Assembly: GCF_024169515.1 (NCBI RefSeq)
Contig: NZ_JAMKCQ010000001.1
Location: forward strand, 1,612,001-1,676,000
Source of the DNA: Erwinia aphidicola
GTDB taxonomy: Bacteria > Pseudomonadota > Gammaproteobacteria > Enterobacterales > Enterobacteriaceae
DNA length: 64,000 nt
Direction of reading: 5' to 3'
Below the pieces are notes generated by a model. It had not been told where the DNA came from. It worked only from the letters and a program-made list of their open reading frames with translations, and ran no database searches. This document shows positions 1-64,000 of the stretch, one piece after another. The stretch's first letter is position 1; each line of letters starts with the position of its first letter. The translations under genes and the position numbers were made by a program.

Positions 1-95
1 GCGCCTTTGTTACGCTTAAAGTAGTGCCAGAATTCCTGTATCGGGGTCATCGGCTTGGGTGCAGCGCTGACGCTGCCTGGATCCACAACAGACAT
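1..95 (-). CDS. dppC: dipeptide ABC transporter permease DppC (N-terminal fragment, cut by window edge)
   Basis: Only the first 31 codons are inside the window. They read from an ATG at 93-95 and contain the segment PMTPIQEFWHYFKRNKG, which is nearly identical to the cytoplasmic N-terminus of E. coli DppC as I remember it. DppC is one of the two inner-membrane permease subunits of the DppABCDF dipeptide/heme importer. It starts 9 bases after the dppB stop, so the two are co-transcribed. The rest lies beyond position 1. Confidence 0.9.
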   Translation of the reverse strand, partial: MSVVDPGSVSAAPKPMTPIQEFWHYFKRNKG

Positions 96-104
96 GTTGG
101 CCCC

Positions 105-1124
105 TTATTTCTTGTGACGGATGCGCGGGTTAACCACGCCGTAAAGCACGTCGACCAGCAGGTTGACGAAGATAATCAGCGTCGCCACCATCAGCACGCC
201 CCCCTGAACCACCGGGTAGTCACGGCGCTGTAGTGCGTCGATTAACCAGCGCCCCAGGCCCGGCCAGGAGAAGATGGTTTCCGTGAGGATGGCCCCGGCC
301 AGCAGCGTGCCGACCTGAAGACCGATCACCGTGACCACCGGCAGCATGGCGTTGCGCAGCGCGTGGACCACAATCACCCGCATCGGCGTCAGCCCCTTGG
401 CGCGCGCGGTGCGAATGTAGTCTTCGCCCAGCACTTCCAGCATTGCCGAGCGCGTCATACGCACGATCACCGCCAGCGGGATGGTGCCCAGCACGATGGC
501 CGGCAGGATCATATGCATCACGGCGTCTTTAAAGTCGCCCGGCTCGCCCCAAATCAGCGTGTCGATCAGCATAAAGCCGGTCAGCGGCATGCTGTCATCG
601 AGGAACACCGTATCGCCCACGCGCCCGGATACCGGGGTGAGGTTAAGCTGCACCGACACCAGCATGATCAGCATCATGCCCCACCAGAAGATAGGCATGG
701 AGTAACCGGTCAGGGAGATGCCCACGGCGGTGTGGTCGAAGATCGAGCCGCGTTTTACCGCTGCCAGCACGCCCACCGGAATACCAACGGCAACGGCAAA
801 CAGCATCGCGCAGATGCCCAGTTCCAGCGTGGCCTTGAAGCGCGGCACGAACTCGTCCCACACCGGCACGCGGCTTTTCAGAGACAGGCCCAAATCGCCA
901 TGCATCACACCGTTGATATAGGTGATGTACTGCTGCCAGAGTGGCTTATCCAGACCAAGCTGGGCCATCAGCTGCGCGTGACGTTCCGGGGAGATCCCGC
1001 GCTCGCCCACCATAATCATCACCGGGTCACCGGGGATCATATGAACAAACGCGAAGGTTAACAGGGTGATACCGATAAACGTCGGGATGACAAGTCCCAG
1101 ACGTCGGAGTATGAACTGCAGCAT
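105..1124 (-). CDS. dppB: dipeptide ABC transporter permease DppB
   Basis: 339 aa, the same length as E. coli DppB. It is the other permease subunit of the dipeptide importer and sits in the inner membrane. Visible features are a first membrane helix at about residues 9-30, five further hydrophobic segments, and the cytoplasmic EAA-type loop around EDYIRTARAKGLT, which contacts the DppD/DppF ATPases. It lies downstream of dppA, separated by a palindrome at 1187-1221, and directly upstream of dppC on the minus strand. Start ATG at 1122-1124. Assignment is firm from sequence and synteny. Confidence 0.96.
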   Translation of the reverse strand: MLQFILRRLGLVIPTFIGITLLTFAFVHMIPGDPVMIMVGERGISPERHAQLMAQLGLDKPLWQQYITYINGVMHGDLGLSLKSRVPVWDEFVPRFKATLELGICAMLFAVAVGIPVGVLAAVKRGSIFDHTAVGISLTGYSMPIFWWGMMLIMLVSVQLNLTPVSGRVGDTVFLDDSMPLTGFMLIDTLIWGEPGDFKDAVMHMILPAIVLGTIPLAVIVRMTRSAMLEVLGEDYIRTARAKGLTPMRVIVVHALRNAMLPVVTVIGLQVGTLLAGAILTETIFSWPGLGRWLIDALQRRDYPVVQGGVLMVATLIIFVNLLVDVLYGVVNPRIRHKK

Positions 1125-1186
1125 AATCCGTGTTCTCTTTTATTTCCTGCAGCCGTAACCGACAGGATTATTATTGCTCACATCTT

Positions 1187-1221
1187 GCGAAAGAAGGGCC
1201 AGGCATGCCTGGCCCCTTCGC
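1187..1221. repeat. GC-rich palindrome between dppA and dppB (GGCATGCC-core type)
   Basis: The arms GAAGGGGCCAGG and CCTGGCCCTTC are centred on GGCATGCC. The hairpin lies in the dppA-dppB gap. In dpp-like operons a stable hairpin here commonly protects the upstream mRNA and lets the binding protein exceed the permeases; that role is inferred. The same core recurs at 19040-19079 and 32254-32273. Confidence 0.75.
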
Positions 1222-1257
1222 AATTTACGGGGAGTTGTAGCTCTCCAACCCGCCGTA

Positions 1258-2868
1258 TTATTCCTGGATATCAACCTGCGCGAAGTAGTGACCGCCCAGT
1301 GGATCCACTTTGTAATCTTTCACTTTCTTACTCACTGGCTCATACACGGTAGAGTGGGCGATGATCAGCGCTGGAGCCTGATCGTGCATCACCACCTGAG
1401 CCTGCTTGTAGTACTCAATACGTTTGTTGTGATCGTCAGTGGCACGTGCCGGCTGGATCTGATCTTCAAACGGCTTGTAGCACCAGCGTGAATAGTTAGA
1501 ACCGTCTTTCGCTGCGGCACAGCTGAACAGGGTGGCGAAGAAGTTATCCGGGTCCCCATTGTCGCCGGTCCAGCCCATCATCACGGTCTGGTGTTCACCC
1601 GCTTTGGCACGCTTCAGGTACTCGCCCCACTCGTAGGTAACGATCTTGGCTTTCACGCCCACTTTCGCCCAGTCGCTCTGGATCATCTCGGCCATACGGC
1701 GCGCGTTCGGGTTGTAAGGGCGCTGTACCGGCATCGCCCACAGGTCGATGGAGAAACCATCCGCCATACCCGCTTCTTTCAGCAGCGCTTTGGCTTTCTC
1801 CGGGTCATAGCCATAGTCCTGAATCGCGTCGTTGTAGCCCCACATTGTTGGTGGGATCAGGTTCTTCGCTTCCTGGCCTGCGCCCTGGTAGACCGCTTCG
1901 ATAATCGCTTTCTTATTCACCGCCATGGTCAGTGCCTGACGCACTTTCAGGTTATCCAGCGGCTTTTTCTCAACGTTGAACGACAGGTAGCCAACGTTCA
2001 GGCCAGGCTGTTCCATCAGGTTGATATTTTTATCTTCTTTCATGCGCGCGATATCAGCCGGGTTCGGGTACGGCATCACCTGGCACTCGCCCTTCTGCAT
2101 TTTGGCATAGCGCACGGAAGCATCCGGGGTGATGGAGAACACCAGACGATCAATCTTCGGCTTGGTGCCCCAGTAGTCAGCGTTGGCTTTGTACAGAATG
2201 CGTGAATCTTTCTGGTACTGCAGCAGCTGGAACGGGCCGGTACCGACCGGGTTCAGGTCGAGTTTGTCCGGCGTGCCGGCTTTCAGCATGTTGTCAGCGT
2301 ATTCGGCAGACAGGATAGACGCGAAGTCCATACCGAGGTCAGCCAGGAACGGTGATTCCGGGCGCGTCAGTTCGAAACGCACGGTGTAATCGTCAACCTT
2401 AACGATTTTGCTAATCAGGTTAGGCATATCCATGCCTTCGAAGTATTCGTAGCTGCCGCCGGAAACGCCGTGATATTTGTTGTTTTTATCCAGCTGGCGT
2501 TCGAACGAGAACACCACATCATCCGCGTTAAAATCACGCGTTGGCTTGAAATCTTTGGTGGTCTGCCACTTCACGCCTTTACGCAGGTGGAAGGTATAGG
2601 TTTTGCCGTCTGCGCTGACATCCCATTTCTCTGCCAGTGCCGGGTGTAATTCAGTGGTCCCGATGGTGAACTCGACCAGACGGTTGTAGATCTGACGCGA
2701 GCTGGCGTCATAAGTGGTGCCGGAGGTGAATAACTGTGGGTTAAAACCTTCAGGCGAACCTTCAGAACAATAAACCAGGGTTTTTGCCTGAACACCTGTG
2801 GCGATCAGCAGTGCAATGGCGCTGAGACCGACTTTCAGCATCCCGGATTTAGCCAGGGAAATACTCAT
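1258..2868 (-). CDS. dppA: periplasmic dipeptide-binding protein DppA
   Basis: 536 aa (E. coli DppA 535). The first about 28 residues form a Sec signal peptide ending in VQA, and mature protein begins KTLVYCSEGSPEGFNPQ, the classic family-5 solute-binding N-terminus. It captures di- and tripeptides (and heme in E. coli) in the periplasm and delivers them to DppBC. It is the first gene of the dpp operon, with start ATG at 2866-2868 and the Shine-Dalgarno TTGGAGC upstream. The leader carries a CA-rich stretch resembling the GcvB target, and an ERIC element lies farther upstream. Confidence 0.97.
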   Translation of the reverse strand: MSISLAKSGMLKVGLSAIALLIATGVQAKTLVYCSEGSPEGFNPQLFTSGTTYDASSRQIYNRLVEFTIGTTELHPALAEKWDVSADGKTYTFHLRKGVKWQTTKDFKPTRDFNADDVVFSFERQLDKNNKYHGVSGGSYEYFEGMDMPNLISKIVKVDDYTVRFELTRPESPFLADLGMDFASILSAEYADNMLKAGTPDKLDLNPVGTGPFQLLQYQKDSRILYKANADYWGTKPKIDRLVFSITPDASVRYAKMQKGECQVMPYPNPADIARMKEDKNINLMEQPGLNVGYLSFNVEKKPLDNLKVRQALTMAVNKKAIIEAVYQGAGQEAKNLIPPTMWGYNDAIQDYGYDPEKAKALLKEAGMADGFSIDLWAMPVQRPYNPNARRMAEMIQSDWAKVGVKAKIVTYEWGEYLKRAKAGEHQTVMMGWTGDNGDPDNFFATLFSCAAAKDGSNYSRWCYKPFEDQIQPARATDDHNKRIEYYKQAQVVMHDQAPALIIAHSTVYEPVSKKVKDYKVDPLGGHYFAQVDIQE

Positions 2869-2884
2869 GCTTTAGCTCCAATAA

Positions 2885-2902
2885 GTGATGTGATGTTGTG
2901 TG
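2885..2902 (-). promoter_or_regulatory. CA-rich segment in dppA leader, candidate GcvB sRNA target
   Basis: On the minus strand the mRNA leader reads CACACAACATCACATCAC, just upstream of the dppA Shine-Dalgarno. GcvB is known to repress dppA in E. coli and Salmonella by pairing its GU-rich R1 region with such CA-rich leaders. The sequence is seen; the pairing is inferred from that precedent. Confidence 0.5.
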
Positions 2903-2905
2903 CTC

Positions 2906-3029
2906 TACCCTTCATTCTTCAGGCCGCTGGTGCGTTGGCTGCTCTCGCTCACCCGAATCACTTACTCAAGTAAGCTCATCGGGATTTACTCGCTTGCCGC
3001 CTTCCCGCAGCCCGAATTATTTGGGTATA
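2906..3029. repeat. ERIC element (enterobacterial repetitive intergenic consensus)
   Basis: About 124 bp bounded by TACCC at 2906 and GGGTATA ending at 3029. The core reads GCTCTCGCTCACCCGAATCA then CTTACTCAAGTAAGCTCATC, which matches the ERIC core (targets of the ERIC1R/ERIC2 typing primers) with a few substitutions. ERICs are about 127-bp imperfect palindromes in intergenic DNA and are usually transcribed. This one lies in the dppA 5' region, between the promoter-like motif at 3140-3172 and the CA-rich leader. Confidence 0.88.
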
Positions 3030-3139
3030 ACGCCGACCGATAATTTTTGTGGGTGGTCTGTGCGTGGTGCCTTGCGGCTACAGTTAATCTGGCGGGGTTT
3101 GTGGGTTTCTGAAGCCGTGGACACTATCAGACAAATCCC

Positions 3140-3172
3140 CTTACCTTTTGTACTGAGGGTCCAATTTGTCAA
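3140..3172 (-). promoter_or_regulatory. candidate dppA promoter region
   Basis: The minus strand has a perfect -35-like TTGACA (complement of 3167-3172) followed by AT-containing sequence, but no good -10 at 17 bp spacing; TACAAA occurs at about 14 bp. It would give a leader of roughly 270 nt that includes the ERIC element. 3030-3139 and 3173-3600 hold nothing else I can assign. Confidence 0.3.
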
Positions 3173-3616
3173 TAGTTTCAAGGAACGTCAATACAAGCGT
3201 CGGGTTTTTACTCAGAGTGTGAGAAACAGCAAGCAAATATTAAAAAAACAATTCAATAACATTTTCAGTTTAAAAACGCACCGCATCCATTTAACCTGGA
3301 ATGAATCACTGCCTGACAGCCTGCATGACAGAACATCACGCCGAAAAAAAACTTGTAAAATAGTCCATGAAACGCTGCATTTTGCGTCATAAAAATGTCT
3401 ATATGACGTACTTATAGGTAAAAATGCTGCAACGCAGGTATAAGAAACGATCAACAAGTCAGGAGCGGTCATAAGCGCAACGCGACGCGAATTAAGTGAG
3501 CGATCGCAGGTGGGATAAGGAATTTATGCGGGTAATAAGGAATTTTTTTGGCAGGGAAAGTAGGCGGGTAAAAACGCGGGAGTAGCAGAATATTCGGCAA
3601 TCCACCGCCTGTGGGT

Positions 3617-3732
3617 GTCGACCCTTTTTTTCCGGTCGGCCCGTGTCCAACGCAAGGTGACATGAACCGTAGGGCCGATCTTCTGTTTCGATCGGCCCGG
3701 TTAAAATGGCTGACCGGAAAAGAGGGTCAGCC
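3617..3732. repeat. cluster of three REP-like hairpins downstream of eptB
   Basis: Three hairpins lie in a row: an imperfect one around 3617-3641 with arms CGACC/GGTCG; 3672-3698 with stem GGGCCGATC/GATCGGCCC and 9-nt loop TTCTGTTTC; and 3708-3732 with stem GGCTGACC/GGTCAGCC and loop GGAAAAGAG. They belong to the dispersed family also found at 18993-19011, 27111-27194, 43668-43693 and 44569-44597. They probably act as the 3' end structure of the eptB transcript. Confidence 0.8.
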
Positions 3733-3757
3733 ACTACGGGGAAGAGGTTGCCCCGCG

Positions 3758-5425
3758 TTACGGTTTCGCACACCAGTTGTTGGCCTGCTTGATGCCGCCA
3801 TCCGGCGAGGTGTAGCCCAGGCAGCCGAGAATGGTGTCGAACAGCTCAACGTGACGGTGGGTTTTACCCGCCTTCTGCTCGGCCTGCAGGCGCTCAAAGG
3901 CGCTTTTGTTATTCGGGTCTTCAAGATACTTATCCGACGCCCACACCATCATCGGCACGCGGAACTGCTCCGGTGGTGCCATGTTGCGCGGCGTGCCGTG
4001 CAGGTGCATGTTCTCGTCGATCGACTCGCCGTGGTCCGCAGCATAGAACACGATGGCTTTCTTATCGCGCAGCTGGTCAAACACGCTGTCGAGCATGCTG
4101 TCGACATACAGAATCGAGTTGTCATAGGCGTTAATCAACATCTCTTTACTGCAGGTATCGTCCACGCCCATACATTCCGGCTGGTAGCGGGCGAAACTGC
4201 GCGGATAGCGCTGAGAATACAGGTAGTGCGAGCCTTTGGTGTGCAGGATAACCAGGTGCTTGCCCTTAGGATGGTCATCAATCGAGGTTTTCAGCTCCGG
4301 GATCAGCAGCATATCGTCAACCGATTTACCCTGATTACGCTGCTCTGAACCGATCTGCTCGCGGAAGGCATAGCTGTCCGCGTTAGTGTTGTTGTAGAAC
4401 CACACTTCGCTCTGCATCGCGTACAGATCTGAGCTGAAGCCCAGCTCTTTCAGCACCGAGAAGACGTTCTGCTCTTTCAGCGTGCGCGCCGGGCCTTCCT
4501 CTGTCCCGCCTTCACGCACGAACATGCAGCGCAGGGAGAGCTTAGTTGAGGTGTCGCAGGATTCACCGCGGAATGCCACCAGGTTCTTCTCTTTCGACAG
4601 CTTCGGCGTGTTATCGCGACTGTAACCCAGCATTCCCATATGGTCCCAGCGCGTGGTTTCACCAATCACAAACACCACATAGGTATCGTCCAGTCCCGCC
4701 GGGGCGTTATAGGTAAACTTTTTTGCCGGGTCGAACAGGCCTTTGCTGTCCATCTCTTCGTCATAGCTGGTGTAGGCAAACAGCCCCAGCGCCGTCACCC
4801 AGTTAGACGGCAGATAGGAGTGTGCAACAACCCCGCCATAGCTAGGCAGGTCAACGTTGGTCTGCTTCTCATTGGCACTTTGCTGCTTGTCGAGGTAGCG
4901 GATAGGCCCCCAGACCAGCAGCAGGGAGAGTAACAGCGTCAGCAGCGGCTTTATGCGCTGCCCCGGGGTTTTCATCTGTGCCAGCAGCGTGCCGGGCAGG
5001 CGGTTACACCAGATCAGTACCAGCGGGATGATGCTGACCAGCACCATCCACAGGATAAAGTGGTAGCCCACCACTTCTTTAGACAGGTCGGTATCGGTGG
5101 TCATCACTGAGGCAATAATGCCGTAGCCGATCACCACGTTGAAGAAGGTCATATAGTAGCTGGCTGAAACGGAGATCACCGTCAGCAGACTGACGGTAAT
5201 GCGCCAGAACCATTTTCCGCCCAGCGAGAGCAGGCGCAGCAGGAAGAAGGAGAGCAGGAATGCCGCCATCACTTCGGCCAGCATCGAGAACGCCTTGAGG
5301 GCGTCAAATTTCGCCAATAGGGGTTCGAAACGACGATAAAATACCGGGATATTCAGTAAAATCCCGATATACAAAGCCAGCAATAACGACAATTTCTGCT
5401 GGGTAAGCATTTTAAAATAATTCAT
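3758..5425 (-). CDS. eptB: Kdo2-lipid A phosphoethanolamine 7''-transferase EptB
   Basis: 555 aa. Five N-terminal hydrophobic segments (about residues 10-180) precede a periplasmic sulfatase-fold catalytic domain. The domain shows VIGETTRWDHMG, with the nucleophile threonine of the EptA/EptB/MCR family, and the metal-binding HGESIDEN, HLHGTP and HTKGSH motifs. It adds phosphoethanolamine to the outer Kdo of LPS. The neighbour is dppA as in E. coli, and the sequence resembles E. coli EptB throughout, which separates it from EptA and EptC. Start ATG at 5423-5425. In E. coli it is silenced by the MgrR sRNA; no such site was sought here. The 5426-5684 upstream region shows nothing else. Confidence 0.93.
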   Translation of the reverse strand: MNYFKMLTQQKLSLLLALYIGILLNIPVFYRRFEPLLAKFDALKAFSMLAEVMAAFLLSFFLLRLLSLGGKWFWRITVSLLTVISVSASYYMTFFNVVIGYGIIASVMTTDTDLSKEVVGYHFILWMVLVSIIPLVLIWCNRLPGTLLAQMKTPGQRIKPLLTLLLSLLLVWGPIRYLDKQQSANEKQTNVDLPSYGGVVAHSYLPSNWVTALGLFAYTSYDEEMDSKGLFDPAKKFTYNAPAGLDDTYVVFVIGETTRWDHMGMLGYSRDNTPKLSKEKNLVAFRGESCDTSTKLSLRCMFVREGGTEEGPARTLKEQNVFSVLKELGFSSDLYAMQSEVWFYNNTNADSYAFREQIGSEQRNQGKSVDDMLLIPELKTSIDDHPKGKHLVILHTKGSHYLYSQRYPRSFARYQPECMGVDDTCSKEMLINAYDNSILYVDSMLDSVFDQLRDKKAIVFYAADHGESIDENMHLHGTPRNMAPPEQFRVPMMVWASDKYLEDPNNKSAFERLQAEQKAGKTHRHVELFDTILGCLGYTSPDGGIKQANNWCAKP

Positions 5426-5684
5426 TCGACCTTAATCCTGGCTTTAACCAAACAATTACTAAACACGTTCTGAACGCTAATCAGACCCTGGCACTGCGTC
5501 AGAGTTCGACGACAAAGCCAATAATCCTTAATGCCGCCAATAACCAGAGAAGTCTGATGGTGGGTAAGGGGCGATCTCACAGGAGGGGCGTTAGTAAAAC
5601 ACACTTGCGGGGGGTTAGTCTGCGCAACGGCGATATTTTCGGCAATGTAGCGATAAAACGGTCACGTGGTTGTCTGGTAAAACA

Positions 5685-5745
5685 GCAAACGGGGCGAGAA
5701 ACTGCCCCGTTGCGGCAGCGATACCTGGCGGTATCGCTGCAAAAG
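5685..5745 (-). terminator. double-hairpin terminator of ohr
   Basis: Two stable hairpins follow the ohr stop: GCAGCGATACC/GGTATCGCTGC (11-bp perfect stem, 5717-5742) and AACGGGGC/GCCCCGTT (around 5689-5714). On the minus strand the second is followed by a T-containing tail. The region is non-coding, and a 63-codon reading frame on the plus strand through it is not credible. Confidence 0.7.
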
Positions 5746-5752
5746 TAAGGTG

Positions 5753-6184
5753 TTAGTCGTTGATAATATTCAGCGTGACGTCGATATTGCCGCGCGTGGC
5801 GTTAGAGTAAGGGCAGACGATATGTGCCGCGTCCACCAGCTTCTGCGCTTCAGCGCTGTCCATGCCCGGCAGATGAATATTCAGCGTCGCTTCAATGCCA
5901 AAACCGGTCGGCAGCGGGCCAATACCCACTTCGCCTTCGATAAATGCCTCTTTCGGCATGGAGAACTTGTCACGGCCGGCAACAAACTTCATCGCGCCGA
6001 GGAAGCAGGCAGAGTAACCTGCGGCGAACAGCTGCTCCGGGTTGGTCACTTCACCGCCTGCCCCGCCCATCTCTTTCGGCACGCCCAGTTTAATATCCAG
6101 CACGCCGTCGGAGGAAGTGGCACGGCCATCACGACCACCGGTGGCTTTGGCTTTTGCGCGGTAAACAACTTTTTCTAAAGACAT
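5753..6184 (-). CDS. ohr: organic hydroperoxide resistance peroxidase Ohr
   Basis: 143 aa, typical for Ohr. It is a thiol peroxidase that reduces fatty-acid and other organic hydroperoxides to alcohols, recycled through lipoylated proteins. All catalytic residues fall at their textbook positions: Arg18, Glu50, peroxidatic Cys60 in SACF and resolving Cys124 in VCPYS. It is the partner of ohrR just upstream on the same strand, with a palindrome at 6210-6224 between them. Start ATG at 6182-6184, with Shine-Dalgarno GAGGAGCC-like sequence upstream. Confidence 0.96.
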
Positions 6185-6209
6185 GGTAAGGCTCCTCAGT
6201 TTATTTATT

Positions 6210-6224
6210 CGCGATTAAATCGCG
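6210..6224. promoter_or_regulatory. candidate OhrR operator in the ohr promoter
   Basis: CGCGATT-A-AATCGCG is a perfect 7-1-7 palindrome about 26 bp upstream of the ohr start and downstream of the ohrR stop. Its position fits an operator of the MarR-type peroxide sensor OhrR. The half-site differs from the AATTGTA-type arms known from Xanthomonas and Bacillus, so identity as the OhrR site is inferred. Confidence 0.5.
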
Positions 6225-6277
6225 TGCTATTTAAGTGGCTCTATAGGGTTAATGTGACTTTTATCTTCGCCACGCGA

Positions 6278-6736
6278 TCAGCCGTTAAGGTTATCGCGCA
6301 GCGTTTCCAGTTCGCCTTTCAACGCCTGTAATTTTTCGACTTCGCAGGCAGAGGCGCAGTGCACCGACTCGGGTATATTCAGCGCCTTCTGGCGCAGCTG
6401 TTCACCCTGCTGCGTTAAGGTCACTACCACCTGACGCTCATCCTTGCGCGAGCGCCGACGGTGCAGCAGCCCCGCCGTTTCCAGCCGTTTCAGCAGCGGG
6501 GTTAAGGTTGCCGAATCGAGAAACAGGCGTTCGCCAATCTCAGAGACCGTGACATCATCCCGCTCCCACAGCACCATCATCACCAGATATTGCGGATAGG
6601 TGATCTCCAGTGGGGCCAGCAGCTGGCGGTAGAGCTTATGCAGCGCCAGGTTGGCAGAATAAAGTGCGAAGCACAGCTGCTGGTCGAGCAGCAGTGGCGC
6701 ATCCTTCACTTTTTTGTCATCTTTATCTGTAGTCAT
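6278..6736 (-). CDS. ohrR: MarR-family organic peroxide sensor OhrR (2-Cys type)
   Basis: 152 aa from ATG 6734-6736; a longer frame upstream lacks a ribosome-binding site and would displace the sensing cysteine. A winged-helix core (about residues 45-110) contains [13 protein letters not shown]. Cys22 in QQLCFALY, Tyr36 and Tyr47 match the sensing residues of Xanthomonas OhrR, and Cys127 (SVHC) matches its resolving cysteine. That makes this the 2-Cys class, which forms an intersubunit disulfide on oxidation and releases ohr. A further Cys131 is present. It precedes ohr with a 93-bp gap. Confidence 0.94.
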
Positions 6737-6797
6737 GACAAACAATATAAATAGTGCGCTATATAATTGCAAGCGACTTTATTCCCGGGAGAAAATC
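6737..6797. promoter_or_regulatory. divergent promoter region of ohrR and the HD-hydrolase gene
   Basis: The 61-bp gap is AT-rich and contains an imperfect inverted repeat, ATAG-TGCG-CTAT at about 6752-6763, within CAATATAAA...TATATAATTG. Both genes must start here, so an OhrR-type repressor bound here could control both. No exact match to the 6210-6224 palindrome is present. Confidence 0.35.
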
Positions 6798-7391
6798 ATG
6801 CTGCAAACACTGGAAGAGCAGGCGCGTCGCTATGCCACCAAAGCCCATGCCGACGCGGGCCAGCGCCGCAAATATACCGATGAGCCCTATATTGTCCATC
6901 CGGCGGCGGTGGTTGAACTGGTGCGCAGCGTCTGTGACGACGAAGAGATGCTGGCCGCCGCATGGCTGCACGATACCGTTGAAGACACGCCGAACACCTT
7001 AAATGATATCCGCAACGACTTCGGCGAGCGGGTGGCTTCGCTGGTTGAGATGCTGACCAATCGCGGTGCCACAGCCGGACAGAACCGGGCGGCGCGCAAA
7101 CTCGCTCATTTCCGCCACACTCAACAGGCCAGCCCCGATGCACAAACCATCAAGCTGGCCGACATTATCGACAACACGCGTTCAATTGTTCATTTCGATC
7201 CGCATTTTGCCAGGGTCTACCTGATTGAAAAACGCGTGCAGATCCAGCTTCTTACCGCCGGAAACCGGACGCTGTGGCAGCAGGCAGAACAGGTTATCGA
7301 GCAGGGAATTAGTCAGCTCAGCCAGCCGCCGCATAACGTCCCGGAAAGCTGGTTTACTCAGCAGGAAGCAAAATATCGCCTAAAAGAGTAG
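6798..7391 (+). CDS. small alarmone hydrolase-like HD protein (Mesh1/SpoT-hydrolase type)
   Basis: 197 aa from ATG 6798, with Shine-Dalgarno GGGAGA; an in-frame upstream extension overlaps ohrR and is rejected. Only an HD phosphohydrolase domain is present, with no synthetase or TGS domain. Residues His34 (YIVHP), His58-Asp59 (AWLHDTVED), Glu62-Asp63 and Asp122 (KLADIIDN) match the Mn-binding set of the (p)ppGpp 3'-pyrophosphohydrolases (SpoT N-domain, Mesh1). The family hydrolyses ppGpp, and some members hydrolyse NADPH; the substrate here is not shown by sequence. It is transcribed away from ohrR. Confidence 0.8.
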   Translation: MLQTLEEQARRYATKAHADAGQRRKYTDEPYIVHPAAVVELVRSVCDDEEMLAAAWLHDTVEDTPNTLNDIRNDFGERVASLVEMLTNRGATAGQNRAARKLAHFRHTQQASPDAQTIKLADIIDNTRSIVHFDPHFARVYLIEKRVQIQLLTAGNRTLWQQAEQVIEQGISQLSQPPHNVPESWFTQQEAKYRLKE

Positions 7392-7487
7392 CGCTGCGGC
7401 GCGCTGGTTTGTGACGCACTGACTTAGCTTTTTGTGTCGCAAATTTCAGTAAAGCATAAAAGGAGTAGTTTCCAAAAAAACGCTCCC

Positions 7488-7493
7488 TATAAT
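7488..7493 (+). promoter_or_regulatory. -10 box for the downstream membrane-protein gene
   Basis: A perfect TATAAT lies 29 bp before the ATG at 7523. The -35 region at 17 bp spacing (about 7465-7470) is poor (GTAGTT). Together with the GGGAGG Shine-Dalgarno this indicates an independent promoter rather than read-through from the HD gene. Confidence 0.55.
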
Positions 7494-7522
7494 TGCCGAC
7501 CCTTGTAACACCGGGAGGCAAC

Positions 7523-8194
7523 ATGTCTGCAGATTTACGAATAATTATAAATAAAGCACTCTCTTTTATCGGCCTGGCGGCCTTTCTCAGCCTGATGATG
7601 GGCCTGATCTTTATCGACGTGGTTTGGATGAATAACGCCGTCCATGAGGCCTCTTTCACCGAGTGTGCTCAGGAGATCATGCTGGGACTGATGGCGCTAC
7701 TGTTTTTCTGGCGCGCCTGGCGTTCGCCAGCGGAGCGGTCGATGATGGTGCTGGCCGGTGGCTTCTTCTGCTGCATGCTGATCCGCGAGATGGATTTCCT
7801 GTTCGATGAGTGGCGCCACGGCAGCTGGTTCTGGTTTGCGCTGGCCGTTGCGCTGAGCTGTCTGGCTATCGCTCTGCGTAAACCCGCCACCCTCATCAGC
7901 GGTCTGGCGACCTTTATGCGCCACCCGGCATGGAACATGATGGCGGCAGGGATGATCACCATTCTGGTCTTTTCACGACTGTTTGGCATGCATGAGCTTT
8001 GGCAGCATCTGATGCTGGATGGCTACAATCGGACCGTGAAGAATATGGCAGAAGAGGGCAGCGAACTGTTGGGTTATTCACTCTGTCTGTTCGCTACCTT
8101 CAGCTATTTATGGCAAAGCGCCGGCCATGCTGTAGAGCAGGAAGAGAGGACTGGCTCAACCTTACAGCTTGCCCGTGCATCTTCGGCTCAGTAG
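7523..8194 (+). CDS. hypothetical inner-membrane protein
   Basis: 223 aa from ATG 7523 behind GGGAGGCAAC. Six hydrophobic segments can be placed at about residues 13-35, 49-66, 74-90, 102-117, 141-157 and 183-199, joined by short charged loops. Many Met, Trp and Cys residues lie in the membrane spans. The fifth and sixth spans are joined by an acidic loop NRTVKNMAEEGSELLG. I do not recognise the family and assign no function. The 3' end overlaps the convergent CaiF-like gene by 33 bp. Confidence 0.75.
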   Translation: MSADLRIIINKALSFIGLAAFLSLMMGLIFIDVVWMNNAVHEASFTECAQEIMLGLMALLFFWRAWRSPAERSMMVLAGGFFCCMLIREMDFLFDEWRHGSWFWFALAVALSCLAIALRKPATLISGLATFMRHPAWNMMAAGMITILVFSRLFGMHELWQHLMLDGYNRTVKNMAEEGSELLGYSLCLFATFSYLWQSAGHAVEQEERTGSTLQLARASSAQ

Positions 8195-8620
8195 CCAGCG
8201 CATCTCGCTTTGGTCGGTATTTTCACGCTCGCGGCAGTGGTAGGCGAGATCGATTCGGTGACTTTTTTCTTTTTTTTCTGGCAGTAAGAAAACATGCTCG
8301 ATAAAGATTTCGTGGCACCGATGGCGTGAACCTTCCGCTTTGGTTTTACGCGTCTGGCTGCGAATAATCGCCGTTTTTCGCAGTATGTAGGATATCTGGA
8401 AGGAGGCCCGCCGTTCCGTAATCGCAAACGCGGCGGAGATCTGCTTGCGGCCGACCCAGCTCTTCTGGCGGCAGCACCACAGGGCGATAAGAATATATAA
8501 CGGTCTGTCGGCATATTCACTCAGTTCGTCAGGCACGCGGCCACCGTCATGATTGCTTTGCCTGACAATTTTGCTGGTCCCATTTTGTTTTTTTTCTGCA
8601 CACACTGCGATATTTTTCAT
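8162..8620 (-). CDS. CaiF/GrlA-family transcriptional regulator
   Basis: 152 aa. ATG 8618-8620 is chosen; a longer frame to 8692 would need a TTG. The segment about residues 35-120 (RPLYILIALWCCRQKSWV, then ISAAFAITERRASFQISYIL, then basic RHRCHE) matches the winged-helix pattern of CaiF (carnitine operon activator) and GrlA (LEE activator). It lies 72 bp downstream of the autotransporter on the same strand, beyond a terminator, so it could be a linked regulator of it. The target is inferred from linkage only. Confidence 0.65.
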   Translation of the reverse strand: MKNIAVCAEKKQNGTSKIVRQSNHDGGRVPDELSEYADRPLYILIALWCCRQKSWVGRKQISAAFAITERRASFQISYILRKTAIIRSQTRKTKAEGSRHRCHEIFIEHVFLLPEKKEKSHRIDLAYHCRERENTDQSEMRWLLSRRCTGKL

Positions 8621-8644
8621 TATATGCTCGCTATCCTTAGCCGG

Positions 8645-8677
8645 AAAAATATCCCCATCCCAGGACGAGATGGGGAT
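8645..8677 (-). terminator. intrinsic terminator after the autotransporter gene
   Basis: Stem ATCCCCATC/GATGGGGAT (9 bp, 8651-8677) is followed on the minus strand by ATTTTT (8645-8650). It lies 16 bp past the autotransporter stop and before the CaiF-like gene. Confidence 0.8.
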
Positions 8678-8692
8678 AGTGTTAACAGGCAA

Positions 8693-11600
8693 TCACCATG
8701 AGTAACTTAACCCTACGTTCGCCTGCCATGGGCGAGAGATATCATCGCCTTTGGTGTAGTTGAAGCTGGCGTAACCCCCGACATCCTTCATCAGTTTCAC
8801 CTCGGCACCGGCCCCCACCTGAACCGCAGCGCCATCGATACTGTTGTTCATGCTTACGTTGTTCAGCTTCATCTCATTGCTGTCGGCAAATTCGTTGATG
8901 CCTGCCAGATGAAAGTAAGGCTTTACGTAACCCTGATTGATATCGAAGGTGTAACCCACATCAGCACCTATCTCGCCCTGCAGTGATTTGTAGTCGTCAC
9001 CATTCACCACCATGCCGTTGTTCATGGTGTAGTGCACACCATCAAAGGTACGGCCGGTCGCTTTGATATAGGGTTCAGCGAAGTAGCCCCGATCGGTCCA
9101 GGTGTAACCCAACTTCATGCCCAGACCATAGCCGTTGCCGGAGAAGTCAGAACGTGAACGCTGGCCGTCCAGCATATGGGCGTCGCCGCTGTTGCTGAAG
9201 TGGTCAAACTGCGCGTGAGTATCAACAAAGATGCCATTATCGAAGTGACGCGACAGATAGAACTGCGCACCGTAGCTGTCCAGATCGCCGCTGCTGTTCA
9301 TCACATTCATATCTGAACGTGCAGAAGAGAAGGCCAGACCGGCTAACCAGCTGCCACCATTCCTGGCATCAAACAGGTTATCCACACCCAACATCACACC
9401 GTTGGTGTTCAGCTTATATTTAGCCCCGGCATTGGTGGTGTTTTTGCTCTTGCCGCCGAAGTAGGAAACCCACACGCCGCCCTCATCACCCGCGTGACGC
9501 GAAGCCGTCATATGCTGGGCCAGTGCATCCGTCTCCATACTGGCAACGTTGACCTGTGAGGCAGCCATGCTCAGCGCTGTGGCAGCGCTGTTGGAGAGGT
9601 GACCGTTGTTTTTAAAGTACACGTTGTGTTCGTCATGAACGTTATCGTTGTACTGATCAACCGCCTCATACTGCCAGACACCCATCTCAGTGCGGCCATA
9701 GAAGTGTGCATCGCTGCCCTGGCCCAGATAGTTGACAAAGCTGTGCGGGTTATAGCTGCTGGCGCCATTCTTATTGCCACGGTCAGCGATATAGCCCTCT
9801 TTGACGTATGGCTCAGCGCCTGAGTTAGCTATCGCCAGCTGATACAAGCCCTGTGCTGAACCTTTCACCTGCATGGAGCCGTAGGTATATTTACCGCCCA
9901 GATTCAGCAACGGCTCAGCCACGGCTTTCCCGATGTTAACCCGTGAGGTCAGGTAGTGACCTTTGCCATCTTTATCCTGCGACAGGTTACCGTGCACCAC
10001 CACGCGGGCGGCGCCGAGGTCTTCATAACGACCGCGATCGCCAAGGGTTGAGCCGTCGGTATCCACATTGATCATATTCAGGGTGGAAGCAGACAGATTC
10101 AGGTCATGCACATCACTCACGGCCAGATAATTATTGGCAGTGGCTGCGGCATTCCATACGGCACCGTTTTTCACATTGAGGTCCGGGTTCCAGGAGAGCA
10201 CATCAGTGCCGCCCACAATAAAGTCCGGCTGGGCTAGCGAAGTGTTGCCCGCGACGCGACCATTCAGCGTGCTGTGGTCGAGATTAACCGTGACGGGAGT
10301 CCAGGCGCCGCCGGCGTTTGCCAGCAGAGTCTGGTTTGCGCTGCTCACGGCATTTCTATAGATTGCGCTGGCGGAATGTGAGCCGAGGATATCGCTTTGT
10401 GCCAGCGGGACGGGGGCATCTGTCGCCGTCACATCCACCAGCTGCACCTCATAACCGCTCTGACCTGATGCGGTAATATCACCCTTCACTACGCTGTTAT
10501 TGGCGATGTTCATAGTGGTGCCGTTGTGCTGACGGTCCAGCAGATTGGTGTTGCCAATCGCTGCGCCGTTAGCCACATAGTCACCGGTTTTGCTGTCGCG
10601 CACCACGGATACGGTGATAACCGGGCGGTAGCCGTCATGGTTCAGCTGCACGCTGCCGTTCAGCGTCGAATTGTTCACGTCAACGCGGTTAGCGTGGCCC
10701 GACACGCTCAGCGCATTACCGGCATTGTTGACACCGCCAGTCAGGGTAGATTGGTTACCGATCGAGACAAACAGGCCAGAACCAGCGATGGCGACTGCCG
10801 TTGAGCCTTTGTCGGCGTAACGGCCATAATCGATGCCGTGACTGAGGGCATCACCATTATCATCCCTGCGCACCGCGGCAAGGTTCTTCGCCACGATCTG
10901 CGCGTTATCCAACACCACGTTGGCGCTTTTTGCCACCTGATGAGTCAGCACGCCGCTGTTGAGCTTATGGCCCTCTTTATCAAACTGATAGTCAACGCTG
11001 CTGCTGTTGATGCTCAGGCCGGTGGCGGATGGACGTTCGCTATGCGCGTACTCATCATTGCCGCCCCCGCCGACATTACCGGCAGCACCCACGCGTACCG
11101 AGTCCTGGTCCAGCGTGTTATCGATAGTGGTATTTTTTACGATCAGCACGTCGCGCGCGCGCTGGCTAGCGCTGTTTTCCTGCAGGTTACCGTTAACGGC
11201 AACGGCGGCGGTGATATCGTTTTTCAGGCTAACGACTTTGGTGTAGATCGCCGCATTTTGCAGACCGAAGCTACCGCCGTTGGTGGTCACCGGTTTGATA
11301 TAGACATCAGAGTTACGCTCCAGTACCAGGGTTTTGCTGACGGTCACAGGTATCTGATTGCCCGCAGTATCCAGCTTAACGCTACCGTCGGCGTTCTTTT
11401 GGTACTGGATAGCGCCTGATGCATCACGCTGATAGAGCGTAACGGTCTGGGTTTTTTGATAGCGCCCCTCGGCAGTGCCCATTTTCAGGCCGTCAACCAC
11501 GCCAACGGGCACGGAATAACTCTCTTTACCCTGTGAGTGGGCCAGACGTTCGCCGTGAACGGCACGCTGGTCGTCTTCACCGATTGGAGAGTGAGCATCT

Positions 11601-11899
11601 CCGGCGAGGGATGGCGCATTGGCATCCATGTAGGCTTTGTAGCCGCTGCTATTCACCAGTGCGGCAAATCCGGGGGTGTTTGGGTTGATACCGACCCAGC
11701 GGGAGCCGGTCACGGCATCATTAACGACTGAGAGGTTGTCACCGCCAATAAATACCGACCCGCCGCCAGTATATTGTCCCGGGCCGTTATGACTGAGTGC
11801 CGTGGTGTCTTTTACTGCTGGCGTTGCGCCTGCAGTACCGCTAAAACCGACGAAAATGGCAACGGTTAATGTACTCAGCCTGAAGCTATTTTTTTTCAT
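8693..11899 (-). CDS. large type V autotransporter (surface protein)
   Basis: 1068 aa from ATG 11897-11899; a GTG one codon upstream is also possible. A Sec signal ending GTAGA precedes TPAVKD. Then comes a passenger of about 760 residues rich in Asn, Ser, Val and Gly with recurring strand-turn units such as VNNSTLNGSV and LDHSTLNGRV, typical of a beta-helix. The C-terminal about 270 residues, from GGVWVSYFGGKSK on, form an autotransporter beta-barrel ending in the aromatic SYSW. No protease triad or RGD was noticed. It secretes its passenger across the outer membrane; adhesin is the usual role for this architecture but is not proven. Shine-Dalgarno AAGGA upstream. Confidence 0.9.
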   Translation of the reverse strand: MKKNSFRLSTLTVAIFVGFSGTAGATPAVKDTTALSHNGPGQYTGGGSVFIGGDNLSVVNDAVTGSRWVGINPNTPGFAALVNSSGYKAYMDANAPSLAGDAHSPIGEDDQRAVHGERLAHSQGKESYSVPVGVVDGLKMGTAEGRYQKTQTVTLYQRDASGAIQYQKNADGSVKLDTAGNQIPVTVSKTLVLERNSDVYIKPVTTNGGSFGLQNAAIYTKVVSLKNDITAAVAVNGNLQENSASQRARDVLIVKNTTIDNTLDQDSVRVGAAGNVGGGGNDEYAHSERPSATGLSINSSSVDYQFDKEGHKLNSGVLTHQVAKSANVVLDNAQIVAKNLAAVRRDDNGDALSHGIDYGRYADKGSTAVAIAGSGLFVSIGNQSTLTGGVNNAGNALSVSGHANRVDVNNSTLNGSVQLNHDGYRPVITVSVVRDSKTGDYVANGAAIGNTNLLDRQHNGTTMNIANNSVVKGDITASGQSGYEVQLVDVTATDAPVPLAQSDILGSHSASAIYRNAVSSANQTLLANAGGAWTPVTVNLDHSTLNGRVAGNTSLAQPDFIVGGTDVLSWNPDLNVKNGAVWNAAATANNYLAVSDVHDLNLSASTLNMINVDTDGSTLGDRGRYEDLGAARVVVHGNLSQDKDGKGHYLTSRVNIGKAVAEPLLNLGGKYTYGSMQVKGSAQGLYQLAIANSGAEPYVKEGYIADRGNKNGASSYNPHSFVNYLGQGSDAHFYGRTEMGVWQYEAVDQYNDNVHDEHNVYFKNNGHLSNSAATALSMAASQVNVASMETDALAQHMTASRHAGDEGGVWVSYFGGKSKNTTNAGAKYKLNTNGVMLGVDNLFDARNGGSWLAGLAFSSARSDMNVMNSSGDLDSYGAQFYLSRHFDNGIFVDTHAQFDHFSNSGDAHMLDGQRSRSDFSGNGYGLGMKLGYTWTDRGYFAEPYIKATGRTFDGVHYTMNNGMVVNGDDYKSLQGEIGADVGYTFDINQGYVKPYFHLAGINEFADSNEMKLNNVSMNNSIDGAAVQVGAGAEVKLMKDVGGYASFNYTKGDDISRPWQANVGLSYSW

Positions 11900-12583
11900 C
11901 ACTGCAATTCCTTTTTTTATAAAAAATGATTAAACAACCGGCCTGCTGGCAGCTGTTTTCACTTATCCTTTTATTTCTAAAAAAGCCCTCCACACCAGAA
12001 TAAGATTTATTCCAGCGAAAGGGTTTGAGCAACTTAAATTATCAAAAAAGATTAATGCGGACGCTTAATACCCTCTTTTAAATAGATAGAGTACTAGTGA
12101 GTCTGTTGATTGCAGCTAATAAGTGTAAAGTAAGAATAAATGATCATAAGGATCAATTTATTTTATTGATACACTAACACTTAACGACAGAAGCCCAGAG
12201 CGCTAAAAAAACCTATCACCATGATTTTTAATCATAAAAAACCTTAAATGCTCATTATCAGCTGATTATAAATGCAACATAAATGCCGATTTAACAGCTA
12301 TAAATGTCGCTATGAATTTTTTAAGAGATGACCAGCCCATTATTTCCATGTTTAAAATAAATCGCCCGGTCTATCTGTAGCACATTTAATCAAAGGCAGT
12401 AAAAAGGCGTGCGGGAATATATTTTCAACCCTTCAAATAATTAAAATACTCCAGAAAAAAATCGCAATTCATCCAGCAAAGTTATTCTTTTTGAAAATTT
12501 CACAAAGAATTAATAAAAGGTTCATTCAGCTTCGCTAGCTTAGTTCACCTTTAGGGAACCAGGCACAGAAGCGGCATCACCAC
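11900..12583. promoter_or_regulatory. 684-bp AT-rich region upstream of the autotransporter
   Basis: There is no credible gene here. The stretch is markedly AT-richer than its neighbours, as expected for H-NS-bound foreign DNA. It contains two GATC sites nine bases apart (12142-12145 and 12151-12154) about 240 bp upstream of the autotransporter start, and three ATAAATG repeats around 12269-12307. The promoter of the metallophosphoesterase gene must lie near its right end. Confidence 0.5.
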
Positions 12584-13552
12584 ATGAACTCATTTGAAGC
12601 CCACCCTCACCCACTCTCGGCGCTGCAGCAGCAGGCGCTCGGCTGCGTCGCGGCGCTCTACCGCCCGCCGCAGCTGAATGCGGTTACGCCGCTGGACGCC
12701 ACGCTGCGCTTTGGCCTGATCGCCGACCCGCAGTACGCCGACGTCGATGCCGACGTGCCGAAGAACCTCTATTACCGCCACGCGCTGCACAAGCTGCCGC
12801 AGGCGATAGATGCGCTGAACCAGCAGCCGCTCGATTTCGTCGTGACGCTCGGTGACCTGGTGGACCGCCACTGGCCCAGCTACCAGGCGATTCTGCCGCT
12901 GTATGAAACGCTGCGCCCTCCGCATGCGATGGTGATTGGCAATCATGATGCGCGCGTCATCTCCGACCGCCTGAGCGGAGCGCATACGCCGCCCGCCGGG
13001 CTGCCGAAAAGCTACTATCAGTTCCGCCTCGCCGGGTTCCGCTTTATCGTCTTTGATGGCAATGACATCAGCCTGTACTGCAATCAGGGCAACGGCGACG
13101 AGCGGCATCAGGCCGAAGCGCAGCTCGCCGATCTGCTGGCGCGCAACCAGCCGCAGGCTAAACCGTGGAACGGCGCGGTGGGTGCGCAGCAGATGGCGTG
13201 GATTGAGCAGCAGCTGATTGCTGCTGAGCAGCGTGCAGAAACGGTGGTGGTATTCGGCCACTATCCGCTGGCGCCACACAACAGCCATAACCTGTGGAAC
13301 GGCGGCGAACTTGCCGCGCTGCTGTGCCGCTACCGGGTGCGCGCCTGCTTTAGCGGCCACGACCATCGCGGCAGCTATGCGCGCATCGGCAATACCGATT
13401 TTATCACCCTGAAAGGGATGCTCGACGGCGCCGATAGCGTGCCGTACGCGGTGGTGGAGCTGCTGGATGGCGTGCTGCGGGTGAAGGGGTACGGCGGGGA
13501 AGTGAGCCGGATTCTGGCGGCGGATTCAATCACATCGGGTCAGACATCCTGA
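12584..13552 (+). CDS. calcineurin-like metallophosphoesterase (ADPRibase-Mn/ADPRM-like)
   Basis: 322 aa, cytoplasmic (no signal peptide). Metal motifs appear in order: GLIADPQYAD (about residues 44-53), VTLGDLVDR, IGNHDAR, VFGHYPL and FSGHDHRGSY. The first motif is D-x-Q rather than the usual D-x-H, the hallmark of the Mn-dependent ADP-ribose/CDP-alcohol diphosphatases. Likely activity is hydrolysis of ADP-ribose or CDP-alcohols; the exact substrate is inferred. Start ATG 12584 has a weak Shine-Dalgarno. It is convergent with an exported hydrolase, and its stop codon lies inside the shared terminator hairpin. Confidence 0.82.
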   Translation: MNSFEAHPHPLSALQQQALGCVAALYRPPQLNAVTPLDATLRFGLIADPQYADVDADVPKNLYYRHALHKLPQAIDALNQQPLDFVVTLGDLVDRHWPSYQAILPLYETLRPPHAMVIGNHDARVISDRLSGAHTPPAGLPKSYYQFRLAGFRFIVFDGNDISLYCNQGNGDERHQAEAQLADLLARNQPQAKPWNGAVGAQQMAWIEQQLIAAEQRAETVVVFGHYPLAPHNSHNLWNGGELAALLCRYRVRACFSGHDHRGSYARIGNTDFITLKGMLDGADSVPYAVVELLDGVLRVKGYGGEVSRILAADSITSGQTS

Positions 13553-13559
13553 CCCGATG
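13533..13559. terminator. bidirectional terminator hairpin
   Basis: CATCGGGTCAG-acatc-CTGACCCGATG is an 11-bp perfect stem that overlaps the metallophosphoesterase stop codon and sits 9 bp from the stop of the convergent hydrolase gene. There is no long T-tract on either side. Confidence 0.65.
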
Positions 13560-13567
13560 GGGGGTTG

Positions 13568-14593
13568 TTACAAACGATCTTTAAAGAAGGCTGCCAGCTT
13601 AGCGAACGGGATCAGATCGGTACGATCGTAGAGATCGACATGCCCGGCATTCGGCACGATCACCAGCTCTTTCGGCTGGCCCGCCAGTTGGTAAGCCCGC
13701 TCACTGAACTCCTTCGAATGCGCCGCATCGCCGGTGATAAACAGCATCGGACGCGGAGAGATGGTTTCGATATCGTTGAGCGGATAGAAATTCATAAACT
13801 TCACGTTGCTGGTCAGCGTTGGATGCGTGGTCAGCAATGGGGAAGAACCTTTCGGGGTAAACTCCCCGCGCGGCGTGCGGTAGAAATCATAAAACTCTTT
13901 TTCAATCGCGGACGAGTTTGCATCAATTTTATGCACGGTGCCGCTGGTGTATTTTGTTTCACCGCCGGCGAACTCCACGTCGCGCTGGGCGGCCGCTTCG
14001 GCGATAATTTTTTTACGCTGCTCCAGCGTTAGCGAGTGATTAAGCCCGCTGCGGTTCGCGGCACCCATATCGTACATGCTGACGGTGGCGATCGCTTTCA
14101 TGCGCGGGTCGATCTTCGCGGCGCTGATCGCGAAGCTGCCGCTGCCGCAAATCCCCAGCACGCCAATACGCCGGCGGTCAACGAAGGAACGCGTGCCCAG
14201 ATAGTCCACTGCCGCGCTGAAAGACTCGGCGTAGATATCCGGCGCCACTGCATTACGCGGCTGGCCGGCGCTCTCGCCCCAGAAAGAGACATCAATCGCC
14301 AGCGTGACAAATCCCTGCTCCGCCAGCTTCTGCGCATACAGGCTGGCGCTCTGCTCTTTCACCGCGCCCATCGGGTGGCCGACAATTATCGCCGCATGCT
14401 TATCATTCTGATCCATGCCTTTCGGCGTAAACAGATAGCCGGTGACGTCCATCTGATACTGATTTTTGAACGTGACTTTCTGCCGGGTGAGCTCTTTACT
14501 CTGATAAAAATTATCCGCGCCGCGCGACATATCGGCGGAGCTGGCGGCAAACGCGCTAATTAACAGCCCTAACAGCATGGCAAATCTTCTCAT
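13568..14593 (-). CDS. exported alpha/beta hydrolase, YcjY-like
   Basis: 341 aa with a signal peptide (first about 20 residues, MRRFAMLLGLLISAFAASSA). The oxyanion region GHPMGAVKE and the nucleophile elbow GICGSGSFA recall YcjY and dienelactone-hydrolase relatives. In those the nucleophile position within GICGxG is held by cysteine rather than serine. The acid/His part is ITGDAAHSKEFSE...NAGHVDLYD. A periplasmic hydrolase of unknown ester or peptide substrate. It is 19 bp downstream of the MFS exporter gene, so probably one operon. Start ATG with GAGGA Shine-Dalgarno. Confidence 0.78.
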   Translation of the reverse strand: MRRFAMLLGLLISAFAASSADMSRGADNFYQSKELTRQKVTFKNQYQMDVTGYLFTPKGMDQNDKHAAIIVGHPMGAVKEQSASLYAQKLAEQGFVTLAIDVSFWGESAGQPRNAVAPDIYAESFSAAVDYLGTRSFVDRRRIGVLGICGSGSFAISAAKIDPRMKAIATVSMYDMGAANRSGLNHSLTLEQRKKIIAEAAAQRDVEFAGGETKYTSGTVHKIDANSSAIEKEFYDFYRTPRGEFTPKGSSPLLTTHPTLTSNVKFMNFYPLNDIETISPRPMLFITGDAAHSKEFSERAYQLAGQPKELVIVPNAGHVDLYDRTDLIPFAKLAAFFKDRL

Positions 14594-14612
14594 GGTCAGT
14601 CCTCAGTGGGGT

Positions 14613-15791
14613 TTAGTTATCTTTGCGCGAGGCCAGCAGGGCCAGCAGGGCTGCCGCCAGCAGCAGCAGCGCGCTAATCGTGAAGGTGCTGTGGTAGCCG
14701 CGGTGGTCAAAGGCCAGCCCGCCGACCGTGGAACCCAGCGCGATAGAGAGCTGCACCACGGCGACCATCAGCCCGCCACCCGCTTCCGCATCCTCGGGTA
14801 ACGTGCGGGCGACCCAGGTCCACCACCCGGTCGGTGCGGCGGTAGCAACCAGCCCCCAGAACCCCAGCAGCGCGGCAACTGTCCACAGCTGGTGGGCGAA
14901 GAGCATCAGCGCTATCGCGGTTGCGGCCATCAGCAGGGGAATGGCGATCAGCGTGGGATACAGTCCCAGGGTTAACAACCTGGCGATCGCCAGCGTTCCC
15001 ACCAGCCCCATCACGCCAATAGCCAGCAGGATCAGCGACAGCGTGGAGACCTCAACTTTGGTGACGGTTTCAAGGAACGGACGCAGGTAGGTAAACAGCG
15101 CGAACTGCCCCATAAAGAACAGGCCGCATGCCGCTATCCCCAACGCCACTAGCGGGTTCGCCAGCAGGCGAAAGACGTTGCCGCTGCGCGCGGCGCGGCT
15201 GTCGGTATGCATTGCCGGCAGCGTGAACCACTGCCAGATAAAGGCAATCACCGCCACCGGCACCAGGCTGAGGAACGCGCCGCGCCAGCCGATCACCGCG
15301 CCCAGATAGCTGCCTAGCGGGGCGGCAATCACCGTGGCCAGCGCGTTGCCGCCGTTAAAAATCGCCAGCGCGCGCGGCACCTGCTGCGCGGGCACCAGGC
15401 GGATGGCGGTAGCGGCAGAGAGTGACCAGAAGCCGCCGATAGCCACGCCAATCAGCGCCCGGCCCGCCATATAGCCCGGATAGCTGGCCGCCAGCGCGAT
15501 GGTCGCGCCGGAAATCGCCATCAGCGCGGTCATCGCCAGCAGGAGCGTTTTACGGTTGAGATTACCCGCCAGCGCCGGGATCAGCAGGCTGGCCAGCAGG
15601 GCAAAAGCCCCGGAGATAGCAATACCCTGCCCTGCCAGCCCTTCACTGACGCCGAGGTCACGCGCTACCGGCGTCAGCAGGCTGACCGGCATAAATTCGG
15701 ACGCCACCAGGGCAAACACGCACAGCGTCATCGCCAGTACCCCGCCCCAGTGGGCGGCAGCCTGCTGTGCCCTGCTATCGCTCATGGTCAT
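14613..15791 (-). CDS. MFS exporter, NepI-like (DHA1 family)
   Basis: 392 aa, 12 membrane segments. It resembles E. coli NepI (purine ribonucleoside efflux): EFMPVSLLTPVARDLGVSEG in the first helix region, GRALIGVAIGGFWSLSAATA in the antiporter motif region, and FRLL after the central loop. Substrate assignment to purine nucleosides is by family resemblance only. It is transcribed divergently from a LysR-type regulator across 148 bp, a common arrangement for regulated efflux. Start ATG 15789-15791 is preferred (AGGAAACAG upstream); a GTG at 15794 and an ATG at 15785 are alternatives. Confidence 0.82.
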   Translation of the reverse strand: MTMSDSRAQQAAAHWGGVLAMTLCVFALVASEFMPVSLLTPVARDLGVSEGLAGQGIAISGAFALLASLLIPALAGNLNRKTLLLAMTALMAISGATIALAASYPGYMAGRALIGVAIGGFWSLSAATAIRLVPAQQVPRALAIFNGGNALATVIAAPLGSYLGAVIGWRGAFLSLVPVAVIAFIWQWFTLPAMHTDSRAARSGNVFRLLANPLVALGIAACGLFFMGQFALFTYLRPFLETVTKVEVSTLSLILLAIGVMGLVGTLAIARLLTLGLYPTLIAIPLLMAATAIALMLFAHQLWTVAALLGFWGLVATAAPTGWWTWVARTLPEDAEAGGGLMVAVVQLSIALGSTVGGLAFDHRGYHSTFTISALLLLAAALLALLASRKDN

Positions 15792-15939
15792 CACACTGTT
15801 TCCTTTTCATTGCGCCGCGCGTGGCTGCGCTAGCGCCAGTTTCTGGGTGAAAATTCTACACGCGTGAAGTATGCTGACTAGCTAATCAATACTTAATGGC
15901 TTAATAAGCTGAGCTAATTAATCAGGGCGAAACAGGGCG

Positions 15940-16824
15940 ATGAAGCGTAACCTCAATGATTTAATCTCGTTCGTCAGCGTAGCGCGCGAGGGCAGCTTTA
16001 CCCGTGCGGCTGCCCACCTTGGCGTCACGCAGTCGGCGCTGAGCCAGGCCATTTCCGGGCTGGAGAACCGCATGCAGATCCGCCTGCTGACGCGCACCAC
16101 GCGCAGCGTCTCGCTGACCGCTGCCGGTGAACGACTACTGCTGGCGATTGGCAACCGCTTTGACGAAATTGAAGCCGAGCTGGATATGCTGACCGAGCTG
16201 CGTGATAAGCCCGCCGGTACGGTGCGCATCACCTGCGGCCCCAACGTGCTGCACACCACGCTGCTGCCGAAGCTGACGCCCCTGCTGCTGGAATACCCTG
16301 ATATCAAACTGGAATTTGATGCCAACCACGGCTTTCGCAACATCGTGACCGACCGTTATGACGCGGGCGTGCGGCTGGGGGATACCATCGATAAGGATAT
16401 GATCGCCGTGCCGATTGGCCCGCAGCTGCGCATGGCAGCGGTGGCTGCGCCGCACTATTTTGCCCGCCACGCCCCGCCGCAGTCGCCGCAGGACCTGGTG
16501 CGCCATAACTGCATCAATATGCGCATGACCAGCTCGGGCGGCCTGTACGTCTGGGAGTTTGATGATGCAGAGGGACCGGTCAACGTGCGCGTGGAGGGCC
16601 AGCTGACGTTTAATACTTCAGCGCATATGGTCGACGCCGCGCTCGCCGGGCTGGGCATCGCCTTTCTGCCGGAGGAGGAGTTTGCGCCGCATATTGCCGA
16701 AGGCCGCTTAGTGCGCGTGCTGGAAGAGTGGTGCCACCCTTTTCCCGGCTATTACCTCTACTACCCCAGCAGAAAGCAGCCCTCCCCGGCCTTTAAGCTG
16801 GTGTTAGAGGCGCTGCGGGAGTAG
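15940..16824 (+). CDS. LysR-family transcriptional regulator
   Basis: 294 aa. The N-terminal winged HTH (residues 1-60, with EGSFTRAAAHLGVTQSALSQ) is followed by a substrate-binding effector domain containing GLYVWEFDD, a signature of the CrgA/DsdC-like LTTR subgroup. It is probably the regulator of the divergent MFS exporter-hydrolase operon. The intergenic region has several TNA-rich dyads around 15872-15925 where an LTTR could bind. The effector is unknown. Confidence 0.88.
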   Translation: MKRNLNDLISFVSVAREGSFTRAAAHLGVTQSALSQAISGLENRMQIRLLTRTTRSVSLTAAGERLLLAIGNRFDEIEAELDMLTELRDKPAGTVRITCGPNVLHTTLLPKLTPLLLEYPDIKLEFDANHGFRNIVTDRYDAGVRLGDTIDKDMIAVPIGPQLRMAAVAAPHYFARHAPPQSPQDLVRHNCINMRMTSSGGLYVWEFDDAEGPVNVRVEGQLTFNTSAHMVDAALAGLGIAFLPEEEFAPHIAEGRLVRVLEEWCHPFPGYYLYYPSRKQPSPAFKLVLEALRE

Positions 16825-17001
16825 CGGCATGCTGGTTTTGCCGGAAAAACAGCCTTTTAGCGCAATAGGTTCAGGCTGGGGGATATGTTTGAATCCAGGA
16901 ATTGGATTTATCGGCGAGGCGCCGCAGTTGTTCGGTTAAACCGAACAGCTGAATGCCCGTACAGGGCATGCAGTAAGCCTTACGTTGAAGTTTTAAATAG
17001 G

Positions 17002-17015
17002 ACTTACAGGCTGCT
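17002..17015. repeat. 14-bp repeat, copy 1 of 2
   Basis: ACTTACAGGCTGCT occurs here and again at 19183-19196, 43 bp from the 3' end of selC. It also lies in the gene-free segment 16825-17066, which holds short dyads (GTTCGGTTAAACCGAAC around 16929; TGCCC/GGGCA around 16955) and nothing else I can assign. Confidence 0.6.
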
Positions 17016-17066
17016 TGTCGTGGTCAACAAAACTGGCCACGGCTTTAGATTTTTGCGTTTAAAGAC

Positions 17067-17279
17067 TCATTCTTTTTTTCGGCAAAGGTATTTACCTTTA
17101 ATTACACCATCAAAAAAACGGCCTTTGGATTTTGCCGTTATGAAGTCATTATGAGTTTTTTCAGACACTTTAATGAACTGATAGGTCAATGAATCAACAA
17201 AAGCCACCTCCAGCACTTTTTCTAATGAAAAATAACTGATGGATGTGATTCTTGATGATATGACTGTCTGAAAGTGCAT
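17067..17279 (-). CDS. KTSC-domain small protein
   Basis: 70 aa from ATG 17277-17279 with Shine-Dalgarno GAGGGAATAAT. The arrangement of an S-x-I-x-x-I-x-Y start, L-x-V-x-F, then Y-x-F/YxxV, F-x-x-A-x-S-x-G-x-F-F and a closing I-x-x-x-Y matches the KTSC domain (about 60 residues, named for a KTSC motif, found alone or on RNA/DNA-related proteins). The hallmark KTSC tetrapeptide at the end is not evident: this one ends KYLCRKKE. The function of the domain is unknown. It is isolated, in an AT-rich segment. Confidence 0.7.
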   Translation of the reverse strand: MHFQTVISSRITSISYFSLEKVLEVAFVDSLTYQFIKVSEKTHNDFITAKSKGRFFDGVIKGKYLCRKKE

Positions 17280-17565
17280 ATTATTCCCTCGTTGTTAACC
17301 CACAGCACACCCATAGATGTCTTTAAGGTTTGTTTCACAAAATTATGTTATTTTTTTGACGAAGCGATTTTCAGTACGCCATGTCGCAGACATTGTGTAT
17401 CCGGGTCGAAACAGCTTAAATGGAGCCCTATTATTCACTCTGACCACAAAGTCATGTGAGACGCTGCGGCCACTATACCACTGGCGATTTTAGCCTGGTC
17501 GGGCACAGAAAGACTTACTGTGAACGTTACTGATAACTGCTTATTCTGAAAAACATGCGCACCGG

Positions 17566-17593
17566 TTGACCTGTGAATCATGAATATTATTAT
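17566..17593 (+). promoter_or_regulatory. promoter of the 31-residue membrane protein gene
   Basis: -35 TTGACC (17566-17571) and -10 TATTAT (17588-17593) are 16 bp apart and lie 35 bp upstream of the start codon. The remaining part of 17280-17565 holds nothing I can assign. Confidence 0.55.
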
Positions 17594-17628
17594 CTCTCAG
17601 GCATATTAAAAATACTAAGGGAGGGCAG

Positions 17629-17724
17629 GTGTTGGGCTGGAAATTACTCATCGGCGTTCTTACTGTCGCCATTGTTGGTTTTGCACTATTTGGTTTCGCT
17701 CTTTCACTCCAGCAGCTGAAGTAA
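17629..17724 (+). CDS. small single-span membrane protein, 31 aa
   Basis: The frame runs GTG 17629 to TAA 17722-17724 behind an excellent Shine-Dalgarno, GGGAGG, three bases upstream of GTG and six upstream of the TTG second codon, so TTG 17632 is an alternative start. The product begins MLGWKLLIGVLTVAIVGF and ends in SLQQLK: one hydrophobic helix (about residues 5-25) with a short polar tail. It has its own promoter and a strong terminator downstream. Such proteins often modulate membrane complexes; the partner is unknown. I do not recognise it as a named E. coli small protein. Confidence 0.68.
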   Translation: MLGWKLLIGVLTVAIVGFALFGFALSLQQLK

Positions 17725-17762
17725 AACGACGGCCATCCTCTGAGCTACCCTGCCTGAAACGT

Positions 17763-17789
17763 AAAAAACCCGCTCAGGGCGGGTTTTTA
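17763..17789 (+). terminator. intrinsic terminator after the small membrane protein gene
   Basis: AAACCCGC/GCGGGTTT stem with TCAG loop followed by TTTTTAT, 39 bp past the stop. A-rich sequence before the stem could also let it act on the opposite strand for cspA. Confidence 0.85.
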
Positions 17790-17858
17790 TCACGTTCACT
17801 TATCTGCTCAGGCTGATGCCGTCATCGCTGTCGTAAGTGTTCATGTCATTATCAGCTA

Positions 17859-18071
17859 TTACAGCGTGATAACGTTAGCAGCTGCCGGACCTTTGGCACC
17901 ATTCTCAATCGAGAACTCAACCTTCTGCCCTTCGTCCAGCGTTTTGTAATCGTTACTCTGGATAGCTGAGAAATGTACGAATACATCTTTGCTGCCATCT
18001 GCTGGCGTAATGAAGCCGAAGCCTTTTTCAGAGTTAAACCATTTTACTAAACCAGTCATTTTATTAGACAT
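17859..18071 (-). CDS. cspA: cold-shock protein, CspA family
   Basis: 70 aa, like E. coli CspA, from ATG 18069-18071. It is an OB-fold nucleic-acid chaperone that melts RNA structure at low temperature. RNP1 KGFGFITP and RNP2 DVFVHFSAI are intact, and the C-terminus [13 protein letters not shown] is characteristic. The frame stays open upstream to 18323 but that is the untranslated leader. Paralogues (CspB, CspG) are close in sequence, so the exact letter is uncertain; the cold-box leader fits the cold-inducible members. Confidence 0.9.
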
Positions 18072-18280
18072 AGATACTTCCTTAAATTTCTTGAGCCACA
18101 TAAGGTGGCGAACATGGCCTGCTTGCAGATGAGGACTTATTGGGCACTTAGGAGGAGGCTCATGCAGAAGGGTATCTAAGGATAACGCTTGAAATGAGGA
18201 CTGCTTTACTAAAACTGCTTTCATAAGGTCTGTATGACAAACCGATGAGGCATAGTGGACTCTTATGGGGAAACAATCAA
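18072..18280 (-). promoter_or_regulatory. cspA promoter and long cold-shock 5' leader
   Basis: On the minus strand -35 TTGATT (18275-18280) and -10 CACTAT (18252-18257) are spaced exactly 17 bp apart. This gives a leader of about 170 nt. The leader starts with a cold-box-like TCATACAGACCTTATGAAAG, close to the E. coli cspA cold box, and ends with a Shine-Dalgarno AAGGAAG. In E. coli this leader is a thermosensor whose fold exposes the start site in the cold. Confidence 0.75.
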
Positions 18281-18337
18281 GATTAGTTTTGTCAATGATT
18301 TGCCGGGAAAGCTTACAATTCAACGGAGGGAGTGATC

Positions 18338-18372
18338 TTAAAAGCCCTGCCCGTTGCAGCCAGGGCTTTTAA
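18338..18372. terminator. strong hairpin upstream of cspA
   Basis: TTAAAAGCCCTG/CAGGGCTTTTAA is a 12-bp perfect stem around CCCGTTGCAGC. The A and T ends allow termination in either direction. No gene that it obviously serves ends here. It may insulate cspA, or mark the end of a lost or unseen transcript from the 18373-18990 segment. Confidence 0.6.
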
Positions 18373-18992
18373 GGTACTACAGACTTCAAATTTAACATTA
18401 ATGGACTTATTAAAGTGATACTACTATTAGTACTGCTTTTAAATGTACCCGTTAATTACAGATAATACAGGGTGTTAATACGAAAGGCCCCCCTCTGTTT
18501 ATCCCGTTATACGCCTGTCTGCGCTTTTAAAATCCCAGCGTGACAATGCAAACAAGCACATCCCCCATCGCGACATAAACTCTTTGATGCGCTGCCCTTT
18601 GCCGGCATGGTTACGATAAATACACAAAACCACCCGCATGAACTCAAAAACAAGGCCTTACATCGTCGCGCTAACACTACCATTTTGCGCACCAGCACAA
18701 ACACTACAAGGCCTGAAAGCGAACTACATCCCAAACAACAAACTTCGTGGCCTGTAAAGCAAAATGGGTTTTAAAATACTTGTTACTATTTAATAACTTA
18801 CTAACAACGTTTATCGTGCTGATGGATACTAATTTACTCATTTAAGACTTGAGGTCAATGCTGTTTTTTAAAACATGTTTTTATTTACAGCGATAGTGAC
18901 AGTGCTGCCTCACGCTACTCATTGTAACAACCTGCCAGCGGGATGGTGCTGGCGCCACAGAGGTTACAAAGACTCCCCATATCATGACGAAT
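18373..18992. other. gene-free segment between cspA and the selC-side repeats
   Basis: About 620 bp with no credible coding frame. A 75-codon minus frame (18507-18734) starts at TTG without a Shine-Dalgarno. A 39-codon plus frame (18638-18757) also lacks one. No IS or integrase remnant was recognised. The base composition is mixed, AT-rich on its right side. Confidence 0.4.
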
Positions 18993-19079
18993 CGACCGGA
19001 AAAAATGGTCGCCCCCTACAGGAAAGGCATTAACGGTAGGGGCTGGGCATGCCCAGCCCGGTTCAGGCATGCCTGAACC
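18993..19079. repeat. palindromic repeat cluster downstream of selC
   Basis: A hairpin with stem CGACC/GGTCG and 9-nt loop GGAAAAAAT (18993-19011) is followed by two back-to-back perfect 20-bp palindromes, GGGCTGGGCATGCCCAGCCC (19040-19059) and GGTTCAGGCATGCCTGAACC (19060-19079). Outer GTAGG and CCTAC flank the pair. Both palindromes share the GGCATGCC core with 1187-1221 and 32254-32273. Confidence 0.85.
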
Positions 19080-19182
19080 CTACGAAGGGCGGCTCATAGG
19101 GTTGTGCTTATTACCCAATTCCTAAAGAGAGAGGTTTTGTGGCTGACTTTCCAGACGTCTTAAGTCTGAACTTGTAAGCGTA

Positions 19183-19196
19183 ACTTACAGGCTGCT
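19183..19196. repeat. 14-bp repeat, copy 2 of 2, next to selC
   Basis: ACTTACAGGCTGCT, identical to 17002-17015. The stretch 19080-19238 between repeats and selC is otherwise unassigned. Confidence 0.6.
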
Positions 19197-19238
19197 CTGG
19201 CTGGCTGTTCGATTGCTCGTTGAGCCTGGGAGAAAATT

Positions 19239-19333
19239 TGGCGGAAGATCACAGGAGTCGAACCTGCCCGGGACCGCTGGCGGCCCCAACTGGATTTGAA
19301 GTCCAGCCGCCTCACCGGAGACGACGATCTTCC
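19239..19333 (-). tRNA. selC: tRNA-Sec (anticodon UCA)
   Basis: 95 nt including encoded CCA, the size of E. coli selC. Read on the minus strand it begins GGAAGATCGTCGTCTCCGG, has the anticodon stem CTGGACTTCAAATCCAG with TCA in the loop, the extra-long variable arm GGGGCCGCCAGCGGTCCC, and the T arm CAGGTTCGACTCCTG, ending GATCTTCCGCCA. The 8-bp acceptor stem is the Sec-specific feature. It delivers Sec to the fdoG UGA through SelA charging and SelB. selC is a well-known integration site for genomic islands. Confidence 0.98.
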
Positions 19334-19350
19334 CTTTTGCAGAGGCGGCG

Positions 19351-19356
19351 AGTATA
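19351..19356 (-). promoter_or_regulatory. selC promoter -10 box
   Basis: Minus-strand TATACT lies 17 bases upstream of the mature tRNA 5' end; the -35 region (TTTCAC-like) is weak. Confidence 0.5.
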
Positions 19357-19501
19357 TCACTGCCTTTGCCCCTGTGAAAACTACGGCTTTAGCCATCACA
19401 CCTTATGTCCCTCCGCGACGGCGATCTGTCCTTTTTTGGCCTTCTTTCCTTGCTAATCCCCATTCATCATAGCGTTAATCCCCTTTAGCAGGAGTCCAGA
19501 A

Positions 19502-20044
19502 ATGACTGATACCGTACTGTTAGTGATTGACGCGCAGCAATCCTTCTATCATCGTGGCTACAACGAGGCAGCAGAAACGCCGGCGTTTGAGCAGGCGCTA
19601 AGCACGCTGATTGCCGGCTGTCAGGCGAAAGGCATTCCGGTGGTGGATGTGTTCCATGTCGAAGACGAGGGCCCGTTCTCGTTGGCTTCGGGCCTGGTGA
19701 CGCGCCTGCCATTTATCACCCATGAAGCGACGGGCACCGTGCAGAAGCGCATCCATAACGCCCTGACCGACTCCGGCCTGATGACCTGGCTGGTGCAGAA
19801 CCAGGTAAAGCACGTGATTATCAGCGGCCTGCGCACCGAGCAGTGCTGTGAAACCACGGCGCGCGTCGCCTCGGACTTCGGCTATCGCGTCACCTTCGTC
19901 ACCGAAGCGACGCTGACTTTCCCCATTACCCATGACGGCATTACCCTGAGCATTGCGGATTTACGCCACCGCACCGAAAGCGTGCTGATCAACCGCTTTG
20001 CGCAAATCCGCACCGTTGAGGGCTGCCTGCAGGAGCTTGCATAA
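19502..20044 (+). CDS. isochorismatase-family cysteine hydrolase
   Basis: 180 aa, single alpha/beta cysteine-hydrolase domain. Asp10 in LLVIDAQQSF, a central Lys/Arg region (GTVQKRIHNA) and the catalytic cysteine in SGLRTEQCCETTAR form the usual D-K-C triad. Members hydrolyse nicotinamide, isochorismate, ureidoacrylate or carbamates; the substrate cannot be told here. It is followed after one base by a GlxA-type regulator gene, so the regulator probably controls and senses the same pathway. Confidence 0.85.
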   Translation: MTDTVLLVIDAQQSFYHRGYNEAAETPAFEQALSTLIAGCQAKGIPVVDVFHVEDEGPFSLASGLVTRLPFITHEATGTVQKRIHNALTDSGLMTWLVQNQVKHVIISGLRTEQCCETTARVASDFGYRVTFVTEATLTFPITHDGITLSIADLRHRTESVLINRFAQIRTVEGCLQELA

Positions 20045-20045
20045 C

Positions 20046-20966
20046 ATGACTATCCCGGTGTGGTTTATCACCCTGCCCGGCGTGATGGCGCTGGATCTCA
20101 CCGGCCCGGCGGAGACGCTGAAGCTGGCGCGAAATGCCTTTTCCCTGCGCTATATCGGCCCCGATGAAAGCGTGCTGATGTCGACGGATATGCTGGTCAG
20201 CCGTATTGAACCGCTGCCGGAGTCGCTGCCGGACGGCAGCCTGCTGGTGCTGCCCGGCGTGAGCGACTCAAAGGTGTGGTTTGATACGCCGCAGGCGATG
20301 GCGGTGCGCAACTGGCTGATGCGCATGCAGCCCGCGATCCACGCGCGTAAAATCACCCTGGTGTGCGTCTGTTCCGGGGCGCTGCTGGCGGCGAAAGCCG
20401 GATTGATGAAAGGGGTGAGCTGCACCACGCATCACGAGGTGATCGAGCGTCTGAAAGCGGCAGAACCCGCTGCATTGGTGAAAGAAAACCGTATTTTCGT
20501 TGAAGATCGCGGCATCTGGACCAGCGCGGGCATTACCGCGGGCATCGATTTATGCCTGCATCTGATCGGTCATCTGTGCGGTTCGCAGGTGGCGCTGGAT
20601 GTGGCGCGGGAAATGGTGGTCTATTTTCGTCGTTCGGGCGAGGATCCGCAGCTGTCACCGTGGCTACGCCACCGCAACCATATCCACCCGGCGATCCACC
20701 GCGTGCAGGATCTGCTGACGCTGCAGCCGGAGCAGGAGTGGCCGCTGGAGGAGATTGCCGCCCGGGTCCACGTCAGCTCGCGCCACCTGACGCGCCTGTT
20801 CCGCCAGCATCTTGGCATTAGCGTGCGCGACTACCACGAGCAGCTGCGCCTGACGATTGCCCGGCAGCGGCTGCACAGCGGGGAAAACAGCGAACGCGCC
20901 GCCCTCTCCGCTGGCTTCTCCTCATCACGCCAGCTGCGCCGCGCTTTGCAGCGCTGGCAGGAGTGA
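20046..20966 (+). CDS. GlxA/FtrA-type AraC-family regulator with DJ-1/PfpI domain
   Basis: 306 aa from ATG 20046; a frame extending into the hydrolase gene is rejected. The N-terminal about 190 residues form an amidase-like DJ-1/PfpI domain (TLPGVMALDLTGPAETLKLA; VCVCSGALLAAKAGLMKG, with Cys in the nucleophile-elbow position). The C-terminal about 100 residues form a double-HTH AraC domain (ARVHVSSRHLTRLFRQHLGI). It is co-transcribed with the preceding cysteine hydrolase. The ligand is unknown. Confidence 0.88.
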   Translation: MTIPVWFITLPGVMALDLTGPAETLKLARNAFSLRYIGPDESVLMSTDMLVSRIEPLPESLPDGSLLVLPGVSDSKVWFDTPQAMAVRNWLMRMQPAIHARKITLVCVCSGALLAAKAGLMKGVSCTTHHEVIERLKAAEPAALVKENRIFVEDRGIWTSAGITAGIDLCLHLIGHLCGSQVALDVAREMVVYFRRSGEDPQLSPWLRHRNHIHPAIHRVQDLLTLQPEQEWPLEEIAARVHVSSRHLTRLFRQHLGISVRDYHEQLRLTIARQRLHSGENSERAALSAGFSSSRQLRRALQRWQE

Positions 20967-21055
20967 AGTCACTCCCCGCGATTTCAATTTGCTGAATTAC
21001 TGTGCTAGTGTTACCTGTAACATTGTCACAGTCTGTTTCAGATTAAGGATAAGGT

Positions 21056-22459
21056 TTGCCGATAAAAAACGATGAACAATTATACTGGCTGCACCTCGGG
21101 GCGGGGGCTTTTCACCGCGCACATCAGAGCTGGTATCTTAATCAACTTCACCAGCAGGGCGACCGCAGCTGGGCCCTCTCCCTCGCCAATATTCGCAACA
21201 GCAGCACTCAGCAAACCCTGCAACAGCTTTCCCGTCAGCAGGGGCGTTACACGCTGGAAATTATCTCACCGGATGGGGAAAAACAGTATCAGCCGATAGA
21301 GGCCATCGGCGAGGTGATTTTATGGGATAGCGAGCTTAAGTCGCTGGTTGCCCGCGGTGCCGACCCCCGCACCAGAATCATCTCTTTCACCGTCACCGAG
21401 GGCGGCTATTTCCTCAATGAGGACGGTCATCTTGACCTGACACACCCGGCGATTGCCGCCGATCTCGCGCAGCAGCAAGAGACCAGCACGCTGTATGGTG
21501 CGTTAGTCAAAATCCTGCAGCAGCGTATGGACGATAACAGCGGTGCCGTCACCCTGCTGAACTGCGATAACCTGCGCAATAACGGCGACAGCGTGGCGCG
21601 TGGACTGCGCGAATTCGTCGCCGCACAGGGTAATCAAGCGCTGCTGGCGTGGATTGAGCGCAATACCTCCGCACCTAATGGCATGGTGGACCGCATTACG
21701 CCAAAATTTGATGAGGCGATCTTCACGCGGCTGGCACAGCAGGGTATTACTGACGACCGTGCGCCGCTCTCCTGCGAGTCCTTTAGCCAGTGGGTGCTGG
21801 AAGATAACTTTATAGCCGGGCGCCCCGCGCTGGAGCGTGCAGGGGTGGAGTTTGTCAGCTGCGTCACGCCGTATGAAGAGGCAAAAATCCGCGTGCTCAA
21901 TGCCAGCCACAGCGGCATTGCCTGGGCAGGGGCGCTGTTGGGTAAACAGTACATTGATCAGAGCCTGCAGCCGGTTATCAGCCAGTGGATGCGCGATTAT
22001 GTGCAGCAGGATGTCGCCGCCGCGCTGGGCGAGACTCAGGTCGATCTGGCGCTTTATTGTGATACCACGCTAAACCGCTTTAGCAACCAGTGGGTGCGCG
22101 ATACGACCCAGCGCGTTTCGTCGGACAGCATCGCTAAACTGCAGCAGTTTATCGTGCCGACGCTGAAAGCCCGCTATCAGCAGCAGAGCTCGCCGCACGC
22201 CGCGCTGATCCTGCCGGCGCTGCTGTTCCGCTTTATGCAGCTGCGCCAGCGCGGCGAGCTGCCGTTCGAGTATCAGGATCGCGCCCTTAATGAGGTGCCG
22301 TTTGATGCGATCTTCGCCAGCGACGATCCGCTACAGGCATTTATCCAGGAGAAAACGCTGTTTGGTTCACTGGCCGCTATCCCACAGTTCGCGCAGGATA
22401 TGCGCCGGGCGCTGGAGCGGGTCGACAGTGGCTTACAGCAGACACGAGGTCAGTCATGA
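21056..22459 (+). CDS. mannitol/arabinitol dehydrogenase-family polyol oxidoreductase
   Basis: 467 aa. The N-terminal dinucleotide motif LHLGAGAFHRAHQ and the catalytic motif KIRVLNASHSGIAWAG (K-x(4)-N-x-x-H) place it in the polyol-specific long-chain dehydrogenase family (mannitol 2-dehydrogenase, fructuronate reductase, D-arabinitol 4-dehydrogenase). D-arabinitol type seems closest, but I cannot settle it. The start is TTG 21056 behind AAGGATAAGG; no in-frame ATG precedes the nucleotide fold. The stop overlaps the next start (ATGA), so it is translationally coupled to a SemiSWEET-like protein. Confidence 0.85.
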   Translation: MPIKNDEQLYWLHLGAGAFHRAHQSWYLNQLHQQGDRSWALSLANIRNSSTQQTLQQLSRQQGRYTLEIISPDGEKQYQPIEAIGEVILWDSELKSLVARGADPRTRIISFTVTEGGYFLNEDGHLDLTHPAIAADLAQQQETSTLYGALVKILQQRMDDNSGAVTLLNCDNLRNNGDSVARGLREFVAAQGNQALLAWIERNTSAPNGMVDRITPKFDEAIFTRLAQQGITDDRAPLSCESFSQWVLEDNFIAGRPALERAGVEFVSCVTPYEEAKIRVLNASHSGIAWAGALLGKQYIDQSLQPVISQWMRDYVQQDVAAALGETQVDLALYCDTTLNRFSNQWVRDTTQRVSSDSIAKLQQFIVPTLKARYQQQSSPHAALILPALLFRFMQLRQRGELPFEYQDRALNEVPFDAIFASDDPLQAFIQEKTLFGSLAAIPQFAQDMRRALERVDSGLQQTRGQS

Positions 22460-22902
22460 AAAATCTGTTAATTGTTGCCGCCACTATTGCGCTGGCGCTG
22501 TTATCCATCATCTTTCTGTCGCCGTGGCCGGTCTGGCTCGGCACGCTGGCCGCGTGGGTGACCACCGGCTCGTTCTGCCTGCAGGTGATGCATATCGTCA
22601 AAAATAAAGACACCAGCGGCCTGTCGCTGGGGATGTGGGCGGCGCTGTTCTTCGGCGTCTCCTGCTGGACCTGGTACGGTCACCGTATGCACGATGTGCC
22701 GGTGATGGCCGCCAACGGCATTACCGCCCTGCTGGCGCTGACGGTGATCCTGCTCAAGCTGTGGCACGAGCGCCCGATGCCCAACCCTAACCGCCGCAGG
22801 CTGGTGCGCATGCCGGGGGTGATCCTCAACCCGCGTATCCGCCGCCTGCGCCCGTTAAAAGTGGCGCGCAGCGAGCGGAAAAAGGCTCAGCTCACCAAGT
22901 GA
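22456..22902 (+). CDS. SemiSWEET/PQ-loop-like membrane protein with extra N-terminal helix and basic tail
   Basis: 148 aa. Residues about 25-100 carry the three-helix SemiSWEET pattern: [29 protein letters not shown], the WTWYG segment and [21 protein letters not shown]. The canonical PQ is LQ here. Unusual features are an additional hydrophobic helix at residues 4-24 and a strongly basic C-terminal tail (about residues 106-148). SemiSWEETs are dimeric sugar carriers. Coupling by a 4-bp overlap to a polyol dehydrogenase suggests sugar or polyol movement; this is inferred. The 3' end overlaps wecH by 16 bp, convergent. Confidence 0.75.
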
Positions 22903-23882
22903 CGCTGATCGATGCGCCGCAGGCCGATAGCCAGCAGCAGGCTACCGGCCAGGGTAACACCGAACACCAGCGGGATGTCGATCAGCGGGTGGTCGGTGTT
23001 ATCGAGATGATGGGTGCGCATAAAGTGGATAAACAGCGCATGGAAGCCGTAGATCGGTAGCGAATTACGCGCAATCAGCGCAAAGAACGGATTGACGCGC
23101 TGGTTCATGGTGTTTTTAAACAGCACCAGCAGGCTGACGGCGGCGATAAACACCGCCGGGCCGCAGTAGAGATACCAGGTATCGGCAAAGGCGCCGTTAA
23201 TCGCGAACTGCCGTTTAGTGCCGAAGGCAATCAGCGCCACGCAGGCGATAAAACTCCCCCCCGCCAGCCAGCTGACGCCGCGCTTTTGCGTGTCCATGGT
23301 GCCGATCGCCCGGCCAAGCAGCGCGTAAAGCAGGTAATAAATCGTATCGCCATTGATATACAGATTGATCGGCAGCCAGTGGAAGCGGGCGATCGAGCTG
23401 TCGACGGTGTTCGGGTTCGCCAGCAGCGCCAGCACCAGCGTGGCAATAGCCAGATAGCGGGCGCTGACCGCTTTAACCTGAATCAGAGGGGAAAACAGGT
23501 AGATAGCGATGATCGCGAAGAAGAACCACAGGTGGTAGAACACCGGCTTCTGCAGCAGATGTTTCACCGACATCGCTTCATTGATCGGCGTCAGCAGCGT
23601 GACATAAACCAGCGCCACCGCGCTGTAAAACAGCAGGCACAGCACAATGCGCAGAAAGTGGCGCCGCTCGGCGCTGCGCTCGCCGAAGAACAGGTAGCCG
23701 GAGATCATAAAGAAGATCGGCACGCACACGCGCGACGCGGAGTTGAGCAGGTTGGAGAGGTCCCAGCTGTGTTCTCCTACCGACATCCCGGTGGTGACGT
23801 ACCAGGTGGTGGTGTGGATCATAATCACCATCAGGCAGGCAACCGCGCGTAAATTATCTATCCAGCCAATCTTTTGCGACAT
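22887..23882 (-). CDS. wecH: O-acetyltransferase WecH
   Basis: 331 aa from ATG 23880-23882 (GAGGA Shine-Dalgarno); a frame extending to 24077 is not supported. Acyltransferase-3 membrane protein with about ten hydrophobic spans and the N-terminal motif [20 protein letters not shown] with the catalytic-site histidine. It closely resembles E. coli WecH/YiaH across its length ([24 protein letters not shown]), which O-acetylates enterobacterial common antigen. The neighbour glyQ is close by, as in E. coli. Confidence 0.92.
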
Positions 23883-24038
23883 TTCGTCCTCATTTCCCGG
23901 CAAAGTCTGCATCAATGCGAGATTGAGGGTAGCCAGGTGGCTGCGCTTCAACAACCCGGCCAAAGGAAAATTCAGAACAGGATGAACCGATTTATGGCGC
24001 AGCGGTGAAATATCCCTGAATGAATCCTTCTGTGCCTT

Positions 24039-24068
24039 TTGGTAATAGGCCCGGTCAAAGGGTATACT
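24039..24068 (+). promoter_or_regulatory. glyQS promoter
   Basis: TTGGTA (24039-24044) and TATACT (24063-24068) are spaced 18 bp apart, 45 bp before the glyQ ATG. Confidence 0.65.
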
Positions 24069-24112
24069 GGCGCCCACTTTTTATCACCACTCGTATCGCG
24101 TGCGAAATCATC

Positions 24113-25024
24113 ATGCAAAAGTTTGATACCAAGACCTTTCAGGGCCTGATCCTGACCTTACAGGATTACTGGGCGCGCCAGGGCTGCACCATCATCCAGC
24201 CGCTGGATATGGAAGTGGGCGCGGGCACCTCTCACCCCATGACCTGCCTGCGTGCGCTCGGTCCCGAGCCGACGGCGGTTGCCTACGTGCAGCCTTCACG
24301 CCGCCCGACCGATGGCCGCTACGGCGAAAACCCGAACCGCCTGCAGCACTACTACCAGTTCCAGGTGATCATCAAGCCATCGCCGGACAACATTCAGGAG
24401 CTGTACCTCGGTTCGTTAAAAGAGCTGGGTATGGATCCGACCATTCACGATATTCGCTTCGTGGAAGACAACTGGGAAAACCCCACCCTGGGCGCCTGGG
24501 GTCTGGGCTGGGAAGTGTGGCTGAACGGCATGGAAGTGACGCAGTTCACCTACTTCCAGCAGGTTGGCGGCCTGGAGTGTAAGCCGGTAACCGGCGAGAT
24601 CACTTACGGTCTGGAGCGCCTGGCGATGTATATCCAGGGCGTCGACAGCGTGTACGATCTGGTATGGAGCGACGGTCCGCTGGGTAAAACCACCTACGGC
24701 GACGTGTTCCATCAGAATGAAGTGGAGCAGTCCACGTACAACTTCGAATACGCCGATGTCGACTTCCTGTTTACCTGCTTCGAGCAGTACGAGAAAGAGG
24801 CGCAGAGCCTGCTGGCGCTGGAAAAACCGCTGCCGCTGCCAGCCTACGAACGTATTCTGAAAGCCGCACACAGCTTTAACCTGCTGGATGCGCGTAAAGC
24901 GATCTCCGTCACCGAGCGCCAGCGCTATATTCTGCGCATCCGCACCCTGACGAAAGCCGTGGCTGAAGCCTATTATGCCTCCCGCGAGGCACTCGGCTTC
25001 CCGATGTGCAATAACAAGAAATAA
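24113..25024 (+). CDS. glyQ: glycyl-tRNA synthetase alpha subunit
   Basis: 303 aa, the same as E. coli GlyQ. Start ATG 24113 ([10 protein letters not shown]). It is the catalytic class II core of the bacterial alpha2beta2 GlyRS, with motif-like segments [22 protein letters not shown] and [25 protein letters not shown] strands, and [12 protein letters not shown] as motif 3. It charges tRNA-Gly with glycine in the cytosol. glyS follows after 9 bp. Confidence 0.97.
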
Positions 25025-25033
25025 GAGGCAGCC

Positions 25034-27103
25034 ATGACTGATAAAACTTTTCTGGTGGAAATTGGCACCGAAGAACTGCCTCCGAAAGCGCTGCGCAGCC
25101 TTGCCGAGTCCTTCGCTGCCAACGTGACCGCCGAGCTGGATGCTGCGGGCCTGGCCCACGGTGAAGTGAGCTGGTTCGCGGCCCCGCGCCGTCTGGCGCT
25201 GAAAGTCGCCAGGCTGAGCGCCGCACAGCCGGATCGCGAAGTTGAAAAACGTGGCCCGGCAATCCAGGCGGCATTCGACGCCAACGGCGTGGCAACCAAA
25301 GCGGCCGAAGGCTGGGCGCGCGGCTGCGGCATCACCGTTGACCAGGCCGAGCGCCTGAGCACCGATAAAGGCGAGTGGCTGATGTACCGCGCACAGGTGA
25401 CGGGCGAAAGCGCCCAGGCTCTGCTGCCGGCGATGATTGCCACCTCCCTCGCTAAGCTGCCGATCCCGAAACTGATGCGCTGGGGTGCTTCCGAGGTGCA
25501 GTTCGTGCGCCCGGTCCACACCGTCACGCTGCTGCTGGGCGATGAGCTGATCCCGGCGAAAATCCTCGGTATCGACTCTGCCCGCACTATTCGCGGCCAC
25601 CGCTTTATGGGCGAGCCGGAGTTCACCATCGATAATGCCGATCAGTATCCGCAGATCCTGGTCGAGCGCGGCAAGGTCCAGCCGGACTTCGAAGCGCGTA
25701 AAGCGATGATCAAAGCCGGTGCGGAACAAGCCGCCGCGCAGATTGGCGGCGTCGCCGACCTGAGCGAAAGCCTGCTGGAAGAGGTGACCTCGCTGGTTGA
25801 GTGGCCGGTCGTGCTGACGGCGAAGTTTGAAGAGAAGTTCCTCGCGGTTCCGGCGGAAGCGCTGGTCTACACCATGAAGGGCGACCAGAAGTACTTCCCG
25901 GTGTACGACAATGCGGGCAAGCTGCTGCCGAACTTTATCTTCGTCACCAACATCGAGTCGAAAGACCCGCAGCAGATTATCTCCGGTAACGAGAAAGTGG
26001 TGCGCCCGCGCCTCGCCGACGCCGAGTTCTTCTTCAACAGCGACCGTAAGCGCCGCCTGGAGGATAACCTGCCGCGTCTGGAGACCGTGCTGTTCCAGAA
26101 AGAGCTGGGTACGCTGCGCGATAAGACCGATCGTATTCAGGCGCTGGCGGGCTGGATTGCCGCACAGATTGGTGCAGATGTGAATCACGCCACCCGTGCT
26201 GGCCTGCTCTCCAAGTGCGACCTGATGACCAACATGGTGTTTGAGTTCACCGACACTCAGGGCGTGATGGGCATGCACTACGCGCGTCACGACGGCGAAG
26301 CCGAAGACGTGGCGGTGGCGCTGAACGAGCAGTATCAGCCGCGCTTTGCCGGTGACGATCTGCCGTCTAACCCGGTAGCCTGTGCGCTGGCGATTGCCGA
26401 TAAGATGGATACCCTGGCAGGCATCTTTGGTATTGGTCAGCATCCGAAAGGCGATAAAGACCCGTTCGCACTGCGCCGCGCCGCGCTGGGCGTGCTGCGT
26501 ATTATCGTTGAGAAGAACCTGCCTCTCGACCTGCAGACCCTGACGGAAGAAGCCGTGCGCCTGTACGGCAGCAAGCTGTCGAACGCCAAAGCGGTGGATG
26601 AAGTGATCGACTTTATGCTCGGTCGTTTCCGCACCTGGTATCAGGAAGAGGGCCACAGCGTGGATACTATCCAGGCCGTGCTGGCTCGTCGCCCGACCCG
26701 CCCTGCTGACTTTAATGCCCGCATGCGAGCGGTGTCTCACTTCCGCACGCTGGATGAAGCAGCCAGCCTGGCGGCCGCCAACAAGCGCGTCTCCAACATT
26801 CTGGCGAAGGCAACCGAGCCGCTGAACGACAGCGTGCAGGCGTCGCTGCTGAAAGAGAATGAAGAGATTAAGCTGGCGACCTACGTCTCCGCGCTGAGCA
26901 GCAAACTGGCACCGTTCTTCGCCGAAGGCCGTTACCAGGATGCGCTGATCGAGCTGGCCCAGCTGCGTGAAGCGGTGGATAACTTCTTTGATAAGGTGAT
27001 GGTGAATGCCGAAGAGAAAGAAGTGCGTATCAACCGTCTGACGCTGCTGGCGAAACTGCGCGAGCTGTTCCTGCAGGTGGCGGATATCTCGCTGCTGCAG
27101 TAA
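25034..27103 (+). CDS. glyS: glycyl-tRNA synthetase beta subunit
   Basis: 689 aa, same length as E. coli GlyS. Begins [20 protein letters not shown], the canonical N-terminus. It contains the HD-like region ([26 protein letters not shown]) and a C-terminal anticodon-binding-like domain. It binds tRNA-Gly and is essential for the alpha subunit. Same operon as glyQ. It is followed by the repeat cluster at 27111-27289 rather than a simple terminator. Confidence 0.97.
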
Positions 27104-27110
27104 CCTTTGC

Positions 27111-27194
27111 GGGCGGACCGGAAAAGAGGGTCCGCCCCTACATGATTGAGGTTGCCCCGAACCGTAGGGGGCGACCTTCTTTTTCGGTCGCCCC
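27111..27194. repeat. two REP-like hairpins after glyS
   Basis: 27111-27137: stem GGGCGGACC/GGTCCGCCC with loop GGAAAAGAG. 27168-27194: stem GGGGCGACC/GGTCGCCCC with loop TTCTTTTTC (the reverse-complement loop type). The stems differ but remain fully paired. Confidence 0.85.
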
Positions 27195-27289
27195 GTGTTG
27201 AGGGTTTGTACCCGCCGTCATGAAGACCATTTTTTCCGGTCGCCCCGCGTTGAGGGTTTGCACCCGCCGTCATGAAGACCATTTTTTCC
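27186..27289. repeat. 52-bp tandem duplication plus partial third copy
   Basis: Units 27186-27237 and 27238-27289 each begin GGTCGCCCCG and end CATTTTTTCC. They differ at two positions (T/C at unit positions 11 and 24). A third copy starts GGTCGCCCCGT at 27290 and then diverges. The unit embeds one arm of the adjacent hairpin. Confidence 0.9.
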
Positions 27290-27388
27290 GGTCGCCCCGT
27301 ATTCCGTTCATCCTGTTTTACAATTCCTCCTTGCCCCTGGCGCCTCATTTCCCTACCCTGTGCGGTTTTTGCCAACCAGGTAGACACT

Positions 27389-28435
27389 ATGCACTCCTCT
27401 GGATTCGCTGCCAAAGCAGCTAACACCCCGCTGGAACCTTTCGAATTTACCCGCCGCGATGTACAGCCAGGCGACGTGCTGATCGACATTCACTACTGCG
27501 GCGTCTGCCATTCTGACCTGCATATGGCGCGTAACGAGTGGGGCGTCAGCCAGTTCCCGCTGGTGCCTGGCCATGAAATTGTCGGGCGCGTCATCAGCAC
27601 CGGCCACGCGGTCAGCCACGTGAAAGCGGGCGATCTGGTCGGCGTCGGCGTCATGGTCGACTCCTGCGGCCACTGCGCGCAGTGCCATAGCGGTGAGGAG
27701 CAGTATTGCGAAGCGGGCTTTACCGCGACCTATAACGGCGAAGAGAAAATCATCGGCGGCAAAACCTTCGGCGGCTATGCCGATAACATCGTCGTCGACG
27801 GCAAATTCGTGGTCAGCGTGCCGGAAAACCTCGAGCTGAGCGCCGTGGCGCCGCTGCTGTGCGCGGGCGTGACCACCTGGTCGCCGCTGAAGCACTGGAA
27901 CATCCAGCCGGGCCAGCGTGTTGGGGTGATCGGTCTGGGTGGCCTGGGGCATATGGCGGTCAAGCTGGCGCATGCGCTGGGCGCGGAAGTGGTGCTGTTT
28001 ACCACCTCCCCCGCGAAGGGGGCAGATGCGCTGCGCCTCGGGGCGACGCAGGTTGTGGTCTCCAAAGACGCGGAGCAGATGGCGAGCGTGGCGAACAGCC
28101 TGGATATGATCCTCGACTGCGTGGCCGCCCCGCACGACCTCGACCCTTACCTCAATGCGCTGAGAACCAACGGTCATCTGGTGCTGGTCGGCATTCCTGA
28201 CGCACCGCACAAATCGCCGAACGTCACCCCTGTGGTATTTAAGCGCCTGAGCATTTCCGGCACTTCAATCGGCAGCATCAAAGAGACGCAGGAGATGCTC
28301 GATTTTTGCGGCCAGCATAATATCGTGTCCGAGGTGGAAGTGATCCGTCTTGATCAGGTCGAGCAGGCGTTTGAGCGCATGCTGAAGGGCGATGTGAAGT
28401 ACCGTTTTGTCATTGATATGAAAGCCGGGAAGTAA
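27389..28435 (+). CDS. zinc-dependent alcohol dehydrogenase/aldehyde reductase, YahK-like
   Basis: 348 aa from ATG 27389; a longer frame reads through the tandem repeats and is rejected. Cinnamyl-alcohol-dehydrogenase subfamily of the MDR superfamily. It has the catalytic zinc motif YCGVCHSDLH and GHEIVG, four structural-zinc cysteines in CGHCAQCHSGEEQYC, and the nucleotide-binding GLGGLGHMAVKLA. It is close to E. coli YahK, an NADPH-dependent reductase of broad aldehydes. It lies between glyS and yiaG, where E. coli has cspA/hok genes, so it is an accessory insertion. Confidence 0.9.
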   Translation: MHSSGFAAKAANTPLEPFEFTRRDVQPGDVLIDIHYCGVCHSDLHMARNEWGVSQFPLVPGHEIVGRVISTGHAVSHVKAGDLVGVGVMVDSCGHCAQCHSGEEQYCEAGFTATYNGEEKIIGGKTFGGYADNIVVDGKFVVSVPENLELSAVAPLLCAGVTTWSPLKHWNIQPGQRVGVIGLGGLGHMAVKLAHALGAEVVLFTTSPAKGADALRLGATQVVVSKDAEQMASVANSLDMILDCVAAPHDLDPYLNALRTNGHLVLVGIPDAPHKSPNVTPVVFKRLSISGTSIGSIKETQEMLDFCGQHNIVSEVEVIRLDQVEQAFERMLKGDVKYRFVIDMKAGK

Positions 28436-28450
28436 GCCTTAAAAACCAAA

Positions 28451-28472
28451 AACCCGCCTCGGGGCGGGTTTC
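28451..28472 (+). terminator. bidirectional terminator between the dehydrogenase gene and yiaG
   Basis: AAACCCGCC/GGGCGGGTTT stem, AAAAA before it and TTTCTTC after it, so usable by both convergent genes. Confidence 0.8.
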
Positions 28473-28477
28473 TTCTG

Positions 28478-28774
28478 CTAGCCCAGCAGCTGTCTGCCAA
28501 GGCAAGGATTCGAATGTAATAACTTCATTAATTTCTGTGCACTGCCTGATGGCCTGGTGCGGTTTGCCTCCCAGCTTTTCACCGACGAAACGCTCACGCC
28601 TAATGCCTGGGCAAACTCACCTATCTGCATGCCGGTAATTTCCCGAACGCGCTTAGGCTCGGGGAGATTCACCTCGCTTTTCGCTACGGGTGCGGCCTGC
28701 ATCATCACTTCACGCGTTAACACTATCTGCTCCAGACTGGACAGCAGCTCCGACATAGGATCTTTCAACTCCAT
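28478..28774 (-). CDS. yiaG: HTH-type transcriptional regulator YiaG
   Basis: 98 aa (E. coli YiaG 96). It begins MELKDPMSELLSSLEQIV, matching YiaG, and ends with a Cro/C1-type HTH (IGEFAQALGVSVSSVKSWEANRTRPSG). This kind resembles HigA antitoxins, but no toxin gene is adjacent, so it is an orphan regulator. Start ATG 28772-28774. The regulon is unknown. Confidence 0.88.
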   Translation of the reverse strand: MELKDPMSELLSSLEQIVLTREVMMQAAPVAKSEVNLPEPKRVREITGMQIGEFAQALGVSVSSVKSWEANRTRPSGSAQKLMKLLHSNPCLGRQLLG

Positions 28775-29104
28775 AAGCACTCCTCAAAAACTCACATCAC
28801 GTGAACAACCAGAGGGGGGAGAACCTGATTCTCAGGTTCTGAATGCTGGCATACAACAGCCGCTGGGGAGCTTTTAAGGCAGCACAGGGAAATGCCAGAG
28901 ACTTAAGTATGGGATCAATTCTGTGAAGCGGAGCCATATTTTATGCTTATTTTTCAAACTTGCTTAAAATCAGCTAACTGGGGTCACAACAATCAGAAGA
29001 ATCGCGCTATCCGCTATCCATCAAAAGTGAATTGGACTATTCTTTACCCAGAATTTATCTGTCAGCCAATTCGGTAAGTACTTGTTAACAGGAGTTAATT
29101 TTTT
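28775..29104. promoter_or_regulatory. 330-bp divergent control region of yiaG and yiaF
   Basis: AT-rich. Holds a perfect hairpin AGAACCTGA-ttc-TCAGGTTCT (28820-28840), placed where it could be a yiaG operator. No other gene or RNA is seen. Confidence 0.4.
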
Positions 29105-29821
29105 ATGACTACAGGAACATCACGCATCTGGACGCGTCTGCTGGTGCCATTTATGGCACTGTTTCTGGTGTTGCAGCTAACCGGCTGTGGCGACAAAGAA
29201 GCCGATCAGCGTAAAGCCTTCATCGATTTTCTGCAAAATACCGCAATGCGCAGCGGTGAACACCTGCCGAGCCTGAGTGAAGATCAGAAGCAGAAATTTG
29301 GCGCTTACGTCAGCGACTACGCGATTATTTACGGCTTCTCCCAGCAGGTGAATAAAGCGGTCGATTCCGGCCTGAAGCCGGTGGTGGACGAACTGTCTGC
29401 TATCCGTACTCCGCAAGATTACCTGACGCGCCGCGACTCGCTGCGCCAGGCGAGCGGTTCACTGGGCGTGCTGGCCCAGCAGATCCAGGCCGCGAAGACG
29501 CAGGCCGACAGCAGCAAGGGTGCCCTTAAGCAGCCGGAAGAGCTGAAGACGGTGTATGACAACGTCTATAACAAAGTGGTGACTCAGCCTGCTGCTTCGC
29601 TGGCCCCGCTGTTACCGGCGCTGCAGACGCTGAGCCAGGACGCGGTACAGACGGGTGATTTCCTGCAGCAGCAGGGGACTCGCGTCAGCTTCAACGGCTC
29701 GACGGTACAGTTCCCGACGCAGGAGCAGGCCACGCAGTACAACACGTTGATGAGCAACCTGAGCGCGAATGCTCAGGCGCTGCCGCAGGCACAAAGTGCA
29801 TTGCAGGGTGGTTTCCAGTAA
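29105..29821 (+). CDS. yiaF: DUF3053 lipoprotein YiaF
   Basis: 238 aa, lipoprotein signal with lipobox LTGC (Cys28). It matches E. coli YiaF in the mature start (DKEADQRKAFIDFLQNT, MRSGE, VSDYAI-YG-SQQVN). Predicted mostly alpha-helical and periplasmic, anchored by lipid; function unknown. Next to yiaG as in E. coli. Confidence 0.9.
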   Translation: MTTGTSRIWTRLLVPFMALFLVLQLTGCGDKEADQRKAFIDFLQNTAMRSGEHLPSLSEDQKQKFGAYVSDYAIIYGFSQQVNKAVDSGLKPVVDELSAIRTPQDYLTRRDSLRQASGSLGVLAQQIQAAKTQADSSKGALKQPEELKTVYDNVYNKVVTQPAASLAPLLPALQTLSQDAVQTGDFLQQQGTRVSFNGSTVQFPTQEQATQYNTLMSNLSANAQALPQAQSALQGGFQ

Positions 29822-29830
29822 GTCATTCGT

Positions 29831-29856
29831 CAGGGCCGGAGATCTTCGGCCCTTTC
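29831..29856 (+). terminator. yiaF terminator
   Basis: AGGGCCG-gagatctt-CGGCCCT hairpin followed by TTCTCTCTCTTT, 10 bp past the yiaF stop. Confidence 0.7.
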
Positions 29857-29967
29857 TCTCTCTTTCACGCCAATAATTAATTTCCTGCCGTAATTTTATT
29901 ACATCAGAGTCGACCGGCAGATTGATCGGCCAATGAAGTGTGATCTGGCGCGTTTTGCCTCAAAATA

Positions 29968-30147
29968 TTTTGTGACTTGAATCACAAAAAGGCTACAAAG
30001 CCACAACGTTAATTTGTGATTCATGTCACATCAATACGCTACAATTGATTAATTTTCAGGCTAAGTCCTTTTGCTACAGTGAATAAATGTGATCTTAGTC
30101 ACTAAAAAACCCCATCTACCCCACCCTTCATAGTGATCTGTATCACA
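29968..30147 (+). promoter_or_regulatory. mtl control region with four CRP sites
   Basis: Four TGTGA-N6-TCACA type sites are seen: 29971-29986 (CTTGAA spacer, perfect), 30015-30030 (TTCATG, perfect), 30088-30103 (TGTGA/TCACT) and 30132-30147 (AGTGA/TCACA). Centres are 44, 73 and 44 bp apart. E. coli mtlA also has a CRP-site array controlled with MtlR, giving catabolite repression. A -10 is not clear in 30150-30240. The first part (29857-29967) holds a CRP half-site only. Confidence 0.88.
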
Positions 30148-30295
30148 CTTTAGCCCGCCGCTACGCAGCACCATATCCGCGTGATAAAGTCCGCCTGCAT
30201 ACAGTGATACTGACGGTTTAACCCGCTGTCACGTCTAAAACAAAAATCAACGCGCTCTCTTATTGTCAGCGCGTACCAATAAGGGGTGTTTGTTT

Positions 30296-32227
30296 ATGTC
30301 CTCATCAGATATCAAGATCAAGGTTCAGAACTTTGGTCGCTTTCTGAGCAACATGGTAATGCCGAATATCGGGGCGTTTATCGCCTGGGGTATTATCACC
30401 GCGCTGTTTATTCCAACCGGATGGCTGCCAAACGAAACCATGGCGAAGCTGGTTGGTCCGATGATTACCTATCTGCTGCCGCTGCTGATCGGTTATACCG
30501 GTGGCCGCCTGGTTGGCGGCGATCGCGGTGGCGTGGTCGGTGCGATTACCACCATGGGTGTGATTGTCGGTGCCGACATGCCAATGTTCCTCGGCTCGAT
30601 GATTGCCGGTCCACTGGGCGGCTGGGCAATTAAAACCTTCGACCGTCAGATTGATGGCAAGATCAAATCTGGCTTCGAGATGCTGGTGAACAACTTCTCT
30701 GCCGGTATCATTGGCATGCTGCTGGCCATCCTCGCTTTCCTGGCGATTGGTCCACTGGTTGAAGGTCTGTCGCATATTCTCGCCGCGGGCGTGAATCTGA
30801 TGGTGCAGAACAACCTGCTGCCGCTGACCTCTATCTTCGTTGAGCCGGCTAAAATTCTGTTCCTGAATAACGCCATCAACCACGGTATCTTCTCGCCGCT
30901 GGGTATCCAGCAGGCCAGCGAAGCCGGTAAGTCGATCTTCTTCCTGATCGAAGCGAACCCAGGCCCGGGTATGGGCGTGCTGATGGCGTATATGTTCTTC
31001 GGCCGCGGCAATGCCAAACAGTCCGCCGGTGGCGCGGCAATCATCCACTTCTTCGGTGGTATCCACGAAATCTACTTCCCGTACGTGCTGATGAACCCGC
31101 GCCTGATTCTGGCGGTTATCCTCGGTGGTATGACCGGCGTGTTCACGCTGACTCTGCTGAACGGCGGCCTGGTGTCCCCGGCTTCTCCGGGCTCTATCCT
31201 GGCGGTGCTGGCAATGACGCCAAAAGGCGCCTACTTCGCGAACATCGCCGCGATTGTCGCTGCTTTTGCTGTCTCCTTCGTGGTCTCTGCCATCCTGCTG
31301 AAAACCAGCAAAGTGAAAGAAGATGACGATATTGAAGCCGCGGCTCGCCGTGTGCAGGAGATGAAAGCCCAGTCTAAAGGTCAGAGTGCGGCCGGCGTTG
31401 CCGCTGCTGATGGCCTGCACGGTGACCTGAGCCACGTGCGCAAAATCATCGTAGCCTGTGATGCCGGTATGGGCTCCAGCGCCATGGGTGCAGGCGTGCT
31501 GCGTAAGAAAGTGAACGATGCTGGTCTGACTGCGGTTTCCGTTACCAACATGGCGATTAACAGCCTGCCGGGCGACGTTGACCTGGTGATCACCCACCGC
31601 GACCTGACCGAACGTGCGATGCGCCAGGCCCCTCATGCCCAGCACATCTCGCTGACTAACTTCCTCGACAGCGGCCTGTACACCGACCTGACTGCACGCC
31701 TGGTGGAAGCCGGACGCAGCGCCGACCATCGTGAGAAAGTCAGCGCGACGCTGAACGACAGCTTCGATGATGGCCAGGACCACCTGTTCAAACTGAGCGC
31801 CAGTAACATCTTCCTCGGCAACGTTGCGACGGATAAAGAGCAGGCGATCCGCTTTGCCGGTGAGCAGCTGGTGAAAGGCGGCTACGTTGAGCCGGAATAT
31901 GTGGAGGCGATGCTGGCGCGTGAAAAACTGACGCCAACCTACCTAGGCGAATCCATTGCCGTGCCGCACGGCACCGTGGAAGCGAAAGACCGCGTGCTGA
32001 AAACCGGCGTCGTGTTCTGTCAGTATCCGCAGGGCGTTCACTTCGGTGAAGAGCCGGAAGATATTGCCCGCCTGGTGATCGGTATTGCCGCGCGCAATAA
32101 CGAACACATCCAGGTGATTACCAGCCTGACTAACGCGCTCGACGATGACAGCGTGATTGCCCGCCTGGCCAGCACCACCGACGTGCAGGAAGTTCTCGAC
32201 CTGCTGTCAGGTAAAACCAGCGCCTGA
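30296..32227 (+). CDS. mtlA: mannitol-specific PTS enzyme IICBA
   Basis: 643 aa (E. coli 637) from ATG 30296. IIC membrane domain (about residues 1-340) with [18 protein letters not shown] domain with phospho-cysteine in [15 protein letters not shown] (about residue 390). IIA domain with the phospho-histidine in [12 protein letters not shown] near the C-terminus. It imports and phosphorylates mannitol to mannitol-1-P. First gene of mtlADR. Confidence 0.97.
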
Positions 32228-32253
32228 GCCGGTTGAAGTCAATACCTCCCTGG

Positions 32254-32280
32254 GGGCTGGGCATGCCCGGCCCTTTTTTG
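32254..32280 (+). terminator. palindrome plus T-tract between mtlA and mtlD
   Basis: GGGCTGGGCATGCCCGGCCC (one wobble pair) is followed directly by TTTTTTG, the form of an intrinsic terminator, inside the operon. A second GGGCATGCCC follows at 32285-32294. It probably gives partial termination or 3' protection of mtlA mRNA. Same core as the other GGCATGCC repeats. Confidence 0.65.
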
Positions 32281-32324
32281 CTTTGGGCATGCCCGACCTT
32301 TCCATTTTTGATACGGGAATAATT

Positions 32325-33473
32325 ATGAAAGCATTACATTTTGGCGCCGGAAATATCGGCCGTGGCTTTATCGGTAAACTGCTGGCGGATGCCGGTATAC
32401 AGCTCACCTTCGCGGATGTGAATCAGGTGGTACTGGATGCCCTCAACGCGCGCGGAGAATATCCGGTTCACGTCGTCGGTGAGCAGGCGCAGGTTGAGAT
32501 CGTTAAAGGGGTAAACGCGGTTAACAGCACCAGCGATGACATTATCACGCTGGTCGCAGAGGTTGATATCGTTACCACGGCAGTTGGCCCACAGATCCTT
32601 GAGCGCATTGCCGCTGGCATTGCCAAAGGGCTGGCCAAACGCAGTGATAGCGCTAATTCCCGTCCGCTCAATATCATCGCCTGTGAAAATATGGTGCGCG
32701 GCACCACGCAGCTGAAAGGCCACGTGCTGAAGGCGCTGCCAGAGCAGTATCACGCCTGGGTTGAAGAGCATGTCGGCTTTGTTGACTCTGCCGTTGACCG
32801 CATCGTGCCGCCGTCAGAAGCAGGCAACAGCGACCCGCTGGAAGTCACCGTGGAGACCTTCAGCGAGTGGATTGTCGATAAGACCCAGTTCAAAGGCGCG
32901 CTGCCTGATATTCCCGGCATGGAGCTGACGGACAATCTGATGGCGTTCGTCGAACGTAAGCTGTTCACGCTGAACACTGGCCATGCCATTACCGCTTACC
33001 TTGGCCAGCTGGCCGGGCATAACACCATCCGCGAAGCGATTCTCGATGAGAAAGTGCGGAAAGTGGTGCAGGGCGCGATGGAAGAGAGCGGTGCCGTGCT
33101 GATTAAGCGCTATGGCTTTGACGCGGCAAAACACGCGGCGTACATCCAGAAAATCCTCGCTCGTTTCGAGAATCCCTACCTGAAAGATGATGTGGAACGC
33201 GTCGGCCGCCAGCCGCTGCGTAAACTGAGCGCGGGCGACCGTCTGATCAAGCCAACGCTCGGCACGCTGGAATATAACCTGCCGCACGATAATCTGGTGA
33301 CCGGTATCGCCGCTGCTCTGCACTACCGCAGCGATCAGGACCCGCAGGCGCAGGAACTCGCCGGGTTGCTGGCGCAGCAGGATGTTGCCAGCGTGCTGGC
33401 GCAGATCTCTGGCCTGCCTGCCGACAGCGATGTCGTCAAGGCGGTAGTGAAGGCCTGGAACGCTATGGCATAA
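32325..33473 (+). CDS. mtlD: mannitol-1-phosphate 5-dehydrogenase
   Basis: 382 aa as in E. coli, from ATG 32325; the longer frame runs through the palindromes and is rejected. N-terminal NAD fold [13 protein letters not shown] and the family motif [16 protein letters not shown] with lysine/histidine of the active site. It oxidises mannitol-1-P to fructose-6-P with NAD. Confidence 0.96.
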
Positions 33474-34093
33474 TGGTGCAAGCGCTCCTCACGGACGAAC
33501 AACCAGGGCACAGCACTGCTGTGCCCGCGCAGGCGTCCTTACGCCATATGAAAGATATGCAGGCACTCATGGAACAACCACAGGCTTTTGAAAATCGGGT
33601 GCTCGAACGCCTGAACGCCGGACGATCGGTAAGAAGTTTTCTGATCGCCGCCGTTGAACTGCTGGCTGAGGCCGTGAACATTCTGGTGGTGCAGGTGTTC
33701 CGTAAGGATGATTACGCCGTTAAGTATGCCGTAGAACCGCTGCTGCTCGGCGATGGCCCGCTGGGGGAACTCTCGGTGCGCCTGAAGCTGATTTATGGCC
33801 TCGGGATGATTAACCGCAACGAGTATGAAGACTGCGAGCTGCTGATGGCGCTGCGTGAAGAGCTGAATCATGACGGCAGCGAGTATCGCTTTACCGATGA
33901 TGAAATTCTCGGGCCCTTTGGCGAGCTGCACTGCGTTAGCGCGCTGCCGCCGCGCCCTGATTTTGCCAGTGACGATAGCGAGCTGCGCGCCATGCAGCAG
34001 CAGCGTTATCAGCAGGTGGTGCGCTCGACGATGGTGCTGTCCCTGACGACGTTAATCTCAGTGATCAGTCTTAAGCAGGCTTTTAAAAAGTAA
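33473..34093 (+). CDS. mtlR: mannitol operon repressor MtlR
   Basis: 206 aa; the ATG overlaps the mtlD stop by one base (TAATG). It matches E. coli MtlR from about residue 28 on (DMQALMEQPQAFENRVLERL; EVELLAEAVN-type helices; HDGSEYRFTDDEILGPFGEL) with a longer N-terminus. It represses mtlADR and has no classical HTH. Confidence 0.94.
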   Translation: MVQALLTDEQPGHSTAVPAQASLRHMKDMQALMEQPQAFENRVLERLNAGRSVRSFLIAAVELLAEAVNILVVQVFRKDDYAVKYAVEPLLLGDGPLGELSVRLKLIYGLGMINRNEYEDCELLMALREELNHDGSEYRFTDDEILGPFGELHCVSALPPRPDFASDDSELRAMQQQRYQQVVRSTMVLSLTTLISVISLKQAFKK

Positions 34094-34165
34094 CCCGCCC
34101 TTTCCCCCTTTGCCCCGCTTTCGTGTATCCTTTGCAGCAATGAATCAATTTAACGGTCAATCGCG

Positions 34166-34528
34166 ATGAAAGAACAAGTTAAGGCAGAAATCAAAGAGCT
34201 CAGCGACAAGCTGGATGCCCTTAATCACAAAGAACCCGGGCTGCTGGCCTCTGGCGAGAGCGAAAAGCTCGGCGAACTGCTGAAAGAGAAAGACAAGCTG
34301 GAAGCGGAAATCGAACGTCTGCGCGGCGTGCGTGCGGAAAACCTGAGTAAAGAAGCTCAGCAGCTGCAGCAGCTGCCGTTCAGCCGTGAAATCACCAAGA
34401 AAGAGCAGGCTAACATGGGCGCGCTGAAGAAGAGCGTGCGCGGCCTGATCGTGGTTCACCCAACGACTGCCCTGGGTCGAGAAATGGGCCTGAAAGTCAT
34501 GACTGGCTACGCTAAAACCCCATTCTAA
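34166..34528 (+). CDS. yibL: YibL, ribosome-associated small protein
   Basis: 120 aa as E. coli YibL. N-terminal coiled coil of charged heptads (residues 1-75), then conserved [32 protein letters not shown]. It lies after mtlR as in E. coli. YibL is reported to associate with ribosomes; role unclear. Weak Shine-Dalgarno. Confidence 0.93.
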
Positions 34529-34544
34529 GTGCCCAAAGCTGTAC

Positions 34545-34570
34545 GGGGAGCAGATTGCTGCTGTTCCCCA
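34545..34570 (+). terminator. hairpin after yibL
   Basis: GGGGAGCAG-att-GCTGCTGTTCCCC-type imperfect stem. The following 34571-34823 is AT-rich and leads into the LuxR-type gene; no further gene is seen. Confidence 0.5.
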
Positions 34571-34823
34571 GCCCTCTTGTACTCGTTCGTCTTACTCCCC
34601 CCTCCAGAATAAATATCGAAAAACATCAATAACGCGATAGTCGCGACTTTACTACTCGCTATTTTTTTATAAACAGAATTAAATATCGCAATTATCAAAT
34701 GAGAAAAAACTAACTACCGACAAAATAAACACGACGATATAATAGCCTACTCAGGATTAAATTAAGATTCGTAAGGATGCTTGTTTCGACTCAGGTAAGC
34801 GTCTTCTGTTAAGGACAATACAG

Positions 34824-35483
34824 GTGAGTGGCCATATGAGACAAAGTACAATAACCATTGTGGTAAACGATCCCAATCGCTTTTTCCAGGAAGGATTGAA
34901 GCTCTCTCTCTCTGCGAAATTAGCCACCGCCGAAACACATGCTGAGTTTACCGATTGCATCTTTAATACGCGGGCAAAAATGGTTTTTCTTGCTGAAGAT
35001 GCCTTGTCTATCGCCAATATCCACTATCTTAATCACCGCCTGCAAACACGCCCCTCCAGCGTGTTTATTATTCGTGATGGCGATGGTACGCAACAGGCAA
35101 CATCAGAGACAATGAAGAGCGACATTACTAATTATGTGCCCATTTATCGTGACTGGTCCGTCGAAAGCATTCTTGCCGTGGTGAGCGAAAAGCTCGATCA
35201 ACAACAAGATATCCGCAATATTTTCATCCCTACATGTTCTATACGCAGTGAAAATAATTTGACCAGAAGGGAAACCGAGATTCTGCGCTACCTGGCGCGA
35301 GGTATCAGTAACGGTGGCGTAGCGCGTTTTCTTCAAATTAGTGAGAAAACAGTGAGCGCTCATAAAAGAAATATTATGTCGAAGCTCAATATGATCCGCC
35401 CGGCTGAACTTAACTATTGGCTCATTCAGGAAGGGTGGTGTGAAGCCCGCTTTTCGAGTGAGTTAATGAGTAGCATTCAATAA
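34824..35483 (+). CDS. LuxR/FixJ-type regulator with degenerate receiver domain
   Basis: 219 aa from GTG 34824, with AAGGA 8 bp upstream (ATG 34836 is the alternative). The C-terminal HTH (about residues 146-205) is a good LuxR/GerE domain: LTRRETEILRYLARGISNGGVARFLQISEKTVSAHKRNIMSKLNM. The N-terminal about 120 residues resemble a receiver fold (ITIVVNDPNRFFQEGLKLSL) but the expected phospho-Asp and Lys are not evident. That is the RcsA/BglJ-like condition, which usually works as an auxiliary partner. AT-rich, unlike its neighbours. Followed after 70 bp by a lipoprotein-FKBP pair. Confidence 0.85.
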   Translation: MSGHMRQSTITIVVNDPNRFFQEGLKLSLSAKLATAETHAEFTDCIFNTRAKMVFLAEDALSIANIHYLNHRLQTRPSSVFIIRDGDGTQQATSETMKSDITNYVPIYRDWSVESILAVVSEKLDQQQDIRNIFIPTCSIRSENNLTRRETEILRYLARGISNGGVARFLQISEKTVSAHKRNIMSKLNMIRPAELNYWLIQEGWCEARFSSELMSSIQ

Positions 35484-35553
35484 GCGGATGCAATTCTTCT
35501 GTACAGCATGGGGTTATTTTCGCGCTGTAAATGATTCAAAACAGAGTTTTTTC

Positions 35554-36033
35554 ATGATAACTATTCGCCGATTTTCATTCAGTAAAAACATAACCAGAAT
35601 CACTCTATTATTAGCTTTTTTTCTTTCAGGCTGCCAGATTCTGCACCATCGTGATAAACCAGCCGCCTCTTCGGTGCCGGTAATACCCCCTATCCAGTCT
35701 GAAATATCGCAGAATCCAACTGCAATGAGTCAGAACAGGCCAGCTCCGCTGCACAATGAAAAATATGATGCGGAAAGTGAAAAGCTAAAGCAGTGCCAGT
35801 CTCAGCTTGACGCCCTTAAAACGATGAATCCCGATAAGTATAAGCGTTTGCATACCTCGTTTGATTACCTGATGAACGGGGCTGCGCAATATACCGGGAT
35901 ACGTCAGAACACCAATGTGGATACCCAGGATACGGTTGATGCACTGTATCGCTACCGGGCAAACTTGTTATGTTCTCAGATTGCGCAAGCGCTGCTGGAT
36001 AGTCTGACCAGTAGGGGTGAGGCGCGTCCATGA
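35554..36033 (+). CDS. hypothetical lipoprotein coupled to FKBP-like protein
   Basis: 159 aa from ATG 35554. Signal peptide with lipobox FLSGC (Cys27), then a Pro/Ser/Asn-rich linker (about residues 30-70) and a small charged domain with two cysteines (KQCQSQL and LLCSQIA) that may pair. The family is not recognised. The stop overlaps the FKBP start (ATGA), so the two are coupled and probably act together in the envelope. The longer frame from 35488 is rejected because it delays the lipobox. Confidence 0.7.
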   Translation: MITIRRFSFSKNITRITLLLAFFLSGCQILHHRDKPAASSVPVIPPIQSEISQNPTAMSQNRPAPLHNEKYDAESEKLKQCQSQLDALKTMNPDKYKRLHTSFDYLMNGAAQYTGIRQNTNVDTQDTVDALYRYRANLLCSQIAQALLDSLTSRGEARP

Positions 36034-37763
36034 TCGGCAAACGCTTCGTTCCTTTCGCATTTTCTCGCATTGCACTGCTTATCTGCTGTTTGACCGCCGC
36101 TAGCCAGTATGCCTGTGCCGCAGAGGGTGAAGCCCCCGCCATCCTGCAATTTGCGCGAAAGTATCAGCAGCAACAGCAGCAGTTAAACCCACCGGTTTAT
36201 CCCCCAAGGAACAAACCTCGGGTGGTTGAACATGTGGCAAAAAAACGCGCTGAGCAAGTCACCCTGCCTGTCGATAACCTTAAGTTAAAGCAGCTACAGC
36301 AGGAGCTAAAGTTAAAAGATCAGCAGCTTTCGGCGAAAAGCTCGACCATCAATCAGCTGCAGCAGAGTCGCGCTGAACTGCAAAAAACGATCGAAGCCGG
36401 ACAGAAAAAATTAGCTCAGCAGGCCGCCAGCCAGGCGTTGCTGTCACTTAAAAATGCGGCATCGCTGTTACCCACGCCTGAAACCCTGGCAGAAAAACTG
36501 AGGCAGGCTAACCAGCAGCTGAACGTTGCACGCCAGAGTGAAAGCAGCTTGCAGAGCAAGCTTAAATTGTTAAACCTGGAACTGGTTGAACTGCGTAGTA
36601 AAGTCCGATCTCAGGCAGCGACAGCCGACCGGCAGAGGGAGAGCGGGCAAAAAAATGACGCCATGGCTCAGCAGATTGACGCACTCACGCAGTCACAGAC
36701 GCACTCAAAAATCGATTTAGCACAGAGCCGCCAGCAGGTAGATCAGGCCAGAGCACAGCAGCAGAAGATTGAGCAACAGATGAAAATGTTGTCAGCTAAA
36801 ATGGAGGCTGAGCGACAGAAGTTTGCCGCAGAGAAGCAGCAGCTGCTGGAGCAAGTTTCTGCTGGCCCTAACTCAGGCGAACAGCTAGCTGCCAGCCAGC
36901 TTCAGGTTAAATCTCTGCAAGCTCAGTTAGACAGCCTCAAGCTGACCTCAACCAAAAGTAGTGATGCCCGCATCGCGGCCCTGACGGCCGACAAGCAGGC
37001 CAGCGACGAAAAAGCCAAAGAACTACAGACGAAACTGGATGCAGCATTGGCCAACAAACCGGTAGCGATGGTTACTAACCCATTAGAAGTGACTAAAGAG
37101 CAGTTAAAACAAAAAGCGTCACGAGAAGCCTATGCCATTGGTATGTCTCTTGGAGCGGAGATCTTACAGATGCAGGCTGAAAATGCGATTAATGACTTAC
37201 CAAAGGATCAGCATATTGTTTTAGGCGGGATCATTGATGCTTTTCAGAACCAGGCAAAACTCTCTTCCGATGTATTACGTACAACGCTAACTGAACTTAA
37301 CGGCCGATTAAAAAAGCAACGCGACAAAATCCATAACAACCTGGATATGGCAACGAAAAGCTACCTGGCTAAGTTTACTAAACGGAAAGGCACCATCAAA
37401 TCTGCGGCCGGTTTTTGGTACAATATAGATTACCCTGGTGATTCAGCCATTCCTAAAAATGCCACTCTTGATGTCGTGGTGAAAGAGAGCCTGACTAATG
37501 GTACCGTCATTACGGATATGGATGCCAGCGGGACGATGCTGACACAACCTGTCTCTGCATTCCCACCCGTTTTTCGTGAAGCGTTAATTAAACTCAGAAA
37601 CCACGGCTCTGCCATATTGGTAGTACCGCCTGAGCTGGCCTATGGCAGTAAGGGCTATCCTCCCAAGATTCCGCCCAATGCGACCATGGTATATCAACTT
37701 CGCATTTCAGATATATATCCAGAAAATCAGAAAAAAAATGAAGTGAAAAACGGGAATGGATGA
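36030..37763 (+). CDS. periplasmic coiled-coil protein with FKBP N and FKBP-like C domains
   Basis: 577 aa. Signal peptide (first about 30 residues, ending CACA-A). A Gln/Lys-rich coiled coil of about 270 residues (about 60-340) carries recurrent QLQQ, LKLK and Q-x-x-A heptads. Then comes a Mip/FkpA-type N domain (ASREAYAIGMSLGAEIL, about 363-460) and an FKBP-like C domain (about 465-565) ending PPELAYGSKGYPPKIPPNA. FkpA and Mip are only about 230-270 aa, so the coiled-coil extension is unusual. The aromatic catalytic pocket seems altered: where FkpA has GKEFDNS and PGWTEGL, this has TVITDMD and PPVFREAL. It may be a scaffold or chaperone with reduced isomerase activity. Coupled to the upstream lipoprotein. 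Confidence 0.8.
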   Translation: MIGKRFVPFAFSRIALLICCLTAASQYACAAEGEAPAILQFARKYQQQQQQLNPPVYPPRNKPRVVEHVAKKRAEQVTLPVDNLKLKQLQQELKLKDQQLSAKSSTINQLQQSRAELQKTIEAGQKKLAQQAASQALLSLKNAASLLPTPETLAEKLRQANQQLNVARQSESSLQSKLKLLNLELVELRSKVRSQAATADRQRESGQKNDAMAQQIDALTQSQTHSKIDLAQSRQQVDQARAQQQKIEQQMKMLSAKMEAERQKFAAEKQQLLEQVSAGPNSGEQLAASQLQVKSLQAQLDSLKLTSTKSSDARIAALTADKQASDEKAKELQTKLDAALANKPVAMVTNPLEVTKEQLKQKASREAYAIGMSLGAEILQMQAENAINDLPKDQHIVLGGIIDAFQNQAKLSSDVLRTTLTELNGRLKKQRDKIHNNLDMATKSYLAKFTKRKGTIKSAAGFWYNIDYPGDSAIPKNATLDVVVKESLTNGTVITDMDASGTMLTQPVSAFPPVFREALIKLRNHGSAILVVPPELAYGSKGYPPKIPPNATMVYQLRISDIYPENQKKNEVKNGNG

Positions 37764-37792
37764 TTAAAAATCATCAAGCATAAACGGTTTGG

Positions 37793-37821
37793 CAAAAAAA
37801 AACGCAACCTGTGCGGTTGCG
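37793..37821 (-). terminator. terminator of the FaeA/PapI-like gene
   Basis: Stem CGCAACC/GGTTGCG (37803-37821). On the minus strand it is followed by a run of nine T. Confidence 0.8.
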
Positions 37822-37832
37822 CCATAAGAGCC

Positions 37833-38084
37833 TTAAGCCCTGAAAAGATCTGTCTTATCCCAAAATAAACTTTTACGGTTTTCTCTCTTCACTGAAGTGA
37901 CAACCCCTTCCTGCTCCAGCTTTATAAGAACATGACGTGTGTTATAAATGCTTAGTTCGGAACGGTTAGCAATGTCTCTGGTGGTTGCGTAAACGGAGGA
38001 GGTTCCATCATGGCCATTCTCCTCAAAAAATGCTTTCAAAGCATGAATAACTTTATCTACTGCTGTTTTTCTTTGAGTGCTCAT
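37833..38084 (-). CDS. FaeA/PapI-family winged-helix regulator
   Basis: 83 aa from ATG 38082-38084 behind GAGAGG. It holds a small wHTH (about residues 28-75: TTRDIANRSELSIYNTRHVLIKLEQEGVV) with a basic C-terminal wing, KRENRKSLFW. The pattern matches FaeA and PapI, the small regulators that work with Lrp in fimbrial phase variation. No fimbrial genes are adjacent, and no GATC lies in the upstream gap. Convergent with the FKBP gene and divergent from the ToxR-like gene. Confidence 0.72.
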   Translation of the reverse strand: MSTQRKTAVDKVIHALKAFFEENGHDGTSSVYATTRDIANRSELSIYNTRHVLIKLEQEGVVTSVKRENRKSLFWDKTDLFRA

Positions 38085-38135
38085 TATACCTCTCCTTTTC
38101 TCTATTCCGGCTCCTGCCGCATAATGAAAAATGAT

Positions 38136-38158
38136 AAAAAACCTGCTTAACCGCAGGT
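38136..38158 (-). terminator. terminator-like hairpin in the leader of the FaeA/PapI-like gene
   Basis: On the minus strand ACCTGC-ggttaa-GCAGGT is followed by TTTTTT, 52 bp upstream of the start codon. It may act as an attenuator or end a short leader RNA. The rest of 38085-38451 is very AT-rich and holds divergent promoters that I cannot place. Confidence 0.5.
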
Positions 38159-38451
38159 GAACAATGATAGTACGAGCACAATCCAAACAAAACTTAATAT
38201 CAATTATTAATGAATATTAAAATATATCACCTTTAATAATTAATTTTGCAGTACAAATCACTAAATAGTCCAAAATACGCTGATTCATTAAAAGGAATAA
38301 CTGACACAATTAATCTCAACTTAAAATTAATAATCAGACAAGAAAATATTTTTCAATCATAAGTAAAAACCCGGAAAAGTGAGTTTCATTGACATCTCAA
38401 ACGGTTATCCGGATAATCACCACGCTAATGACGGATTATATTGATAAAACA

Positions 38452-39204
38452 ATGGAATATTTTATTAATCAAAAGTTTCATTTTGATGGCATAAATGAAA
38501 CGATCAAACCCATCGACCGCGACACGCCACTGATTAAACTCTCCAAACCCAGCAGCCGATTATTAGAGGAACTGTTAACTCAACCTGGCATCACTCTCTC
38601 CCGGGAAGAACTGTTACAAACCGTATGGGAAAATCATGGATTAACCCCCTCTACCAGCAATCTAAGCAACCATATTAGCTTCTTAAGAAAGGTATTCTCT
38701 CAGCTAGGCGAGCATGAAAGAACCATTATTACCGTGCCAAAGGAGGGGTTTAAAATTGAGGCAAACGTCACTTGTAAAGAATCAGAGCATACGCACGATA
38801 TAAAAAACAATGAAGATAAAACCAAAATAAACCAACACAGCAAAACAGATAAATTATATTTATCAGTTTTTTTTATCATCGCTGTCTCGATCGTGGTGAT
38901 TCTTTTGTTACTTCACTACTGCCGCCCGGCATCAATCAACGTAGAAAAATGCCAAATCAGAGAGATATCACATGAAAGTCATGAATTCAGAAAAAACAAC
39001 ATAAAAACGTTAAAAAGATTCATCAGGAAATACAGCATTGACTGCGAAAGCAGAGATAGCGTTATTTTTTATAAGTTTTCAAATACCAAAACCACTAATA
39101 ACAAAGATCCGGATCTTACCTTTATATCTCAGTGCGAAGTAACAGCAAATGACACCCTTTCTCACTGCGAGAATTATTTTTCAATTTTACTAAAAAAACC
39201 ATGA
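38452..39204 (+). CDS. ToxR/CadC-like transmembrane transcriptional regulator (MarT-like)
   Basis: 250 aa. A cytoplasmic OmpR-type winged HTH (about residues 15-107: LTQPGITLSREELLQTVWENHG; SNLSNHISFLRKVF; TVPKEGFKI) is followed by a charged linker, one membrane helix (136-157) and a periplasmic domain of about 90 residues with several cysteines. Architecture as ToxR, CadC and Salmonella MarT. ATG 38452 (MEYFINQKF) is chosen because relatives start there; ATG 38428 or TTG 38389 are possible. Overlaps the FidL-like gene by 4 bp, the same pairing as marT-fidL. The target is unknown. Confidence 0.82.
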   Translation: MEYFINQKFHFDGINETIKPIDRDTPLIKLSKPSSRLLEELLTQPGITLSREELLQTVWENHGLTPSTSNLSNHISFLRKVFSQLGEHERTIITVPKEGFKIEANVTCKESEHTHDIKNNEDKTKINQHSKTDKLYLSVFFIIAVSIVVILLLLHYCRPASINVEKCQIREISHESHEFRKNNIKTLKRFIRKYSIDCESRDSVIFYKFSNTKTTNNKDPDLTFISQCEVTANDTLSHCENYFSILLKKP

Positions 39205-39683
39205 GAAATATTATGCTGGCCATCGGGTTTTCGGCCCTGGTTATCATCGGCCAGAGTATCTACTTCCTTTGTGCCAGACCTGATGATAATCGACATCCGC
39301 TGGTTTTGTCATGCCGGGCTGAGGTCCAGTTCGACATTCAACTGCCGGACTCAACCACCCTGATGAACGGCAGCCTGAGCCTGACAACGCTGGGTAGAGA
39401 GCGTTTGGCGCTGCAATATTCAGGGCAGCTAATCGCTAATCAACAGCACACCACGCTTAGCAGGACGCTGATAATGCACTATCGCTATTATCCAGAAAAT
39501 CATGCCCTTGAGCTGGAATATATCCGTAGTCACGTCAGCGACGTGGATACCACGCCAGATGATGTCTTCTATCGTGCATTGCTAAAGAAAGATGCTTTTA
39601 TCCTCACCCTGAAGCAAATTGCCAACAATGCGCGCCTTGTTTCACTGCCGGGCATCCCGCTGTACGTTTGCATCGACCAGTAA
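39201..39683 (+). CDS. FidL-like membrane-anchored protein
   Basis: 160 aa. N-terminal membrane anchor (about residues 4-24), then a periplasmic beta-rich domain beginning LSCRAEVQFDIQLPDS with MNGSLSLTTLGRERLALQYSG. It resembles the FidL family encoded next to MarT-type regulators in Salmonella SPI-3 and others. By analogy with ToxS it may bind and tune the ToxR-like partner's periplasmic domain. Start overlaps the regulator stop (ATGA). Confidence 0.72.
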   Translation: MRNIMLAIGFSALVIIGQSIYFLCARPDDNRHPLVLSCRAEVQFDIQLPDSTTLMNGSLSLTTLGRERLALQYSGQLIANQQHTTLSRTLIMHYRYYPENHALELEYIRSHVSDVDTTPDDVFYRALLKKDAFILTLKQIANNARLVSLPGIPLYVCIDQ

Positions 39684-39696
39684 AAAGATAAAAAAA

Positions 39697-39726
39697 AGGG
39701 CTTACTCACCTGAGTGAATAAGCCCT
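39697..39726. terminator. bidirectional terminator
   Basis: AGGGCTTA...TAAGCCCT stem extended by TCAC/GTGA. A run of seven T on the minus strand serves the ABC transporter operon; the plus strand serves the FidL-like gene. Confidence 0.85.
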
Positions 39727-39740
39727 GAATTCAGAGATAA

Positions 39741-40802
39741 TTACTTCTTGGCGTATTTCGCTTCGAGCGTGGCGAACCAGGGCGCAACGAAGTCCTGAGA
39801 GGTTCCCCAGCCTGGGATAATTTTGTTCAGATTCGCCACGTTCACCGCACCGCCGCTTAGCTGTGACTGTGAAATAGCGGAAGCCTTAAACTGGTAGCTG
39901 GCCGGAGTCGCTTCCCCGCCAATTTTATTTGCCACCAGGCGCATGTTTGTCGCACCAATCAGCTTGCTGTCGACGGCCACCGTCTGCTTCCAGGGGCTGT
40001 TTTTCTCACTCATCAGCTGCAGATCCTGGTTGGATACGTCAATGCTGTAGAGTTTGATTTCGCTACGGCCATTCTCCTGCAGGGCTTTATAGGCACCCTG
40101 AGCGAAGGCGTCCCACGATCCCCAGATAGCGTCAATTTGTCCTTTCGGGTACTTCGCCAGGATCGCACCAATTTTGTTTGCCGTGTCGCCCTGCACATCT
40201 GACGATACGGCACCAATCGACTCCAGCTGATGAATGCCTGGGTTGGCTTTCAGCACTTTTTCATACACTACCTGGCGACGTTCCATTGCCGGGAAGCCCG
40301 CCACCCATAGCTTGACGATATTCGCTTTGCCATTAGTGTCTTTCAGCAGCTGGTCGAGGGAGAGCTGCGCCAGTGACGCATCATCCTGCGCGGTAACCGT
40401 TACGCCGTCGATCGGCTTATTCACCGGAGTATCAAACACCGAGACTTTAATCCCGGCGTCAGTAATGCGTTTCACCAGATCGGTGGAGTACGGGTCTTTA
40501 CCGTGGGACAGAATAATGCCGTCATATTTCTGGCTGATAGCCTGGTTGACGAAATCCTGGAAGCGCGCATCGTCGCCGTTACTGAGGAAGGTGCTGACTT
40601 TAAAGCCCAGCTTGCGCCCTTCCTGAATCGCACCGGCCACAAACTGCGTGGTGTTATCGTCGGAGCCGAGGTTGCGGATCACCGCAATGCGTACCGGACC
40701 TTCATGGTTAGCGATAGCAGCGGGTACCGCCGTATCGGCGGCGAACGCGGGCAGTGCGCTGAGCAGGCTGATAGCCAGCAGTGAACCCGTGAATTTTTTC
40801 AT
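39741..40802 (-). CDS. sugar ABC transporter periplasmic binding protein (RbsB-type)
   Basis: 353 aa with a signal peptide ending AFA. Type I periplasmic-binding fold of the ribose/galactose family: RIAVIRNLGSDDNTTQFVAGAIQEG at the first strand, QAISQKYDGIILSHG and FDTPVN in the N lobe, and IDAIWGSWDAFAQGA in the C lobe. Last gene of a binding protein-permease-ATPase operon (CUT2). Substrate unknown; probably a pentose, hexose or polyol. Start ATG 40800-40802. Confidence 0.88.
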   Translation of the reverse strand: MKKFTGSLLAISLLSALPAFAADTAVPAAIANHEGPVRIAVIRNLGSDDNTTQFVAGAIQEGRKLGFKVSTFLSNGDDARFQDFVNQAISQKYDGIILSHGKDPYSTDLVKRITDAGIKVSVFDTPVNKPIDGVTVTAQDDASLAQLSLDQLLKDTNGKANIVKLWVAGFPAMERRQVVYEKVLKANPGIHQLESIGAVSSDVQGDTANKIGAILAKYPKGQIDAIWGSWDAFAQGAYKALQENGRSEIKLYSIDVSNQDLQLMSEKNSPWKQTVAVDSKLIGATNMRLVANKIGGEATPASYQFKASAISQSQLSGGAVNVANLNKIIPGWGTSQDFVAPWFATLEAKYAKK

Positions 40803-40833
40803 TATAGTAATCCCTGTCTGAGAGTCATGCGCC

Positions 40834-41832
40834 TTAACGGCGCTGCACGTAAGTGATCGCCAGCGCTACCGCCAGCACCAGGCCTTTAATAATGTCCATC
40901 GCGTAATAGGGTACGGAAAGCATCACCAGACCATTTTGTAATACACCGAGGATCACCGCCCCCAGCAGCGTACCGAGCGCGTTGGGCTTGCCTGCACCAG
41001 CCAGTGAAAGGCCGATCCACGCAGCAGCCACCGCATCCATCAGATAACCGCCACCGGCGTTGACCTGCGAAGAGCCAATACGCGACGCCAGCAGAATACC
41101 GCCCAGCCCCGCCAGCAGTGACGAGATAACATAAGCCAGCACGCGATAGCGCGTGGTGCGAATGCCGGACAGGCGCGCCGCTTCCGGATTACCGCCAATC
41201 GCATACATGCGGCGGCCGTGTTTAGTCAGCGACAGCAGCAGCTGCGCCACCACCGTCACGGCGATCATGACAATCACAATAATCGGTACCTGACCCAGCA
41301 GCGAAAACACGGCCGGAATAGTGCCTTCCGCCATGTCACCGCTCGGCAGCACCATATTCTCGGTAATCGACCCACCAAAGCTGTAGGTCATTGCCACACC
41401 CTGTACCACAAACAGGCTGGCCAGCGTCGCCAGCATGTCGGGAATTTTCAGCACCACGATCATAAAGGCATTAAACAGGCCGACCAGCGTACACAGCAGC
41501 AGGGTCAGGGCGATAGCCTGGGTCGGGCCTAAGCCGTACCAGACGAACATCGAGATCACCAGCGAGTTGGCCAGCGAGGCCGTGGCGCCAACGGAAAGGT
41601 CGAAGCCGCCAATCGTCAGAGAAACAGACACCCCGATGGCGATAACCGTCACAATGGCGATCGAGCGCAGGATGTTGATGATATTGGTCGGCTCAAGGAA
41701 GCTGTCCGACGCCACGCCAAAGCCGGCGATCAGCGCTACCACGGTTAGCAACATTCCCCACTTATAGAGAAAATCGAACAGCTGGTGTCGTGCGGACGGT
41801 GCCGCCTTCAGGGAAAGTTCTTTGCTGCTCAC
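40834..41832 (-). CDS. sugar ABC transporter permease (RbsC-type)
   Basis: 332 aa, GTG start overlapping the ATPase stop. About ten hydrophobic helices and the CUT2 permease signature GGFDLSVGATASLAN after the third span, as in RbsC and AraH. Forms the membrane channel as a homodimer. Confidence 0.9.
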   Translation of the reverse strand: MSSKELSLKAAPSARHQLFDFLYKWGMLLTVVALIAGFGVASDSFLEPTNIINILRSIAIVTVIAIGVSVSLTIGGFDLSVGATASLANSLVISMFVWYGLGPTQAIALTLLLCTLVGLFNAFMIVVLKIPDMLATLASLFVVQGVAMTYSFGGSITENMVLPSGDMAEGTIPAVFSLLGQVPIIVIVMIAVTVVAQLLLSLTKHGRRMYAIGGNPEAARLSGIRTTRYRVLAYVISSLLAGLGGILLASRIGSSQVNAGGGYLMDAVAAAWIGLSLAGAGKPNALGTLLGAVILGVLQNGLVMLSVPYYAMDIIKGLVLAVALAITYVQRR

Positions 41833-43334
41833 GCAGGCGTTCCTCCGGTGGAGTAAAGTAAAAGTGTCTCTTCGTCGACCTCATCCGCCGCCATTTCAGC
41901 GACGATGCGCCCGTCCCACAGCACGCAGATACGGTCACACAGGCCAACCAGTTCGGAAAATTCGCCCGAGGCATAAATCACCCCTTTTCCCTGGCGCGCC
42001 AGCCCGTCGATCAGGGTGAACAGATCGGTTTTGGCTTTGATATCCACGCCTTTGGTCGGTTCGTCAAAAATCAGCACATCGGCGTCATTGCGCAGCCACT
42101 TGCCGATCGCCACCTTCTGCTGATTGCCGCCTGACAGGCGGCGCAGCGTCTGCTTCGGCCCGGTGGTGCGCACCCCGAGTCGCGCGATCACCTCTTCCGC
42201 CCAGCGCCAGGCCTGACGGTGGCCGAACAAACTCCAGCGTGAGAAGCTGTTATCGGCGCTGATACTGAGGTTCATCACCACCGATTCATCAATGAAGATG
42301 CCCTCTTTGCGTCGCTCTTCCGGGATCAGCGCCATGCGATTCTCGACTGCCGCATGCGGGGAAGAGGGTTTCCACGCTTTACCGTGCAGCTCGCCGCGCT
42401 CAACCCGGCTGCGGCTGGCACCAAACAGCGCCTTGCACAGTTCGGTTTTACCCGCCCCGGCCAGCCCGGCGATGCCGAGGATTTCGCCTTTGCGCAGCGT
42501 CAGGCTGATATCCTTCAGCAGCTGTTCGTCGTGCAGCCCGCTGATATGCAGCAGCGTTTCATCACTGAATGGCGGGCGCTTGGGTGGGTAGATATCATCC
42601 AGCTGGTGACCGAGCATCTTCTCAACGATCTGCTCGCCGCTCAGCCCCTGCATCGGGCCGCTTTCAATCAGCTCACCGTCGCGCAGCACCGTCAGCCGGT
42701 CGCAAATCGCCTTCAGCTCATTGATACGGTGCGAGATAAATACCACGCCGATGCCCTGGCCTTGCAGCTGACGCACCACTGCGAACAGCTTTGCGCTTTC
42801 GTGCTGGTCCAGCGGGGCGGTGGGCTCGTCAAGAATCAGGAAGCGGCAGTGATGCGACAGCGCGCGCGCCAGCAGGATTTGCTGCTTTTCCGCCAGCGAG
42901 CACTGCTCCACTTTGCGCGTCACATCGATGCTGACATCCAGCCTTGCCAGCAGCGCCCGCGCCTGGCGGCGCATTTCGCCCCAGCGGTACAGCTGCCCGC
43001 CTTCTGCCAGGCGGTCCAACATAATGTTTTCCGCCACGCTCAGCCCGGCCACCAGCGCCACGTCGACTTCCTGCTGCACCAGGTGAATACCCAGCTGCCT
43101 GGCGTCGCGCGGGGTACGAATCGTCACCGGATGCCCGTCCAGCAGGATTTCGCCGCTGTAGCGATCGTATGCGCCCGACAGCACCGCCATCAGCGTCGAT
43201 TTCCCGGCGCCGTTAGCCCCCGTCAGCGCGTGGATGGAGTGCCCTTCCAGCGTGAGGTCCACGGATTTAAGCGCCGCAAAACCGCCAAAAGCGATGGAGA
43301 TCTGGCGCATTTCAAGGCGATTTATCGCGGTCAT
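41829..43334 (-). CDS. sugar ABC transporter ATPase (RbsA-type, duplicated NBD)
   Basis: 501 aa from ATG 43332-43334. Two nucleotide-binding domains as in RbsA/XylG. NBD1 has Walker A GANGAGKST, Walker B LILDEPTAPLD and signature CSLAEKQ. NBD2 has the degenerate Walker A GLAGAGKTE, signature LSGGNQQK and IFDEPTKGVD. First gene of the operon, so the promoter lies in 43335-43600, where CAGCG-ctaaa-CGCTG (43467-43481) is a possible operator. No regulator gene is adjacent. Confidence 0.92.
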   Translation of the reverse strand: MTAINRLEMRQISIAFGGFAALKSVDLTLEGHSIHALTGANGAGKSTLMAVLSGAYDRYSGEILLDGHPVTIRTPRDARQLGIHLVQQEVDVALVAGLSVAENIMLDRLAEGGQLYRWGEMRRQARALLARLDVSIDVTRKVEQCSLAEKQQILLARALSHHCRFLILDEPTAPLDQHESAKLFAVVRQLQGQGIGVVFISHRINELKAICDRLTVLRDGELIESGPMQGLSGEQIVEKMLGHQLDDIYPPKRPPFSDETLLHISGLHDEQLLKDISLTLRKGEILGIAGLAGAGKTELCKALFGASRSRVERGELHGKAWKPSSPHAAVENRMALIPEERRKEGIFIDESVVMNLSISADNSFSRWSLFGHRQAWRWAEEVIARLGVRTTGPKQTLRRLSGGNQQKVAIGKWLRNDADVLIFDEPTKGVDIKAKTDLFTLIDGLARQGKGVIYASGEFSELVGLCDRICVLWDGRIVAEMAADEVDEETLLLYSTGGTPA

Positions 43335-43616
43335 GGGCGTGTTTTCTCTGGCTATAAATGTTGAGGCGTGCCGCATTTTTTATTGGATTGTCACGGCAGG
43401 CAACGAACGAAAGAGCATAAGCTAACACAAAATATTATTAGCCATCCAGATGTCCAGACACTACAGCGCTAAACGCTGGTGCAAGAGTGCTAATTAGTGG
43501 AAATAATTGGAATGATTGCCAGTAACAGCGCAGTTATGCTGCCTGACATCGCTGACCTGTTGCGTCGCTGACGGTGGATTACTGCAGAGAAATGTTCGAA
43601 GGTGAAAAGCAGGCAC

Positions 43617-43649
43617 AAAAAAACCGGCGAACGTAGCGCCGGTTTTTTT
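43617..43649 (-). terminator. sodA terminator
   Basis: AAAAAACCGGCG/CGCCGGTTTTTT stem with a 7-nt loop and U-tracts on both strands. Confidence 0.85.
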
Positions 43650-43667
43650 ATACAGGGATATTTGTAG

Positions 43668-43693
43668 GGGCGGGCCTCTTTTTCGGTCCGCCC
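43668..43693. repeat. REP-like hairpin after sodA
   Basis: GGGCGGGCC-tctttttc-GGTCCGCCC, one wobble pair, 8-nt loop of the family type, preceded by TGTAG. Confidence 0.8.
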
Positions 43694-43716
43694 GTCAGGT
43701 CGACAACTCCTGAATA

Positions 43717-44334
43717 TTACTTAGCCGCTTTGAAGTTCTCTGCAGCCACATCCCAGTTAACCACGTCCCAGAACGCCTTGATGTAGTCAGGGCGTTTGTT
43801 CTGGTACTTCAGGTAGTAGGCGTGTTCCCACACATCCAGGCCAATGATTGGGGTGCCGGATGCGCCAGAAATCGCTTCGCCCATCAGCGGGCTATCCTGG
43901 TTAGCAGTAGAAACCACTGCCAGCTTATCGCCTTTCTTAACCAGCCACGCCCAGCCAGAACCGAAACGGGTGGTGGCCGCTTTTTCGAATTCCGCTTTGA
44001 ACGCGTCAACGCTGCCGAAATCTTTCTCGATGGCTGCTTTCAGATCGCCGCCCAGAGTGGTACCGGTTTTCAGACCTTTCCAGAAGAAGCTGTGGTTAGC
44101 GTGGCCACCCGCGTTGTTACGCAGTGGGCCTTTTTTGTCGGCTGGCAGCTGGTCCAGTTTGGCAATCAGCTCTTCAACCGGCAGATTAGCGAACTCGGTG
44201 CCTTCCAGCGCCGCGTTCGCGTTATTCACGTAGGCCTGGTGGTGTTTAGTGTGATGGATTTCCATCGTCTGCTTGTCAAAGTGTGGTTCCAGTGCATCGT
44301 ATGCGTAAGGCAGGGATGGCAGTGTATAGCTCAT
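43717..44334 (-). CDS. sodA: manganese superoxide dismutase
   Basis: 205 aa from ATG 44332-44334 ([15 protein letters not shown]), close to E. coli SodA (206). Metal ligands are visible in [10 protein letters not shown] (His27-type), NHSFFWKG (His), and [11 protein letters not shown] (Asp and His). It dismutates superoxide in the cytosol. ATG 44340 is an alternative, two codons longer, but GGAGA is best spaced for 44334. Confidence 0.97.
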
Positions 44335-44403
44335 ATTCATCGTCTCCATTAATGGTAGTCGGCGCTGCAAGTCACTGTTCAGCACCACGTAAGCAGTGGG
44401 ATC

Positions 44404-44409
44404 ATTATA
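44404..44409 (-). promoter_or_regulatory. sodA promoter -10
   Basis: Minus-strand TATAAT 69 bp upstream of the start; no good -35, as expected for a promoter activated by SoxS or another regulator. Confidence 0.5.
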
Positions 44410-44568
44410 GTTAAATAAACCATTGGGAAAAGGGTTATCAATGCCCCGACGTTGGTAAGGGTATCGTTAACAGCAGGCGGGGCGGCGCAGTTATAGCTAA
44501 TCGCGACCAGGTTACAACCAAATGATCTAACGGATTATTTCTCTAAACGTCCGGTAAAACTGCCTGTA

Positions 44569-44621
44569 AGGGCCGATCATCTTTTCCGATCGGCCCTCCG
44601 GGGCGGGCCTGCCCGACCCGC
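44569..44621. repeat. REP-like hairpins between sodA and the aminotransferase gene
   Basis: AGGGCCGATC-atcttttcc-GATCGGCCCT (10-bp perfect stem, 9-nt loop), then a second imperfect GC hairpin CGGGGCGGGC/GCCCGACCCG (about 44599-44621). The first has the same stem as 3672-3698 but a different loop order. Confidence 0.82.
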
Positions 44622-44625
44622 GATA

Positions 44626-45966
44626 TCAATGCCCCAGTGCAGCCAGCGACTTATCCAGCGCGCCGACCAGCCAGTCGATATCGCTCTCCTGGAAAGCTAA
44701 CGGCGGGCGCAGTTTCAGTACGTTGCCATAAGGGCCGGCGACCGACGTCAGCACGCGGTTATCACGCAGCATTTCGGTAATATCCAGCGCCAACTGCTTA
44801 TCCGGCGTTTTGCTGGCTTTATCTTTTACCAGCTCAAAGCCGATAAACAGACCCGCGCCGCGCACGTCACCGACGCACTCATACTTCTCTTTCAGCGTGG
44901 ACAGCTCCGCCAGCAGCTTCGCACCCACCACGCGGCTGTGCTCCTGTAGCCCCTCTTCTTTAATCACGTTCAGCACCGCCTGCGCCGCAGCCATCGCTAC
45001 CGGGTTGCCGCCAAAGGTGTTGAAGTACGGGATATCGTCGCTGAAAGCCGCCAGCACCTCGCTTTTAGCCAGCAGGCCGGAAACCGGAATGCCATTACCC
45101 ATCGGCTTGCCGGTGGTGATCACATCCGGCACCACGTCATGGCGGTCAAAGCCCCAGAATGCCTCACCGGTGCGGGCAAAGCCGGGCTGCACCTCATCCG
45201 CAATAAAGATCCCACCGTTTTTATGCACCACGTCGATAGCCTGCCTGAGGAAGCCTTTCGGCCCTGGCAGCACGCCGTCAGAGGAGAAGATCGAATCGGC
45301 AAGGAAGCCGGCGAACTTAATGCCGTGGGCGGCCATGTCGTCAATCTGCTTCTGAATCTCAGCGGCAAACCAGGCGCCAAGATCCGGGGCATCAACGCGG
45401 TAGCGATCTGGCGGTAGTACCAGGCGCGTGGTCGCGGCCAGCGGTTGCCCGCTGCCCAATGCCGGGGAGACGCCGGAAGTGAGGTCGCTGGTGCCGTGAT
45501 AGGACTCCTGAGTCACAATAATGCCACTGCCGCCGCTGTAAGCGCGCGCCACGCGGATCGCCAGGTCGTTGGCCTCGGACCCGGTGCACATGTACATGGC
45601 GCGGTCGATTTCCGCCGGGGCAGTAGCGAGCAGCTGTTCAGAGTAGTCGAGAATGGCTTCGTGCAGGTAGCGGGTGTGGGTGTTCAGCTGCTGCATCTGC
45701 TGATACACCGCATCAATTACCGCCGGATGGCAGTGCCCGATGCTGGCAACGTTGTTATACACGTCGAGATATTTATCCCCGGCGGCATCCCACAGATACT
45801 GGCCCTGACCGCGCACCAGATGCACCGGCTTACGGTAGAACAGGCGGTAAGACTCGCCCAGGACCCTGCTGCGTTTATCGGTCAGCTTGCGCACATCCGC
45901 GCTCAGGCCGTCGGCATGCTCGGCACGAAAGCTGTTGGTATCCATAATGGTTGAACGTGTAGCCAT
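44626..45966 (-). CDS. class III PLP-dependent aminotransferase
   Basis: 446 aa from ATG 45964-45966 (GGGAG upstream). AGXT2-like branch: Walker-like PLP segment CTGSEANDLAIRVAR, FIADEVQPGFARTGEAFWGF, and the Schiff-base lysine in TTGKPMGNGIP. It transfers amino groups from omega- or beta-amino acids (or acts as a phospho-lyase) to keto acids; the substrate is not set. Divergent from a DeoR-type regulator that probably controls it. Confidence 0.85.
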   Translation of the reverse strand: MATRSTIMDTNSFRAEHADGLSADVRKLTDKRSRVLGESYRLFYRKPVHLVRGQGQYLWDAAGDKYLDVYNNVASIGHCHPAVIDAVYQQMQQLNTHTRYLHEAILDYSEQLLATAPAEIDRAMYMCTGSEANDLAIRVARAYSGGSGIIVTQESYHGTSDLTSGVSPALGSGQPLAATTRLVLPPDRYRVDAPDLGAWFAAEIQKQIDDMAAHGIKFAGFLADSIFSSDGVLPGPKGFLRQAIDVVHKNGGIFIADEVQPGFARTGEAFWGFDRHDVVPDVITTGKPMGNGIPVSGLLAKSEVLAAFSDDIPYFNTFGGNPVAMAAAQAVLNVIKEEGLQEHSRVVGAKLLAELSTLKEKYECVGDVRGAGLFIGFELVKDKASKTPDKQLALDITEMLRDNRVLTSVAGPYGNVLKLRPPLAFQESDIDWLVGALDKSLAALGH

Positions 45967-46053
45967 GATCACTCCCGTTGCAAAATTAAGGTTTGCCTGG
46001 CGCAGGCAGTCAGCGGTTTCTGCCTCTCATCATGGCAACTTTTTTGTAAAATG

Positions 46054-46083
46054 CAATCAAATACACAAATACAATAAAATACA
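46054..46083. promoter_or_regulatory. direct-repeat operator candidate between aminotransferase and DeoR genes
   Basis: Three copies of AATAC (two as AAATACAC) within 30 bp (CAAATACACAAATACAATAA...). DeoR-type repressors often bind such repeats; the role is inferred. Confidence 0.4.
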
Positions 46084-46146
46084 CATGCAGCGTGGCAAAT
46101 TGTCGGTTAGGCTATGTCGCAGAGAGAAACCCAGGGAGTCAAAATT

Positions 46147-46923
46147 ATGCTGCAGGAAACACGCCACCACCGCATCCGCGCCCTGCTCAGTACGCTGGGC
46201 CAGGTGAGCACTGAACGGATCGTTAAAGAGCTGGGGATTTCTCGCGAAACCGCCCGCCGCGACATTATCGAACTGGAAGCGCAGGGGCTGGCACGCCGCG
46301 TCCACGGTGGTCTGGTGGCGCTGGATGCCACGCCGGAGCCGCCGTTGACGGTGCGCAGTTCGGTGATGGCGAAAGAGAAGCGGGCGATTGCCAACGCCGC
46401 TGCCCAACTGCTGCAGCCCGGCCAGACGGTATTTCTGGATGCCGGCAGTACCACCACGATGTTGGCGGAGGAGCTGCGCTCGATGTCGGGCCTGACGATT
46501 ATCACCAACAGCCTTAATGCCGCCCTGAAGCTGTGCGCGGCGGAAGAGCATGAGGCATTGAATAATCAGGTGATCCTGCTGGGTGGCAGCATGCTGGCCG
46601 GCGCGCAGGAGACGCGGGGGGAACTGACAGTCGGCGAGATTTATCGCTACCGTGCCGATGTGGCGCTGCTCTCCCCGGTGGCGCTGGATGCGAAGCAGGG
46701 GGCGAGCAGCTTCCATCCGCACGAGGCTGCCATCGCCCGCGCCATGACCCAGCAGGCCGGGCGGCTGATTCTGCTGGCCGATCGCAGCAAGCTCGGCCTC
46801 AGCAGCCGGATGAACTATGCCAGCATTGCGCAGATCGCCACGCTGGTCACCGACGGCGGCGCGGAGAGTCTCCCGGCGCTAAACGCGCTAAAAGCCGTGC
46901 TGCCGCAGGTGATTCTGGCTTAA
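46147..46923 (+). CDS. DeoR-family transcriptional regulator
   Basis: 258 aa from ATG 46147 (GGGAGTC 8 bp upstream); ATG 46114 is less likely. N-terminal HTH ([17 protein letters not shown]) and a sugar-phosphate-binding-like C domain ([23 protein letters not shown]...RGELTVGE). The 3' end overlaps convergent fdhD by 4 bp. Probably regulates the divergent aminotransferase gene. Confidence 0.85.
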
Positions 46924-47750
46924 AACAGTCTTTCCGGATGGGTATACACCGTCGCCCTGCCCGGTTTGCTGAAGCCCACCAGCGTCAGATTACAGCGCTG
47001 CGCCACTTCGACCGCCAGCTGCGTAGCGGCGGAGACGGCAAACAAGATCTCGACGCCGCACATTGCTGATTTCTGCACCATCTCATAGCTGGCGCGGCTG
47101 GAGACCAGCACCGCGCCGCCGGCCGCAGCCCACTCCGCCTGGCTGCGCTGCCCCAGCAGCTTATCCAGCGCCACGTGACGGCCAACGTCTTCACATCCGG
47201 CACTCAGCTGCCCATCAGGGGTAATCCATGCTGCGGCGTGGGTGCAGCCGGTCAGCTGGCCGACCGGCTGGAACGCTTTCAGCTGGCGCAGTGCGCCGTC
47301 CAGGCGCGCCAGTTCAAAACGCTGGGTAAACGGCAGCGGCTGAATCGGTTTGCCGATCTCGCTCAACTGCTCCACGCCACACACCCCGCAGCCGGTGCGC
47401 CCGGCCATCGCGCGGCGCTGCGCTTTCAGCGCCATAAAGCGGCGGCTGGAAAGCTCAACCTGCACCTCAATGCCGTTGCAGCCCGCGACAACATCGATGC
47501 CGTAAATATCAGCCGGGCCAGCAATGATCCCTTCCGACAAAGAGAAACCCACGGCGAAAGCTTCCAGGTCTTTTGGCGTGGCCATCATCACCACGTGCGA
47601 GATGCCGTTATACACCAGCGCCACCGGCACTTCCTCCGCCAGCCAGTCGGGCTCAGGCTGATCCAGCGCATCACGCTGCCACACCGTTACCTGACCGGCA
47701 CCAATCGGCCCCGATGATTTAATTTCATTTTTGTGCTGTTGGTCATTCAC
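46920..47750 (-). CDS. fdhD: formate dehydrogenase accessory sulfurtransferase FdhD
   Basis: 276 aa (E. coli 277) from GTG 47748-47750; that start aligns with E. coli, while a GTG at 47777 would add nine residues. Active-site pair CGVC in [14 protein letters not shown]. Also conserved [12 protein letters not shown] and [16 protein letters not shown]. It carries sulfur from IscS to the bis-MGD molybdenum cofactor of formate dehydrogenases. Divergent from fdoG, as in E. coli. Confidence 0.95.
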
Positions 47751-47773
47751 TGCGCGTTTCTCGCCCCGTTCAT

Positions 47774-47790
47774 CCACATTTTTATTGTGG
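47774..47790. promoter_or_regulatory. inverted repeat in the fdhD-fdoG divergent region
   Basis: CCACA-tttttat-TGTGG, a small dyad at the 5' end of fdhD. Function not known. No clear FNR or NarL boxes were found in 47791-47893. Confidence 0.3.
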
Positions 47791-47893
47791 TAATATTGTC
47801 AGTCTGTGCGCTAAAAAACATCAGCGCCCATTGTGAGCTTGTTAATTCAGTGCCGTAAAGGGTTTTGCACCCGGTCAAAACAGGAATGACACT

Positions 47894-50800
47894 ATGAATG
47901 TCAGCAGAAGACGTTTCTTCAAAATCTGTGCGGGGGGCATGGCGGGAACCACCGCGGCTGCTCTGGGCTTTATGCCCGCTACCGCACTGGCGGAAACCCG
48001 CCAGTACAAGCTGCTGCGCGCGAGAGAGACGCGCAACACCTGCACCTACTGTTCCGTCGGCTGCGGGCTGTTGATGTACAGCATGGGTGACGGCGCGAAA
48101 AACGCCAGAGAGAATATTTTCCATATCGAAGGGGATCCGGACCATCCGGTAAGCCGCGGCGCGCTCTGCCCTAAAGGCGCGGGCCTGCTCGACTTTATTC
48201 ACAGCGAAAGCCGCCTGAAAAGCCCGTCGTATCGTGCCCCAGGCTCCGACACATGGCAGCCCATCAGCTGGGACGAGGCACTGACCCGTATCGCCAGACT
48301 GATGAAGGCCGACCGTGACGCCAACTTTATTGCCAAAAATAACCAGGGCGTGACGGTTAACCGCTGGCTGAGCACCGGCATGCTGTGCGCCTCGGCGGCC
48401 AGCAATGAAACCGGCTATCTCACCCAGAAAATGACCCGTTCGCTCGGCATGCTTGCCGTCGACAACCAGGCGCGCGTTTGACACGGACCTACGGTAGCAA
48501 GTCTTGCTCCAACGTTCGGTCGCGGTGCGATGACCAATCACTGGGTCGACATCCGCAATGCGAATCTGATTGTGGTTATGGGTGGCAACGCCGCTGAAGC
48601 GCATCCGGTAGGATTCCGCTGGGCGATGGAAGCCAAAATCCATAACAACGCCAAACTGATTGTCATCGATCCGCGCTTCACGCGTACCGCATCGGTGGCT
48701 GACTTCTATACGCCAATCCGCTCCGGCACCGACATTACTTTCCTGTCGGGCGTACTGCGCTATCTGCTGGAAGAAGATCGCATTCAGCACCAATATGTCT
48801 CGGCTTACACCAATGCCAGCCTGATAGTGCGTGAAGATTACCGCTTCGACGACGGCCTGTTCAGCGGCTACGATCCGCAGACGCGCAGCTATGACAAAAC
48901 CAGCTGGTACTACGAGCTGGACGAGCAGGGCTTCGCCAAACGCGACCCAACGCTGGCTCACCCGCGCTGCGTCTACAATCTGCTATTAAAACACGTCAGC
49001 CGCTACACGCCGGAAGTGGTTGAAAACATCTGCGGCACGCCAAAAGGCGACTTCCTGAAAGTGTGTGAAATGCTGGCTGAAACCAGTGCGCCAAACCTCA
49101 CCACCTCCTTCCTGTATGCGCTAGGCTGGACCCAGCACTCGGTGGGGGCGCAGAACATCCGCACCATGGCGATGATCCAGCTGCTGCTCGGCAATATGGG
49201 GATGGCAGGCGGCGGCATTAACGCCCTGCGCGGCCACTCAAATATTCAGGGGCTGACCGACCTTGGCCTGCTCTCTCAGAGCCTGCCGGGCTATATGACG
49301 CTGCCGTCGGAGAAACAGGCAGATCTGCAAACTTACCTTACCGCCAACACGCCAAAACCGCTGCTGCCGGAGCAGGTGAACTACTGGGGCAACTATCCGA
49401 AGTTCTTCATCAGCATGATGAAAGCGTTTTACGGCGACAAAGCCCAGGCGGAAAACAGCTGGGGCTTCGACTGGCTGCCGAAGTGGGACAAAGGCTACGA
49501 CGTGCTGCAGTATTTCGACATGATGCATCGCGGCGAAGTGAACGGCTATCTCTGCCAGGGCTTTAACCCGCTGGCCTCCTTCCCGAATAAGCAGAAGGTG
49601 GGCGAGTCGCTGGCGAAGCTGAAGTTCCTTGTCACTATCGACCCGCTCGATACCGAGACCTCCAACTTCTGGCAGAACCACGGCGAGTATAACGACGCCG
49701 ATCCGTCGCAGATCCAGACCGAAGTGTTCCGCCTGCCTTCTACCTGCTTTGCGGAAGAGAACGGCTCGATCGTTAACTCTGCGCGCTGGCTGCAGTGGCA
49801 CTGGAAGGGTGCCGATGGCCCGGGCGAAGCGCGCAACGATGGCGAAATTCTGGCCGGCATTTATCAGCGCCTGCGCCAGATGTATGCCGAAGAGGGTGGC
49901 GCACAGCCGGAACCGGTGCTGAATATGAGCTGGAACTATCTGACGCCGGATTCACCGGCCTCGGAAGAAGTTGCCATGGAGAGCAACGGGCGCGCGCTGG
50001 CCGATCTGCTCGACGATAAGGGCACGCTGCTGGTGAAAAAAGGGCAGCAGCTCGGCAGCTTTGCCCAGCTGCGCGCCGACGGCTCAACCTCCAGCGGCTG
50101 CTGGATCTTCGCCGGTAGCTGGACCGCAGACGGTAACCAGATGGCGCGGCGCGACAACAGCGATGCGCACGGCTTAGGCAATACGCCGGGCTGGAGCTGG
50201 GCCTGGCCGCTGAACCGCCGCATCCTGTATAACCGCGCCTCTGCCGACCCGATGGGCAATCCGTGGGACCCGAAACGCCAGCTTATCAAGTGGGACGGTG
50301 CGAAATGGGCCGGGGACGATATTCCTGACTACAGCACCGCGCCGCCGGGTAGCGATGTCGGGCCGTTCATCATGCAGCAGGAAGGCATGGGGCGCCTGTT
50401 CGCGCTGGATAAAATGGCCGAAGGCCCGTTCCCGGAACACTATGAGCCGTTTGAAACGCCGATTAGCACCAACCCGCTGCACCCGAAGGTGATCTCCAAC
50501 CCGGCGGCACGCGTGTTCCCGGCTGACCTGAAAGCGATGGGTAACGCGGCGCAGTTCCCCTATGTCGGCACCACCTATCGCCTGACGGAGCACTTCCACT
50601 TCTGGACCAAGCACGCGCTGCTCAACGCCATTGCACAGCCGCAGCAGTTTGTCGAAATCGGCGAGCGGCTGGCGGGCCAGCTGGGCATTAAGCAGGGCGA
50701 CACGGTGAAAGTCAGCTCCAGCCGTGGCTACATCAAAGCGGTGGCAGTGGTGACCAAACGCCTGCGCACGCTGGCGGTAGACGGTAAGGAGGTCGATACC

Positions 50801-50941
50801 ATCGGCATTCCGATTCACTGGGGCTTTATGGGCGTGGCGAAGAAAGGCTTCCTCGCCAACAACCTGACGCCGTTCGTTGGCGATGCCAATACGCAAACGC
50901 CGGAGTTTAAGGCGTTCCTGGTTAACGTGGAGAAGGTGTAA
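47894..50941 (+). CDS. fdoG: formate dehydrogenase-O major subunit, selenocysteine-containing
   Basis: 1015 residues when the in-frame TGA at 48479-48481 is read as Sec (residue 196, the same as E. coli FdoG/FdnG). Tat signal SRRRFFK at the start; [4Fe-4S] cysteines in RNTCTYCSVGCG; bis-MGD binding follows (VVMGGNAAEAHPVGF). It oxidises formate in the periplasm. Automated annotation would split it at the TGA (47894-48481 and 48530-50941). fdoH starts 3 bp later. Confidence 0.96.
48479..48520 (+). promoter_or_regulatory. Sec UGA codon and bacterial SECIS hairpin in fdoG
   Basis: TGA at 48479, then GGTAGCA-AGTCT-TGCTCC (48493-48510): AGCA/TGCT stem with a bulged U and GU in the apical loop, as in E. 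coli fdnG/fdoG SECIS. It binds SelB's C-terminal domain. Confidence 0.9.
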
Positions 50942-50944
50942 ACG

Positions 50945-51835
50945 ATGGCTTATCAATCTCAGGACATCATCCGTCGCTCGGCCACCAACGCTGCGACCCC
51001 GGCTCCGCGCGCGCGCGACCACCAGCAGGAGGTGGCGAAGCTGATCGACGTCACCACCTGTATTGGCTGTAAAGCCTGCCAGGTGGCCTGCTCCGAGTGG
51101 AACGACATCCGTGATGAGGTCGGTCATAACGTCGGGGTGTACGATAACCCGGCGGATCTGACCGCCAAATCATGGACGGTGATGCGTTTTTCCGAAGTGG
51201 AAGAGCACGGCAAGCTGGAGTGGCTGATCCGCAAGGATGGCTGTATGCACTGCGCCGATCCGGGCTGCCTGAAGGCCTGCCCGTCGGAAGGGGCGATCAT
51301 CCAGTACGCTAACGGCATCGTCGACTTCCAGTCTGAGCAGTGTATCGGCTGCGGTTACTGCATCGCTGGCTGCCCGTTCGACGTTCCGCGCCTGAACCCC
51401 GAGGACAATAAGGTGTACAAATGCACCCTGTGCGTCGATCGGGTGACCGTCGGTCAGGAACCTGCCTGCGTGAAAACCTGCCCGACCGGTGCCATTCACT
51501 TCGGCAGCAAAGAGGCGATGAAGGAGGTCGCCGCCGGGCGCGTCAGCGAGCTGAACAGCCGCGGTTACCGCAATGCCGGTCTGTACGATCCGCCAGGCGT
51601 GGGCGGTACGCACGTGATGTACGTGCTGCACCATGCCGACCGACCCACGCTGTATCACGGACTGCCGGATGCACCGGCGATCAGCCCGGCAGTGACCTTC
51701 TGGAAAGGAATATGGAAACCGCTGGCCGCGATTGGCTTCGCGGCCACCTTCGCCGCGTCAATATTTCACTATGTCGGCGTCGGTCCGAACCGGGTGGAAG
51801 ATGAGGATGAAGAAGAGAAGGAGGAACGCCCATGA
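50945..51835 (+). CDS. fdoH: formate dehydrogenase-O iron-sulfur subunit
   Basis: 296 aa. Four ferredoxin-type clusters: [44 protein letters not shown] and [23 protein letters not shown]-terminal membrane helix (about residues 250-275) anchors it. It passes electrons from FdoG to FdoI. Confidence 0.96.
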
Positions 51836-52482
51836 AGTCACGTCAACGCATTCAGCGCTACAGCGCGCCTGAGCGCATCAACCACTGGCTGGTGGCATTC
51901 TGCTTTATTCTCGCCGCCGTCAGCGGGCTGGGGTTTTTCTTTCCCTCTTTTAACTGGCTGCTGCAAATCCTCGGCACGCCGCAGCTGGCGCGCATCCTAC
52001 ATCCGTTCGTTGGCGTGGTGATGTTTGCCTGCTTCCTGCTGATGTTTTTCCGCTACTGGCGCCACAACCTGATTGACCGCGAAGACCTGGTCTGGGCAAA
52101 AAACATCCATAAAATTGCTTTAAACGAGGAGGTGGGAGATACCGGGCGCTATAATTTTGGTCAGAAGTGCGTATTCTGGGCTGCAATAATCAGTTTAATT
52201 CTGCTGCTGGCCAGCGGGATAGTGATCTGGCGGCCTTATCTTGCGGCGCTGTTTAGCATTCCGCTGATCCGCATTGCGCTGCTGGTGCACTCGGTCTCTG
52301 CGGTGGTGCTGATCGTGGTGATTATGGTGCATATCTACGCTGCCCTGTGGGTCAAAGGCACCATCACCGCGATGGTGGAGGGCTGGGTCACGCCCGCCTG
52401 GGCGAAAAAGCATCACCCGCGCTGGTATCGTAACCTGCGCCAGCAGCAGGCCAGTTCAAAACAACCGGAAAAAGGTCCCTGA
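51832..52482 (+). CDS. fdoI: formate dehydrogenase-O cytochrome b556 subunit
   Basis: 216 aa, start overlapping fdoH stop. Four hydrophobic helices. Histidine ligands near [15 protein letters not shown] and [23 protein letters not shown]. It passes electrons to the quinone pool. Confidence 0.95.
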
Positions 52483-53408
52483 TGACAATTCGCATTATCC
52501 CCCAGGACCAGTTGGAGAAGAGCGATCCGATGACGGCAGCGACCATCCCGCCGTTACTTTTCCCCCGACTGAAGCAGTTATACAGCCGTCGCGCTGCCCG
52601 TTTGCGGCAGCTGGCGGAGAAAAACCCGCTGGGTGATTATTTGCGCTTTGCCGCGGTGATTGCCACCGCTCAGGAGATCGTGCTGTACGACCATCCGCTG
52701 GAGAGGGATCTGCGCACTCGTCTGGAAGAGAGCGCCCGCCTCGGCAAGCCACCGCTGGATATCAGCACGCTGCCGCGCGATCCCCACTGGCAGCGCCTGC
52801 TGCACTCGCTGATCGCCGAGCTTAAGCCGGAGATGAGCGGTCAGGCACTGTCGGTGCTGGAGAATCTGGAAAAGGCGTCATCCAGTGAACTTGAAGCGAT
52901 GGCCAGCGCGCTGTTTGCCAACGATTTTGCCCAGGTGAGCAGCGACAAATCGCCGTTTATCTGGGCGGCCCTGTCGGTCTACTGGGCGCAGATGGCGGCA
53001 CTGATCCCCGGCAAGGCGCGCGCCGAAGCGGGCGAGCAGCGCCAGTTCTGCCCGGTGTGTGCCAGCGTACCGGTCGCCAGCGTAGTGCATATGGGCAGCG
53101 GCAAAAGCGGCCTGCGCTATCTGCACTGCAACCTGTGTGAAAGCGAGTGGTACGTGGTGCGTGCCAAATGCAGCAACTGCGAACAGACGGGCGACCTGCA
53201 CTACTGGTCGCTCGACAGCGAAGTGGCCGCGATTAAAGCGGAAAGCTGCGGCGACTGCGGAACCTACATGAAGATGCTGTATCAGGAAAAAGACCCGGCG
53301 GTGGAGCCGGTAGCCGATGACCTGGCTTCGCTTATCCTCGACGCGCGTATGGAGCAAGAGGGCTTTGCCCGCAGCAGTCTGAATCCATTTTTATTTCCCG
53401 GGGAGTAG
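52482..53408 (+). CDS. fdhE: formate dehydrogenase accessory protein FdhE
   Basis: 308 aa, start ATG overlapping the fdoI stop by one base. Four CxxC-type motifs in the C half ([35 protein letters not shown]), a rubredoxin-like iron site. Required for assembly of formate dehydrogenases N and O. Confidence 0.94.
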
Positions 53409-53410
53409 CC

Positions 53411-54022
53411 ATGAAGCTGATCGGCAATTACACCAGCCCGTTTGTGCGTAAAATTTCGGTGATGCTGCTGGAGAAAGGCATCACCTTCGAATTTATTAAC
53501 GAGTCGCCGTGGCACGACAGCAGCCACGTCAAAGACTACACGCCGCTGGGTAAAGTCCCGGCGCTGATCGTCGATGAGCATGAAACCTGGTACAACTCGT
53601 CGATTATTGCTGCCTTTCTGGAACTTCAGCATCAGGCGCCCGCTTTTCTGCCGGTCGACCCGCGCGACCAGCTCGAAGTGCGCCTGCTGGAAACGCTGGC
53701 CGATGGCATCTGCGATGCCGGCCTGCTGATCGTGCGCGAGCTGCAAAAAGATCCGGCCCAGCAGTCGGAAAGCGAAATGCTGCGCCAGCGCGATAAGATC
53801 CGCCGCGGGCTGGACGCGCTGGAAGCCGCCGCCGCAGAGGGGAAGTGGCTGAACGGCCCGGACATCACGCTGGCCGATATCGCTACCGCCTGTACGCTCG
53901 GCTACCTCAACTTCCGCCGCGTGGCGCCAGACTGGTGCGTCAACCGCCCGCAGCTGGTGAAGCTGGCCGAAACGCTGTTCAAACGCGACAGCTTTGCCCG
54001 CACGGAGCCGCCAGCAAACTAG
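53411..54022 (+). CDS. yibF: glutathione S-transferase-like protein YibF
   Basis: 203 aa. GST thioredoxin-like N domain ([44 protein letters not shown]) and helical C domain. E. coli YibF is encoded next to selA as here. It binds glutathione; role unclear. Confidence 0.93.
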
Positions 54023-54025
54023 CCG

Positions 54026-55405
54026 ATGAAAACATTGTTCAGTCAACTTCCCGCCATCGACAGCCTGTTACGCCAGCCGGCGTTTCAGGCACTCAGTGAC
54101 AGATGGGGTCACCGTCAGCTGGTCGATCTGCTGCGCCAGCTGCAACAGCAGGCACGCGACGCGATCCAACAACATCAACAGCTCCCCGCCTGGTGCAGCG
54201 ACTGGGCGCAGCATGCCGCACAGCAGCTGCAGCAGACGCACGCCAGCGGCCTGCAGCCGGTGCTGAATCTTAGCGGTACGCTCCTGCATACCAACCTCGG
54301 GCGCGCCCAGCTGGCAGAAGCGGCAGTGAGTGCCGTCTGCCGGGCGATGCGCTCTCCGGTCACGCTGGAGTACGCGCTGGATGAAGCGCAGCGCGGCCAT
54401 CGCGATCGGGCAGTGGCCGACCTGCTGTGCCGCCTGACCGGGGCGGAAGACGCCTGCATTGTGAATAACAATGCGGCAGCGGTACTGCTGATACTGGCCG
54501 CGCTCGCCACAGATAAAGAGGTGGTGGTATCGCGCGGTGAGCTGGTGGAGATTGGTGGATCGTTTCGCATTCCCGATGTGATGACTCAGGCAGGCTGCAC
54601 GCTGCATGAAGTCGGCACCACCAACCGCACCCATCTGAAAGACTACCGCCAGGCCGTCAGCGCAGAGAGCGCACTGCTGATGAAAGTGCACACCAGCAAC
54701 TATCAGGTGCAGGGGTTCACCAAAGCGGTCAGCGAAGCCGAACTGGTGCCGCTGGGCAATGAGCTGGGCCTGCCGGTCATCAGCGATCTCGGCAGCGGCT
54801 CGCTGATCGACCTCGACGCCTATGGGCTGCCGCCCGAGCCGATGCCGCAGCAGCTGATTGCCGCGGGCGTCAGCCTGGTGAGCTTCTCCGGTGACAAGCT
54901 GCTGGGCGGCCCGCAGGCCGGAATTATCGTCGGGAAAAAAGCGCTGATTGCACGCCTGCAGCAGCACCCGCTGAAGCGCGCGTTGCGCGTGGATAAAATG
55001 ACCCTGGCGGCGCTGGAAGCCACGCTGCAGCTCTACCTGCATCCCGAAACGCTGACGCGCGAGCTGCCGACGCTGCGGCTGCTGACGCGCACGGCGCAGG
55101 AGATTGCCGCCCAGGCCGCACGCCTGCTGCCCGCCGTGAACAGCGCGCTCGGGGCACATTTTGTCGTGGCGGCCGAGCCGTGCCATTCGCAGCCCGGCAG
55201 CGGTTCACTGCCGGTGGAGCGCCTGCCGAGCAGCGCGCTGACGCTGACCCCGCGCGACGGCAGCGGCAGCACTCTGCTGGCGCTGGCGGCGCGCTTACGT
55301 GCGGGCGAGGTACCGCTGATTGGGCGGATTTATCAGGGGCGCCTGTGGTTTGACCTGCGCGCGCTGGAAGATGAGGCGCTGTTTATCAGGATGGTATCCG
55401 CATGA
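54026..55405 (+). CDS. selA: L-seryl-tRNA(Sec) selenium transferase
   Basis: 459 aa (E. coli 463). PLP-dependent homodecamer, Schiff-base lysine in [14 protein letters not shown]. It converts Ser-tRNA-Sec to Sec-tRNA-Sec with selenophosphate. Stop overlaps selB start by 4 bp. Confidence 0.97.
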
Positions 55406-57240
55406 TTATTGCCACCGCTGGCCATGTCGATCATGGCAAGACGTCGCTGTTACAGGCGATTACCGGCATCAACGCCGATCGCCTGCCGGAAGAGAAAGTG
55501 CGCGGTATGACTATCGACCTCGGCTACGCCTACTGGCCGCAGCCCGACGGGCAGGTTATTGGCTTTATTGACGTACCGGGCCATGAAAAATTCCTCGCCA
55601 ATATGCTGAGCGGCATTGGTGGTATCGATCGCGCCCTGCTGGTGGTCGCCGCCGACGATGGCGTGATGCCGCAAACCCGCGAGCATCTGGCTATTTTGCA
55701 GCTCAGCGGCCAGCCTGCGCTGACCGTCGCCATTACCAAGTGTGACAGCGTTGATGATGCCCGGCGCGCCGGGGTGGAGCAGCAGATCCGCCAGCTGACG
55801 CAGGAGCTTGGCTGGCAGCAGATTGATCTGTTCAGCACCAGCATTCACAGCCAGGCTGGGATAAGCGAACTCAGCGACCATCTGCGCCAGCTACCCGCAC
55901 GCGCGCTGGAAACAGGCCGCCGCTTCCGCCTCGCCATCGACCGGGTTTTCAACGTTAAAGGCGCGGGCGTGGTGGTGACCGGCACCGCCCTCTGCGGCAG
56001 CGTCAGCGTCGGTGACGCGCTGTGGCTAAGCGGGATGAACAAAGCTGTGCGGGTGCGCGGGCTGCACGCTCAGAACCAGCCCACCGAACGGGCGCATGGG
56101 GGCCAGCGCATCGCGCTCAATCTCAGCGGCGGCGTTGAAAAAGAGCGCGTCACCCGCGGCGACTGGCTGCTGAGCGACGCGCCCGCGCAGCCGTGCGATC
56201 GGCTACTGGTCGCCCTGACGCTGCATCATGCTCTGCGTCAGGGGCAGCCGCTGCACCTGCATCACGCCGCCAGCCACATCACCGGCCGCATCTCGCTGCT
56301 GCAGGATAACCTCGCCGAGCTGCTGCTCGACAAGCCGCTGTGGCTGACCGACAACGACCGGCTGATCCTGCGCGATATCAGCGCCCGCGAAACGCTTGGG
56401 GCAGCAAGAGTGCTGCTGCTGACGCCGCCAAAACGCGGTAAACGACAGCCGGCGTTTATCAGCTGGCTAAAACAGCTGGAAAACGCCGATAGCGCGGTGG
56501 AAAAAGTCACCCTGCTGCTGGAGCAGCGCCCGCGCACGGCGGAAGAGCTTGAATGGCTGCTGCAGCTCTCCCCCGGCGCCCTCTCTGAGGTGCTGACTGC
56601 TGTGGCGCCTGAAATTGCCGGGGACTATCTGCTGCCGCAAAAAGATGCACGCGAATGGCAGACCGAGCTGCTGGTCGCGCTGGAAAACTACCATAACGAG
56701 CACGACGACCGCCCCGGTATCGGCCGCGACCGCCTGCGGCGCATTGCGCTACCCAACCTGCCGGAATCGCTGGTGCTGGCGCTTATTGCTACGCTGCTGG
56801 ATAAGCAGGCGCTGCGCAACAATCATGGCTGGCTGCACCTGCCTGATTTCGAGATAGGTTTTGATGACCGGGAGGACGCGCTCTGGCAGCAGGTGCGGCC
56901 ACTGTTTGGCGACCAGGCCTGGTGGGTGCGCGACCTTGCGGCCCAGGCTGGCTGTGAGGAAGCGCCGATGCGCCAGCTGCTGCGCAAGGCCGCACAGGGC
57001 GGGGAGATCGTCGCCATTGTTAAAGACCGCTACTTCGCCCAGCCGCAGATTGTGCGCTTTGCCGATATCATCCGCGAACGTGCGGCATCCGCTCTGAGCA
57101 CCAGCGCCGGGGACTTCCGCGACAGGCTCGGCGTAGGGCGCAAGCTGGCAGTACAGATTCTGGAGTTTTTTGACCGCTGCGGTTTTACCCGGCGCAAAGG
57201 CAACGAACACCTGTTGCGCGACGGCCAGATGTTTCGCTAA
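55402..57240 (+). CDS. selB: selenocysteine-specific elongation factor SelB
   Basis: 612 aa (E. coli 614). GTPase motifs at the start ([23 protein letters not shown]); domains 2-3 as EF-Tu; four C-terminal winged helices (from about residue 380) bind the SECIS. Delivers Sec-tRNA-Sec to the fdoG UGA. Last gene of the fdo-sel run. Confidence 0.97.
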
Positions 57241-57242
57241 TA

Positions 57243-57262
57243 TACTGTTTAAATAAACAGCA
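57243..57262 (+). promoter_or_regulatory. LexA box-like operator at tag, overlapping its -10
   Basis: TACTGTTTAAATAAACAGCA, 16 of 20 positions as the LexA consensus, with CTG-N10-CAG intact. It overlaps TATACT (57241-57246), 16 bp before the tag ATG and directly after the selB stop. Confidence 0.72.
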
Positions 57263-57277
57263 AAAGGGATGAGGGTT

Positions 57278-57859
57278 ATGCAACGCTGTGGCTGGGTATC
57301 TGAGGATCCGTTATACATCGCCTATCACGACAGTGAATGGGGCGTGCCGCTGACGCACACCCGGGAGCTGTTCGAGATGATCTGTCTTGAGGGCCAGGTC
57401 GCCGGGCTGTCGTGGTTTACCGTGCTGAAAAAACGCGAAAACTATCGCCGCCTGTTTCACCATTTTGACGTTGAGCGCGTGGCGCAGATGGATGAGGACG
57501 ATATTGAACGGCTGATGCAGGAGAGCGGCATTATCCGCCATCGCGGTAAAATCAACGCAATTATCGCTAACGCCCGCGCCGTACAGGCGATGGAAGCCAA
57601 CGGCGAGCCGTTTAATACCTTTATCTGGAACTTCGTCGAACATCAGCCGCAAATAACGCGTTTCAGTAACTACCGCAGCGCCCCCACCACCAGCCCGACC
57701 TCAGATGCCATGTCAAAAGCGCTAAAAAAACGCGGCTTTAAATTCGTTGGTACGACCACCTGTTACTCATTTATGCAGGCCTGTGGGCTGATTAATGAAC
57801 ATATGACCGACTGTTTCTGCCACCCTGACCACAAAAAGTCGCCTTGCGTTACAAATTGA
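57278..57859 (+). CDS. tag: 3-methyladenine DNA glycosylase I
   Basis: 193 aa from ATG 57278 (MQRCGWVSEDPLYIAYHDSEWG); ATG 57269 is a possible start three codons earlier. Zinc-snap ligands Cys4 and His17 near the N-terminus, with His/Cys at the C-terminus (CFCHPDHKK). It cuts 3-methyladenine from DNA. E. coli tag is constitutive, but a LexA-like box sits here. Confidence 0.95.
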   Translation: MQRCGWVSEDPLYIAYHDSEWGVPLTHTRELFEMICLEGQVAGLSWFTVLKKRENYRRLFHHFDVERVAQMDEDDIERLMQESGIIRHRGKINAIIANARAVQAMEANGEPFNTFIWNFVEHQPQITRFSNYRSAPTTSPTSDAMSKALKKRGFKFVGTTTCYSFMQACGLINEHMTDCFCHPDHKKSPCVTN

Positions 57860-57965
57860 GAATAAGCCTACGTATTTCCCTCACATTTCAGCGGCATAAT
57901 CGCCCTGTTTAGGTATTCATTTCAGGCAAGATTTTGTCTGACCGCTGCAATGAGAGGGAACCCCC

Positions 57966-58631
57966 ATGAATAAGAAAAGTGTAGTCACTATCGCCCTGGT
58001 GCTGAGCGGCACTCTTGCCCTGGCCGGCTGTACCACCAATCCTTACACTGGCGAGCGCGAAGCGGGTAAATCCGGTATCGGCGCAGGCCTTGGTGCGGCT
58101 CTGGGTGCCGGTGTTGGCATGATCTCCTCTTCGAAGAAAGATCGCGGTAAGGGCGCGCTCATTGGCGCGGCAGCCGGTGCGGCGCTGGGTGGCGGAGCCG
58201 GTTACTACATGGACGTGCAGGAAGCCAAACTGCGCGACAAAATGAAGGGCACGGGGGTCAGCGTGACGCGCAACGGTGACAATATCGTGCTCAACATGCC
58301 GAATAACGTTACCTTTGACTCCAGCAGCAGCACGCTGAAACCGGCCGGGGCCAATACCCTGAGCGGCGTGGCGATGGTGCTGAAAGAGTATCCAAAAACG
58401 GCGGTTAATGTGATCGGTTATACCGACAGCAGCGGCAGCCGCCAGCTGAACATGACCCTGTCTCAGCAGCGCGCCGACGGCGTGGGCAGCGCCCTGATCA
58501 CCCAGGGCGTCGCCGCTAACCGCGTGCGCACCAGCGGAATGGGGCCGGACAACCCGATTGCCTCAAACAGCAGCGCAGAAGGGAAAGCGCAAAACCGCCG
58601 CGTTGAGATCACCCTCAGCCCGCTGCAGTAA
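57966..58631 (+). CDS. yiaD: OmpA-family lipoprotein YiaD
   Basis: 221 aa. Lipobox LALAGC (Cys22), glycine-zipper region with repeated GAAAGAALGGGAG, then an OmpA peptidoglycan-binding domain ending NRRVEITLSPLQ. E. coli YiaD is an outer-membrane multicopy suppressor linked to BamD. Next gene in E. coli is ghrB; here the kgu locus intervenes. Confidence 0.95.
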   Translation: MNKKSVVTIALVLSGTLALAGCTTNPYTGEREAGKSGIGAGLGAALGAGVGMISSSKKDRGKGALIGAAAGAALGGGAGYYMDVQEAKLRDKMKGTGVSVTRNGDNIVLNMPNNVTFDSSSSTLKPAGANTLSGVAMVLKEYPKTAVNVIGYTDSSGSRQLNMTLSQQRADGVGSALITQGVAANRVRTSGMGPDNPIASNSSAEGKAQNRRVEITLSPLQ

Positions 58632-58640
58632 TCTTCCTGG

Positions 58641-58661
58641 CCCCGCCTTACTCTGGCGGGG
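58641..58661 (+). terminator. yiaD terminator
   Basis: CCCCGCC-ttactct-GGCGGGG, 10 bp past the stop, weak T-tract. Confidence 0.65.
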
Positions 58662-58753
58662 CGATCAAGTCTCACCCGCAATTATTACGCCGTGCGATAG
58701 TGAGCTACAGCAAATTGTGCTACCCTGCGCAAAAATTGATCACACCTGCAAAC

Positions 58754-59740
58754 ATGTCCCTGAAAGCGATCGCTCACGCGCTGGGCCTCTCCGTCACCAC
58801 CGTCAGCCGAGCCCTCAACGGCTATGACGACGTCGCGGAAGAGACCCGGCTGCGCATTCAACAGGAAGCCAGACGGCGTGGATATCGCCCCAATGCCGTC
58901 GCGCGGCGCCTGAAAACCGGGCGCAGCAACGCGGTCGGTTTGCTGTTTCCCGTCGCTCCGCTGCCGTTTAACGATGCCAGCTTTGTCGAGATGATGGGGG
59001 CGATAGCCCAGTCGCTGGCCCGCGCCGATATCGACCTGTTAATCATCGCCGATGATACCCATGACGACCATCGCGGCATGCAGCGTATGCTGCGCACGCA
59101 CTGCGTTGACGCCCTGATTGTCGCGCACACCACCCGCCATGACAGCCGTCTGGTGAAGCTACAGCAGCTGCACTTTCCCTTTCTTGCGCTTGGCCGCAGC
59201 CAGCTCGACACCCCCTATGCCTGGTTCGATTTTGATAATTACGCCGGCCCGCAGCTGGCCGTGGCGCACTATGCCGCGCAGGGGCTACAACGGCTTGCAT
59301 GGCTCGGCAGCCACCACGATCAAACCTTCGTCAGCCAGCGCCGCCAGGGGTTTCTCGACGCGCTGGAGCAGCACGGGCTGGCGCGCGATAGCTGCTGGCA
59401 GGCCGAGCCTAACCGCCGTGAAGGCTATCGCCTGACTCAAACGCTGCTGGCACAGTCAGAGCCGCCGCAGGCGATCGTCGCCGACTGTAATATGCTGGGC
59501 GACGGCGCGGCGATTGCACTGCGTGAAGCCGGGCGGCTGACCGGCCCGCAGCGCATTGAGCTGATGGTGTATGACGGGCTGCCCGGCGATTCGGTGATTG
59601 CCGAACCGGTTGCCAGCATTGCGCAGGCTACACGCCTCGACGTCGGTCAGCAGGTGGCGGAAATGGTGCTGCGGCTGATGCAGGGCGAAGAGGTGGCAAC
59701 GCTTCAGGTGCTGTGGCAGCCCGAACTGAAATTGCCCTGA
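58754..59740 (+). CDS. LacI-family regulator (unassigned)
   Basis: 328 aa from ATG 58754. N-terminal HTH (MSLKAIAHALGLSVTTVSRALNG) and a periplasmic-binding-like effector domain. A second LacI gene follows after 59 bp on the same strand. It could belong to the kgu locus or a separate one. Confidence 0.82.
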   Translation: MSLKAIAHALGLSVTTVSRALNGYDDVAEETRLRIQQEARRRGYRPNAVARRLKTGRSNAVGLLFPVAPLPFNDASFVEMMGAIAQSLARADIDLLIIADDTHDDHRGMQRMLRTHCVDALIVAHTTRHDSRLVKLQQLHFPFLALGRSQLDTPYAWFDFDNYAGPQLAVAHYAAQGLQRLAWLGSHHDQTFVSQRRQGFLDALEQHGLARDSCWQAEPNRREGYRLTQTLLAQSEPPQAIVADCNMLGDGAAIALREAGRLTGPQRIELMVYDGLPGDSVIAEPVASIAQATRLDVGQQVAEMVLRLMQGEEVATLQVLWQPELKLP

Positions 59741-59799
59741 TGCTGGCGTAACGCGGCAGGTGTGATAGTCTCGCGCAATATTCACCGCCAGGGACCATC

Positions 59800-60834
59800 A
59801 TGAACCGTAAGGCCGCCAAAGCCACCATCAGCGATGTCGCCAAAGCCGCGAACGTCGGCAAAACCAGCGTTTCCCGCTATCTCAACGGCGAGCTAAACGC
59901 GCTGTCCGCCGAGCTGAAAACCCGTATCGAAACGGCCATCGCCGAGCTTAACTATCGCCCCAGCCAGATGGCACGCGGCCTGAAGCGCGGGCGCACGCGG
60001 CTGATTGGCCTGATCATTGCGGATATCACCAACCCCTACTCGGTTAACGTGCTGAGCGGCATCGAAGCCGCCTGCCGCGCGCACGGCTTTACCCTGCTGA
60101 TGTGTAATACCAACAACGAAGTGGACCTGGAACAGCACTACCTCAACCTGCTCAGCAGCTATCAGGTAGAGGGGGTGGTGGTGAACGCCGTCGGCATGCG
60201 CGAAGAGGCGCTCAATCAGCTGCAGCAGTCGCTGCTGCCCATGGTACTGATTGACCGTAAAATCCCCGATTTCGACTGCGATGTGATCGGGCTGGATAAC
60301 CCGGCGGCGGCACTTCAGGCCACCGACCACTTGCTGACGCAGGGCTATCGCGCCCTGCTGTTTATCAGCGAACCGCTGGGGCTGGTAAATACCCGCCTCG
60401 AGCGCGTGCATGCATTCCATCAGCGCATGGCGCAGCAGCCGGAGCGGGTCGCGGAACATGCCGAGGTGCCGCTTGGCGACGGTGAAAAGCTGGAACAGGT
60501 GCTGAGCGACTTTTACCAGCGCCATCAGCACGCCCCGTGCGCAGTGATGGTGGTCAATGGCGCACTGACGCTGCAGGTAGCCCGCGCCCTGCGCCGGCTC
60601 AATCTCAACTGGGGTCAGCAGCTTGGCCTGCTGGGCTTTGACGAACTGGAGTGGGCAGAGCTGGCCGGCGTCGGCATCACTACCCTCAAGCAGCCCACCT
60701 GGCAAATGGGCTACGCCGCGCTGGAGCAGGTGCTGAAACGCATTGAGGGCGATGAAGCACCGATGCACGAGCAGGTATTTAGCGGTGAACTGATTGTGCG
60801 CGGGTCGACGCAGAAGCTGGCCGTTTCAGGATAA
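59800..60834 (+). CDS. LacI-family regulator, PtxS/KguR-like
   Basis: 344 aa. HTH TISDVAKAANVGKTSVSRYLNG and effector domain. It sits directly upstream of kguE-kguK-kguT, like ptxS before kguE in Pseudomonas aeruginosa, and a PtxS-type palindrome follows. Probably a 2-ketogluconate-sensing repressor. Confidence 0.83.
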   Translation: MNRKAAKATISDVAKAANVGKTSVSRYLNGELNALSAELKTRIETAIAELNYRPSQMARGLKRGRTRLIGLIIADITNPYSVNVLSGIEAACRAHGFTLLMCNTNNEVDLEQHYLNLLSSYQVEGVVVNAVGMREEALNQLQQSLLPMVLIDRKIPDFDCDVIGLDNPAAALQATDHLLTQGYRALLFISEPLGLVNTRLERVHAFHQRMAQQPERVAEHAEVPLGDGEKLEQVLSDFYQRHQHAPCAVMVVNGALTLQVARALRRLNLNWGQQLGLLGFDELEWAELAGVGITTLKQPTWQMGYAALEQVLKRIEGDEAPMHEQVFSGELIVRGSTQKLAVSG

Positions 60835-60851
60835 ACAGCGTTACAGGCTTG

Positions 60852-60883
60852 CCTGTTCCCTATAGCGGGAACAGGATTTTTTG
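60852..60883 (+). terminator. terminator after the PtxS-like gene
   Basis: CCTGTTCCC-tatagc-GGGAACAGG followed by ATTTTTTG. Confidence 0.85.
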
Positions 60884-60988
60884 TTCATTGCCTGCACCTC
60901 CTGCGACCTGCCATTTTTAAGAGCTTTCCCCGCCAGAAATTGTTCACATCGTGAGCGCGATCATAAATTCCACTTCTGTCGCTATCTT

Positions 60989-61004
60989 TTGGAACCGGTT
61001 CCAA
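60989..61004. promoter_or_regulatory. PtxS-type operator before kguE
   Basis: TTGGAACCGGTTCCAA, a perfect 16-bp palindrome. PtxS of Pseudomonas binds TGAAACCGGTTTCA; only the symmetric third position differs. It lies 55 bp upstream of kguE. Confidence 0.8.
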
Positions 61005-61059
61005 CTAACGTTTTTTCATCAAGTCGGGCGCAAAGGTCCGCAGAATTGCCGGAGGGAAG

Positions 61060-61809
61060 ATGAAAAGAGAAGTGATAGTGGTTACCGCCGCCTACGGCCG
61101 CGAGAAAATAGCCGAGCTGGGCGGGCAGCAGGCGCTGCTGCCGATCATTGCCGCCGCCGGAGCCAATGGTGTGGAGATCCGCCGCGAGCTGTTCAGCGCG
61201 CAGCAGCTGTCAGCGCTGCCTGAGTTAGCCGACGCGATAGCGGACAGCCGCCTGATGGCGTTCTATTCGGTGCCGGAAGCGCTGTTTATGGCAGACGGTT
61301 CGCTTAATCCCAACCTCGATCGGCATTTCAACGAGGCGGAACAGCTTAACGCGCAGCTACTTAAATATTCTCTGGGCCACTATCAGCCCAGCTTTGACTG
61401 CAGCGTCCTGCGCGGCAAGCTGGCAGGGAAAAAGGTCCATCTGGTGGTGGAGAACGACCAAACCGCCTGCGGTAAACTGAGCGCGCTTGACCCGTTCTTC
61501 CACGCCTGTGGTGAGAGCCGCACCTGTAACGGCATGACTTTCGATATGGGCAACTGGCTGTGGGTTGGCGACCAGCCGCTGCTGGCAGCCGAACGCCTGA
61601 GCCGCTTTGTCAGCTATATCCACGTTAAGGCCGCCGTCCCCCACGGAGACAGCTGGCGCGCGGTGGCGCTGGATGATGCCGATAATCTGTGGCGCGAGAC
61701 GCTGGCTCTTTTACCTGCCGACGTGCCGCGGGCCATTGAGTTTCCGCTGGAAGGGGCCGACCTGGTGGCCGTTACCCGCCACTACGTTGACCTGCTGCGC
61801 GAGGAGTAA
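61060..61809 (+). CDS. kguE: KguE-like sugar isomerase/epimerase
   Basis: 249 aa from ATG 61060 behind GGAGGGAAG. Xylose-isomerase-like TIM barrel (HLVVENDQTACG, MTFDMGNW, SYIHVKAAV). First gene of the 2-ketogluconate operon by comparison with P. aeruginosa; its exact reaction is unsettled. Confidence 0.8.
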   Translation: MKREVIVVTAAYGREKIAELGGQQALLPIIAAAGANGVEIRRELFSAQQLSALPELADAIADSRLMAFYSVPEALFMADGSLNPNLDRHFNEAEQLNAQLLKYSLGHYQPSFDCSVLRGKLAGKKVHLVVENDQTACGKLSALDPFFHACGESRTCNGMTFDMGNWLWVGDQPLLAAERLSRFVSYIHVKAAVPHGDSWRAVALDDADNLWRETLALLPADVPRAIEFPLEGADLVAVTRHYVDLLREE

Positions 61810-61812
61810 ATC

Positions 61813-62766
61813 ATGACCGTTCAAACCTACCCAACGCTGGATGCCGTGACCATCGGTGAGGCCATGGCGATGTTTGTCGCCAGCGAATGCGGCGATTTGG
61901 CCAGCGTGTCGCAGTTCAGCAAACGCATTGCCGGCGCCGAACTCAACGTGGCTATTGGCCTGGCGCGTCTCGGCCTGAACGTCGGCTGGGTCAGCCGCGT
62001 GGGTGACGACTCGTTTGGCCGCTTCACCTGTCAGCAGCTCGATCTGGAAGGCGTCGACCGCCGTCAGGTCACCTGTGACCCGCGTTATCCTACGGGTTTC
62101 CAGATGAAATCCCGCGTGGATGATGGCTCCGATCCGCTGGTCGAATACTTCCGTAAAGGCTCAGCTGCCAGCCATCTCTCGCCCGCCGATTTTGATCGCG
62201 ACTACTTTGCCAACGCACGCCACCTGCATCTGAGCGGCGTGGCGGCGGCCATTTCTGACAGCTCGCTGGCGCTGTCTCTGCATGCGGCCCGTGAAATGAA
62301 GGCGCTGGGGAAAACCATCTCCTTCGACCCGAACCTACGCCCGGTGCTGTGGTCGAGCGAAGCCGAAATGATTAAACAGCTGAACGGTCTGGCGCAGTAC
62401 GCCGACTGGGTGCTGCCGGGTATCAAAGAGGGCCAGATCCTGACCGGCTATCAGCAGCCGGAAGCGATTGCCGATTTCTATCTGGCGATGGGCGTGCAGG
62501 CGGTGGCGATCAAAACCGGCAGCGACGGCGCCTGGTATAAAACGGCGGCAGGGGAAAAAGGGCAGATTGCGGCGGTGCTCACGGATAACGTGGTGGATAC
62601 CGTCGGCGCTGGCGATGGCTTTGCCGTCGGAGTGATCAGTGCCCTGCTGGAAGGAAAATCGTTACCCGCAGCGATCCTGCGCGGTAACAAAATCGGTTCT
62701 CTGGCAATCCAGGTATCGGGCGACAGCGAAGGGTTACCCACGCGCGCCACGCTGGGTGATTTCTAG
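61813..62766 (+). CDS. kguK: 2-ketogluconate kinase (PfkB family)
   Basis: 317 aa. PfkB signatures: AELNVAIGLARLGLNVGWVSRVG at the N-terminus and DTVGAGDGFAVGVISALLEG with the catalytic Asp at the C-terminus. Phosphorylates 2-ketogluconate (KguK), or 2-keto-3-deoxygluconate if it is KdgK; the context favours KguK. Confidence 0.82.
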   Translation: MTVQTYPTLDAVTIGEAMAMFVASECGDLASVSQFSKRIAGAELNVAIGLARLGLNVGWVSRVGDDSFGRFTCQQLDLEGVDRRQVTCDPRYPTGFQMKSRVDDGSDPLVEYFRKGSAASHLSPADFDRDYFANARHLHLSGVAAAISDSSLALSLHAAREMKALGKTISFDPNLRPVLWSSEAEMIKQLNGLAQYADWVLPGIKEGQILTGYQQPEAIADFYLAMGVQAVAIKTGSDGAWYKTAAGEKGQIAAVLTDNVVDTVGAGDGFAVGVISALLEGKSLPAAILRGNKIGSLAIQVSGDSEGLPTRATLGDF

Positions 62767-62838
62767 CTGTTGCCACTGACCGGAACATAACAAAACCGCA
62801 TCGCCCTACCACAGAATGCGGACATCGAGGACAGAACT

Positions 62839-64000
62839 ATGAGCAATCAGACAATCGCGCCAAAACGCTGGTGGTACATCATGCCCATCGTGTTTATCAC
62901 CTACAGCCTGGCGTATCTGGACCGTGCAAACTTTAGCTTTGCTTCCGCTGCGGGGATCAACGAAGACCTCGGCATCACCAAAGGGGTGTCATCCCTGCTC
63001 GGTGCGCTGTTCTTCCTCGGCTACTTCTTCTTCCAGATCCCCGGTGCCATCTATGCCGAGCGGCGCAGCGTGAAGAAGCTGGTGTTCTGGTGCCTGATCC
63101 TGTGGGGAACCTGCGCCACGCTGACCGGGCTGGTGAGCAACATTCCGATGCTGGCGGCGATCCGCTTTACGCTGGGTGTCGTAGAGGCGGCGGTGATGCC
63201 GGCAATGCTGATCTACATCAGCAACTGGTTTACTAAATCCGAACGCTCACGCGCCAATACCTTCCTGATCCTCGGTAACCCGGTTACCGTACTGTGGATG
63301 TCGGTCGTGTCTGGCTATCTGATTGAAGCCTTTGGCTGGCGCGAGATGTTTATTATCGAAGGCTTCCCGGCGGTGATCTGGGCAGTCGCCTGGTGGTTCC
63401 TGGTGCAGGATAAACCGGCGCAGGCCAAATGGCTGAGCGATGCGGAGAAAGCCGCGCTGCAGGCGCAGCTGCAAAAGGAGCAGGAGGGCCTGAAGGCGGT
63501 ACGCAACTACGCCGAAGCCTTTAAGTCGCGCAACGTTATCATCCTGTGCGCCCAGTACTTTACCTGGAGCATCGGCGTGTACGGCTTTGTGCTGTGGCTG
63601 CCATCTATCCTGCGTAACGGTACCGGGATGGGCATGGTCGAAGCTGGCTGGCTGTCGGCGGTCCCCTATCTGGCCGCAACCATTGCGATGATCGTTGTCT
63701 CCTGGGCCTCTGATAAGTTACAAAACCGCAAACTGTTTGTCTGGCCATTGCTGCTGATTGGTGCGCTGGCGTTTTTAGGTTCATATTTGGTGGGGCCAGG
63801 CAACTTCTGGCTCTCATATGCCCTGCTGGTGATTGCCGGGGCGGCAATGTACGCACCTTATGGCCCGTTCTTTGCCATTATCCCGGAGATGCTGCCGCGT
63901 AATGTCGCCGGCGGCGCGATGGCCCTGATCAATGCGATGGGCGCCCTGGGATCGTTTCTTGGCTCGTGGGTGGTCGGTTACCTGAACGGCGCCACCGGCA
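62839..64000 (+). CDS. kguT: MFS 2-ketogluconate transporter KguT (C-terminus beyond window)
   Basis: 387 complete codons from ATG 62839, open to the window end. Anion:cation symporter MFS, begins MSNQTIAPKRWWYIMPIVFI, with YLDRANFSFASA in helix 1 and at least ten membrane spans visible. Third gene of the kgu order; kguD/ghrB is expected next. Confidence 0.85.
   Translation, partial: MSNQTIAPKRWWYIMPIVFITYSLAYLDRANFSFASAAGINEDLGITKGVSSLLGALFFLGYFFFQIPGAIYAERRSVKKLVFWCLILWGTCATLTGLVSNIPMLAAIRFTLGVVEAAVMPAMLIYISNWFTKSERSRANTFLILGNPVTVLWMSVVSGYLIEAFGWREMFIIEGFPAVIWAVAWWFLVQDKPAQAKWLSDAEKAALQAQLQKEQEGLKAVRNYAEAFKSRNVIILCAQYFTWSIGVYGFVLWLPSILRNGTGMGMVEAGWLSAVPYLAATIAMIVVSWASDKLQNRKLFVWPLLLIGALAFLGSYLVGPGNFWLSYALLVIAGAAMYAPYGPFFAIIPEMLPRNVAGGAMALINAMGALGSFLGSWVVGYLNGATG

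Follow-up and report, generated by a model that had tools for sequence, protein, structure and literature searches.

Transcription factors of the VtrA/VtrC co-component class, which takes in MarT/FidL, PsaE/PsaF, GrvA/FidL and ToxR/ToxS (PMC9214523), combine a winged helix, one membrane segment and a Cys-bearing end with an overlapping downstream gene for a lipocalin-like partner. All of these traits are shared by a gene pair in the stretch of Erwinia aphidicola DNA analyzed here (64,000 nucleotides, henceforth the window), although the pair is divergent in sequence and its FidL_like match falls just below the cut-off; it is absent from Table 1 of that paper, the main text of which mentions neither Erwinia, nor Serratia, nor fimbria. 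A further point of comparison is provided by the MR/P-like loci on E. marmotae and E. albertii plasmids and on S. marcescens p14VA2, where the locus is annotated mrf. There, a coiled-coil-type FKBP is encoded beside fimbrial subunits, usher and chaperone, and the E. marmotae locus possesses a FaeA/PapI regulator, as does the window. In contrast to these plasmid loci, the window locus encodes neither subunit nor usher nor chaperone; conversely, the annotation of the three plasmid stretches, for which the gene table is incomplete, shows no ToxR-like/FidL-like pair.

The locus comprises six open reading frames between yibL (34166-34528) and an rbs-like sugar ABC operon (from 39741), where a preliminary description of this DNA had placed them. 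Its account of an AT-richer block is borne out by a GC content of 44%, against 56% in the ~13 kb flanks, and the two ATGA overlaps that it reported are both real, joining the lipoprotein and FKBP genes at 36030-36033 and the ToxR-like and FidL-like genes at 39201-39204. Alignments with homologs place the likely starts of the LuxR, lipoprotein, FaeA-like and ToxR-like genes at 34836, 35554, 38084 and 38452, respectively. The same description counted three regulators and three envelope proteins: the regulators stand, and are indeed of types associated with fimbriae and adhesins, while the FidL-like protein is more plausibly the sensor partner of the ToxR-like regulator than part of the envelope, which brings the count to four regulatory genes and two envelope or periplasmic ones. 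As it also stated, the locus is devoid of fimbrial genes; no usher, chaperone or subunit gene was found between yibL and rbsB in the window.

The ToxR/CadC-like membrane-tethered transcription factor (38452..39204, plus strand; Pfam Trans_reg_C, E 2.3e-13) constitutes the VtrA-like half of the pair. Hydropathy analysis delineates one strongly hydrophobic segment, residues 136-154, followed by a C-terminal end with cysteines at positions 157, 167, 198, 228 and 239 of 250. The FidL-like periplasmic lipocalin-like sensor (39201..39683, plus strand) is the VtrC/ToxS-like half, a reading based on the ATGA overlap and an AlphaFold2 model. Its score against the FidL_like family (PF15941) is 26.7 bits, the cut-off being 27; the model (pLDDT 78) has ToxS and VtrC as its top PDB matches, and presents a lipocalin-like partner with Cys residues in the first and last strands. 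The pair is present in 11/11 full six-gene cassettes detailed below, the two genes being adjacent without overlap in G034 (genomes of the genus, n=37, are given G-numbers, with G000 the genome of the window; fetched loci are given L-numbers). Taken together, the pair is a VtrA/VtrC-type co-component sensor, with ligand-driven transcription as its putative output. A scan with the FidL-like protein found no relatives in viral contigs. PHROGs yielded only weak helix-turn-helix-type matches. Some 19 kb from the pair lies a tRNA-SeC gene (19239-19333, minus strand); in Salmonella, selC adjoins the MarT/FidL island.

The lipoprotein (35554..36033, plus strand) carries an LSGC lipobox with Gln following the Cys and a predicted three-helix domain, as judged from an 18-member alignment and an AlphaFold2 model in which pLDDT is ~80-96 from residue 71 onward (mean 71 overall). 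Its only Pfam match is at chance level (Ada3, E 0.086); the predicted fold has no PDB match at E up to 0.001, and a search with the sequence profile, at E up to 1, turned up no relative of solved structure. The overlapping gene (36030..37763, plus strand) encodes an exported coiled-coil protein that, like the periplasmic chaperone FkpA, ends in FKBP_N and FKBP_C domains (E 1.8e-9 and 4.4e-9, both above cut-off). It differs from FkpA in a long Q/A/L/K-rich coiled coil and in active site residues replaced across the aligned family: Tyr by Val/Ile, Phe by Ile/Val, Asp by Thr/Gln/Glu/Ser and Trp by Phe, at positions that we take to be those of the FKBP active site. The Tyr of the AYG stretch is retained in nearly all family members aligned. 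Judged from the alignments to FkpA and across the family, several residues usual for catalysis are missing. No internal repeats that would explain the differences in coiled-coil length were found in four proteins. By title, no description of an FKBP within a fimbrial locus was found in the literature searched, most subscription papers being outside its scope.

Upstream, the LuxR/GerE-type regulator (34836..35483, plus strand; Pfam GerE, E 7e-17) has no Response_reg match at E up to 1, in accord with its original characterization as a LuxR type without a phospho-Asp. Its sequence matches in the PDB begin at residue 112 or later, except one that begins at residue 82; a degenerate receiver fold may be present. 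The gene is preceded by a conserved element (34671..34692, plus strand) that contains AATATCGCAAT at 34682-34692; stretches of 21-28 bp that are 86-100% alike precede LuxR in G010, G014, G032 and G034. The palindrome GCGATATAATATATCGC occurs, exactly or nearly, upstream of LuxR in 4/4 fimbria-bearing genomes.

The FaeA/PapI-like regulator (37833..38084, minus strand) is a small winged-helix protein of 83 aa with a Pfam FaeA score of 24.1 bits (cut-off 20.7); it shares this domain, and a fimbrial context in relatives, with PapI/FaeA regulators. Unlike in PapI/FaeA systems, there is no GATC site in either the yibL–LuxR or the FaeA–ToxR-like intergenic region of the window, and a Pap-type Dam-dependent GATC switch is therefore without support there; in the 500 bp upstream of the genome's own fimbrial operons, GATC occurs three times at L181, three times at L182 and not at all at L180. 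Between the FaeA-like and ToxR-like genes lies an 18-bp element, AAAACTTAATATCAATTA (38189..38206, no strand assigned), recognized by cross-genome comparison. It is exact in 10/11 full-cassette genomes, with one mismatch in G032 and in the four reduced loci. This element and the ATATCGCAAT element are candidate DNA elements for the LuxR and ToxR-like proteins. Within its own genome, the 18-bp element is matched exactly at one site and nearly at four, a number equaled by a reversed control; it marks no further promoter, and a regulon defined by it was rejected. Near matches, each with three mismatches, were also seen at L100, L101 and L142, further fimbrial loci among those fetched. When seven operon promoters were compared, no upstream stretch proved common to the cassette and the fimbrial operons, whether own or other.

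The mtlR–yibL stretch is present in 36/37 genomes of the genus. We read 20 yibL loci by ORF clustering and tblastn: the window, ten picked by FKBP or lipoprotein matches and nine others; those of 17 other genus genomes stand outside this count, while the lipoprotein search spanned all 37. The full six-gene cassette is found in 11 of the 20, and its conservation in other species indicates that the set is more than chance, in keeping with the initial proposal that the genes belong together. Seven of these cassettes are without fimbriae (G000, G005, G010, G014, G032, G034 and G060, the last being E. aphidicola JCM 21238, a near twin of the window genome with a 99% identical lipoprotein). All six frames are open in 6/7, including the FidL-like frame of G034; the exception is G032. 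In the other four (G001, assembled over two contigs; G006, Pantoea coffeiphila; G011; G013), a complete chaperone-usher operon intervenes between yibL and LuxR. Four loci are reduced (G008, G015, G016, G020), with LuxR and FaeA present and lipoprotein, FKBP and FidL-like genes not found; the ToxR-like gene is shortened in three and was not found in G008. The remaining five (G003, G007, G012, G017, G023) have no cassette, and retain the ABC operon. LuxR orthologs are thus present in 15/15 loci with a full or reduced cassette. In G032 (locus L095), the reading frame for the FKBP is interrupted close to the C-terminal end, and the other five genes are open. At the G007 locus (L113), the space between yibL (82%, tblastn) and the ABC operon is taken up by another insert, which encodes a TraY/RHH-like small protein; the interval may thus be an insertion hotspot.

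Pfam searches of G013 identified, all between yibL and LuxR, a Fimbrial domain in five proteins, an usher (Usher, PapC_N and PapC_C) and a chaperone (PapD_N and PapD_C). The G006 usher shares 91% identity with that of G011 and 87% with that of G013. At the same place, G001 possesses an usher only 46%, and a chaperone 53%, identical to those of G006, and its last operon gene bears an MrpH_C adhesin domain; the cassette beside it is conserved at 91% (LuxR), 77% (lipoprotein), 66-68% (FKBP), 62% (ToxR-like) and 74% (FidL-like), and the ~270 bp upstream of the first subunit gene are 71-76% alike between G001 and the other fimbria-bearing genomes. From these identities, it looks as if a fimbrial operon has been exchanged beside a retained cassette and promoter. 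A tblastx search for fimbrial relics in the yibL–LuxR gap of 11 loci (the window, G060, five further six-gene loci and four reduced ones), with the G013 and G001 operons as the only queries, gave a best E of 0.27, in an overlong G005 stretch that includes yibL.

The link to fimbriae extends beyond yibL. Scanning named genomes with the lipoprotein alignment identified 21 loci, distributed over Erwinia, Pantoea, Winslowiella and Serratia; in seven cases, this is the yibL locus. Within the fetched stretches, an FKBP is encoded in 20/21 (not L145) and an usher in 15/21; the six without usher are the fimbria-less yibL loci L131 and L135-L137, a Pantoea plasmid (L141) and a second E. persicina locus (L151). 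A common gene order is subunits, usher, chaperone and subunits, followed by (PglL), LuxR, lipoprotein and FKBP; at some loci, the module is divergent or LuxR comes last. ToxR-like/FidL-like pairs lie near the first subunit gene in the fimbrial loci L109, L183, L184 and L186, with a FidL_like score of 22.3 bits, below the cut-off, at L183 and no FidL_like match at L109. A published and little-explored co-component sensor class is thereby linked to fimbriae in Erwinia and relatives. The FKBP also has matches on 57 plasmid records, 28 of them from Escherichia; an usher operon adjoins the gene in 3/3 viewed, while the remaining 54 may include ordinary relatives of FkpA/FklB. The preliminary description knew of no described system with this set, a claim that proved too strong: LuxR, lipoprotein and coiled-coil FKBP are parts of MR/P-like loci, and the co-component pair is of a published type (PMC9214523). 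What can be named here is the lipoprotein and coiled-coil FKBP pair as a recurrent companion of MR/P-like fimbriae, on which we found no paper in the literature searched.

Lipoprotein matches at E 0.001 occur in 16/37 genomes, and in 14 once the weak ones of G004 and G024 (5e-4 to 8e-4) are dropped. Ushers akin to the G013 usher (E 1e-200 or better) occur in 21/37, including 14/14 with the lipoprotein (Fisher p 1.9e-5 over 37 genomes, kinship ignored); seven genomes have such an usher without the lipoprotein, which makes the helpers dispensable for ushers of this type. In the window genome, the window is the sole place where this lipoprotein and FKBP were detected, two further FKBP matches aligning to the FKBP part alone, and no FKBP gene lies beside the related usher operons that this genome has at C1:1700300 and C1:3427782. 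At what appears from neighboring genes, compared by eye, to be the same site as C1:3427782, G011 and G013 have both lipoprotein and FKBP (L100, L101).

Nei-Gojobori dN/dS ratios, rough values since many dS exceed 1 and some are undefined (five of six genes for the window against G010), are 0.05-0.14 for LuxR between species. Among fimbria-less species, they are 0.065-0.144 (LuxR), 0.16-0.26 (lipoprotein), 0.16-0.20 (FKBP), 0.07-0.20 (FaeA), 0.17-0.26 (ToxR-like) and 0.19-0.21 (FidL-like, two pairs); the corresponding values for fimbria-bearing species are 0.05-0.07, 0.17-0.22, 0.09-0.12, 0.10-0.19, 0.17 and 0.16-0.19. The reduced clade gives 0.07-0.09 for LuxR, 0.35 for FaeA (dS 0.10) and 0.28 for the shortened ToxR-like gene (dS 0.20), and the window against G060 gives 0.07-0.29, apart from an uninformative 0.95 for FidL-like on dS ~0.01. 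Flanking genes evolve more slowly (highest 0.10). The cassette is thus not visibly decaying, and is under constraint in fimbria-less species. A FastTree phylogeny built from four clusters of flanking genes (20 rows, of which 17-20 are filled for each gene; midpoint root) places the fimbria-bearing genomes in one clade and most fimbria-less full cassettes in another, with G005 beside the reduced clade; some nodes are poorly supported (0.32, 0.48). This tree is equally compatible with the fimbrial operon having been lost once or gained once, and the linkage of the module to ushers elsewhere would favor loss.

These data bear on what the block is. That it is a mere remnant, its operon deleted and its genes decaying without function, would accord with the broken FKBP frame of G032 and with the reduced clade, which is without lipoprotein, FKBP and FidL-like genes and has a ToxR-like gene shortened or, in G008, undetected. 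We consider this unlikely, given six open genes in 6/7 fimbria-less genomes, interspecies dN/dS of 0.07-0.26 and an operon absence that spans a whole clade and is therefore not recent. The preliminary description had itself raised the case of a degraded remainder of a normal operon; sister species do carry an operon exactly here, as that case supposed, while the open frames and ratios just given argue against degradation. The finding is real and fimbria-linked, neither mere ruin nor a wholly new system.

An independent envelope-sensing regulon, in which the cassette has ceased to serve fimbriae and controls other genes such as the adjacent sugar ABC operon or surface polysaccharide, would accommodate the constrained LuxR of G015 and G020 (dN/dS 0.09), genomes that have three other ushers each and no related one, as well as their retained FaeA (whose 0.35 rests on dS 0.10) and the ABC operon adjoining the cassette in the loci read. 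Two observations make this reading quite improbable: relatives of LuxR, the lipoprotein and the FKBP are linked to usher operons elsewhere, in further loci and in other genera, and the ABC operon stands without a cassette in the five loci listed above. A trimeric-autotransporter locus like SadB/SadA, which lies near yibL in Salmonella and E. coli, is suggested by the same chromosomal neighborhood and the presence of a lipoprotein. It is disfavored to the point of being very improbable: as to a link of the SadA/UpaG type, no YadA_anchor domain was found in the window's own genome, with an E. coli control positive, the lipoprotein profile finds no solved relative, and the neighbors in relatives are chaperone-usher genes.

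We regard the block as likely to be the accessory-and-control cassette of an MR/P-like chaperone-usher locus. Selection would have maintained it after the loss, or in the absence, of the operon found beside it in sister species, and it possibly acts in trans. Its identification as the accessory-and-control end of such a locus follows from the operon beside the six genes in 4/11 genomes and from the usher and FKBP linkage of the lipoprotein loci. Within this cassette, the ToxR-like/FidL-like pair would respond to a periplasmic signal, either a small hydrophobic one or one of the envelope, and would switch fimbrial genes jointly with the LuxR and FaeA-like factors. The lipoprotein and FKBP may form a periplasmic or outer-membrane aid to subunit or usher handling, with the FKBP binding prolines rather than isomerizing them. 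In fimbria-less species, the cassette could act in trans on fimbrial operons elsewhere in its genome; against this stand the negative comparison of upstream stretches and an 18-bp element that marks no second promoter. The seven genomes with a related usher and no lipoprotein, and the six lipoprotein loci without usher, also weigh against the cassette reading, as do G015 and G020, which keep LuxR and FaeA without the helpers or a related usher, so that LuxR may control something else. Regulators present without an operon that adjoins them in sister species offer a testable change from cis to trans control. More tentatively, the yibL locus of Erwinia may be a fimbrial docking site, at which a standing six-gene cassette sees operons exchanged or dropped, as the differing ushers of G001 and of G006/G011/G013 would suggest; an undocked cassette would turn to putative control and assembly in trans, with the altered FKBP as a periplasmic scaffold on a coiled coil of variable length.

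Several minor observations concern the fimbrial loci of relatives. A PglL/Wzy_C-type (O-oligosaccharyltransferase-like) gene lies in or near L102, L103, L109, L138, L139, L143, L144, L145, L148, L186 and L187; Pfam assigned Wzy_C in 3/3 and PglL_A in 2/3 of L103, L109 and L186, the others being recognized by blast label or cluster, and its presence suggests that these fimbriae may be glycosylated. E. persicina CFBP8797 (L097/L151) encodes lipoprotein and FKBP a second time; the fetched 20 kb contain no usher, and the same contig carries one ~40 kb away. On the chromosome of Pantoea sp. SOD02 (L146), three LuxR-like genes of the cassette type surround one fimbrial locus.
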